From contig JAJQCW010000072.1 of assembly GCA_021202515.1 (NCBI GenBank), forward strand, positions 1 to 40,770: a DNA stretch of 40,770 nt, written 5' to 3'. Below, piece after piece: positions 1 through 40,770 of the stretch; position 1 is the first letter of the stretch; every line of letters begins with the position of its first letter. The stretch comes from Clostridiales bacterium (GTDB lineage: Bacteria; Bacillota; Clostridia; Oscillospirales; Oscillospiraceae). Position numbers and translations under genes: made by a program. Below the pieces are notes generated by a model. The model worked only from the letters and a program-made list of their open reading frames with translations. It was not told where the DNA came from and did no database searches.

Positions 1-260
1 CGTTGCTCCTCCTCTCCCGGCCAAACCCGCTTCGCTGGGCTTTGGCCGGGTCCCCATATGCGCACGTTTGGGGCCTCCGCCGTCAAGCGGCACTTCCGGG
101 GCGTTGCCCCTCCTTGCCTGTGTGCTTTTGCCGGTACACGCCCGGCTAAAAGCACGGATTTCATTTTATTTTGTTGCTTGCGCAACAAAACTCCTGCGGA
201 GGGCTCCTATAACTTTTCGTTGCACTTAATTCTGCTGGAAATGACTTTTTTGACAATATG
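1..260. other. Noncoding left end, hairpin-rich
   Basis: No credible gene is visible. The stretch holds a long inverted repeat (16-25 CCCGGCCAAA with 41-50 TTTGGCCGGG), one copy of the dispersed 17-mer described separately (80-96), and a 9-bp perfect hairpin with a 4-base loop (169-177 TTTTGTTGC with 182-190 GCAACAAAA). Open frames here are short, lack ribosome binding sites and resemble no family I know. Confidence 0.6.
80..96 (+). repeat. Dispersed repeat, copy A (CCGTCAAGCGGCACTTC)
   Basis: This 17-mer is identical to the copy at 40469-40485. It differs by one base from 19444-19460 and by two from 14612-14628. Similar GC-rich text follows in several copies (GCGGCACTCCGT, CCTCCCTGCCT), so the true element is probably longer, roughly 40-90 bp. 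Confidence 0.75.
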
Positions 261-294
261 GCGCCCCCGCGTCGGTAATCCGACACGGGGGCGT
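261..294. terminator. Hairpin after the ygjV-like gene
   Basis: GCGCCCCCGCGTCGG, a TAAT loop, then CCGACACGGGGGCGT form a 15-bp stem with about one mismatch. It starts 20 bases beyond the ygjV-like stop codon and probably ends that transcript. The T-rich side is better on the plus strand, so it may work in both directions. Confidence 0.6.
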
Positions 295-314
295 TTGAGC
301 CTCTTTTATGGTTT

Positions 315-830
315 TTATTGGGGTTCTGCGGGGTTCCCGTTCCGTTTCAGCGACACGATACTGTAGATGTGGGCGGCGATGGTCATCAGGTCGAAGGCAA
401 ACGCGGCGTAATTCCAATAGTAGAAATCATAAATCACCCACAGGGCCTGGGTGAAAATGAGGACGTACTTAAACCGGAAGATGTTTTTGAGGTCCAGCGA
501 ACAGGTGTAAACCACCGTGGCCAGGATGGGGAAAAACTCGATGGGCGCAGGGACACCGTTTGCCAGGGTGATGCCCAACTGCAAAACGATGAAAAACACC
601 TTCAGCGGGGTGGTGGCCGCCACCTTGAAAAAAGCCAGGTTCCGGGCGATGCCGACGGCGTTGGAGACCGCGCCCGCGTAGGCCCCCAGCAGCAGATTCG
701 CCGTGGCCAGCAACCCGAATTGCAGACACTGGACCAGCAGAATCTTTGTCTTGTCCTTGATGAAGCCGATGGAGACCATCAGCAGCGAGCCGAGAAAAGC
801 GATAAAGTTGCCGAGCAACAAAAACGTCAT
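315..830 (-). CDS. YgjV-like multi-pass membrane protein
   Basis: A 171-residue hydrophobic protein with about five or six membrane spans. The block LLLGAYAGAVSNAVGIARN near residues 50-68 and the overall size match the bacterial inner-membrane protein YgjV family (Imp-YgjV), whose substrate is unknown to me. I chose the ATG at 828-830 because GGAGGG lies 7 bases upstream. An in-frame ATG at 914 would add 28 residues but has no ribosome binding site and would read through the attenuator hairpin. The gene is alone on its transcript, with its own perfect promoter at 965-993 and a leader of about 127 nt. The structured leader suggests the protein handles a small molecule or ion that the RNA could sense; this is inference. 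Confidence 0.8.
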   Translation of the reverse strand: MTFLLLGNFIAFLGSLLMVSIGFIKDKTKILLVQCLQFGLLATANLLLGAYAGAVSNAVGIARNLAFFKVAATTPLKVFFIVLQLGITLANGVPAPIEFFPILATVVYTCSLDLKNIFRFKYVLIFTQALWVIYDFYYWNYAAFAFDLMTIAAHIYSIVSLKRNGNPAEPQ

Positions 831-958
831 AGTGCGTCCCTCCAAAAAAAAGCTGACACAGTGTTGTGCCAGCTTTTTTGAAGTATCATAGAAACTGACA
901 ACAACGGAGGTCATTGGTGACAGTTTCGACTGAGTGTGGCGCGCCTGCCCAAATGACA
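831..958 (-). promoter_or_regulatory. Attenuator-like 5' leader of the ygjV-like gene
   Basis: The leader RNA can form three competing structures. (1) GAAACUG (plus 921-927) pairs with CAGUUUC (891-897). (2) GUUGUUGUCAGUUU (892-905) can pair with AAGCUGGCACAAC (863-875) through 13 pairs including two G-U and one bulged U. (3) The terminator hairpin at 844-879 uses that same AAGCUGGCACAAC arm. Structures 1 and 2 exclude each other, as do 2 and 3. This is the usual logic of a riboswitch or attenuator: anti-antiterminator, antiterminator, terminator. The upstream part, from about 921 to 958, is small, and I do not recognise it as a known aptamer. Confidence 0.6.
844..879 (-). terminator. Intrinsic terminator directly before the ygjV-like RBS
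   Basis: On the minus strand, AAAAAAGCTGGCACA, a 4-base loop, then TGTGTCAGCTTTTTT form a 15-bp stem with one mismatch, ending in eight T. The next bases are GGAGGG, the ribosome binding site of the ygjV-like gene. Termination here would remove the binding site from the RNA, so the hairpin sits where an on/off switch would be expected. Confidence 0.75.
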
Positions 959-964
959 GGCTGC

Positions 965-993
965 ATTATAACAGGTGGCTACGGCCCTGTCAA
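965..993 (-). promoter_or_regulatory. Perfect consensus promoter TTGACA-17-TATAAT
   Basis: On the minus strand, TTGACA (988-993), a 17-base spacer and TATAAT (965-970) match the sigma-A consensus at every position. The expected start of transcription is near 958. It lies only 17 bases beyond the stop codon of the reductase gene, so the ygjV-like gene has its own transcript. Confidence 0.9.
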
Positions 994-1009
994 CATGGAA
1001 TTTGCGGCG

Positions 1010-3562
1010 TCAGCAGGTAGCGCCGCCCTTGACGGTCTTTTTCAGGATGGCTTCCTTGTCCATGGTGTCGTCCAGCAGCTTGTCATTGACATAGTTGAAG
1101 CCCAGCCGGGTGACGGTATCCGCGAAGCGCTCGCCGGTCAGGCCCTCGTCCCGGAACAGGAGGATGGCCCGCTCCACGACGCCCATGACCTCTTCCTCGG
1201 AGGTGAAGATGCGGGTCAGCGGCTGGCCGTGGGCGACCTTCTTGCCCCAGCGCCCGCCAATGTAAACGCGGTAGCCGTCCTGATAGTCCAGCGCGCCGAA
1301 CAAGCACTTGTCCTTGCAGCGGCCGCAGTTGTTGCACTGGGTCGGGTCGATCTTGATCTTGCCGTCTTCCACTCTCGCCACGCTGATGGGGCAGGCAGCC
1401 TCCACCTGGCACTTCTTGCAGCCCCGGCACTTGGCGTAGTCGATCATCGGCACCCGCTGGCCCACGATGCCCAGGTCGTTCAGGTTGGGCTTGACGCAGT
1501 TGTTGGGGCAGCCGCCCACCGCGATCTTGAACTTGTGGGGCAGGGTCACGCCATGGTAGCCCACATAAAACGCCTCGTGGAGCCGCTCGGACAGACCGAA
1601 GGTGTCGATGAGGCCGTACTGACAGGTGGTGCCCTTGCAGGAGACCACCGGGCGCACCAGTGAGCCGGTGCCGCCGGTCTCCAGGCCGTGGTCGTGGAGG
1701 AAGTCCATCACCGGCTGGAGGTCGGCGTACTTCACGCCCTGAATTTCCAGGGTCAGGCGGGTGGTCATGGTGACCGCGCCGGAGCCGAACCGCTCCGCCG
1801 CCTCCGCGATGGTGCGGTGTTCCTCGGCGGTGATCTTGCCGTTGCGGGTGATGACGCGGACGTTGAACACGTCGGGATACCGCTTATCCTGGAGGCAGCC
1901 CAGGGCCTTCACCCGCTTGATCTCCGCCGCAGGCAGCGCCCCGGTGAACTCCACCTTGACCTCGTTGACAAACAGGCCGCCCTCCAGGGCGCGGGTGTTG
2001 GTGTAACCGAAGGCTTTCAGGCGGTTTTGCAGCAGGTAGCCCCGCTTGCCCTTGGCACAGACCAGCAGCAGCTTCTCGTCCTTGCCGATGCCATCCAGCG
2101 GCCCGTTGACGGCGGGCAGGTTGATCCACTGAGCGCCGGGAATGGTGGGGGCAGGGCTGACGTCCAGGACCTTGTAGCCCTTGGCCTTGCCTGCGGCGTA
2201 CTCGGCGGGGGTGAAGCTCTCGTAAGCGCCGCTGAGCTTGTTCTCCAGGATGTAGCAAGCCTGGACGAAGGGGTGAATGGCGGTGGAGAAGGGAGGCGCG
2301 TAGGCGTAATCCAGCGTGTCGAAGTCCTCCAGCTTCATCCCGGCAGAAATGCCAGTGACGGCGATGTCCACCATCTTGTCCACAGCGCCGGACCCCAGCA
2401 CCTGGATGCCCAGCAGGGCGTGAGTGGCCCGGTCCGCGATGAGCTTGGTGACAAAGGTGGACGCGTCCGGGTAGTAGTGGGCCTTGTCGTCGGTGACGCA
2501 GGTGGCGGTGATGACATCGTACCCCGCCGCCTTCGCCTGGGCCTCAGTGAGGCCGGTGCGTCCGGCGTTCAGGTCGTTTGCCAGCCGCACCACGCCGGTG
2601 CCCAGGCAGCCGCCGTAGGTCAGGCTCTCACCGGTCAGGTTCTTGGCCAGCAGACGGCCCGTCAGGTTGGCGGTGGAGCCCATGGCGGACCACTGGCTGT
2701 TACCGGTCAGGCTGTTGTAGACCTGAGCGCAGTCGCCCACAGCGTAGACGTCCTCCAGGTTGGTTTTCTGCTGCTTGTCCACGACGATGGTGCCGCGGTT
2801 CATCTCAATGCCGGAATCGGCCAGAAAGCCGGTGGCCGGGCGGACGCCGATGGCCAGCACCACCAGGTCTCCCGCAAAGCTGCCAACACTGGTGCGGATG
2901 CCGGTCGCCTTGTCGGTGCCCTGCACCTCCTCCAGCCCCGCGCCGGTGATGATCCGCATCCCCTTGGCCTGGAGCTTACGGCGGATGTAGGCGGCCATTT
3001 CCGCGTCAAACAGGTTGGGCATCACCTGGGAGGCCATGTCCACCACGGTGACGCTGACTCCCTTTGCCATCAGGTTTTCCGCGATCTCCAGGCCGATGAA
3101 GCCGCCGCCCACCACCACGGCGCTATGGCAGTTGTTCTGCTCCACATAGGCCCGCAGGTCGATGGCGTCGTCAGGGCTGCGCATGGTGAACACGCCGGGC
3201 AGCTCCTTCCCCGGCACGTTAGGCACAAAGGGGGCTGCACCGGTGGCGATGACCAGCTTGTCATAGCCCACAGTCTCCCCGTTGGCGAAGGTGACTGTTT
3301 TCTCCGCCCCGTTGACGGAGACCGCCTCCATGCCAGTGCGCACAGCCACGCCGGTGAGACCGGTGAAGCTGGCGGGGGTGTTGACGATCAGTTCCTCACG
3401 GGTCTCGATGTCCCCGCCCACATAGTAGGGCAGACCGCAGCCCGCATAGGAAATGTCCTGGCTTTTGGTGTAGATTGTGACGGTGGCGCTGCGGTCCTGA
3501 CGCATCAGCTTCGCAGCGGTTTTGGTGCCGGCGGCTACGCCGCCAATTACAACAACGTTCAT
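1010..3562 (-). CDS. CoA-disulfide-reductase-like flavoprotein fused to rhodanese, siroheme reductase and ferredoxin domains
   Basis: An 850-residue fusion. Residues 1-445 are an FAD/NAD(P) pyridine-nucleotide disulfide oxidoreductase of the CoA-disulfide reductase/NADH oxidase type, with an FAD loop VVIGGVAAG, a redox Cys42 in SYAGCGLPYYVGG and an FAD site YAVGDCA at 273-279. Residues about 460-545 are a short rhodanese-like domain with active-site loop CAKGKRG (Cys502). Residues about 560-705 are a nitrite/sulfite reductase half-domain with siroheme/4Fe-4S cysteines Cys642, Cys647, Cys685 and Cys689. Residues 712-753 bind two 4Fe-4S clusters (Cys712, 715, 718, 724 and 743, 746, 749, 753). 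The likely role is cytoplasmic sulfur reduction, passing electrons from NAD(P)H through FAD and clusters to siroheme, with sulfane sulfur on Cys502; the exact substrate (sulfite, polysulfide, CoA persulfide) is open. ATG at 3562 has GAGGAG 8 bases upstream; a GTG three codons earlier overlaps that site. The gene is divergent from a LysR regulator. Confidence 0.85.
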   Translation of the reverse strand: MNVVVIGGVAAGTKTAAKLMRQDRSATVTIYTKSQDISYAGCGLPYYVGGDIETREELIVNTPASFTGLTGVAVRTGMEAVSVNGAEKTVTFANGETVGYDKLVIATGAAPFVPNVPGKELPGVFTMRSPDDAIDLRAYVEQNNCHSAVVVGGGFIGLEIAENLMAKGVSVTVVDMASQVMPNLFDAEMAAYIRRKLQAKGMRIITGAGLEEVQGTDKATGIRTSVGSFAGDLVVLAIGVRPATGFLADSGIEMNRGTIVVDKQQKTNLEDVYAVGDCAQVYNSLTGNSQWSAMGSTANLTGRLLAKNLTGESLTYGGCLGTGVVRLANDLNAGRTGLTEAQAKAAGYDVITATCVTDDKAHYYPDASTFVTKLIADRATHALLGIQVLGSGAVDKMVDIAVTGISAGMKLEDFDTLDYAYAPPFSTAIHPFVQACYILENKLSGAYESFTPAEYAAGKAKGYKVLDVSPAPTIPGAQWINLPAVNGPLDGIGKDEKLLLVCAKGKRGYLLQNRLKAFGYTNTRALEGGLFVNEVKVEFTGALPAAEIKRVKALGCLQDKRYPDVFNVRVITRNGKITAEEHRTIAEAAERFGSGAVTMTTRLTLEIQGVKYADLQPVMDFLHDHGLETGGTGSLVRPVVSCKGTTCQYGLIDTFGLSERLHEAFYVGYHGVTLPHKFKIAVGGCPNNCVKPNLNDLGIVGQRVPMIDYAKCRGCKKCQVEAACPISVARVEDGKIKIDPTQCNNCGRCKDKCLFGALDYQDGYRVYIGGRWGKKVAHGQPLTRIFTSEEEVMGVVERAILLFRDEGLTGERFADTVTRLGFNYVNDKLLDDTMDKEAILKKTVKGGATC

Positions 3563-3618
3563 AGGGCACACTCCTCTGGCGCCGCCGTATTTGGAAAACG
3601 GCGCTCTTTCTCACGTTG

Positions 3619-3642
3619 ATTATACGCCCAATTTATGATAAA
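3619..3642 (-). promoter_or_regulatory. Putative reductase promoter -10 and LysR-site candidate
   Basis: A minus-strand TATAAT lies at 3619-3624, 57 bases before the reductase ATG. No good -35 is visible, which suits an activator-dependent promoter. A palindrome TTTATGATAAA (3632-3642) lies just upstream, where the LysR-type regulator encoded at 3856 could bind. This is inferred from position and symmetry only. Confidence 0.4.
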
Positions 3643-3726
3643 ATCTATTTAGCAATTCTTATGTGTCCATTAGAGATTTTTATAGTTATCCATTTGTTGA
3701 ACAAAAACATCACCAGCAGACAAGCA

Positions 3727-3797
3727 CCCTCCCCTCTTGCCTCCCCTGAAAGGGGAGGAGGGCCGCCGCCTTTCGGCGGTGGCGGAGGGGTTTCCAG
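3727..3797. repeat. GC-rich palindromic repeat in the divergent region
   Basis: Two adjoining hairpins: CTCCCCT-GAA-AGGGGAG (about 3740-3757), then GCCGCC-TTTC-GGCGGT (about 3763-3779). The composition resembles palindromic elements at 35216-35239 and 23680-23710. It sits between the regulator and the reductase promoter, inside the LysR leader, and separates the two control regions. Confidence 0.5.
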
Positions 3798-3855
3798 TGC
3801 GTGGCCGCGTAAAACGGATAACCGGTTTTCATTTTATCAAGAGGAGGAATATACC

Positions 3856-4713
3856 ATGCTGGACTATCGAATTGAAACCTTTCTGGTGCTGTGTGAATGT
3901 GGCAGCTACCGCCAGACGGCGGAGCGGCTGCACCTGACCCAGCCCGCCGTCACCCAACAAATGCACCACCTGGAACAGGAGTATCAGTGTCAGTTGTTCC
4001 GTTACGTGAACCGGCGGCTGGAAAAGACTCCGGCGGCGGAGGCCCTGGAGACCTACGCCAGAGCTGCACGGTATCAGGAAGCGGCACTGCGGGAAAAGCT
4101 CCGGGAGGAAAAGCCCACCCGCTCCCTGCGGGTGGGAGCCACCAAGACCATCGGGGACTATTTCCTGACGGACTACATCCACCGCTTTTTGCGGGATGAA
4201 GACAGTCATCTGGAATTTCTCGTGGACAACACCCAGCGTCTGCTGGGAGAGCTGGAGAAAAACCGGCTGGATTTCGCCGTCATCGAGGGCTTTTTCGACA
4301 AGGAGCGCTTCGACTCCATCCTTCTGCGCAAGGAGCCCTTTGTGGGCATCTGTCGCAAGGGGCACCCCTTCGCGGGCCGAACGGTCTCCATGGAAGAGCT
4401 GCTGGGCGAGACCATCATCCACCGGGAGGCCGGGTCCGGCACACGGGCCATTCTGGAGCAGGAGCTGATGGCCTACAACGAGTCGCTGAGCCGTTTCAAG
4501 CACTGCATCAGCATCTCCAGCTTTAAAATCATTTTGGAGCTGGTGCGGGAGGGCTACGGTATTTCCTTTGTCTACAACATTCTGGCGGAGAGCGACCCGA
4601 ACCTGGAAAAATTCTGGCTGGAAAACGACCGCATGATCCGGGAGTTTAACATTGTCTATCTGAAACATGCCGACCCAACAGAAAAAATCAGGTGGTTTTT
4701 CAATAAGGCGTAA
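3856..4713 (+). CDS. LysR-family transcriptional regulator
   Basis: A 285-residue protein of normal LysR length. The N-terminal winged helix-turn-helix reads FLVLCECGSYRQTAERLHLTQ at about residues 8-28, followed by PAVTQQMHHLEQ. The rest is a periplasmic-binding-protein-like effector domain (about 90-285). The ATG at 3856 has an excellent site, GAGGAGG, 8 bases upstream. The long open frame starting at 3616 crosses the palindromic repeat and is not used. The gene is divergent from the reductase fusion, the usual arrangement for a LysR regulator and its target, so it probably senses a sulfur or redox metabolite and activates 1010-3562. Nothing resembling a terminator follows it at once. Confidence 0.9.
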   Translation: MLDYRIETFLVLCECGSYRQTAERLHLTQPAVTQQMHHLEQEYQCQLFRYVNRRLEKTPAAEALETYARAARYQEAALREKLREEKPTRSLRVGATKTIGDYFLTDYIHRFLRDEDSHLEFLVDNTQRLLGELEKNRLDFAVIEGFFDKERFDSILLRKEPFVGICRKGHPFAGRTVSMEELLGETIIHREAGSGTRAILEQELMAYNESLSRFKHCISISSFKIILELVREGYGISFVYNILAESDPNLEKFWLENDRMIREFNIVYLKHADPTEKIRWFFNKA

Positions 4714-4788
4714 AAGCGGCCCGTGTTCTCTCTCAAAAGGCTCCCCTATCCCCCACTGTGCAGTCAGCAAGCCGCCCCGTTTTTGACG

Positions 4789-4817
4789 TTGACATCTTTT
4801 TACCAGTTTGTTATACT
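4789..4817 (+). promoter_or_regulatory. Strong promoter TTGACA-17-TATACT
   Basis: TTGACA (4789-4794), a 17-base spacer and TATACT (4812-4817). The expected start is about 4824. No open frame with a ribosome binding site follows before 5135, so it drives either a noncoding RNA or a leader of about 310 nt for the coiled-coil gene. Confidence 0.8.
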
Positions 4818-4823
4818 CTTACT

Positions 4824-5060
4824 ATATCAGATGAACAATGGAAAAACGTTTAGGGAACGCGCTTTTGCGCGTCCAAAAGAGGAAAATACATCTTACTGAC
4901 AACATCAACGCCACAATTCCGGTGTGCGCGAAGAAATCCACGCCAAATAGGGCCAGCAGGGAGCAAACGCAGTGTCGTTCCGCTGGACAGGCGGAAAAAC
5001 CTCTGCCATCTGCACCACGAAAGGACGATTTTTCAGCGCGTTCCGCTTACGTGCTCTTGC
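4824..5060 (+). ncRNA. Putative structured RNA, unrecognised class
   Basis: The stretch has a strong promoter, no plausible protein and a long-range closing helix. GGAACGCGCT (4854-4863) is a perfect 10-bp complement of AGCGCGTTCC (5035-5044). Inside it, CGTCC (4870-4874) pairs with GGACG (5023-5027) and GAGG (4879-4882) with CCTC (5000-5003), giving a rod of stacked helices. A perfect 6-bp hairpin TTCCGC/GCGGAA (4978-4996) sits in the middle. A local hairpin ACGCGC-TTTT-GCGCGT (4857-4872) competes with the closing helix. The size and rod shape recall 6S RNA, but I see no diagnostic sequence; RNase P, tmRNA and SRP signatures are absent. The 3' end is uncertain, since no strong terminator is visible before 5086. 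Confidence 0.45.
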
Positions 5061-5085
5061 GCGATTTGCGGCACATCCGTTTTGT

Positions 5086-5116
5086 TTGACAACTTTCACT
5101 CTAAACCGAATATAAT
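5086..5116 (+). promoter_or_regulatory. Second promoter, TTGACA-19-TATAAT
   Basis: Both hexamers are perfect but the spacer is 19 bases, longer than the optimal 17. The start would be near 5123, leaving a leader of about 12 nt that cuts into the GAGGGA ribosome binding site (5118-5123). Together with the promoter at 4789, the next gene may have both a long and a near-leaderless transcript. Confidence 0.6.
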
Positions 5117-5134
5117 CGAGGGATCAATTGCATT

Positions 5135-5776
5135 ATGGCCGATAAAGAACTGCGAAAAATGAACCGCACGGAGCTGATCGAGATCATCTACGCTTTGCAG
5201 CAGAATGAGCGCGCCCTCTATGAGGAAAACGAAACGCTGCGCGCACAGCTCGACGACAAATTGCTGCGGATTGAAAAGTCCGGCTCCATCGCGGAGGCGG
5301 CGCTGAGCCTGAACCATATCTTTGAAGACGCGGAGCAGGCGGCCCAGCAGTATCTGACCTCCATCCAGAAGGCCAACGACACCGCGGAGCAAATTTTGGA
5401 GGACGCTCGCCGGGAGGCCGACGCCATCCGTAAGAAGGCGGAGGAAGAGGCAAAAGCCGCCGCCGAAGCAACGAAAGCCGACCAGGAGAAGGCGGCAAAG
5501 CCGGATGAAACCGCTGATTCCGCCACACAGGACACTCCGCCGGAGGAACAGCCCGTGGTCGAGGCTGAACCAAAGCAGGATGCAGAGGAAAAACCGGCTG
5601 AGCCCAGCGAGACCGCCGAGCCAGCGGACCAGCTCGATTCAAAGGCGGTCCCGGAACCGGAACCCCCCGTCCAGCCGGACGGAAAAGCACCGGATGTCCC
5701 ACCGCAGGAAGGCGAAGCGGGAGAGAATACTCCCCCGCGGGATGAGGATGTGGCGAATCCGGCTGTTTCGCAATAA
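5135..5776 (+). CDS. Coiled-coil protein with acidic Pro/Glu-rich tail, function unknown
   Basis: 213 residues, no signal peptide and no membrane span. Residues 1-120 are almost wholly helical and charged, reading as a coiled coil with the sub-motifs NRTELIEIIYALQQNE (10-25), GSIAEAALSLNHIFEDAEQAA (near 50-70) and an Ala/Glu/Lys heptad stretch. Residues 120-213 are a disordered tail rich in Pro, Glu and Asp. The layout recalls DivIVA/GpsB-like or cell-envelope scaffold proteins of Clostridia, but I cannot place it in a named family. It starts at ATG 5135 with GAGGGA 11 bases upstream, and a strong terminator at 5843 ends the transcript. Confidence 0.75.
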   Translation: MADKELRKMNRTELIEIIYALQQNERALYEENETLRAQLDDKLLRIEKSGSIAEAALSLNHIFEDAEQAAQQYLTSIQKANDTAEQILEDARREADAIRKKAEEEAKAAAEATKADQEKAAKPDETADSATQDTPPEEQPVVEAEPKQDAEEKPAEPSETAEPADQLDSKAVPEPEPPVQPDGKAPDVPPQEGEAGENTPPRDEDVANPAVSQ

Positions 5777-5842
5777 TATGTAGCCTGACGGGTCCGATGC
5801 TTCGGACAGTTGAGTAACAACAGCATATTCTAACACGCAAAA

Positions 5843-5875
5843 GCGGCGGGAGCAAAAGCTCCCGCCGTTTTATTT
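5843..5875 (+). terminator. Intrinsic terminator
   Basis: CGGCGGGAGC, AAAA loop, GCTCCCGCCG, then TTTTATTT. A perfect 10-bp stem that closes the coiled-coil gene transcript. Confidence 0.9.
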
Positions 5876-5931
5876 GTTGTGTGCATCAGAAAATTCGTCC
5901 TCTATGCGTTCTCCCCCCCCAAGGGGGAGCA

Positions 5932-5972
5932 AAGCGAAAAGGACCGCGCACAGGTCGCCCCGTGCGCGGTCC
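5932..5972 (-). terminator. Intrinsic terminator of the esterase gene
   Basis: On the minus strand, GGACCGCGCAC, a 10-base loop, GTGCGCGGTCC, then TTTTCGCTTT. A perfect 11-bp stem, about 45 bases after the esterase stop codon. Confidence 0.85.
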
Positions 5973-6017
5973 GCGGTTGGTTTAACTGACTGATTCACCC
6001 TGGCAAGGGGAGAAGTG

Positions 6018-9000
6018 TTACTTCGTGACCTTCACCTTCTTGACCTTGCTCCAGCCGGCGTAAGAGGTCACGCTGCCGGAGGTCTTGTAAGGCCGCATAC
6101 GGAGGTAGTAGGTCTTGCCCTTCTTCAGGTTCTTGATGGTGGTGGTGACCTTCTTGTTCCCCTTGATCTTGATGGTCGTGGAGTTGGAGAAGTCACTGCT
6201 GGTGGAGTACTCGATGATGTAGCCGGTGGCCTGGGTATTCCGGGTCCACTTGAGGCTGATCTTCTTGCTGCTGACGTTCTTGGCGCGGGTGAACTTCTTG
6301 GCGGTCAGGCGATAAATCGTCTTGGTGGCGGAAGCCTTGCTCTTACCGGCGGAGTTCACCGCATAGACCTTGTACTGATACTTGGTGCCGTTCTTCTTGG
6401 CGGAGGTATCGGTCCAGGAGGTGCTGCTGGTGGTCTTGACCTTCTTCCAGCTTCCGCTGCCCACCTTGCGGTAGACCTGGTAGCTGGTGGCGTTGGAAAC
6501 CTTGCTCCAGACGACCTTGACGCCCTTGGCCGTGTTGGTCAGGGAGGTGATCTTGGTGGCGTCGGGAACGGTGACCTTCTCTTCCAGCGCGTCAATGGCG
6601 GCGGTCAGGGCGGCAGTCGCGCTGTCCACCTCGTCCTGGGTGGCGGCGCTGTCAGCGAGAACAGCCTTGGCGTTCTCCAGCGCGGTCTCCAGGGCGATCC
6701 AGGTGCTGCTGGTGTAATCGCTTTCGGTCAGGCCCTCAGCCTGGGTGATGGCGGCGCTCAGAGTGGAGGTGTCAACGGTCTCCTCCTCGTTCTGGAAGAA
6801 GAAGTTCTCTGCAGCGTAAGCGTAGATGAGCTGCCAGGTCTCCCAGTCGTGGGCGCCAGGGACGGTCAGGGTATCATAGGTGAAGCCCAGGTCGCCCAGC
6901 GCATTGCCAAAGGTGGTGACAGAGCTGAGACCGAAGTCCCACTGACCGGCGGCCATCAGGAAGTTGAGACTGCCAGCCAGGCTGGTCAAAGTCGCCGCCT
7001 GCTCGTCAGAGATGGAGGTATTGGAGGCGCTCCAGATACCATAGTAGGCGTAATCCTCAGCGTGGTTCAGCAGCATATTGCTGGTGGTAATACCGCCCAT
7101 AGACAGGCCCGCATAGGCGCGGCCGGAGGCCTCGGTGCTGACGTTGTAGCTGGACTCGATGATGGGCATGATGTAGTTGTACTGCTCATACTCGATCTTG
7201 CTGTAATCCCAGCCCAGATCCTGGTTGTTCATGGTGACCACGATGAAGGGCTCGATCTTGCCCTCGGCAATCAGGTTGTCCATGATGTTGGCAACTGCGC
7301 CCTCGTTCATCCAGCGCAGTTCGTTGCCGACGGAGTCGCCGGACGCGCCGTGGCTCAGATAGAGGACATTGTAAGCCTCAGCCCGGTCTGCATCGTAGCC
7401 GTAGGGCAGGTAGACAGCCAGGCCGCGGTTGGAGCCGTTCTGGTCGCTGTCGTAGGAGATGAACTCCACAGTGCCGGTCTGCCCATCGGTGCGGGCGTTC
7501 TCAATGGTGCGGTCGGCATAGTCGCCGGTGCCCATGGTGTCGGCATTGTAGTCCACATAGACCATACTGGACAGGCTGGAGATACCGGTGGCGGTGTTGG
7601 TCATGGTGGGGTTGTTGGGGTCGTCCAGGCGGGACTTGGTGTTACCCTCGGAGTCGGTGACCTGGAAGTTGTAGACATATGCGCCGCTGGCCAGCGGGAT
7701 CTGGGTGCCCCACAGCCCGTCGGCGAACTCGACCATGGTCACATAGTAGGCAACACTGGTGCTGCCGCCTGCGGAGGCCAGGCCAGCGGTGTAGTTCCAG
7801 GGGTCAATGGCGTATTCTGCGCTGATGGAGCCGGAGACGCCGTCGTTGGTGTCGAACAACATCATGCAGTCGCTGTACAGCTCCACCTTGGTGATGTCGC
7901 CGGTGATGCCGGTGTAGGAGTCCTCTTCCTCGTAGACAAAGACGGCCAGATAACCGGTGGGGGACTCCGAACTCTCAATGACGGTGACGCCCTTGGCGTA
8001 CTGGGTGTAGTCGATGGCGGGCATTGCCTCCAGCGCGTCGATGGCGGCGGTCAGGGTGGCGGCAGCCGCGTCCACTTCCTCCTGGGTGGCGTCGGCGTCG
8101 GCCAGGACGGTCTCGGCGGCTTCCAGAGCGTCCTCAAGGACGGACCAGGTGGAGGTCTTGTAGTCGGTCTCAGTCAGGGCCTCAGCCGCTTCGATGGCGG
8201 CGGTCAGGTCAGCGGTGTCAACCTGCCAGAAGAAGTTCTGGACAGTGTAGGTGAGCATTGCGGCCCAAGTTCTCCAGTCGTGGGAGCCGGGGACGGTCAG
8301 CCACTGATACTCGATGCCCAGGTCATCCAACTGGCTGGCAAAGGTTTCGGTCACGGACAGGAGGTAATCCCAGTCGCCCGCGCCGATGGAGACCTTGCAG
8401 CCGGAGGCGACCAGCGCGGCCTTCTCGTCGTCGGTCAGGCTGGCGAGGACGGTAGCGTCTGCGTAGCTCCAGATGCCGACATAGGCGAACTGATCCGCAT
8501 GGTAGGCATAGATGCGGCTGGCGGTGTAACCACCCATAGACAGGCCGGCGAAGGCGCGGCTGGCGGAGGTAGTGCCAACGTTGTAGTTCTCCTCCATGTA
8601 TGCCATGATCAGCTCCTGCTCAGCCCAGATCTTGTCGGTATCCCAGCTCAGGTCGGTGTTGTTCATGGTGACGATGATGAAGTTGCCTTCCAGGTTGTCC
8701 ATGATGTTGACGGCGGCGCACTCGTTCAGCCAGCGCAGCTCGCAGCCGCTCTGCTCACTCTGGGCGCCGTGGCTCAGGTACAGGACGTTGTAGGTCTCGG
8801 CGGAGTCCGCGTCATAACCGTAGGGCAGGTAGATGCCCAAGTAACGGTCCGTGCCGTCCGCGCCGGTGTAAGTGGCGTACTCGACAGTGCCGGTCTGGCC
8901 GTCGGTCCGGGGATTCTCCACGGTGCGGTCAGCCCACTCGCCGGTGCCCATCTTCTCGGCGTTGTAGCCCACATAGACCATGCTGGAACGGCTGCTGGAG

Positions 9001-11528
9001 CCGGATTCGGTGTTGGTCATGGTGGGGTTGGCGGGGTCGTCGATGTAACTGCTGTCAGAAGTGCCGGTGCTGTCGGTCAGGCGGTAGTTGTAATAGGTGG
9101 CGCCGCTGGTCAGCGGGATCGCCGCACCCCACATACCGTCGGCAAACTCGGTCATGTCAGCGTAGTAGGCGATCTTCTTGCCGCCGTACAGGTCGCTGCT
9201 GGTGTCGCCGCCAGCGGGATACATGCCGATCTCGTACTCATCGGGGGTATGGGCGTTGCTGATGGGGTCAAGGGCGGTGCCGGTCTCCTGCTCATCGTAG
9301 GAGAACAGATACATACCGTCGCTGTAGACCTTGACCAGGGAGATGTCGTTGGTCAGGCCGTACTCGGTGGCGTCCACGGAGGTCTCGTCAAAGACGAACA
9401 CGGCGTAGAAGCCGGTGGGGGAATCTTCACTCTCGATGACGGTGACGCCCGCCTCGTACTGGGTGAAGTCGATGGTGGCATTGGCGGTGGAGAACACCAG
9501 GCCGTCAATGGCCTCGTTCAGAGCGGCCAACTGTGCGTCAACCTGGGCCTGGGTGATGCCCTCGGTGGCGATCAGCGTCTCGCTCTCGGTGATGGCGGTT
9601 TGCAGGGCCGCCCAGCTATCCTCGGTGTAGCTGGTCTCGGTCATGGCGTTGGCCACGGCGATGCGGTTTTCCAAATCAGTGGTATCCACAGTCTCTTCCT
9701 CGTTCTGGAAGAAGAAGTTCTCAGCGGCATAGGCGAACATGAGCTGCCAGCCTTCCCAGTCGTGGGCGGTGGGAACTTCCAGATAGTCATAGTCGAAGCC
9801 CAGCTCGGTCAGGGTGCTGCCGAAGTCGTTGACCACGGAATTGCCGAAGTCCCACTTGCCGGCGGCCAGCATGAGGTTGACGGAACCGACGTAGTCAGAC
9901 AGATAAGCCTGAATCTCTTCGCTGTCGATGCCGTCCACGCCGCCATAGGAGCCGTCGGTGTTGGCGTAGCTCCAGATGCCATAGTAGCTGAACCAGTCGG
10001 CGTGATACATCAGCATGTTGCTGGTAGTAGAGCCGCCCATGGACAGACCGGCGTAAGCGCGGCCAGAGGCTTCGGTGCTGACGTTGTAGTTGGCTTCCAC
10101 GAACTCCATGATGAGCTGCTGGTCTTCTTCGATGTCAGAGTACTTCCAGTTTGCGCCGGAGTGTCCGTCGCCCTGGCCGTACTGCTGGTTGTTCATGGTG
10201 ACGACCACGAAGGGTTCAATGGTGCCCTCAGCGATCAGGTTGTCCATGATGTTGGCAACTGCGCCCTCGTTCATCCAGCGCAGCTCGTCGCCGTAGATGT
10301 CGCCGGAGGTGCCGTGGGACAGGTACAGGACATTATAAACCGTGTCGGTGTCGCTGGCGGTGTAGCCATAAGGCAGATAAATCGCCAGGCCGTGCTCGGT
10401 GCCGTCCGCGCCGGTGTAGGAGGTGGTCACCACCGTACCGGTCTGCCCATCGGTGCAGGGGTTCTCAATGGTGCGGTCAGCGTATTCGCCGGTGCCCATG
10501 GTTTCCTCGTTGTAGTCCACATAGACCATGCTGGACAGGCTGGAGATGCCGGTGGCGGTGTTGGTCATGGTGGGGTTGTTGGGGTCGTCCAGACGGGACT
10601 TGGAGTTGCCGTCCGCGTCATAAACGGTGAAGTTGTAGACATATGCGCCGCTGGACAGCGGGATCTGAGTGCCCCACAGACCGTCGGCAAACTCTACCAT
10701 GGTCACATAGTAGGCCACACTGCTGTCGCCGCCTGCATTGGCCAGGCCAGCGGTGTAGTTCCAGGGGTCGATGGCATACTGGGCGCTGATGGAGCCGACT
10801 TCCCCGTCATCGGGGTCGAACAGCATCATGCAGTCGCTGTACAGCACGACCTTGTTGATGTCGCCAGTGATGCTGTCGTAGGAATCCTCTTCCTCATAGA
10901 CAAAGACGGCCAGATAGCCGGTGGGAGACTCCGCGCTTTCAATGACGGTCACGCCCTTGTCGTACTGGGAGTAGTCGATTTCAGGCATTTTCTCCAGCGC
11001 GTCGATGGCGGCGGTCAGAGCAGCGGCGGCCTCATCCACCTCAGTCTGGGTGGTGTCTTCGTCAGCCGCGACGGTTTGAGCGGACTCCAAAGCGTCCTCA
11101 AAAGCGGACCAGGTGGAGGTCTTGTAGTCGGTCTCGACCAGGGCCTCGGCCTGCTCGATGGCGGCAGCCAGGTCAGTCGTTTCTTCCTCCGTCTCAAGGG
11201 CCTCTGCGACCACTTCCTCTTCGGCCTCGGTTTCCTCCGCTTCCTCAGCAGATTCTTCTGCGGCTTCCTCAGCGGCCTCGGCGTCAGATGCTCCCTCTTC
11301 CGGCTCTGCTTCCTCAGAAGTCGAACCGTTTGAATCATCTTCCGCTGCTTCCTCAGACGATTCCTCGTCCTCGGCAACTGCCTCCAAGAGTTCCGCAATG
11401 CTTTCGGTCAGGGAATCTGAGCTGTCAGCGCCCTCTTCCACCGCGTAAGCGATGCCGGTGCTGCTGATGCTCAGAACCATGGCCAGGGCCAGTGTTGCGC
11501 TGGTAAGGCGCAGCAATTTTTTCTTCAT
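6018..11528 (-). CDS. Secreted protein with three tandem CE1-like esterase modules, FIVAR and fibronectin III domains
   Basis: 1836 residues. A signal peptide (about 1-30, LLRLTSATLALAMVLS) is followed by an acidic Glu/Ser/Ala linker (35-115). A unit of FIVAR domain, E-set/CBM48-like beta domain and alpha/beta-hydrolase esterase then occurs three times (esterase units about 184-606, 683-1099 and 1171-1579), followed by a fourth FIVAR (1586-1652) and two Lys-rich fibronectin III domains (1655-1836). Each esterase keeps the nucleophile elbow GLSMGG (Ser496, Ser997, Ser1476) and a C-terminal His in HDW (His589, His1083, His1560). Units 1 and 3 are nearly identical and unit 2 is divergent. The beta domain plus esterase resembles feruloyl/acetyl-xylan esterases of family CE1, so plant-fibre or mucin de-esterification is likely but unproven. 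There is no sorting signal; the basic C-terminus could hold it on the wall. ATG has AAAGGAG 7 bases upstream. Confidence 0.85.
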   Translation of the reverse strand: MKKKLLRLTSATLALAMVLSISSTGIAYAVEEGADSSDSLTESIAELLEAVAEDEESSEEAAEDDSNGSTSEEAEPEEGASDAEAAEEAAEESAEEAEETEAEEEVVAEALETEEETTDLAAAIEQAEALVETDYKTSTWSAFEDALESAQTVAADEDTTQTEVDEAAAALTAAIDALEKMPEIDYSQYDKGVTVIESAESPTGYLAVFVYEEEDSYDSITGDINKVVLYSDCMMLFDPDDGEVGSISAQYAIDPWNYTAGLANAGGDSSVAYYVTMVEFADGLWGTQIPLSSGAYVYNFTVYDADGNSKSRLDDPNNPTMTNTATGISSLSSMVYVDYNEETMGTGEYADRTIENPCTDGQTGTVVTTSYTGADGTEHGLAIYLPYGYTASDTDTVYNVLYLSHGTSGDIYGDELRWMNEGAVANIMDNLIAEGTIEPFVVVTMNNQQYGQGDGHSGANWKYSDIEEDQQLIMEFVEANYNVSTEASGRAYAGLSMGGSTTSNMLMYHADWFSYYGIWSYANTDGSYGGVDGIDSEEIQAYLSDYVGSVNLMLAAGKWDFGNSVVNDFGSTLTELGFDYDYLEVPTAHDWEGWQLMFAYAAENFFFQNEEETVDTTDLENRIAVANAMTETSYTEDSWAALQTAITESETLIATEGITQAQVDAQLAALNEAIDGLVFSTANATIDFTQYEAGVTVIESEDSPTGFYAVFVFDETSVDATEYGLTNDISLVKVYSDGMYLFSYDEQETGTALDPISNAHTPDEYEIGMYPAGGDTSSDLYGGKKIAYYADMTEFADGMWGAAIPLTSGATYYNYRLTDSTGTSDSSYIDDPANPTMTNTESGSSSRSSMVYVGYNAEKMGTGEWADRTVENPRTDGQTGTVEYATYTGADGTDRYLGIYLPYGYDADSAETYNVLYLSHGAQSEQSGCELRWLNECAAVNIMDNLEGNFIIVTMNNTDLSWDTDKIWAEQELIMAYMEENYNVGTTSASRAFAGLSMGGYTASRIYAYHADQFAYVGIWSYADATVLASLTDDEKAALVASGCKVSIGAGDWDYLLSVTETFASQLDDLGIEYQWLTVPGSHDWRTWAAMLTYTVQNFFWQVDTADLTAAIEAAEALTETDYKTSTWSVLEDALEAAETVLADADATQEEVDAAAATLTAAIDALEAMPAIDYTQYAKGVTVIESSESPTGYLAVFVYEEEDSYTGITGDITKVELYSDCMMLFDTNDGVSGSISAEYAIDPWNYTAGLASAGGSTSVAYYVTMVEFADGLWGTQIPLASGAYVYNFQVTDSEGNTKSRLDDPNNPTMTNTATGISSLSSMVYVDYNADTMGTGDYADRTIENARTDGQTGTVEFISYDSDQNGSNRGLAVYLPYGYDADRAEAYNVLYLSHGASGDSVGNELRWMNEGAVANIMDNLIAEGKIEPFIVVTMNNQDLGWDYSKIEYEQYNYIMPIIESSYNVSTEASGRAYAGLSMGGITTSNMLLNHAEDYAYYGIWSASNTSISDEQAATLTSLAGSLNFLMAAGQWDFGLSSVTTFGNALGDLGFTYDTLTVPGAHDWETWQLIYAYAAENFFFQNEEETVDTSTLSAAITQAEGLTESDYTSSTWIALETALENAKAVLADSAATQDEVDSATAALTAAIDALEEKVTVPDATKITSLTNTAKGVKVVWSKVSNATSYQVYRKVGSGSWKKVKTTSSTSWTDTSAKKNGTKYQYKVYAVNSAGKSKASATKTIYRLTAKKFTRAKNVSSKKISLKWTRNTQATGYIIEYSTSSDFSNSTTIKIKGNKKVTTTIKNLKKGKTYYLRMRPYKTSGSVTSYAGWSKVKKVKVTK

Positions 11529-11565
11529 TGCTATACTCCTTTCAAAAAGATGTTACTGCCTGTGT

Positions 11566-11704
11566 GACGGCATTTGTCCGAATGACCTCACCTCCTCCGG
11601 TTTTGAATGGCCCACGCAGCCCTGTCATCCGTCTACAGGTGTGGGCAGACACCTGTGGGAGCGAATGGCTCCGCCGCTGTCCTGTGGGAACCCCATAGAG
11701 CGGC
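11566..11704 (-). promoter_or_regulatory. Highly structured 5' leader of the esterase gene
   Basis: The leader RNA holds at least four helices: GCCGCT/AGCGGC (11673-11704, with an inner TGGG/CCCA), GGAGC/GCTCC (11658-11672), ACAGGTGT/ACACCTGT (11635-11656), and a long-range helix in which GACGGATGAC (11624-11633, minus strand) pairs with GTCAT (11582-11586) and CCGTC (11566-11570). The array ends 38 bases before the ATG. It matches no riboswitch I know by sequence. Confidence 0.45.
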
Positions 11705-11734
11705 AAAGCTGGGCGCACGGGCAAATTGGGCGGA

Positions 11735-11792
11735 TATACCAGCCCTCCGTCTGGTATACTAGTATTCTAACGCAAAGTCCTTTTCAAATCTA
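11735..11792 (-). promoter_or_regulatory. Putative esterase promoter with two palindromic operator candidates
   Basis: TATACCAG (11735-11742) is the perfect inverse of CTGGTATA (11751-11758), and a perfect 10-bp palindrome ATACTAGTAT (11756-11765) overlaps it. A minus-strand TAGAAT (11764-11769) with a weak TAGATT 17 bases upstream would start transcription inside the palindromes. The promoter call is weak; the palindromes are seen directly. Confidence 0.4.
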
Positions 11793-11999
11793 TTCGCAAA
11801 ACTGCCAGAAACATCCGTTCATTTTTGGTTATTTTGCCAACATTCTCCCATGCTACGTTGTCTGCTTTTTACGCTTTGTGGCAAATAACCTGGGAAATTG
11901 ACGGGCCGTTGCGGATATGCCTGTTGCTAGCGAAGGGCCTTCCAAAATCATGTTTCTGTTCTCCTCACCTGAAAAAATTCAGCTTACTGGTTATCCCTT

Positions 12000-12190
12000 T
12001 TACTCAGCCACTGTCGACACGAGCATGGCGGCGGCCAGGTGGTCATAGAGGTCGGTCATAAAGTTCCGCCTATTGAAACGATAACAAAACTCATTCAGGT
12101 AATCTGAAAGGTTATGCTTCGGCAATCCATGGTAAGTACCGAAGATGAACGCCTTTGCATTACCGATAATGGTGTGCAACCACATTAACT
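12000..12190 (-). pseudogene. Remnant of an IS1595-family (ISXO2-like) transposase, C-terminus only
   Basis: The frame ends with LHTIIGNAKAFIFGTYHG, then LPKHNLSDYLNEFCYRFNRR, the conserved C-terminal block of ISXO2-like DDE transposases. Only about 62 residues are left. Upstream, near 12190, the homology stops and the frame runs into GC-rich palindromic DNA, so the N-terminus and two catalytic acids are missing. The DNA is clearly more AT-rich than its neighbours. No terminal inverted repeats or target duplications were found. Confidence 0.75.
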
Positions 12191-12248
12191 CTAGGACGGC
12201 TAAAGGCAGAACACACCGCAACAGAACGTGAACGCTCCGCAGGACAAG

Positions 12249-12338
12249 CGGGAGGGCCGGGGACGAGCGCCCCGAAAGGGCGGCGGGGACCGAGGCCCCG
12301 ACGCCCCCGCCGGGGACCTTGGCCCCGGCGGACCCCCT
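12249..12338. repeat. GC-rich palindromic element next to the transposase remnant
   Basis: Nested hairpins: CGCCC-C-GAAA-GGGCG (12268-12282) and CGCCGGGG (12308-12315) with CCCCGGCG (12323-12330). The surrounding text repeats GGGGACC and GGCCCC blocks. It looks like a REP-type palindrome cluster that marks the breakpoint of the transposase gene. Confidence 0.5.
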
Positions 12339-12455
12339 CAAATTTCAAAACTCCTATTGTAAATCCCGGCGAGGACTGGTAAAATAACATACAACAGAAA
12401 CCAGAACGACCAGGACCTCTTTCCCTGCACCCGTGACAACGAAAGGAGTTTTCCC

Positions 12456-14474
12456 ATGTACCGTATTCTCGAACTGAACCCGCAGCTACAGCCCTTTGAG
12501 GGGGACATTCAACTGCGGATGGACAACTACGCCCGCAAGAAGGCCCAGCTTGTGGGCGACGGCCGCACCCTGAACGAGTTCGCCAACGCCTACCTGTACT
12601 TCGGCTTCCACCACGTGGAGGACGGCTGGGTCTACCGGGAGTGGGCGCCCGGAGCGGATCAGCTCTATCTGGAGGGCGAGTTCAACGACTGGAACAAGAC
12701 CAGCCACCCCCTGGAGAAGATCGACCCCTACTTTGGCACCTGGGAGGTCAAGCTTCCGGAGGAAACCCTCCACAACGGCAGCAAGGTGAAAACCGTGGTG
12801 AAAAACGGCGACGCCCTGACCGAACACATCCCCCTGTACGCCCGGCGGGTGGTGCAGGACGAAACCACCCTGCAATGGTGCTGCGAGGTCTGGGACGACC
12901 GGAATCAATTCCCCTGGACGGACTACGGGTTCCACCTGGACGCCCCTCTCTATATCTACGAGGCCCATGTGGGCATGGCCCAGGAGGAAGAACGGGTCGG
13001 CACCTACCGGGAGTTCGCGGACATCACCCTGCCCCGCATCAAAAAGGCGGGATACAACACCATCCAACTGATGGCCATTATGGAGCACCCCTATTACGGC
13101 TCCTTCGGCTATCAGGTGTCCAGCTTTTACGCCGCCTCCAGTTGGTTCGGTCTGCCGGAGGACTTGAAATATCTGGTCAACAAGGCCCATTCCATGGGCC
13201 TGCGGGTGTTGCTGGACGTGGTCCACTCCCACGCCGTCAAGAACACCGCCGAGGGCATCAACCTCTTCGACGGCACCACCGAGCAGTTCTTCCACCCCGG
13301 CGAGCGGGGGGAGCACCCCGCCTGGGGAACCAAGTGCTTCAACTATGACCGGAACGAGGTGCTGCACTTCCTGCTGTCCAACCTGAAATTCTGGATGACA
13401 GAGTACCACTTCGACGGCTTCCGGTTCGACGGCGTCACCTCCATGCTTTACCTGGACCACGGCCTGGGCACCGACTTCAACACCAACGACAAGTATTTCT
13501 CCTTGAACACCGACACCCAGTCCATCACCTACCTCCAGTTGGCCAATGAGCTGATCCGGCAGGTGAACCCCTATGCCGTCACCATCGCGGAGGATATGTC
13601 CGGTATGCCGGGGATGTGCCTGCCCATCCAAGACGGCGGCATCGGCTTCGACTACCGGCTGGGCATGGGTCTGCCGGATATGTGGATCAAGCTGGTGAAG
13701 GAGCAGTCGGACGACGCTTGGGACCTCCAGCAGATCTGGGGCTCCATGTGCCTGCGCCGCCCCGGCGAAAAGACCATCGCCTATGTGGAGAGCCACGACC
13801 AGGCTCTGGTGGGCGACAAGACCATGATCTTCCGGCTGGCGGACGCCGCCATGTACACCGACATGGACAAAGCCTGCCATACGCTGGTCATCGACCGGGC
13901 CATCGCCCTGCACAAGATGATTCGCCTGCTGACCATCGGCGGCGGCGGCGAGGGCTACCTGAACTTCATGGGCAACGAGTTCGGCCACCCTGAGTGGATC
14001 GACTTCCCCCGGGAGGGCAACGGATGGAGCTTCCAGTATTGCCGCCGCCAGTGGAGCCTACTGGACAACGGCTTTTTGAAGTACCAGTGGCTGGGAGACT
14101 TCGACCGGGACATGATCGCCGTCACCAAGCGCTACCGCATCTTCGACCAGCGGATGGCCGACCTGAAATGGGTCAACGTGGGCGACCACGTGCTGGCCTT
14201 TGAGCGCAACAGCCTGCTGTTTGTGTTCAACTTCCACCCCACCAAGTCTTTCAGCGACTATCTGATCCCCGTGTCCCAGCCTCACGATTATGAGGTCGCT
14301 CTCTCCAGCGACGATGAGAAGTTCGGCGGCCAGGACCGCATCGGCCACGTCCGCTATTCCTCCTTCGTCCCCGGCGTGGAGGGCAGCCATTTGAAGCTGT
14401 ACCTGCCCAGCCGTACCGCCGTGGTGCTGCGGCCCGTGCCCCAGCAGGAGCCGACAGGCGAACAGAAACAGTAA
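12456..14474 (+). CDS. glgB: 1,4-alpha-glucan branching enzyme, GH13_8 type
   Basis: 672 residues. An N-terminal CBM48 (about 50-150, YREWAPGADQLYLEGEFNDWN) is followed by a GH13 barrel and a C-terminal all-beta domain. Catalytic residues are visible: nucleophile Asp325 in DGFRFDGVTSM, acid Glu379 in TIAEDMSGMPG, and the transition-state stabiliser Asp448 in YVESHDQAL. The text LYLDHGLG and the missing N1 domain place it with the eukaryote-like GH13_8 branch rather than the usual bacterial GH13_9. It makes alpha-1,6 branches in glycogen. ATG has AAAGGAG 7 bases upstream. No other glycogen gene is adjacent, which is unusual, since glgCDAP often cluster with it. Confidence 0.95.
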   Translation: MYRILELNPQLQPFEGDIQLRMDNYARKKAQLVGDGRTLNEFANAYLYFGFHHVEDGWVYREWAPGADQLYLEGEFNDWNKTSHPLEKIDPYFGTWEVKLPEETLHNGSKVKTVVKNGDALTEHIPLYARRVVQDETTLQWCCEVWDDRNQFPWTDYGFHLDAPLYIYEAHVGMAQEEERVGTYREFADITLPRIKKAGYNTIQLMAIMEHPYYGSFGYQVSSFYAASSWFGLPEDLKYLVNKAHSMGLRVLLDVVHSHAVKNTAEGINLFDGTTEQFFHPGERGEHPAWGTKCFNYDRNEVLHFLLSNLKFWMTEYHFDGFRFDGVTSMLYLDHGLGTDFNTNDKYFSLNTDTQSITYLQLANELIRQVNPYAVTIAEDMSGMPGMCLPIQDGGIGFDYRLGMGLPDMWIKLVKEQSDDAWDLQQIWGSMCLRRPGEKTIAYVESHDQALVGDKTMIFRLADAAMYTDMDKACHTLVIDRAIALHKMIRLLTIGGGGEGYLNFMGNEFGHPEWIDFPREGNGWSFQYCRRQWSLLDNGFLKYQWLGDFDRDMIAVTKRYRIFDQRMADLKWVNVGDHVLAFERNSLLFVFNFHPTKSFSDYLIPVSQPHDYEVALSSDDEKFGGQDRIGHVRYSSFVPGVEGSHLKLYLPSRTAVVLRPVPQQEPTGEQKQ

Positions 14475-14483
14475 CCTGACACA

Positions 14484-14558
14484 GCGCCGGAGGGACCCTC
14501 CGGCGCTTGAGCCTGTCAGAGACAGGCGTTCGACCAAAATCCGTGATTTTGGTCGAAC
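14484..14558 (+). terminator. Three consecutive perfect hairpins after glgB
   Basis: GCGCCGGAGG/CCTCCGGCGC (14484-14506), GCCTGTC/GACAGGC (14511-14527) and GTTCGACCAAAATC/GATTTTGGTCGAAC (14528-14558, 14 bp). The first probably ends the glgB transcript despite a poor T tract. The third is a perfect stem and, with the second, looks more like a repeat than a plain terminator. Confidence 0.6.
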
Positions 14559-14611
14559 ATGCGGCCCCGGCAGCGCACTTCGTCGCCGCAAGCTCCGTAT
14601 CGTTCCCTTTA

Positions 14612-14628
14612 CCGTCAAGGGGTACTTC
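14612..14628 (+). repeat. Dispersed repeat, copy B
   Basis: CCGTCAAGGGGTACTTC, two mismatches from copies A and D. The text after it (TGCGGCACTCCGTGCCT near 14648-14664) is shared with copy C near 19492-19508, showing that the repeat unit is longer than 17 bases. It lies just upstream of the HTH-like gene. Confidence 0.65.
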
Positions 14629-14735
14629 CGAAGCTGCGCTTCTCCTTGCGGCACTCCGTGCCTCCCTGCCTACAAAAGACGATTTCCCCTGTTGCTCCGG
14701 CTGGGCGACAGGACTGCCTGGAAGTGATCCGACCC

Positions 14736-15845
14736 ATGGAAATTCATCTGACCACCCGCGCCGCGGCGGAGTACGACCGCCTCTCCTCCTGTGCCATGAC
14801 GCCGGAACTGGCGGCAGAATACCTGCGGGGCGACTGCATCGAGCTGCGGACCTTTGCCGAAACGCTGCGGGCGCAATACCCCCGCCCGGACCTCCGCTCC
14901 CGGCTGACCTCCTGCCTCCAGGCTTACGGGACCAACGTGGCCCCGGTCTCCGTCGCCCGGAAGGTGCAAAACTGGCTGGAGGGCAAGAACCAGCCCACCC
15001 GCCGGGAGGACGTGTTTCAAATTGCCTTCGCTCTGGGCCTGACGGAAAGTCAGGCCGGCCTGCTGCTGGGCCAGTGTACCGAGTATGGCATCCACTACCG
15101 GAACCCCAGGGATGTGATCTACGCCTGGTTCCTGCGCAGCGGCGGCGGCTATGAGGAGGCCCGCGCCTTTTGCCGGTCCCTGCCCCCTGCACCCCGGTTG
15201 AAGGAGTACCCGGAGGCGGACGGCGCTCCCATCACCAGGGAACTGCAAAGTGCCTTTCTCACCGCCCACACCCAGGATGAGCTGCGGCAGACCTACCTGG
15301 ACAACCTCGACAAGTTCGGCCAGCTCCACGTCCGGGCCTACCGCTACTTCGAGAAGTACATGAAGCAGCTCACCCACCCGGACAACGGCTGGGACGCCGC
15401 CAGGGAACAGGATTATTCCATCGAGAAGGTGATGGAGCAGTATCTCTCCCTCCACATGCCCTCCGGACGCAACCGGACCCGCTACAGCGCCACCCAAAAG
15501 CTGCTCAAGCGCAACTGGCCCAACGCCACCGCCCTGAAAAACATCCGCGCCCACCAGGAGGACGTGTCCCGGAAGCTGCTGCTGCTTCTGTACGTTATCA
15601 CGGGGAACGTGGTGGACGATGAATACAGCGAGCTGGACGAGGACTATCTCTCCCTCCAGGACCGGCTGGAGGACCACTGGTGGGTGCTCAACGCCATCCT
15701 CACCGACTGCGGTATGCCCACCCTGGACCCCCGCAACGCCACCGACTGGCTGGTGCTCTACTCCCTGACCGCCGGGGAGGACGAGTCCATGAGCGAGCGG
15801 ATGACCCAGGTCATTGACCATTTGTTCGCAGACGTGAAGGAGTAA
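14736..15845 (+). CDS. HTH-like protein of unknown function, neighbour of the Ser/Thr kinase
   Basis: 369 residues, cytoplasmic, no membrane span. Residues about 55-115 (VSVARKVQNWLEGKNQPTRR, EDVFQIAFALGLTESQAGLL) read as an XRE-like helix-turn-helix, and the rest is an all-helical domain I do not recognise. The ATG at 14736 is the first start outside the dispersed repeat. No good ribosome binding site precedes it (GGAA lies 13 bases upstream), so the start is uncertain. It is convergent with the transmembrane kinase at 16117 and shares a dispersed-repeat copy at its 5' side. It may be a regulator or substrate tied to that kinase; this is inference. Confidence 0.7.
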   Translation: MEIHLTTRAAAEYDRLSSCAMTPELAAEYLRGDCIELRTFAETLRAQYPRPDLRSRLTSCLQAYGTNVAPVSVARKVQNWLEGKNQPTRREDVFQIAFALGLTESQAGLLLGQCTEYGIHYRNPRDVIYAWFLRSGGGYEEARAFCRSLPPAPRLKEYPEADGAPITRELQSAFLTAHTQDELRQTYLDNLDKFGQLHVRAYRYFEKYMKQLTHPDNGWDAAREQDYSIEKVMEQYLSLHMPSGRNRTRYSATQKLLKRNWPNATALKNIRAHQEDVSRKLLLLLYVITGNVVDDEYSELDEDYLSLQDRLEDHWWVLNAILTDCGMPTLDPRNATDWLVLYSLTAGEDESMSERMTQVIDHLFADVKE

Positions 15846-15860
15846 ATCCGCGCAGCGGAT

Positions 15861-16062
15861 TTAGCCGTTAGCTTTGTGTCGTTGGTTTTTGAGGTGGTTC
15901 CCTGGAACCGACCCTAACAACTCTATTTGTAATCATTCCCATGTGCCTGTAGGGGCGGCCCGTGGCCGCCCTCAGGAACCGCCTGCTTACCCAGGGCGGC
16001 CAAGGGCCGCCCCTACACATACCTTCCGGAACCCCCCCACCGAGCTAACAGCTAACGGCTAA
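15861..16062. repeat. Palindromic MITE-like element, 202 bp
   Basis: The outer ends TTAGCCGTTAGCT (15861-15873) and AGCTAACGGCTAA (16050-16062) are perfect 13-bp inverted repeats. Inside is a second palindrome: GTAGGGGCGGCC.. near 15950 and ..GGCCGCCCCTAC near 16015, a motif of the type scattered in many clostridial genomes. The right edge has a degenerate 7-base tandem repeat (CTAACAG, CTAACGG, CTAACAG, CCAACAG). No gene lies inside, as expected for a nonautonomous mobile or REP-type element. Confidence 0.6.
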
Positions 16063-16076
16063 CAGCCAACAGCCGC

Positions 16077-16113
16077 AAAAAAACGACCTGCTCAAAGAGC
16101 AGGCCGTTTTTTT
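16077..16113. terminator. Bidirectional terminator between convergent genes
   Basis: AAAAAAACG-ACCTGCTC-AAA-GAGCAGGC-CGTTTTTTT. It has an A-run on one side and a T-run on the other, so it works for the HTH-like gene (plus) and the kinase (minus). Confidence 0.9.
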
Positions 16114-16116
16114 GCT

Positions 16117-19100
16117 TTACTCCGGGTCGTTGCCGGAATAGATGCCGTCGTCCCGAAGAACGTCGGTCAACGTGCCGCCGTCCAGGTAGAACGTACCCTG
16201 GTTGTTCAGGCTGCCGTAGATTTTCAGACCGTTATCGCTGTCCGGCGCGACATAGCCGTACAGGATGCCGTAGTTGTTCAACGTGCCGTTCAGGTTTAAG
16301 GTAATGACCGCATCCAGGTACATTATGCCGTAGTTGGTCACAGTGCCGTCCAGGGTGCATGTATAGAGCCAGTGGTCGCTGCGTTCGTAAAATGTGCCGT
16401 AGTTGGTCAGCGTGCTGTCCCCGCTCAGGGTGAGGTTGTCATACCCGTGGGTCATTGCGCTGCTATTGTCGATGGTCACGTTGCAGTTTTCAAGACCCAA
16501 ATCCTGCCAAACGTACATCTGGCTGTTTTCCAGCGTGACCTCCGCGTTGGCCAGGTAAAGTTCATCATAGGCCACAAGCAAACTGCTCTCCAGGGTCAGC
16601 GAGGCTTCAGACTCCAAATATCCGGTATACACCGTGCTGCCCTCCACGGTCACGCTGCCGAAGGTGCAGCCGCCATTGAGAGCCGCCACCGCGCCGTCCG
16701 AGACGGTGAGGCTGTCGGCATTGACCGCCCCATAGAGGTATGCGTCCTCGCCGGTCACGGTCAGGCTGCCCTCCACGGTCAAGGAGCAATTAAGGAGCAG
16801 CAGCTTGTTGACGGTCAGGTCGCCGGACACGGTGACGTCCTCGCCGTCCAAAACCACTCGGTCCACTTCGTCGTTGGCCAGGGCGCTCTCCAGCTCCTCC
16901 AGATTGGAGACCCATGTGAGCCCATCGCCCGTCTCGTTGACCAGGTACAACGCCTCAGAGATGTTTTCCGACAGTGGCAGCGCGTCCGGGACAGAGTAAG
17001 TGATGAGACCGCTGCCGACCAGTAAGCTGTCTGCTGCGGCATTGATCTGGCCGTTGTACGCATTGAGAATCCCCTCGTTTTGCAGGGTCGAGGAGGCTTC
17101 GGTCAGGTTGATGCTGCCGTAGTTGTACATGTAGTTGTAGTTCTCCAGGCTGGCGTCGGCCCCAATTTCAAGGGTACCCCAGTTGACAAAACTGCCGACG
17201 GAGGTGAGGGAGGCTTGCTCGCCATCCGCCATGTTCTGCCCCTCCAGCGTCCAGACGCCGAAGTTCATCAGATTGTTTTCCCGGAAGTAGAAGTCAACGT
17301 CCTCGCCCTCGCCGACGGCGTTGATCGTCCCCAGGTTGACCAGGTCGGTGCATTGCAGCGCACCCCCTCCGCGCAGGTTCATCTGGCCCACGTTGAGGAA
17401 CACGCTCCAGCTGCAACCGCTCAGTCTGCCGGTTATGGTTCCGTAGTTGACGATGACGCTGCCGCTCTCGCCGTCCTCCAGGGGCAGGTCACAGGTCATG
17501 GTTCCCCGGTTGACCAGTACCGTGTCGCGCAGGCCCCATGCGCCGTCCTCTGCGGCTGTCACCACTGCGCCCTCCTCGATGAGGACGGGCACCTGCGCAA
17601 CGAACCACTCGGTCACGGTGATCTCGCTGCCGCTGGTGACTTTCACGGCCTGGGTGCTGCCGTCCTCCAGGGCGGCTTGCAGCTCGTCCCAGGTGGTGAC
17701 GGGGGTGGCGTCGGCAAACAGCTCCTCCTCAGAGAGAACGATGTAAAGCATGTTGTCAGCTTTTATCTCGTCCCACGAATCGTTCCCGTACTCGTTGATG
17801 CTGGCCCCGTCCTCCAGGGTCAGGTCGTCCTCCTGCTCCACCCAGAGCTTCCAGGCGCTCAGGCTGCCGCCGTCCTTCACGGTGATGCTGCCGCCGTCCT
17901 TGGTTTGAATCAGGGCGATTTCAGCCTCAAGGCTGCCGCCGCTGGCGATCTCGACGCTGCCGCCCTCGCCCACGACCACGGCATGGCAGCTGAGCAGCCC
18001 CACACCTTCCTCAATGTATACGGTCTTGTTGATCTCCAGAATGCCGTTTTCGGTCTCCCAGGTGATGTTGCCCACCAAAGTAATAGTGGTGACGTTGTCG
18101 TTCTCCAGCGCCTCCTGGAAGCGAAACAGGCTGGCTACCGTGACCTCCGAGCCGACAAGTTCCGTCTCCTTGGCAGTGTCGCCGTCGGTATCATCAACGG
18201 TCCTGCTTACCGCCACCGTTTCAGAGGTGTCAGGAGTAGGGTCGGGAACAGTTTCACCATTCTTCGGCACAAGAGCGATGGCGGCAATGGCAACCACCAG
18301 CGCCGCGGCCACGACTGCCGCCGCGATGCGGCGCAGCTTGCCATTGTCCGGCTTGTGGGAAGGTCCTGCTTCTGTTTTCGGCTCCACCACCGGCACGGGG
18401 ACGGGGTCTGGCTCAGGCTCAGGTTCCGGCTCCACCGGACGATAAAGCCCGGCGTGCAGCTCTTCCACCGACTGATACCGGCGGCGGGGCTGAATGGCCA
18501 TGCCCCGGAGCAGGGCCTTTTGCTGGCCCGGCGTCAGGTCCACCCCCAGGTCCCGGGGCGGTATCAGCTCGTCCTCCAGAATGCGGTCCAGCGCCTGGGG
18601 CGGCACACGCCCGGTCAGGCAGTAGTAGATGGTGGCGGAGAGTGCGTATACATCGGTCCAGGGGCCTTGCCCCTTTTGCTGGTACTGCTCGATGGGGGCG
18701 TAGCCCTGTTTCAGAGCGATGGTCATGGTCTTGTTACGGGCGGACTCTCTGGCACAACCGAGGTCCAGCAGCCGGATGGTCCCCCGCTCCAACATCAGGT
18801 TGTCCGGGCTGATGTCCCGGTGGATCAGCCCCGCCTCGTGCAGGGCTGTCAGTGCGGAAAACAGCGGCTCGATGAGAGGCAGCAGCTCCCTGGCGGGGAT
18901 GCGCCCGCCCCGCTGCTCCACCAGCTCCAGAAAGTTGGTGCCCTCCACGTACTCCATGACGATATAGGCGGTGTTGTTGGCCTCGAAGAAGTCCCGCACC
19001 AGAACGATTTGGGGCTGTTTCTCCATCCTGGCCATGACGCGGGCCTCCCGCAGAAACCGGTTCAGGCCGTTGTTGTACTCTCTCGCGCCGCTCCCGGTCC

Positions 19101-19425
19101 GCACGAGGACCGCAAGGGAGTTGGACGAAAAGCGGGAGACCTGGTCCGCAGGGAAATACTCTTTGATGGCAACTTTCATCTCCAGGCGCAGGTCGCAGCC
19201 GATGTAGGTGATGCCGAAACCGCCCTCCCCCAGCACCCGGCCCACCAGGTAGCGCCCGGCCAAGACGGTGCCGGGAGGCAAGTGGTGGGGAGCTGGGGTG
19301 TAGGCCCCTTGGGTCAGCCCACAGTGGGGGCAAGTCTCGCCCGGTGCGACCCGGCTCATGCAGTAGAGGCAGAACCCCTCCCGGTTCATGCTTCCTCGTT
19401 CCGGTTCATAGCTGTCGTGAGACAC
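16117..19425 (-). CDS. Transmembrane Ser/Thr protein kinase with beta-helix-like ectodomain
   Basis: 1102 residues. An N-terminal zinc ribbon (Cys19, Cys22, Cys32, Cys35) is followed by a Hanks-type kinase (about 58-330): glycine loop GEGGFG (66-71), Lys88 in VAIKEYFP, catalytic HRDISPDN (Asp204, Asn209) and DLG at 221-223 in place of DFG. A Pro/Glu linker leads to one membrane helix (366-386), and about 715 residues lie outside. The ectodomain is made of short beta repeats (LVNLGTI, NYGTI, NNYGIL, TNYGTF, LTVEGSL) resembling a right-handed beta-helix; there are no PASTA repeats. The GTG at 19425 has AAAGGAGG 9 bases upstream; the ATG twelve codons later has a poorly spaced site. The ectodomain probably senses an envelope or environmental ligand. 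Confidence 0.85.
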   Translation of the reverse strand: MSHDSYEPERGSMNREGFCLYCMSRVAPGETCPHCGLTQGAYTPAPHHLPPGTVLAGRYLVGRVLGEGGFGITYIGCDLRLEMKVAIKEYFPADQVSRFSSNSLAVLVRTGSGAREYNNGLNRFLREARVMARMEKQPQIVLVRDFFEANNTAYIVMEYVEGTNFLELVEQRGGRIPARELLPLIEPLFSALTALHEAGLIHRDISPDNLMLERGTIRLLDLGCARESARNKTMTIALKQGYAPIEQYQQKGQGPWTDVYALSATIYYCLTGRVPPQALDRILEDELIPPRDLGVDLTPGQQKALLRGMAIQPRRRYQSVEELHAGLYRPVEPEPEPEPDPVPVPVVEPKTEAGPSHKPDNGKLRRIAAAVVAAALVVAIAAIALVPKNGETVPDPTPDTSETVAVSRTVDDTDGDTAKETELVGSEVTVASLFRFQEALENDNVTTITLVGNITWETENGILEINKTVYIEEGVGLLSCHAVVVGEGGSVEIASGGSLEAEIALIQTKDGGSITVKDGGSLSAWKLWVEQEDDLTLEDGASINEYGNDSWDEIKADNMLYIVLSEEELFADATPVTTWDELQAALEDGSTQAVKVTSGSEITVTEWFVAQVPVLIEEGAVVTAAEDGAWGLRDTVLVNRGTMTCDLPLEDGESGSVIVNYGTITGRLSGCSWSVFLNVGQMNLRGGGALQCTDLVNLGTINAVGEGEDVDFYFRENNLMNFGVWTLEGQNMADGEQASLTSVGSFVNWGTLEIGADASLENYNYMYNYGSINLTEASSTLQNEGILNAYNGQINAAADSLLVGSGLITYSVPDALPLSENISEALYLVNETGDGLTWVSNLEELESALANDEVDRVVLDGEDVTVSGDLTVNKLLLLNCSLTVEGSLTVTGEDAYLYGAVNADSLTVSDGAVAALNGGCTFGSVTVEGSTVYTGYLESEASLTLESSLLVAYDELYLANAEVTLENSQMYVWQDLGLENCNVTIDNSSAMTHGYDNLTLSGDSTLTNYGTFYERSDHWLYTCTLDGTVTNYGIMYLDAVITLNLNGTLNNYGILYGYVAPDSDNGLKIYGSLNNQGTFYLDGGTLTDVLRDDGIYSGNDPE

Positions 19426-19443
19426 AGGTGTTCGCCTCCTTTC

Positions 19444-19479
19444 CCGTCAAGCGGTACTTCTACCCTCAAGGGGCGCTTC
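19444..19479 (+). repeat. Dispersed repeat, copy C, abutting the kinase RBS
   Basis: CCGTCAAGCGGTACTTC (19444-19460), then a degenerate second unit CCCTCAAGGGGCGCTTC (19463-19479). It begins only a few bases from the kinase AAAGGAGG site, so it is transcribed as part of that gene's leader. Confidence 0.65.
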
Positions 19480-19620
19480 TGCTGCGCTCCCTGCGGCACT
19501 CCGTACCTGCCTGTCAGGGCAGCATGGACCGCCGGGTGTTGGCACCAGTATAGCACAGACCCCGCCCCGGCGACAGCAGATTTTGGGGTGATTCCCTCTT
19601 TTTTGCCCCATAAGATCCCC

Positions 19621-19666
19621 CTCCCCCGGCCCAGCGCTCACATCTGTGCGGCTCCAGCCGGGGGAG
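19621..19666. repeat. Long hairpin between the LacI and kinase genes
   Basis: CTCCCCCGGC (19621-19630) and GCCGGGGGAG (19657-19666) form a perfect 10-bp stem. Inside, CACA-TC-TGTG and AGC/GCT extend it into a rod. The 376 bases from 19426 to 19802 hold no gene; this hairpin, copy C and weak promoter text are all that is visible. Confidence 0.5.
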
Positions 19667-19802
19667 TTGTCTGTCCTGATTCCATTCATGGGGACAAGCG
19701 CCATCGCTGCCCGTGCAGGGGAGGATGGTTTGGGGCGGGGCCGCCGGAGGCAATTCCGGAGAGGGGCAGAACCCTCCAGGCGACCTGTGACACGTTTTAT
19801 TG

Positions 19803-20798
19803 TCAGGTGCTTTCCCGCTCCGCCAGCGAAGCCGAGAACACCAGCCGCTGGGGGCTGGGCTTTGCGTCGGACGGCGCTTCCACCGCGTCCATCAGCATAT
19901 TGGCCGCCTGCATCCCCATCTCGTGGGCGGGGAACTCCATGGCGGTCATGGTGGTCTCCAGCATGGCCCCCACGGAATGTCCGGTCAGACTGATGACGCG
20001 GACCTGCTCCGGGACCCGCCGCCCCCGCTCCTTCAGAGCGCGGATGGCCCCCAAGCCGTGGACATCCACCGCCGCCATAATGCCGTCCAGCTCCGGGCAC
20101 TCATCCAGCAGCTCCATGGTCCTCTGGTAGCCGTATTCAAAGCTGTTTTCCTGGGCAAAGGGGACTGTGCTGCACTCCTCCAAATGCAGCTCCTGCATGG
20201 CCCGCTGATAGCCGTACATCCGCTCCCGGTAGGGGCTGAGTTCGGCGGTCCCGTTGATGAGACCAATGTGCCTGCACCCCTTCCGCGCCAGATAGTACAC
20301 GGCCTCGTAGCCACAGCTCTGGTAATCGCCGATGACGCTGCTGATGCCGGACTCCTGACACCGGATCGCCTGGACGATGGGCAGACCACTGGCGTGGATG
20401 TCCCGAATGAGCCGACCATTTTTTCCCGTTCCGGTGACGATGAGGCCGTCGATAAAGCCGTTGCGCAGCCGGTTCAGGCGGTCCCGCTCCACCTGCGCGT
20501 CCTCTTCGGTGGTGCAGATCAGGGTGGCGTATCCCCGCTTTCCCGCCGCTTCCTCCACGCCCTGCACCACCTCGGCGAAAATGGTGAAGTTCAGCCGGGG
20601 CACCACCACGCCGATGGTGTGCCGCTTGCCCTGGCGCAGCCCCTGGGCCAGCACATTGGGCTGGTAGCTCAGTTCTTTCACCGCGGCGAGGATGCGCGCC
20701 TTTGTCTCCGGGTGGACGTAAGAGGTGTTGTTCAGCGCTCTGGATACGGTGCTGACATCCACACAGGCCAGCTTCGCCACGTCTTTCAGGGTTGCCAT
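19803..20798 (-). CDS. LacI-family transcriptional regulator
   Basis: 331 residues. The N-terminal LacI helix-turn-helix reads MATLKDVAKLACVDVSTVSR with hinge YQPNVLAQGLRQG, then a sugar-binding-protein-like effector domain. The ATG at 20798 has GGAGG 8 bases upstream; 21 extra in-frame residues upstream lack homology. It is divergent from the lyase and transporter genes. Two identical 19-bp sites lie in the divergent region, one 67 bases before its own ATG and one just after the lyase promoter, so it probably represses both itself and the lyase operon, with release by a sugar acid or related inducer (inference). Confidence 0.92.
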   Translation of the reverse strand: MATLKDVAKLACVDVSTVSRALNNTSYVHPETKARILAAVKELSYQPNVLAQGLRQGKRHTIGVVVPRLNFTIFAEVVQGVEEAAGKRGYATLICTTEEDAQVERDRLNRLRNGFIDGLIVTGTGKNGRLIRDIHASGLPIVQAIRCQESGISSVIGDYQSCGYEAVYYLARKGCRHIGLINGTAELSPYRERMYGYQRAMQELHLEECSTVPFAQENSFEYGYQRTMELLDECPELDGIMAAVDVHGLGAIRALKERGRRVPEQVRVISLTGHSVGAMLETTMTAMEFPAHEMGMQAANMLMDAVEAPSDAKPSPQRLVFSASLAEREST

Positions 20799-20865
20799 AT
20801 CGCTTTCCTCCGTTCTGCAATCGTTTTCCGTTCCGTATTGGTTTCCATTCTCTCTTCGCACGGAA

Positions 20866-20881
20866 ATGCAAACGATTGTAT
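20866..20881. promoter_or_regulatory. LacI-type operator, copy 1
   Basis: ATGCAAACGATTGTAT, an imperfect palindrome around a central CG (six of eight positions symmetric), typical for LacI/GalR proteins. A 19-base stretch including it is repeated exactly near 21084. It lies 68-83 bases upstream of the LacI ATG. Confidence 0.75.
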
Positions 20882-20954
20882 ATAGGTTATTATATCATGA
20901 CCCGGCGGTGGGCGCAAGGAAAGGAGCAGATTTGCAGTTCGTCATGTTGCATAA

Positions 20955-21030
20955 TTTTAAGGGCGCAAAACTGTGCAATTTTCACTTCTGTGCAACTTTT
21001 TGCGCGATGTATGCAAAAAATTGCAGGCCG
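20955..21030. promoter_or_regulatory. Cluster of TGCAA/TTGCA half-sites
   Basis: CTGTGCAATTTTCACTT near 20972 and CTGTGCAACTTTTTGCG near 20990 form a direct repeat, flanked by further GCA-rich half-sites (TTGCATAA, ATGCAAAAAATTGCA). They could bind the same LacI protein weakly or a second regulator. There is no gene here. Confidence 0.35.
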
Positions 21031-21041
21031 GTCCAAATCCG

Positions 21042-21071
21042 TTGACAAGTATAAAGGCCGCGTGGTATAAA
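21042..21071 (+). promoter_or_regulatory. Lyase promoter TTGACA-18-TATAAA
   Basis: TTGACA (21042-21047), an 18-base spacer and TATAAA (21066-21071). The start would be near 21078, placing operator copy 2 (21085-21100) just downstream, where a bound repressor would block RNA polymerase. Confidence 0.75.
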
Positions 21072-21084
21072 TAACTCAAGCCAA

Positions 21085-21100
21085 ATGCAAACGATTGTAT
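21085..21100. promoter_or_regulatory. LacI-type operator, copy 2
   Basis: The same 16 bases as copy 1, ATGCAAACGATTGTAT, just after the promoter start. Its similarity to a CcpA cre site is only partial, so the adjacent LacI regulator is the better candidate. Confidence 0.75.
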
Positions 21101-21200
21101 AGGCGAAATGCGAAAGAGATATGGGACGGCAGGCGCGCGATGCAGGATCATTCTTTTTCCGAAGCTAAACAATAATTTCACTAAAAAGGAGTTTATCATC

Positions 21201-22172
21201 ATGGCTAAGGTTAAGAATTTCAAGACTATCTTCCCCGCTGTTTCCGTTCCGCTGAACGACGACTATTCCATCAACGAGACCGAGTTCCGTGCCTACCTGC
21301 GCTGGATCAAGAGCTTCTACGGCCAGGGCATCGAGGGCCTGGTGGTCAACGGCCACACCGGTGAGATCACCGGCCTGACCCGTGCCGAGCGCAAGCGCGC
21401 CGTGGAGATCTGCGCCGAGGAGTGCGGCGACATCATGACCATCGTGTCCGGCGTCAACTGCGAGAACACCGCCGAGTCCATCGAGATGGCTGCCGAGGCC
21501 AAGGCCGCCGGCGCTGACGCCATCCTGCTGATGCCGCCCCACATGTGGCTGCGCTTCGGTATGCACCACGACGCTCCCTTTGAGTACGTGAAGGACGTGG
21601 CTGAGGGCGCCGACATCGACATCGTCATCCACCTCTATCCCGCCACCAGCAAGGCGTTCTACCCCGTGGAGACCCTGATTAAGATGTGCAAGGAGATCGA
21701 GCACGTGAAGTGCATCAAGATGGGCACCCGCGTGACCTCCATCTATGAGCACGACGTTCGCCTGCTGCGCCAGGAGTGCCCCGACATCTCCCTTATCACC
21801 TGCCACGACGAGACCCTCTGCGTCAGTTGGTTCCCCGGCATGGACGGCGCTCTGATCGGCTTCGCCGGCTGCGTGCCTGAGCTGATCTGCCCCGCCCGCG
21901 AGGTCTTTGCCCATCCCGAACAGCACACCCTGAAGGAAGCCCAGGATTGGTCCGACCGGATCTATCACATCTCCCAGGCCATCTATGGCGGCGGCCAGCC
22001 CTCCGGCGAGGCCCACGCCCGTCTGAAGGAGGCCCTGGTGCAGCGCGGCATCTTCAGCAGCGGCCTGATGCGTAAGCCCGTTCTCCCCCTGAACCAGGAG
22101 GAAAAGGACTGGATCGCTCTGGGCCTGGAGCGCAGCCAACTGCCCAAGGTCGATATGTCCCAGTTCCAGTAA
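21201..22172 (+). CDS. Dihydrodipicolinate synthase/N-acetylneuraminate lyase family protein
   Basis: 323 residues, a TIM-barrel class I aldolase. The Schiff-base Lys173 (CIKMGTRV), Tyr146 (HLYPATSK) and the carboxylate loop GHTGE (51-55) are visible; the first loop residue is His where true DapA has Thr (GTTGE). That, and its setting with a LacI regulator and transporter rather than lysine genes, suggest a catabolic lyase or dehydratase acting on a 2-keto-3-deoxy sugar acid or similar pyruvate-derived substrate. The substrate is not identified. ATG has AAGGAG 9 bases upstream. Confidence 0.85.
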   Translation: MAKVKNFKTIFPAVSVPLNDDYSINETEFRAYLRWIKSFYGQGIEGLVVNGHTGEITGLTRAERKRAVEICAEECGDIMTIVSGVNCENTAESIEMAAEAKAAGADAILLMPPHMWLRFGMHHDAPFEYVKDVAEGADIDIVIHLYPATSKAFYPVETLIKMCKEIEHVKCIKMGTRVTSIYEHDVRLLRQECPDISLITCHDETLCVSWFPGMDGALIGFAGCVPELICPAREVFAHPEQHTLKEAQDWSDRIYHISQAIYGGGQPSGEAHARLKEALVQRGIFSSGLMRKPVLPLNQEEKDWIALGLERSQLPKVDMSQFQ

Positions 22173-22184
22173 TCCAACCTTCTT

Positions 22185-22224
22185 CGCAAAGGGGCGCTGC
22201 GATAGCGCAGCGCCCCCTTTTGCG
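22185..22224 (+). terminator. Terminator between lyase and transporter genes
   Basis: CGCAAAGGGGCGCTGCG, ATAG loop, CGCAGCGCCCCCTTTTGCG. Strong stem ending in CTTTT. It lies inside the presumed operon, so the transporter depends on read-through or its own promoter and is probably less expressed than the lyase. Confidence 0.8.
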
Positions 22225-22378
22225 CTCATTTGCGGTCTATATCTGACTTTTTAAGCATGTAATCGCTACTGTTCGGTCTGCTCTCTGGCCTTTCTTCCCT
22301 GTCCGGTTCAGGTATCAGGGAATTGCGCCAAGCGACAGACACGAAACTGCGAAAATTCCAACATAAGGAGGCATTGTT

Positions 22379-23656
22379 ATGGGAGAAAATAAGAACGCCG
22401 TTTTCGGCTCTGATGTAAAGCGTCTGCCCGTGAAGGACCTGCTCAAGCGCATTGGCCCCGGCCTGATTGCCACTGGCATCGTCATCGGTCCCGGCGCTGT
22501 GACCACCGCCGCCATGCTGGGCGCGAACTATGGCTACGCCCTGATTTGGCTCATCTTCCCCATCATCTTCATGGGCATGACGTTCATGATGGTCACCAAC
22601 CGTCTTGCCATCGTCACCGGTCTGCCCACCATCCACGCTATCCGCAAATACTACGGCCCCGTGGCCTCCGGTATCGTGGGCGTGGCCACCTTCCTGGCCT
22701 GTCTGTTCTTCACCATGGGCAACATCTCCGGCAGCGGCGCCGGTATGAACCTGATTTTCGGCATTAACTGGAAGGTTGGTTCCCTCATCCTGATCGCAGC
22801 GGTTTTGTACTGCTATTTTGCAAAGAACGTCTATTCCAAGGTCGAACGACTGATCACTGTCTGCCTGGTGGTCATGGTCGTCTCCTTCTATGCCACCCTG
22901 ATCGGCGTCGGCGGCCCTGACGCCGGAGAACTGGGCAAAGGACTGGTCGGGTTCCAGATCCCTGAGGGGAGCCTCGCCACCGCTCTGGCCTTCATTTCCA
23001 CCAACGCAGCCGTCACCGCCGGTATCTACGCCACTTACCTCGGCAAGGAGAAAAAGTGGAACCGGGAGGATCTGTTCAACGGCGTCATGTTCACCGACGC
23101 GCTGGTCCATGTGCTCAGTGTCGTTCTGATTTCCGGTGCCATCATCCTGGTAGGCGCAATCGTCCTGTACCCCCAGGGAGAGTCCATCAGCGCGCCCGCG
23201 CAGTTGGCGGCGCTGTTGGTTCCCGTTATGGGCAACTCCGCGAAGTATATCATGGGCCTTGCCCTGGTCGGCGCAGGCTTCTCCTCCCTGCTCGCCAACA
23301 CCCAGCGCGGTATGGTGCTGCTGGGCGCAGGTCTGAACAAGGACACTGCCCTGGAGAGCAAGTTCGTCCGCTGGGGCTGCCTGGCCTGCCTGGTGTTCGC
23401 CATGGCCGTCTGCTATAGCTACGGCGGTTCCCCCACCCAGTTGATTCTGATGGCGAACATAGCCACCTCCATCGCCACCCCCGTGGGCGGCCTGTTCATC
23501 CTGCTGCTCATCTGGCGCAAGGACGTGAACGAGGGCTATAAAAGCCCCACCCTGCTCCGGATCTGCATGACCATCAGCTATGTTTTCGTGCTGGTCATGA
23601 CCATTTCCGCCCTGTCCGGGTACATTCCCAAGCTGATCGCTATGTTCGTCGGATGA
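22379..23656 (+). CDS. Nramp-fold transporter lacking the canonical metal motifs
   Basis: 425 residues with about eleven membrane helices and the Nramp/LeuT-like layout. In the first helix the text is IGPGAVTT (36-43) where metal Nramps have DPGN, and in the sixth it is TNAAVTAG (208-215) where they have MPH. The Asp, Asn and Met ligands that bind Mn/Fe are therefore absent. This places it with the divergent Nramp-related proteins, and its link to a lyase under LacI control favours an organic acid or sugar-acid substrate over a metal. ATG has AAGGAGG 7 bases upstream. Confidence 0.8.
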   Translation: MGENKNAVFGSDVKRLPVKDLLKRIGPGLIATGIVIGPGAVTTAAMLGANYGYALIWLIFPIIFMGMTFMMVTNRLAIVTGLPTIHAIRKYYGPVASGIVGVATFLACLFFTMGNISGSGAGMNLIFGINWKVGSLILIAAVLYCYFAKNVYSKVERLITVCLVVMVVSFYATLIGVGGPDAGELGKGLVGFQIPEGSLATALAFISTNAAVTAGIYATYLGKEKKWNREDLFNGVMFTDALVHVLSVVLISGAIILVGAIVLYPQGESISAPAQLAALLVPVMGNSAKYIMGLALVGAGFSSLLANTQRGMVLLGAGLNKDTALESKFVRWGCLACLVFAMAVCYSYGGSPTQLILMANIATSIATPVGGLFILLLIWRKDVNEGYKSPTLLRICMTISYVFVLVMTISALSGYIPKLIAMFVG

Positions 23657-23679
23657 TGTAATCCTGTTTGAGACCAAAC

Positions 23680-23710
23680 ATCCCCCTTTCCCGCTTTGGG
23701 AAAGGGGGAT
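23680..23710. repeat. Palindrome after the transporter gene
   Basis: ATCCCCCTTTCCC/GGGAAAGGGGGAT, a perfect 13-bp stem without a T-run. The rest of the 354-base gap to 24010 holds a weak TTGACA-like stretch, one strong hairpin (next entry) and no gene. Confidence 0.55.
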
Positions 23711-23940
23711 ATGTGTATATTGGGGGTCTATGGGAATGGTTGGAGCAGAAAAGTACCCGGCTGCTTTCGCCATTCCGGAATGTGAGCGTTGGGTCCCGTT
23801 TTCCTTTGCCGAACACAGCCAGGATCGTGGAAGCCGGAGGTTCTCCCCTGGCTCCCTTATTATTGCGCGTTATTTTTCTCTGCCCCAACTCTTGACATAG
23901 AACCATCTTTCTCTATCTCACTTGACCCCCTTTTAACGCA

Positions 23941-23977
23941 ACAAGGGCGGCGTCTCAGGACGCCGCCCTTGTTTTTC
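23941..23977. terminator. Strong terminator between transporter and pilus operon
   Basis: ACAAGGGCGGCGTC, TCAG loop, GACGCCGCCCTTGT, then TTTTT. A perfect 14-bp stem. The T-run suits plus-strand transcripts from the Nramp side; the stem probably also stops the minus-strand pilus operon. Confidence 0.8.
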
Positions 23978-24010
23978 TGTTTGACCTTGCGGAAAGGTCA
24001 CATATTGTTG

Positions 24011-27000
24011 TTATTCGGTCTCTTTGCGCTTGAACAGCACCAGTGCTGCGCCGCCGCAGAGGATCACACCCGCCGTGGTGAACAGCCAGGTGCCCGCGCC
24101 GCCAGCTCTGGGCAGCTCGTAGCCAGGCTCATTGGTGGCGGTCAGCGTAACGGTCGTTTCGAGTTTCTCCGACTGGGAGACGGTCTGCGCATCGAAGCTC
24201 AGGAGGTAGCCGTCCGGAGCCGTGACCTCGACCAGGTAATACTCCTCGCCCTTTCTCAGGTTGCTCCAGGAGGCAATGCCGGAATCATCCGTCTTTTCCA
24301 CCTGATAGAGATACCAAGTCTTCTCTTTGTCGGTGCCCGCGTCAGTCGTCACGGTTCTCGCCGGCAGGGTGGCCAGCGCCAGCGCGCTGTAATCCTCCTC
24401 CGACATCTGGTCCACCTCATAGGGGCTGTACAGGGCGAACACCGCGCCAGGGAGCGTCACCGTGGAGGCGGACTTGCTCACCTTGGTCAGTTGCAGCGTC
24501 CAGCTCTGCTCCTTGTTCACGCAGGTCAGCGTGAGGTCTGTCGAGCTGTCATACTTAAAGGTGTACTTGTTCGTTATCCTGGTGGTGTTCCAACTGACGA
24601 AATCGTAATCCGCGTTGGGGATCTCGATGATGGTGTAAGTCGTCTCGTCGGTCCAGGTCCACGCCGTATCGGTTTTCGTTCCGGTATAAGTCCCATCATC
24701 GCTGTTGTACGTAATGGTGTACTGATTCAGGTTGCCCATCAGGACGCTGTCAGACGCGCTCTCACCGGCTTTCACCGTCACGGTTTCCGTCGTGTAGGTG
24801 GTAATGCTATTGGCATACAGCGAGGCCAGCAGCTCGGCGAGGGTGTCGCCGGTCACTGTGGCGTTCCCCTCATAAATCAGGAAGGTAAACGCAGTGTTCT
24901 CTGTCATCGTCAACTCGGTGCTGCCGTCGGACTTCACCATCTTTTTCTGCAGCTTGGGCGCTGTCGGTGCCTGCACGCCGACCTTCCGCGGGGACGCGGA
25001 CAGGTCGCTGTCGCTGCTGGCAGCCGAGTAGAGGTAGCCAAAGCTGTTGTACGCGGTCTCGCCCGCGTCCACCGTATCGCCGTCGATGGTCGCGTCGAAG
25101 GTCACGGTCACGGTGGCGTTGGCCGGGATGTAGTCGCCCGCGTCGTAGGCTCCATCTCCATTAGCGTCGTCGCTCAAAATGAAGACGATGCGGAAGGAGC
25201 GAACGGTTTCGCCTTCGGGAATTTCATCCAGCGAGTCGTACCAGGTGTTTGTGGTGGTACTATCCGCCGAGGTGTCCAAATCTGCCTCGCCCACGTCGCC
25301 GCTGGTCGAATACTGGATTTTGTAATGATCACCCTCAGTCAGCGTGGTCGCTGTGCCGTCAGACTCTGTGACCGTCACCGTGAAGTTCGCGGGGTTAGCC
25401 AGCAGGACCGTGTACTCGCTCCTACGGACGGCGCTGGTCAGGGTCATGGTGTCGCCCTCTTCGGGGAGGTTATCCAACAGAACCAGTTCGTCCATCGCCT
25501 CGTTGCCGTTGCCGACTGTCAGCGTGTAACGGATGGCGCTGTCGGTGCTGCTGGCGGTGATGCTGGCGTCCTTCGAGCCGGAAGTCGCCGTGTTGGTGGT
25601 GGCTTCGCCGTCGCTGTCCAGCTCCGTGACGGACTTGGAGGATGTGGTGCTGTAGCCGTAGGACACCGCTATAGAGGCTTCGTCCACCACCGCGTGGCGT
25701 GCGCCTACGATCTCATCGCCGTCGTCGGGCATGATCTCGACACCGTTGCCAATATAGTTGGTTTCAAAGGTCTGGCTCGGCAGCACATAGGCCGTGTTGG
25801 TGATCACGCCGTTGTAGTTATAGTCGCTGTCGGAGGTGGCCTGGATGCTCAGCACGCCATAGCCGCCGGAGGGCAGGGCGTAGGCTCGCTTTTCTCTGAC
25901 TTCTGTATCGGTAGCATTCCCGCTAGAGTCAGTAACGCTAACAGTACCAAAACCAATGCACAACACCAGGTTTCCATCGGAATCCGTCCAGGCCTTCATC
26001 GCCACTACATACTTTGCACTATTACTGGATTTAACGGTGTAGGCATATACATAGGTCCACTCATCCTCAGACAAAGTGACGGTTGGTTGCGAAGTGCCAG
26101 TAGCCTTGCTATATCCGTAAATTTTGCATACGCCTTCAGACCCCGACAGGGTGCCGATCGTGTACTTTGTGGAGTTGCCCGCCGAATCGTACACAGTGTA
26201 GCTGAGTTCGCCGGTGAAATAGTACGGGTTTTGGATCACGTCGTAGACGTAATACCCTGCCATGGTGCTCTCGCCGTCGTTGGTCACCTTCACCGACCAG
26301 GTAAGGGTCTCACTGGACCCGGCGGAGTCGCTGCTGGTTGTCTTTTCGATGCCCGGCTTGATGCCGAGGCGGGAGACCGTCACGGTGGAGGCCAGCCAGT
26401 CGTCTCCTTCTCCGGTCATGCCGCTGTCCGCCGCCGTGGCCGCCGACCACAGGTAGGCTTCGCCGTCGTTCCGGTTATAGTCGGTATCCCAACTGACGGT
26501 TTTCGCGGACACCTCGTCGCTCAGGGACACGCCGCCGCCGCTGTAATCATAGAACGGCATGGCGATGGTGTTGGTCTCGGTGTCGCTGGTGCTGGCATAG
26601 GCGTTGGTCCAGACATAGTAGGTGAACACAGCCGCCTGGCCCGGCTCCAGGTAATACCGCTCATAGTCGGAGGAATAACCCAGGTTGCCGCCGCTGAGGT
26701 CGAAGCTCACCTTGTTCGCGGTGGAATCATAGGTCGCCGTCACGTCAAAGGCCACGCAGGTCAGCTCGTTGCCCTCGCTGTCCGTCACCGTCAGGTCGGT
26801 GGTGTATGCCGCCGCCCTGGCGCTGGTGCTGTAGGTGAACCCGTCCGGCAGAACGTCCTCCAGGGTGTTCAGGTAGAGGTTGACCGGCCCCTCGTTGTAC
26901 AGCACCACATAATACTGCACATAGCCGTACCTGCCAGCGGAGTCATTGGTGTAGTACCACAGGCCGTCCTCGTCGGTGGTGGCGGAGTAGGTCACAGACG

Positions 27001-30000
27001 AAGTCGTAGAGGTCTTGGAGGAGGCCAGACCGGTCTCCAGCACGCCCTTATACAGGCTGGCCTTAGTCTCCACGGTGATGCCGTGGGAGACCTGGGATTC
27101 CAGGCCCAACACATGCAGGGTGTTGGTCAGGTCGGTGGACAGGTTGGCGTCCGTGAAAGCGTCCCACGCTTCCTCCGTTTCCGGATAGGTCAGCGTCACG
27201 TAGAAGTACACGGTACCCGTGAAGGTCAGCGTCAGGTCGTCGTTCCACACCAGATAGCACTGGGTGTCGGCGGTTTCAATGTCCTCGGTGCTGGGGTCGT
27301 CGTTGGTGATGGACCAGTTCATCTGCCAGCCGCTCAGGTCGGTTTCCGTAACACCCGCGCTGTCTGTCACGATGGTCACTGTGATATCGTCCGCCGTCCA
27401 GGGGTCGCCCGACGCGTTGGCGGGCAGCGCGTCATAGATGTCAGCGCCGGTAATCCTGACCGGAATGTCGTTGTTGTTTTCCAGCTCCAGGCGATAGGTG
27501 ACCTTCGTTCCGGCTTCGCTGAGGATGGTGCGGCTGGTGATCTCGTCCTCATCAGAGGTTTCGCCCCTGCTGGTCACGATCTGCTTCTCGATGGTCAGCA
27601 CTTTGCCGTCTGTGATAGTCTTAGCATAGAGGCGGTGGGTCTCGTGGTCGTTCAGCCAGACTCGGTTTGTCAGGGAGAAGCCCGCCTCGTCGTCGTCAGC
27701 GTCGGCGTCAATGACCGCCAGATAATGGATGTTCGTTGTGCTGTTGCCGGAAACGTTCAGGTAGCAGTAGATCATGGTGCCTTCGTCGCTTACCACGACC
27801 TTATCCGCCACAGTGGTGCCGTAGATGGTGACGTTTTCATAGGTACCTTCGGTCAGGCGATAGTACTCGACGTCGTCCACGGTCTCCGTTGCCAGGCCCA
27901 GGTCTGCCAACTGCGTGTTGCTCTCCACCGGCACCAGCAGCACCAGCCCGGCGGCCATCTTATCCACCAACGGCAGTCCCTCATAGCTGGCGGTGCCCTC
28001 GTGCTTTACCGTCACGGTATATTCCACGATATCGCCGTCGGTTGCACTGTCGTTGTCTTTCAAGGTCTCGCCATCGCGGGAAACGGTCAGGTACTTCACG
28101 AGGGAGAAGTCTCGGTAAACATTACCTGTAACCGTGTCAGTCCCCAACTTTGTTGCGCTGGAACCCTCCGTGTCGTAGTCCTCGCCGTAAGCAGTGACAG
28201 CGTTCAGATTTTGTGTTCCCAAATCTACCTTGCTGCTGTCGATGGTGGCGGTGTCCTGGTCAATACCAAAGTATTGGTCAACCTCCAGCCTCATGAAGGT
28301 GTCCTTGACGGTGGCGGTGTAGCTATAGGTCAGGCTCGTGTTGCCCACCAGGACGTAATCCTCGCCCAGGTCCCACAGCAGGGTATAGGTCACGTCGTTG
28401 GTCACGAAGTAACCGATGCCGTTCAGCGCCGCGGAGATCGAGGTGTAGGTATTACCGGTTCCGATGGTGTAGGTCTCCGTTGAGCCGTTACTATAGGTCA
28501 CGGTCATTTTCAGGTCGTCGCCGTCCCACGCAAAGGCAATGGTCACGCCTGTGGCCGCTACGGTATCGCTGCACTCCAGTGTACCGGTGGCCGTGCCGTC
28601 GTCATAGTACCCCTGCTCACCGTAATAGACAGTGTCGGTGCCCTCCATCTGCTGGTCGATGGTGGCGGAGCCGCCGTCGGTGGTCGTCACCGTGTCGCTG
28701 ACGACTTCATACAGGGTTGCATGGTTCAGGGTGATGGTCAGGCTCTTGTCGTCGTTCAGGAGGCTTTCCATCTCGTCCGGCTCCAGATAGAGCCATTCGC
28801 CCAGGGTGTCCTCGATGTATTGCAGCCCGTTATAAGCCAGCGCCTCCTTGTTCTGCGCCGTGATGGTGTAGGTATAGGAGGAACCCATGTAATAAGTTCC
28901 CGTGTCAGGGGTCTTATCCAGCGTCAGCTTCCCCTGGCTCAGCGTCGCGGCGGTGCTTGCTGCGGCAGTGGACTCCTGCGTCTCATCCGAGTAGTTGAAG
29001 GAATACTCCGCATCGATCGTGTTATTGAACTTATAAGTCACACTTGTCAGACTGTCAGCATCTCCCGTGAACTTAATCACTTCGTCGCCGTAGGTCACGG
29101 TCATGATGCCGGTGTTGATGTCGCTCGTTGTAGAGGTCTGCTTCACGCTCCAGGTCATCGTGATGCTGTTGTCTTCGTTCACCGTTATGGCGAGGTTGCT
29201 CATATAGCTGGCCATTCCGGCGGAGAAGGTGCAGAGGGTATAATCCTCACCGTCTATGATCACATGGACGACCTTGCTGCTGGTGATATACCAGTTTCCG
29301 GCATTGATGGCGTCCACCAGTCCGTCCCGCCAGGAAAGGTCCTCCGGCAGCGTCATCGTGTCGCTGTACGTAGCCGAAGACACATAGTCCCGGCCAGTGG
29401 AGCTGTGGCCGTTTGTTTTGTTGTTTCGGATCGTGAATTTCAGCCCGGTCAGGTAAACGCCTGCATCATCCGCGTTGTAGATGAAGGAGGCAGTGCTGCC
29501 GGTCTTAACGAGGGAATAGGTTTCCGGCTCCGTGGTCCAGGTGATCTTCTGGACGTCGTACGCGTCGTTGGCCGGGGTGCCGTCGGAACTGGCCTCGTCC
29601 GTGTTCTCGATCTCCGCGAAGATCAGCGCGTCGCCGCCCTCGGTGCCGTTGGTATAGGTGGTCGCAAAGGTGAACTCAAGGGTCGCGCCGGCTTCCAGGT
29701 CACCAAACTCCAGGTAATAGAAGCCATCCACACCCTCCACCTGGTACAGCGTGACGCTAAACGACGTGCCGCCGGTGGTGAAGGTCTTTGTATCCCCAAC
29801 GGTCCAGGTTGTGGTGGTTCCGCTGCTGTCGCTGGCACGGATCACGCCGCCGTCGTTGTCGAACTGGATGTAAACGCGGCAGGTCTCTTCCGACAGGTCG
29901 GCGCTCTTGCTCTCCAGGCGGACTGTGGTGAAGGCGTACTCGCCCGTCAGGTAATCATAGTCAACGTCACCGCTGCTGTTTTTCGTCTGATTGATGGTCA

Positions 30001-32812
30001 GGGTGACCTCGTTGCCGTCGTCGTCCGTATCCGTGACCACAATGGCGTCCTCTGTCACCGTGGTGTCCAGGTCCGTCAGGGCGGTCTGGTAGAAAACGGT
30101 GTAGTCGGTCACGCCCAGCAGCGACATCGCGCCGGAGAGGGTGGTCTCGTCGTTGACGTCGGCCAGTTCAGAGCTGCGGGCAAAGGCGTAAGAGCCAAAG
30201 CTGATGCCGCTGGTTTTGTTGAACGTTACGCTCTCCAGTCCGCTGAGGTAGAAAGCATATTCCCCAATGCTGGTCATTGTGGACGGAACGGTGATGCTGG
30301 TCAGGCTGTCCGTATGATAGAAGGCGTAGTCGTAGATATTGATCAGCTTTTCCGGCAGGGTCAAATTAGCCAGAGCTGTGCAGTTATAGAAGGCATACGC
30401 TCCGATGGTGTACAGATTGGTCGGCAGGTTCACGGTGGTCAGGCTCGTGCAGCCATAGAAGGTGTACGCCGCGATGTTGGTCACGCCGCTGGGGATGTCG
30501 ATCTCCGTCAGAGCGGAGCAGTTATAGAAGGCGTAGGTACCCAAGGTCTTCAGGCTGGTGGGCAGGTCGATGCTGGCCAAAGAGATGCAGCCGTAGAAGG
30601 CTTCGCTGCCGATGCTGGTCACGGTGTTCGGGAGATTGATGCTGGTCAGGGAGGAGCATCCCTTGAAGGTGCTGGCATTGATGGTGGTCAGCTTGCTGCC
30701 ATCAGCGAATGTCACAGACCGCAGACCGGTACACTGATTGAACGCCGAGGAGCCAATGCTCGTCACGCTGGCGGGAATGGTAATGCTGTTCAGGGCGTAG
30801 CAGGCGGCGAACGCGCTGCTGCCAATGCTGGTCAACGTGTCCGGCAGTTCAATGCTGTTCAGGAGATAACAGAGGTTGAACGCGGAATCGCCGATGGTCG
30901 TCAGCTTGCTGCCCTCTTCGAAAGCCACGGAGGTCAGCTTCGAGCAGGAGTAAAACGCATGATCGCTGATGGTGGTCACGCTGGCGGGAATAGTAACGTC
31001 GGTCAGGACTGAGCACATGGCGAAGGCATAGCTTCCAATGGTCTCCAGGTTTTCGGGAAGTTCAATGCTCACCAGCTTATCGCACTGATAGAAGGCACGT
31101 TCGCCGATGGTGGTCACGCTGTCCGGCAGCTCGACGGTGGTCAGGCCCTCGCAGTCATAAAAGGCCTGGTACCCAATCTCCGTCAGGGAGCTTTCTTCGT
31201 CAAAAATGATCGTTGTAATGGTGTTGGGAATATTTTCGTTGGTCGCGCCGATAAACGCATACGCACCGATATAGGTGATGCCGGAGCCGATCTCCAGAGT
31301 GGTGACGACCGGGTCGCCGTTCTTGCCCAGATAGGTCTGCCAGGGTTCCGCAGCCGCGCTGGCATAGTCGCACATGGCGCCTTCGCCGTCGATGACCAGC
31401 GTTCCGTCAGAGTACACCGTCCAGGTCACGCTGCCGTCGCCCGCTGCGCTACAGTCGCCGGTTTCGACCACGGTGGCGTCCTCCGCGACCGTCAGCGCGT
31501 AGGTGGAGAAGTGCTCCGCGTCAAAGACAACGCTGCCGTCCTTGGATTGGGACCCGATTTTTTCCGCATCGCCCTCATCGGGGACATAATACACATCGTT
31601 GCTGCCGCTGATCTCGTCAGACTGGATGGTCACGGAGATGGTGTCGTCCTCCGGCTCGAACTCAGTGCCATCGGCGGTATAGATGGAGATGTCGTACGCC
31701 ATCAGGACCGTCTTGCCCTCGATATCCACGTCCACAGGCTTCGCCTTGACCGTCGCGCCCTCCGGCAGCAGTCCGCTCAGGGTGATGGTCGTGTCGCCGT
31801 TCTTCACGGTCAGGGTCTGCTGGGTGAGATCAGAAGCGCTCTCTGTCGTCTCGGTTTTGGTGGTGCTGGAGGTCTCTCCCTCCTGCTCCGGAGTCTCCGG
31901 CAGCGCGCCATAGCCGATGATGGTGCTGTCGGTGAGCTTATAGTCGTTTTTCTCCACCTCGTCGTTGCTGTCGCCCTCGACGGCGGTCAGCTTCTCCTCG
32001 GTCACGTCGGTCACAACGCCCACATGGTCGGCTTTGCCGTCCTTGTCGGTGTCGAAGAACACCAGGTCGCCGGCGACGGGGGTATAATCATCGGTCTCAT
32101 AGAGATCCAGTTTGTCCAGCGCCGCAGTCCAGGCGTACGCGCCGCTGGCCTGGGGGAACTCGTCCTCGTCCACGCCCGCGTAATACAGGCAGAAGGAGGC
32201 AAACATAGCGTCCCAGTCACCGTACTCGTTGCCGTACCACTCGCCGTACCGGGTGTAGCCCTTACGGGTGGTGCCGTCCTCGTCCAGGGTATAATTCTCG
32301 GTACTCTCGGTGTAACCGACCTGGCTCTCCGCAATGGCGGCCACGTCCGTTGCCCAGTCGCCGGTCAGGTCGTCAGGCAGGGTGGCCTCCCAGTCAGAGG
32401 CGGTCTCCACGTCGGCAGTGATGTCGGTCAGGCACTCCACCGTGTGGGTGTGCTCCTCCTTGCCGCAGACCAACTGCTCCTCATAGCAGTCCTCGGTGTG
32501 GGTGTGCCCCACGCTCTCCTCTTTGCCGCAGGTGAGGTTGCCCTCCTCGTCGTAGCAGGATTCGTCGTGGGTATGCCCTTCGCTCTCCTCCTTGCCGCAG
32601 ACCAGGACCTTTTCATAGCAGCCCTCGGTGTGGGTATGCTCCTCCAGACCACAGTAAGTCTCGTTGGTCATGGCAATACCGGTGGAATGTAGCTCCCAGG
32701 TGACGCTCGTCGTCACAACCAGCGCAAGGGCCAGCAGCATCGCCAGCGCCCGACGGCTCTTACGGCGTTCCTCCAGGAATTTTCGCACGTAAGAATTTAC
32801 GATGTTCTTCAT
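24011..32812 (-). CDS. Giant LPxTG-type surface adhesin: His/Cys array, CHAP, BspA repeats, pilin-like stalk
   Basis: 2933 residues. A long signal peptide (helix 22-40) is followed by a His/Cys array (54-127; eight Cys and eight His in four HTH..CY...CGKEE units). A CHAP-type amidase domain follows (about 160-300; Cys208 in FASFCLYYAG, His263 in ADHVGVV), then a beta domain to about 450. About 16 BspA-type leucine-rich repeats (450-900, IGxxAFxxC) come next, then some 1800 residues of Thr/Ser-rich isopeptide-type stalk modules, and a SpaA/Cna-B module near the C-terminus (E-box LVEVTAPDGY). It ends with sorting signal LPRAG (2900-2904), a hydrophobic helix and KRKETE. It is the last gene of the pilus operon and probably the tip or accessory adhesin. 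ATG 32812 is preceded by GAGGT at 6 bases; the 19 upstream codons lack a site. Confidence 0.85.
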   Translation of the reverse strand: MKNIVNSYVRKFLEERRKSRRALAMLLALALVVTTSVTWELHSTGIAMTNETYCGLEEHTHTEGCYEKVLVCGKEESEGHTHDESCYDEEGNLTCGKEESVGHTHTEDCYEEQLVCGKEEHTHTVECLTDITADVETASDWEATLPDDLTGDWATDVAAIAESQVGYTESTENYTLDEDGTTRKGYTRYGEWYGNEYGDWDAMFASFCLYYAGVDEDEFPQASGAYAWTAALDKLDLYETDDYTPVAGDLVFFDTDKDGKADHVGVVTDVTEEKLTAVEGDSNDEVEKNDYKLTDSTIIGYGALPETPEQEGETSSTTKTETTESASDLTQQTLTVKNGDTTITLSGLLPEGATVKAKPVDVDIEGKTVLMAYDISIYTADGTEFEPEDDTISVTIQSDEISGSNDVYYVPDEGDAEKIGSQSKDGSVVFDAEHFSTYALTVAEDATVVETGDCSAAGDGSVTWTVYSDGTLVIDGEGAMCDYASAAAEPWQTYLGKNGDPVVTTLEIGSGITYIGAYAFIGATNENIPNTITTIIFDEESSLTEIGYQAFYDCEGLTTVELPDSVTTIGERAFYQCDKLVSIELPENLETIGSYAFAMCSVLTDVTIPASVTTISDHAFYSCSKLTSVAFEEGSKLTTIGDSAFNLCYLLNSIELPDTLTSIGSSAFAACYALNSITIPASVTSIGSSAFNQCTGLRSVTFADGSKLTTINASTFKGCSSLTSINLPNTVTSIGSEAFYGCISLASIDLPTSLKTLGTYAFYNCSALTEIDIPSGVTNIAAYTFYGCTSLTTVNLPTNLYTIGAYAFYNCTALANLTLPEKLINIYDYAFYHTDSLTSITVPSTMTSIGEYAFYLSGLESVTFNKTSGISFGSYAFARSSELADVNDETTLSGAMSLLGVTDYTVFYQTALTDLDTTVTEDAIVVTDTDDDGNEVTLTINQTKNSSGDVDYDYLTGEYAFTTVRLESKSADLSEETCRVYIQFDNDGGVIRASDSSGTTTTWTVGDTKTFTTGGTSFSVTLYQVEGVDGFYYLEFGDLEAGATLEFTFATTYTNGTEGGDALIFAEIENTDEASSDGTPANDAYDVQKITWTTEPETYSLVKTGSTASFIYNADDAGVYLTGLKFTIRNNKTNGHSSTGRDYVSSATYSDTMTLPEDLSWRDGLVDAINAGNWYITSSKVVHVIIDGEDYTLCTFSAGMASYMSNLAITVNEDNSITMTWSVKQTSTTSDINTGIMTVTYGDEVIKFTGDADSLTSVTYKFNNTIDAEYSFNYSDETQESTAAASTAATLSQGKLTLDKTPDTGTYYMGSSYTYTITAQNKEALAYNGLQYIEDTLGEWLYLEPDEMESLLNDDKSLTITLNHATLYEVVSDTVTTTDGGSATIDQQMEGTDTVYYGEQGYYDDGTATGTLECSDTVAATGVTIAFAWDGDDLKMTVTYSNGSTETYTIGTGNTYTSISAALNGIGYFVTNDVTYTLLWDLGEDYVLVGNTSLTYSYTATVKDTFMRLEVDQYFGIDQDTATIDSSKVDLGTQNLNAVTAYGEDYDTEGSSATKLGTDTVTGNVYRDFSLVKYLTVSRDGETLKDNDSATDGDIVEYTVTVKHEGTASYEGLPLVDKMAAGLVLLVPVESNTQLADLGLATETVDDVEYYRLTEGTYENVTIYGTTVADKVVVSDEGTMIYCYLNVSGNSTTNIHYLAVIDADADDDEAGFSLTNRVWLNDHETHRLYAKTITDGKVLTIEKQIVTSRGETSDEDEITSRTILSEAGTKVTYRLELENNNDIPVRITGADIYDALPANASGDPWTADDITVTIVTDSAGVTETDLSGWQMNWSITNDDPSTEDIETADTQCYLVWNDDLTLTFTGTVYFYVTLTYPETEEAWDAFTDANLSTDLTNTLHVLGLESQVSHGITVETKASLYKGVLETGLASSKTSTTSSVTYSATTDEDGLWYYTNDSAGRYGYVQYYVVLYNEGPVNLYLNTLEDVLPDGFTYSTSARAAAYTTDLTVTDSEGNELTCVAFDVTATYDSTANKVSFDLSGGNLGYSSDYERYYLEPGQAAVFTYYVWTNAYASTSDTETNTIAMPFYDYSGGGVSLSDEVSAKTVSWDTDYNRNDGEAYLWSAATAADSGMTGEGDDWLASTVTVSRLGIKPGIEKTTSSDSAGSSETLTWSVKVTNDGESTMAGYYVYDVIQNPYYFTGELSYTVYDSAGNSTKYTIGTLSGSEGVCKIYGYSKATGTSQPTVTLSEDEWTYVYAYTVKSSNSAKYVVAMKAWTDSDGNLVLCIGFGTVSVTDSSGNATDTEVREKRAYALPSGGYGVLSIQATSDSDYNYNGVITNTAYVLPSQTFETNYIGNGVEIMPDDGDEIVGARHAVVDEASIAVSYGYSTTSSKSVTELDSDGEATTNTATSGSKDASITASSTDSAIRYTLTVGNGNEAMDELVLLDNLPEEGDTMTLTSAVRRSEYTVLLANPANFTVTVTESDGTATTLTEGDHYKIQYSTSGDVGEADLDTSADSTTTNTWYDSLDEIPEGETVRSFRIVFILSDDANGDGAYDAGDYIPANATVTVTFDATIDGDTVDAGETAYNSFGYLYSAASSDSDLSASPRKVGVQAPTAPKLQKKMVKSDGSTELTMTENTAFTFLIYEGNATVTGDTLAELLASLYANSITTYTTETVTVKAGESASDSVLMGNLNQYTITYNSDDGTYTGTKTDTAWTWTDETTYTIIEIPNADYDFVSWNTTRITNKYTFKYDSSTDLTLTCVNKEQSWTLQLTKVSKSASTVTLPGAVFALYSPYEVDQMSEEDYSALALATLPARTVTTDAGTDKEKTWYLYQVEKTDDSGIASWSNLRKGEEYYLVEVTAPDGYLLSFDAQTVSQSEKLETTVTLTATNEPGYELPRAGGAGTWLFTTAGVILCGGAALVLFKRKETE

Positions 32813-32885
32813 AACTGCACCTCTACTTTCCTTTGCGAGGGAGAACCGTTTCAGGGGTCTGACCCTCAAGTTTTCGCTTTCCTGC

Positions 32886-33467
32886 TCACTCTGTCCGGCT
32901 GCACCGGACGGTCACTCGGGTTTGACCGCCGATGGTACAGGTGAACAGGGTCAGATCCCATTCGCCAGAACTCTGGCTCACCATTTCCTCCACGTCCGTA
33001 GGCTGGAGGATGTAGACCTCCTCCACCTGATAGTTGAATACGTTGTCATCCACATCTGTGAATGTTATCTCGTCTCCGGCCTCCAGATATTTCAGGTTGC
33101 CGAAGTGCCGTTCGTAGTTGTGACCGCAGATGATGAGGTCGTCCGTCCACACGCTGCCGGTGTACCGTCCCGGGGCGATTTTCAGTCCCGGATAGCTCCA
33201 CTCGCTCATCACGGGCAGCTCCAGCCCGTAGCTGGGGATGGACAGGGTGCCGATGTACAGGTATCCGTCGATCTCGATGGTTCTCATCACGCCGTCCTCA
33301 GGTATGCTGTTGTCAGCTTCCTCTGCCTCTTCCAGCGCGTCCTGGATGTCCGCCACCGACTGCCCGGCCCGCCAGTTGTCCCAGCGGTTGTAGCCCAGCA
33401 GTCCCACGGCGCCCAATAGCAGCAGCACACCCAGCATCATCAGGAGGTTGCCGATTTTACTTCGCAT
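32886..33467 (-). CDS. Second sortase, short form (class D/E-like)
   Basis: 193 residues: one N-terminal membrane helix (about 7-26) and a sortase barrel with His116 (ICGHNYERHFG), Cys177 (TLFTCTIGG) and Arg184. It lacks the C-terminal membrane helix of the class C enzyme in this operon. Its start overlaps the minor pilin stop by 11 bases, so the two are translationally coupled; GGAG lies almost against the ATG, so a later start is possible. It probably anchors the finished pilus or the LPRAG adhesin downstream to the wall. Confidence 0.85.
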   Translation of the reverse strand: MRSKIGNLLMMLGVLLLLGAVGLLGYNRWDNWRAGQSVADIQDALEEAEEADNSIPEDGVMRTIEIDGYLYIGTLSIPSYGLELPVMSEWSYPGLKIAPGRYTGSVWTDDLIICGHNYERHFGNLKYLEAGDEITFTDVDDNVFNYQVEEVYILQPTDVEEMVSQSSGEWDLTLFTCTIGGQTRVTVRCSRTE

Positions 33468-34203
33468 ACTCCGTGCGCTTCCTGTCGCTGCGGGTCAGAT
33501 ACCACCCCACGAGGAACAGCACCGTGCCGCTGACCCCAAGCACCAGGATGGGCCAGTTCAACTGACCGGTCTGGGGCAGGGTGTCGGTTGTCGTTGTGGT
33601 GGTGGTCGTGGTGGATTTGTCCGGCTCCGGTTCCTCCGATTCGTCCGGTTCCGGCTCCTCCGGCTCCACGGGTGTCACTGCGCCCACCTTGGGGCTGGCG
33701 TCCACGTCATAGGCCCACGCGCCGTCCTCTTCCAGAGGAACGGTGACCACAAAAGGAGAAATGATCTCATAACTGTCGGATTCCGTGGTCTGCACCACCA
33801 GATACAGGCCCAGCTCCAGCCCGCCGAAGCTGACCGTTCCGCTGGAACCGATGCTCAGCGTAGTGCCGGAAACGCCCTCACTGGCCACGTAGTCCGCCAG
33901 CGTTTCCGCCAGGGAGGTATCCTCCACGTCCAGCGCCGCGCCGCAGCCAGAGAACGCATCTGTATACGCATAGGCCATGTTTCCGTCGTCCAGGGTCAGG
34001 GTCGCCACCTGGTAGAGGGTCACGGCTCCGCCCGAGACGGCGACCCCGTCGCCGTCTGCCAGGGTCAGGGTAACGGAACCGCTCCGGCTCAGGTCCAGCG
34101 ACGTGGTATCCGCCCCGTAAGCGGCCATCGCCATGCCACAGGCCAAAACCAGCGCCAGCAGCATCGCCAGGCCGCGTCCGGCTGTTCTTCTGATGGTTTT
34201 CAT
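33457..34203 (-). CDS. Minor pilin, LPQTG
   Basis: 248 residues. Signal peptide (about 1-30), an SpaB/FctB-like beta domain, a Pro/Glu/Asp linker, a run of nine or ten Thr, then LPQTG (209-213), a hydrophobic helix and a basic tail. The size suits a basal or accessory pilin. ATG has AAGGAGG 7 bases upstream. It follows the class C sortase gene by 22 bases and overlaps the next gene. Confidence 0.85.
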   Translation of the reverse strand: MKTIRRTAGRGLAMLLALVLACGMAMAAYGADTTSLDLSRSGSVTLTLADGDGVAVSGGAVTLYQVATLTLDDGNMAYAYTDAFSGCGAALDVEDTSLAETLADYVASEGVSGTTLSIGSSGTVSFGGLELGLYLVVQTTESDSYEIISPFVVTVPLEEDGAWAYDVDASPKVGAVTPVEPEEPEPDESEEPEPDKSTTTTTTTTTDTLPQTGQLNWPILVLGVSGTVLFLVGWYLTRSDRKRTEYAK

Positions 34204-34225
34204 TGGGAATCCTCCTTTAAACGCG

Positions 34226-35116
34226 TTATCGTTGGCTCTTCTCGCTCTTCTTCGTATCTTTCCGTCTGCTGCTGACGATGAGCCAGATCAGCAGGATGAG
34301 CAGCAGCGGAGCCGCCAGGGCTGCCGCCACCAGGATGGTGTCGATCTCATACGCTTCGGCGGTGACACGGATGTGGGCGCTGTCCTCGTTGCTGACGCGC
34401 ACGCCCCGCACCAGCAGCCGGTGGGTGTTGATGCCGTAGGGGGTACAGGTCATCAACGTGCAATAGTCTTTTCCGTCCTCGATGTACAGGTTCTCCAGCT
34501 CGTCCGGCAGGACGATGGCGATCTGGTCCACCTCGTAGGTGTACACCTGATCCAGCACGGTCAGATAGAAGGTGTCCCCCTCCTCCAACTGATCCAGGTT
34601 GGTGAACAGCAGGGCGCTGGGCAGGCCCCGGTGGGCCGAGATGACGCAGTGGGTGCTTGCTCCGCCCACGGGGAGGCTGGTCCCCTCCAGGTGGCCCGCG
34701 CCGACTTGCAGCACACTGGTACTGGTGCCGTGGTAGATGGGCAGCTCCACGTTGATCTTCTCGATGGTGATATAGCCCATGATACCGTTGCCGGTGATGT
34801 CCAGCAGGTCCCAATAGCCCTCGTCCACCAGCTCGCTGTTCGAGATGGTGCTGGCGGAGCCGTATGCGGCCAGCTTCTGGTTGTACGCATCCGCCGCCTC
34901 GCGCAGAGCGGCATAATCCGCCTCGTCCAGTTCGGTCACAGCCTCATCGTAGGCTGCCACCGCACGGGAGGCGACCTTTTGGTTCCACCAGTTGCTCACT
35001 GATGGATAGAGCAGGAGCGCCATGCCAACCAGGAATACCACCACCAAAATGACGGTTCCGGTGCGGCCACTGAGACGGGGCCTGCTCCGTTTGGTTTTTT
35101 GGGCGCTTTTTGCCAC
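34226..35116 (-). CDS. Class C (pilin-polymerising) sortase
   Basis: 296 residues with N- and C-terminal membrane helices (about 21-40 and 262-282), as in class C sortases. Catalytic His162 (SAHRG), Cys224 (LMTCTPYG) and Arg233 (HRLLVRG) are present. The region before the barrel (ISNSELVDEGYWDLLDITGN) takes the place of the lid, but a DPF/DPW lid motif is not evident. I chose GTG at 35116 because GAGGAG lies 6 bases upstream; earlier starts would run through palindromes. It links the major pilin into the fibre. Confidence 0.88.
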   Translation of the reverse strand: MAKSAQKTKRSRPRLSGRTGTVILVVVFLVGMALLLYPSVSNWWNQKVASRAVAAYDEAVTELDEADYAALREAADAYNQKLAAYGSASTISNSELVDEGYWDLLDITGNGIMGYITIEKINVELPIYHGTSTSVLQVGAGHLEGTSLPVGGASTHCVISAHRGLPSALLFTNLDQLEEGDTFYLTVLDQVYTYEVDQIAIVLPDELENLYIEDGKDYCTLMTCTPYGINTHRLLVRGVRVSNEDSAHIRVTAEAYEIDTILVAAALAAPLLLILLIWLIVSSRRKDTKKSEKSQR

Positions 35117-35215
35117 GGTTTTCTCCTCTATTCGTTGGAACTCCCGGGCGTTGTTCGCTCCTTGCCGCCTGTTCCGGAGAACAGACCGCAAGCAACGAAT
35201 AACGGGGGTCCCCCG

Positions 35216-35280
35216 CCCCTCCGCCGCAAGGCGGAGGGGAAGGGGTTTGCTTGGGGTTTGCATCAGCGGCGAACCGCTGA
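35216..35280 (-). promoter_or_regulatory. Two hairpins between major pilin and sortase genes
   Basis: On the minus strand, AGCGG-TTCG-CCGCT (35264-35279, a UUCG tetraloop with further pairs) and CCCCTCCGCC-TTGC-GGCGGAGGGG (35216-35239, 10 bp) follow the major pilin stop codon. Neither has a T-run. They may protect the pilin mRNA 3' end or cause partial termination, so pilin outnumbers sortase; this is inference. Confidence 0.5.
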
Positions 35281-35296
35281 ACGCGAACCACTTAAC

Positions 35297-38131
35297 TTAT
35301 TCAGCCATGCGCTTCTTGGTGATGAGCAGGATCACAGCGCCAGCAGCCAGCACGCCGCCGACCACATAGAACAGGGTGGTGCCCATGCCGCCGGTGGAGG
35401 GCAGGGAGGAACCGGCCTTGTTCACGACCTTAGTGGAGGTCGTTTCGATCTCGATGCTCTCGGTCACCACGGTAGTGCCTTCCTCGGAAGTGGCAGTGGA
35501 GGTGTCAACCAGCTTGTACAGGCCCTCGGTGTACTCCTCAGGCTTCTCGGTCTCCACGAAGGTGCCGTCTTCGTCCTTGGTGTAAACAGTGCCGGTGTAA
35601 TCCGCGAACTCGTCCTCAGTGATGGCGTCGAACGTACGGGTCACAGTAGAGCTGCTCTTGTAGGTCGTCGCGGTGGAGGAGGTCATGGTCGCCTTCAGGG
35701 TCACGGAATCCGTCAGCAAGGTGTAGCCGCTGGGCGCCTTGACCTCGGTGAGGGTGTAGGTGCCAATGTCAACGCCCTTGATGATGATCTGGCCGTCGGA
35801 GTTGCTGGTGAACTCCTTCGTTGCGCCAGCGACCGTGCTATCGGAGGTGTAGTTGTACACGCCGTCCACATCGGTGGGCACCGCATAGATGTCGTTCTCG
35901 CCAGCGTCCACGAAGGAGAACACAGCGCCAGCCAGGGCGTTGCCGTTTTCATCGACCTTGTCGACGCCCAGAGCATAGGTGTAGGTCACGGTGGTGATCT
36001 CTTCCTCTTCGTGATTCAGATCGCTGCCGGAGGGATAGGTCGGGTTCTCAGGATCGGGCTCGTAAGGAGGCTCGTCAGGATTGTTGTCGCCCACCACGGA
36101 GTAGTCATAGATGGCGCGGTTCCAGTTGCCGTCGCTGCCGATGACCGCGTCCTCGTTGATGGTGGCGGTGTAGGTCAGGTGCAGCTCGCAGTTGGGATAG
36201 TAGGCTTCGCCGGTATCAGGGTCCGCCCAGGCGATCTTGGCTTCGATGATGGTGTAGCCGTCCTCGTCCACATAGGTGAACAGGAAGCTGCCGTAACCGT
36301 CGTCGATGGTGTAGTATTTTACGCCATTGTCCAGCTCCGCAGTCTTATCTGCATCATAGGTGACAGTATAGGTGTTGTTATAGATGCTCACGGTGAAGCT
36401 GTCGTCGTTCAGGGTGAGACCGGGGTCCATCTGGTCGTAGATGTAGTAATAAGCGACCTGGTCGTTGTAGGTGTTCTCATCACGGCCCTCGTCCTCAACG
36501 AGGTTCACGGCGTCGATGCTGACGTCGAACTTGACGGTGTCGCCAAACGCGCCGGTGGAGACGTGGGTCTCGGTGCCGTCGTCATTGACGATGACCTTAC
36601 CGAAGTCCTCATCCTCAGGCTCGTCCGGCTCGTCCTCGTCCTCGGTGGGGTTCTTCACGACGTTGGTCTCGTAGAAGTTCTCGCCGTCAAAGCTGTAATC
36701 AGCGGTGTTCACGATGGTGTTGTCGGTGATGGACAGGGCCGCCTCGGTGACTTCCACCTGGAAGTAGACGGTCACGGTGGCGCCAGCCGCCAGGTCATCG
36801 ACGAACCAGGTGATGGTGCCGTCAGAGGCAACGGTGATGGTGGTCTGCTCGCTGAGGGTGCTGGTGGCGCTGCCAGCCACATAGACGGTGCCAGCAGGAG
36901 GCGCGTCCTCGATGGTCAGGTCAACAGACGCCTCTTCCTCGGTGTTTTCATAAGTGATGGTGTAGGTCAGGATCTGGCCGACGGAAACGGTGTTGCCGTC
37001 GATGGAGCCCTGGGTATTTTCGTCGTCAGGATCATAAGTATCGGCCTTGACGTCCTTGACAGGCTTGTCAGGCTCGTCGTCCACAGGGTTCTCCACCTCG
37101 TTGGTCTTGAGCCAATAGGTGTTCTCGCCCAGGGTCACCTTCATGTCAGCTTCGTTGACGATGGTCCAGTCTTCCAGCTCATACGCGTCTTCGGTGACTT
37201 CCACCTGGAAGGTGGCGACCACGGTGTAGAGGTAGGGCAGGGTATCGACCGTCCAGGTCAGGAGGCCGTTCTCGCCCTCATCATCGGTAGCGGTGCTGAG
37301 TTCGGCGGTAACGTCGTTCCCTTCCTCGTCGAGGACCTGGATGGCGATGGACTCATCCACATAGATCGTCCCATCGGGAGCATAATCATAGATCTCGACG
37401 TCGGTCAGGGTCTGACCCACACCTTCGATGTTGGCGGTGTTGGTGTAGCTGATGGAGTAGGTCAGGATCTGGCCAACTTCAACCTCTTCAGTGTTGATGC
37501 TTCTGGTCTGCGCCTCGTTCAGAACGTCCTTCGAAGGCTCGTCAGGCTCCGGCTCCTCCGGTTCGTTGTCCCAGTCGGGAGTGGACTCGTTCTTGTCAAC
37601 GATCTCAGCGTCGGGGTTCGTGGTGGACAGAGTCACCGCAGAGCCGAGGGTGCTGGTCACGAAGTAGTAGCCATAGGCCAGGTTTTCGATGACCTCAGTG
37701 GAAGAATCGGCTACCACAGTGGCAACTTCGCTCGCGCCGGGGAAGGTGCAATAGGTGGTTTTGCCCACCTGGAGGACGTAGCTCTTAACGAAATCAATGA
37801 CATCTCCATCAGACACGCCGTCTTTCAACGTCACCTGATAGGTGCCGTCGGCCAGAGCGGTGAAGGTAAAGACGTTGTCGTCTTCCTCTTCCAGAGCTGC
37901 CTTCTGAGCCGCAGTCGCAACATAAGTCGTCTGGGTGACGGTGTTGCCGTCGTCTGTGGTTGTGGTGCTATAGGTCGCGTCAAAGAGCTTATACACATGG
38001 TAGGTCTCGCCAATGTTTGCATTGGTGATGGTGATGGTACCAGTGTCATCAGCCGCAAACGCGGTGCAGGTCATGCTGAACGCAAAAATCAACGCCAGCA
38101 GGAAACTGCCCAGTTTTTTCAACTTGGTCAT
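35297..38131 (-). CDS. Major pilin (SpaA-type backbone), LPSTG
   Basis: 944 residues. Signal peptide (about 1-27), an N-terminal domain, two DUF11/isopeptide-type modules joined by Pro/Asp/Glu linkers, a larger beta domain, and a C-terminal Cna-B/SpaA module with Lys in LGVDKVDENGNAL and E-box YTLTEVKAPSGY, which suggest an intramolecular isopeptide bond. The sorting signal LPSTGG (910-915), membrane helix and KKRMAE end the chain. It is the second gene of the operon, directly after the signal peptidase, with GGAG 8 bases before ATG 38131. Confidence 0.88.
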   Translation of the reverse strand: MTKLKKLGSFLLALIFAFSMTCTAFAADDTGTITITNANIGETYHVYKLFDATYSTTTTDDGNTVTQTTYVATAAQKAALEEEDDNVFTFTALADGTYQVTLKDGVSDGDVIDFVKSYVLQVGKTTYCTFPGASEVATVVADSSTEVIENLAYGYYFVTSTLGSAVTLSTTNPDAEIVDKNESTPDWDNEPEEPEPDEPSKDVLNEAQTRSINTEEVEVGQILTYSISYTNTANIEGVGQTLTDVEIYDYAPDGTIYVDESIAIQVLDEEGNDVTAELSTATDDEGENGLLTWTVDTLPYLYTVVATFQVEVTEDAYELEDWTIVNEADMKVTLGENTYWLKTNEVENPVDDEPDKPVKDVKADTYDPDDENTQGSIDGNTVSVGQILTYTITYENTEEEASVDLTIEDAPPAGTVYVAGSATSTLSEQTTITVASDGTITWFVDDLAAGATVTVYFQVEVTEAALSITDNTIVNTADYSFDGENFYETNVVKNPTEDEDEPDEPEDEDFGKVIVNDDGTETHVSTGAFGDTVKFDVSIDAVNLVEDEGRDENTYNDQVAYYYIYDQMDPGLTLNDDSFTVSIYNNTYTVTYDADKTAELDNGVKYYTIDDGYGSFLFTYVDEDGYTIIEAKIAWADPDTGEAYYPNCELHLTYTATINEDAVIGSDGNWNRAIYDYSVVGDNNPDEPPYEPDPENPTYPSGSDLNHEEEEITTVTYTYALGVDKVDENGNALAGAVFSFVDAGENDIYAVPTDVDGVYNYTSDSTVAGATKEFTSNSDGQIIIKGVDIGTYTLTEVKAPSGYTLLTDSVTLKATMTSSTATTYKSSSTVTRTFDAITEDEFADYTGTVYTKDEDGTFVETEKPEEYTEGLYKLVDTSTATSEEGTTVVTESIEIETTSTKVVNKAGSSLPSTGGMGTTLFYVVGGVLAAGAVILLITKKRMAE

Positions 38132-38246
38132 ACATACTTCTCCTTTTCATAGTGGATTTGAAGATAGGGATGGATAGGAACAGGGTGGGATTGCGTCAAA
38201 AGGGCGTTGGCCTTTTTGGACTGACGATCTATATACAAAGCGCATA

Positions 38247-38267
38247 GGCGGCGGCAGATGCGCCGCC
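38247..38267 (-). promoter_or_regulatory. Hairpin between signal peptidase and major pilin genes
   Basis: GGCGGC (38247-38252) and GCCGCC (38262-38267) form a short stable hairpin in the 164-base gap. A weak promoter-like stretch (minus TTGACG, 17 bases, TATCCA) lies between it and the pilin gene, so the pilin may have extra transcription of its own. Confidence 0.35.
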
Positions 38268-38295
38268 GGGACGCGCGTTGTCTTTGGAAGTGGGG

Positions 38296-38886
38296 TCAGT
38301 TGATGAGGGACAAATGGTTCAGCGGCCAGACGCGCAGCACCACTTTGCCCACGATCTGGTCTGTTTCGATGCAGCCGATGGCGGTGCTGCGGGAGTCGAT
38401 GGAGGTGGTGCGGTTGTCTCCCATGACAAAATAGCGGTTATCCGGCACCTGATACGGATATTCTCTATCTGTCTCACCAATTGATTTTTCCGTCACATAA
38501 GGCTCGTCCAGCAGTGTGCCGTTGACGAACACGTTGCCCTCTGCGTCGATGTCCACCACGTCGCCCGGCCCGGCGATGACCCGCTTGAGCAGCAGCTTGT
38601 TCTGGTAATAGAACCCTAACAGGTCGCCGGTTTCGAAGTCGTCGGTCTTGACCAGGACGATGATATCGCCGTCCTCCAGAGTCGGCTCCATGCTGGTACC
38701 GGAGACTTGCAGCACCGGCAGGAACATGGTAGCGACGAGCACGGCCGCCGCCGCCACCACCACCAGGGCGTAGATGGTGGTCCGCAGGGTCTGGCGGTAT
38801 CGCTTTTGGTGTTGTAGTCGTTCCCGCTCGGCGGCCACTTCCTCCGCGCTGGGGATGCTGGCCATCTTGGGGATGTTTTGCTTCAT
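38296..38886 (-). CDS. lepB: Type I signal peptidase of the pilus operon
   Basis: 196 residues. One N-terminal membrane helix (about 37-57), nucleophile Ser65 in SGTSMEPT and general base Lys101 in LLLKRVIAGPGD, plus the GDN motif (VMGDNRTTSIDSR). Both catalytic residues are present, so it is an active enzyme and not one of the inactive SipA-type pilus chaperones. It is the first gene of the operon and probably removes signal peptides of the pilins. ATG 38886 has AAAGGA 7 bases upstream. Confidence 0.9.
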   Translation of the reverse strand: MKQNIPKMASIPSAEEVAAERERLQHQKRYRQTLRTTIYALVVVAAAAVLVATMFLPVLQVSGTSMEPTLEDGDIIVLVKTDDFETGDLLGFYYQNKLLLKRVIAGPGDVVDIDAEGNVFVNGTLLDEPYVTEKSIGETDREYPYQVPDNRYFVMGDNRTTSIDSRSTAIGCIETDQIVGKVVLRVWPLNHLSLIN

Positions 38887-39096
38887 ACGCGGGTCCTTTC
38901 CGCAGTCAGACCTCCTGACTGCTCCTGCTCCGGGAAAAGCTGCTGGCAACGCCAGTCGATGTTCCCTCGTGCATTTCCTCCGCTGCGGTGCGCCCGGGCG
39001 GGCTTCTCTTCGTCGTGGACGGGACAGCCGACAGCGCCGGGCAGCGCAGCCTCGTTTGTCCTGTGGTCATGTCCCGAAGTATTTTTTCTAAGACTA

Positions 39097-39125
39097 ATTA
39101 TAATATGTATCAAAACATATCGAAT
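39097..39125 (-). promoter_or_regulatory. Putative pilus operon promoter with palindromic operator
   Basis: On the minus strand, TATAAT (39097-39102) has a weak -35 (ATTCGA, 39120-39125). The spacer is filled by ATATGT-N6-ACATAT (39103-39120), a perfect inverted repeat. A good -10 with a poor -35 and a palindromic spacer suggests regulated transcription. The start would be near 39090, about 200 bases before the signal peptidase gene. Confidence 0.45.
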
Positions 39126-39476
39126 CCTACTCAAACTCATCATGATAAATCGGTTCAAGCCTACACTATTGGTGTTGTACCTCTTTTTTCCTGCCAAGTC
39201 AATCTCCTTTTAGGCAATTTTTACATAAATTAATGAAGGTCTCCGGGAATCGGTTTGACAAAGGCGGCAAAAAATAGAAAAACAGTTGGCAAAATCCCAG
39301 TCGGGTTTTCCCCTTCGCATCCCTGGCCTCAGCCCCGGTGAGCCGCGGGGAACACCGCCGCAGAAAATGCTTCAAAAGCCTAAGTTAAAAAGTGGAAGAG
39401 TGGGATGTGCAGATATCATCGGTCAAGCGAGCAGTGGACGCATACGGAAACCGCCTGAACTGGAAGCGCAGAAAGG

Positions 39477-39512
39477 AAAATCCCGGCAAACACGGAGGCT
39501 TGCCGGGATTTT
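39477..39512 (-). terminator. Terminator after the GH65 fragment
   Basis: AAAATCCCGGCAA, about 10 bases, TTGCCGGGATTTT. A perfect 13-bp stem, 89 bases beyond the GH65 stop codon on the minus strand. Confidence 0.75.
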
Positions 39513-39600
39513 GGATAAAATATGTTGTTTTTATTCAAAAGGGTATCGGACACGGTATTGCCTGGAACGGCTGCCGCCTGGCCGCTGTGTTTTGTTGCGC

Positions 39601-40466
39601 TTACGCCTGGATCTCCGTCCCGTTCAGGGTGAGAGTGACGGGCTTAGTGCCGGTCAGATTCTCCACCACCACATTCTCTTTGGTGACGGTGACCTGGAGC
39701 TTCTGGCCCTGCCACATGAGGGTGAATTGCAGCTTGTCCCAGCCTTTGGGCAGCTTCGGCTCGATGCGCAGCTTGCCATTGAGCATCCGCACGCCGCCGA
39801 AGCCGTAGACCGCGCACTGCCACACACCGCCGAAGCTGGCCGCGTGGATGCCCGCGTCAGAGGTGCCCATGTACGGCCCCAGGTCGATGGTGGCCGCCTT
39901 GCGGAACAGGTCATAGGCCATCTCCAGCTCGCCCATATCTGCCGCCTGGACGCTGTGGGTGGAAAGGGACAGGGAACTGTCGTGGAGGGTGCGTGCCTCG
40001 TAATAGGCCCAGCTCGCCCGCTTGACCTCCGGCGGGAACTCATCTTCCAGCAGGTAGAACAACACGAGGCAGTCCGCCTGCTTGCAGACCTGGATGCCCT
40101 GAATCTGCTCCAGGTTGTAGTCCTTCATGATGCCGGCCACGAAGTCCTGTTCCTTGTACTTGGTCAGGTCGATCTCCTTGCCCTGCATGAACCGGTCATC
40201 CATGGGCAGGATGTTCTCTTCTGTGGGCTGGGGCAGGTAGATGTTGGCCGCGCCGTCTACCCACTGGGGATAGGCTTCCGCCAGGTTCAGCTTTTCATTC
40301 AGCCGCTGGAACAGCTCCGGCCTCTCCGCTTTCAGCTCATCGTGGTACTCGATGGCCTTGTTCAGGTTCCACCGTGCCATGTAGTTGGTGAAAGCGTTGT
40401 CGTTCACGTGCTCGTGGTACTCATCGGGGCCGACCACATCGTTGATGTGGTATAGGCCGTCCTCGC
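39601..40466 (-). pseudogene. 3' fragment of a GH65 glycoside phosphorylase (kojibiose/maltose type)
   Basis: About 288 residues of C-terminal GH65 sequence. The run GLYHINDVVGPDEYHEHVND includes the conserved general-acid Glu region of GH65 phosphorylases (GPDEYHE). The rest covers the end of the (alpha/alpha)6 barrel and the C-terminal beta sheets. A full enzyme has about 750 residues; here the sequence upstream of 40466 is replaced by a dispersed repeat and then by part of a GH3 gene. The frame runs on into the repeat, but that part is not GH65. The break is either real (rearranged pseudogene) or an assembly join at repeats. Confidence 0.8.
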
Positions 40467-40468
40467 TG

Positions 40469-40529
40469 CCGTCAAGCGGCACTTCTGCCCTTGACGGCAA
40501 TGGCCAATTCCTCTTTAGCGCAAATGCAG
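40469..40529 (-). repeat. Dispersed repeat copy D and direct repeat copy 1
   Basis: CCGTCAAGCGGCACTTC (40469-40485) is identical to copy A and forms a hairpin with the inverse CTTGACGGC beside it (to 40498). It is followed by a 31-bp stretch (40499-40529) ending CTCTTTAGCGCAAATGCAG that recurs with one mismatch at 40729-40759. The composite marks the junction between the GH65 and GH3 fragments. Confidence 0.8.
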
Positions 40530-40567
40530 AGAGCGATGGCCCCTTCGGGGCCATGCGAATCGCAGTG

Positions 40568-40725
40568 GGACAGGCGGCCATCGGCCACAGCGTCGAGGAT
40601 ATAGGAGATGTCCTCCCGGATGTCGGTACCGAAGCAGAGCATGTCGCACCCGGCGGCGATGCTGTGAGGGATGGCCTCCCGGCGGGGCATGGTCATGGTA
40701 TAGCCGCCCATGATGGAAGCGCTGG
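40568..40725 (-). pseudogene. Short internal fragment of a GH3 glycosidase
   Basis: The minus-strand frame reads MGGYTMTMPRREAIPHSIAA, then GCDMLCFGTDIREDISYILD and AVADGRLS, a typical stretch near the end of the barrel domain of GH3 N-acetylhexosaminidases/beta-glucosidases. It loses homology after DGRLS, where repeat-like DNA begins, and on the other side ends within the direct repeat. About 50 residues remain of a protein of more than 350. Confidence 0.65.
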
Positions 40726-40728
40726 CCG

Positions 40729-40759
40729 AATGGCCATTTCCTCTTTAGCGCAAATGCAG
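40729..40759 (-). repeat. Direct repeat copy 2 at the right end
   Basis: Same 31 bases as 40499-40529 with one mismatch, exactly 230 bp apart. The two copies bracket the GH3 fragment, and the window ends 11 bases later. Confidence 0.85.
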
Positions 40760-40770
40760 GCAGGGAGCGC

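Follow-up and report, generated by a model that had tools for sequence, protein, structure and literature searches.

The sequence analysed here (the window) is a stretch of 40,770 nt, contig JAJQCW010000072.1 of a Clostridiales bacterium of the Oscillospiraceae (assembly GCA_021202515.1). Close to its start, on the minus strand, lies a gene whose product matches the Imp-YgjV family (PF10688) at 72.8 bits, over the curated cut-off of 23.5, and this is the only PF10688 match in the source genome. A Foldseek search with the YgjV protein returned no PDB chain at E below 1, a profile search of PDB sequences gave a single weak row (4qnc, E 0.81) that was not used as evidence, and a search of a plasmid collection with the same protein gave no match. 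The next gene upstream (1010-3571, minus strand) encodes an unusual 853-aa fusion of CoA-disulfide-reductase-like, rhodanese-like and nitrite/sulfite reductase parts, the last of these with ferredoxin-type iron-sulfur motifs.

Between the two genes lies a minus-strand promoter with TTGACA at 993-988, a 17-nt spacer and TATAAT at 970-965. A preliminary description of the locus had called this promoter perfect, and it is indeed the sole exact consensus match in the window; the one-mismatch pattern was matched twice, against a mean of 0.05 in shuffled sequences. A second, near-consensus promoter (TTGACA-17-TATACT, one mismatch) was noted on the plus strand at 4789-4817. The distance from TATAAT to the ygjV ATG at 830 is 134 nt and the leader between promoter and ygjV is about 127 nt long, the transcription start being presumed from the position of the -10 box. 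The three helices proposed for this leader, an anti-antiterminator (hairpin H), an antiterminator and an intrinsic terminator, are all possible within it and were all recovered by sequence and folding at their original places (Table 1). The part of H formed by 927-921 with 897-891 is present in the minimum-energy fold, the antiterminator has 13 pairs with one bulged base (901), and the ribosome binding site follows directly 3' of the terminator U-tract, which touches it as had been claimed. An additional helix, P1, which was absent from the preliminary description, begins at the presumed 5' end of the RNA, as placed from the -10 box.

Table 1. Features of the ygjV locus (window positions; pairings are given 5' strand with 3' strand).
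Feature	Position	Strand	Basis
Promoter, TTGACA-17-TATAAT, TG before -10	965..993	-	both hexamers invariant in 8 aligned leaders
Helix P1, 957-952 with 915-910	910..957	-	6 pairs, all cells (100%) paired; two-sided change in 2 pairs
Possible helix P3, 932-930 with 923-921	921..932	-	paired in 95.8% of cells; covariation absent
Hairpin H (anti-antiterminator), 927-921 and 919-918 with 900-899 and 897-891	891..927	-	crosses P1; pairing 98.6%
Antiterminator, 905-902 and 900-892 with 863-875	863..905	-	fold; 97.2% of 72 cells paired in the nine-pair core
Intrinsic terminator, 879-866 with 859-846, U-tract 851-844	844..879	-	sequence, fold, conservation
Ribosome binding site, GGAGGG	838..843	-	sequence
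ygjV-like gene, 171 aa, Imp-YgjV family	315..830	-	PF10688, E 3.7e-20

Taken as a single sequence, leader and terminator together folded better than all of 200 shuffles (z -4.07). The fold of the leader without its terminator was unremarkable (P 0.07), the antiterminator duplex reached P 0.016 against shuffles, and 37 of 2000 shuffled leaders had an antiterminator strand that was as good and likewise sequestered. The single-sequence evidence is therefore modest; the window alone is no proof of a switch, and it is the comparative evidence that carries the case.

A protein search across 148 relatives gave a YgjV match in 24 genomes, ten of which belong to the genus, counting that of the window. 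Duplicate contigs and loci (L008/L027/L067; L009/L026/L035/L066; L030-L034 with L003-L007) were recognised and each genome was counted once. The leader was present in eight genomes, whose YgjV proteins share 66% identity or more across the matched stretches, and was lacking in two others of the genus with more distant proteins (G003, 31% identical; G012, 22%). An RNA model built from the eight leaders with H as its structure (R1) located the leader in exactly the 8 of 32 genus genomes that hold a close YgjV orthologue, with E 7e-21 or better and in one place each. At E 0.05 the same search gave 12 of the 32 genomes, namely the eight leaders and four weak rows of 18 to 21 bits, and among 400 genomes of the family R1 gave 11 at E 0.01, of which three belong to the eight leaders and the other eight are weak, none exceeding 23.5 bits. 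A second model with P1 and P3 as structure (R2) gave three among 394 genomes of the order, of which two were again from the eight leaders and the third was L082, at 30.6 bits. No convincing further copy of the leader was thus found in the family and order samples, which contain some of the eight; remote relatives could remain, because the stricter filters applied to these large samples lose weak matches.

The 13 weak rows were counted as chance. Nine were viewed with sequence and ORFs (L069, L073-L078 and L080, with at most four plus-strand ORFs each, and L082), and none of these nine showed a ygjV-like ORF; L070 and L079 were viewed as alignments only, and L071 and L072 as table rows only. 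The L082 match (1501-1582, plus strand) lies antisense inside an ORF which we take to be ribonuclease Y and was set aside as a recurring false positive of both RNA models; L073, L075 and L080 have a stretch similar to that of L082, as judged by eye. At 43 loci of distant YgjV genes R1 returned three rows, the best at E 0.53 (10.6 bits). A crude scan placed terminator-like sites within 300 nt upstream of the gene at 15 of these 43 loci, and such sites may belong to the preceding genes. As a separate observation, locus L039 of genus g149 (YgjV gene 40% identical, match at 1501, plus strand) carries, 160 nt upstream of the match, a GC-rich hairpin and then TTTT, situated after a promoter-like site and before ygjV, and there AACCGCAAAC follows a small hairpin and faintly resembles the leader core; the RNA model gives no match at this site.

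The gene upstream of the leader is the fused CoA-disulfide reductase in the window, G001 and G027, with the same upstream end in G015 and G029. A PfkB kinase gene lies upstream in G026, which has a 614-aa ORF further upstream in common with G031, and G022 has a divergent gene for a sugar-type binding protein, with a triosephosphate-isomerase-like gene downstream. The upstream contexts are thus of three different kinds, and the leader goes with ygjV. In G031 (L035) the leader occupies 1647-1775 and a 323-aa ORF (1963-2934) with no Pfam match lies between it and ygjV. The ygjV genes of G026 (L027) and G031 give matches in two frames, for which reason both genomes were left out of the fourfold-site comparison and of the protein alignment; these copies could be disrupted or wrongly assembled. 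The ygjV gene of G029 is cut by the contig end and entered the fourfold-site comparison only as far as it is present.

The eight leaders (window, G001, G015, G022, G026, G027, G029 and G031) were aligned (alignment A1); they represent about four lineages, and the changes described here may be few events. P1 can pair in all eight, two of its U-A pairs being replaced by C-G in G026 and G031. Another helix, P2, is confined to three leaders (G022, G026 and G031) and has one compensatory pair. For P1, P2 and H combined, 99.3% of 138 cells were paired, with five two-sided pairs, against 18-49% when the partner strand was slid. In shuffled alignments the pairing percentage of these helices was reached by 0 of 500 and the number of two-sided pairs by 9 of 500, and the number of pair types by 452 of 500, neither of these last two measures being extreme. 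Unconstrained simulation on the tree matched the pairing of P1 and H in none of 3000 runs when the full rate was used and in 0.07% with the matched rate, and at the matched rate the helices taken singly gave P 0.035 (P1) and P 0.018 (H). Covariation in this sample of eight thus argues for P1 and H as a conserved structured domain.

It had been proposed that covarying pairs should be sought in all three of the original helices. In H, two of nine pairs were changed on both sides and two more by G-U, whereas neither the antiterminator nor the terminator had a two-sided change. The homologous leaders therefore retain more than a terminator stem, the anti-antiterminator being compensated, but the antiterminator varies on one side only. 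The terminator was paired in 94.6% of 112 cells, and where one arm has two partners a lack of two-sided change may be anticipated. Where the 3' arm of H has changed, it can still pair with H as well as with the arm of the terminator, column 117 in two leaders excepted. Pairing of the antiterminator, and with it a platform of mutually exclusive helices, is possible in all eight leaders. In simulation the antiterminator gave P 0.0007 at the full rate and 0.28 at the matched rate, and its duplex did not outdo shuffles in G027, G029, G026 and G031 (P 0.08 to 0.39). The antiterminator is thus the weak link, and chance could be the source of its pairing. Identity of the leader was higher than that of fourfold sites for distant pairs (G001/G022, 0.85 vs 0.69), but not clearly so for some close ones (window/G027, 0.79 vs 0.81).

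Most of the 3' strand of P2 (CAGGC or CAGGT) is kept in the five leaders in which its 5' strand is missing (A1 columns 33-66). A GCCTG just before P1 (window 943-961) could pair with this strand, although it would be placed at the presumed transcription start or ahead of it. A reading of the GCCTG/CAGGC repeat as a DNA operator was considered by eye only.

The 3' strand of P1 sits between the two arms of H, so that P1 crosses the nine lower pairs of H and the two may form a pseudoknot. In the window, G015, G001 and G022, folding showed that H can extend into the 3' strand of P1 and then excludes P1. When the leaders were folded to the end of P1 only, P1 was in the best structure of all eight, whereas P2 with P3 belonged to this nascent optimum solely in the three leaders possessing P2. 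At the stage where the terminator has yet to emerge, the window, G015, G001 and G022 have H at or close to their optimal fold, and in G027, G029, G026 and G031 P1 is favoured over H. The terminator form was the most stable in all eight leaders, and forcing the antiterminator into the fold cost 6 to 15 kcal/mol relative to the optimum in each, so that antitermination would need a kinetic or ligand-driven route.

We consider that the leader may be a cis-acting, riboswitch-type transcription attenuator of ygjV, a reading to which we assign a probability of about one half. Its direct support comes from the sequence, its conservation, the covariation of P1 and H, and the tight link to ygjV; switching, a ligand and the direction of control could be envisaged as follows. 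The 5' part would fold first, with P1 closed around the conserved core, and 900-892 would on emergence have two candidate partners, the core or the 5' arm of the terminator. Pairing with the core (hairpin H) would leave the terminator free to form and the gene off, and pairing with the terminator arm (the antiterminator) would turn the gene on. A pseudoknot could hold P1 together with the lower part of H that crosses it, and a small molecule bound in the fold of P1, core and H could keep 900-892 from antiterminating. An off-switch of this kind would silence a transporter gene whenever its substrate, or something made from that substrate, is abundant. We infer that an off-switch by a ligand-stabilised P1/core/H fold is the most likely direction; nearly as likely is an on-switch, in which the ligand would fix the P1 domain and free 900-892. 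Of the three-state orphan riboswitch originally suggested, the conserved and unrecognised ygjV-linked leader, the covarying H and the conserved terminator stand, as does the ability of the antiterminator to pair in all eight leaders, though with changes on one side only.

The same anatomy would also serve a trans-acting RNA-binding protein (or small RNA) that binds the core and chooses between H with the terminator and the antiterminator. PyrR- and LicT-type regulators decide between terminator and antiterminator in this way, the conserved single-stranded letters of the core could be a protein site, and the very narrow distribution of the leader would fit a local regulator. However, no regulator gene was seen beside the leader in the contexts looked at, where annotation is partial, and P1 closes a domain beyond the needs of a simple protein hairpin, which makes such a regulator unlikely in our view. 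Slightly better placed, and still improbable, is a structured leader without regulation, in which the terminator simply keeps ygjV expression down under a strong promoter, with H and P1 serving to protect the RNA or to insulate its folding. The stability of the terminator form in every leader and the statistical weakness of the antiterminator would be expected of it, but compensatory changes in two crossing helices exceed what a passive leader needs, and an antiterminator is still possible in all eight.

Far less probable is a small RNA acting elsewhere, made from leader and terminator, with ygjV produced by read-through. The RNA would have its own strong promoter and terminator and a size of about 115-130 nt; however, it was met solely beside close ygjV orthologues, in 8 of 32 genus genomes, and no copy lacking the gene was convincing. 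Ribosome-mediated attenuation through a leader peptide, the least credible of the readings considered, could draw on an in-frame ATG in all eight leaders and on three valine codons in a row in three of them. Against it, no clear ribosome site precedes the ATG and no stop precedes the terminator, the peptides differ between lineages, and the variable positions of the core are spread evenly over the codon positions (6, 6 and 7, by hand count from A1). A leader-peptide attenuator was accordingly rejected, since no small ORF is conserved together with a ribosome site, a stop and a run of codons.

Returning to the riboswitch-type attenuator, a more specific and tentative form of it, to which we give clearly less than even odds, would make the leader an undescribed, genus-restricted riboswitch class in which the P1/H pseudoknot senses the YgjV substrate or a cofactor derived from it, probably vitamin-like or nucleoside-like, as a PnuC-like model would suggest. 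If true, identifying the ligand would give a lead to a first substrate of this family, for which the literature offered no settled one: by title none of the papers naming YgjV concerns its function, and the passages seen in two of them give only a regulation result and a mutation. With a short RNA open to probing by vitamins, nucleosides and sugars, the YgjV cargo would become a directly testable question. In the PnuC group, according to the passages seen of one study, transporter cargo was predicted from the identity of the riboswitch (PMC7749635).

The preliminary description had recognised no known riboswitch in the leader, and we likewise obtained no match at the Rfam gathering score, either in the whole window or in five of the seven other leaders. 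A lenient Rfam search of 780-1010 gave eight rows, and a lenient search of the five leaders together (L005, L006, L007, L027 and L035; those of G015 and G001 lay outside the scan) gave six, all of them below gathering. The best sub-threshold row in the window by E-value was Thr_leader (RF00506; 22.6 bits, E 0.027, gathering score 55), which is an attenuator with a terminator, as the leader here would be; but the leader here has no leader peptide. The preQ1-I, SAM-II and fluoride riboswitches are pseudoknot riboswitches. They are like the ygjV leader in that it may have an H-type 5' pseudoknot competing with a downstream element, but their conserved letters differ from those of the leader, and none is among the Rfam rows obtained. 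A literature search, with subscription journals and supplements outside its reach, returned nothing combining ygjV with a riboswitch and nothing with the accession PF10688. A further parallel, by description, is the NAD+-II (pnuC motif) riboswitch, which the passages seen of two papers present as rare, restricted to one genus, located before a PnuC transporter gene and endowed with a proposed pseudoknot (PMC7749635, PMC8632094). As described there, its pseudoknot involves the ribosome binding site, whereas the platform of the ygjV leader would be an intrinsic terminator, and it precedes a PnuC gene, whereas the leader here precedes a PF10688 gene. Set beside these systems, the ygjV leader may be regarded as a new candidate of a rare, orphan attenuator type.
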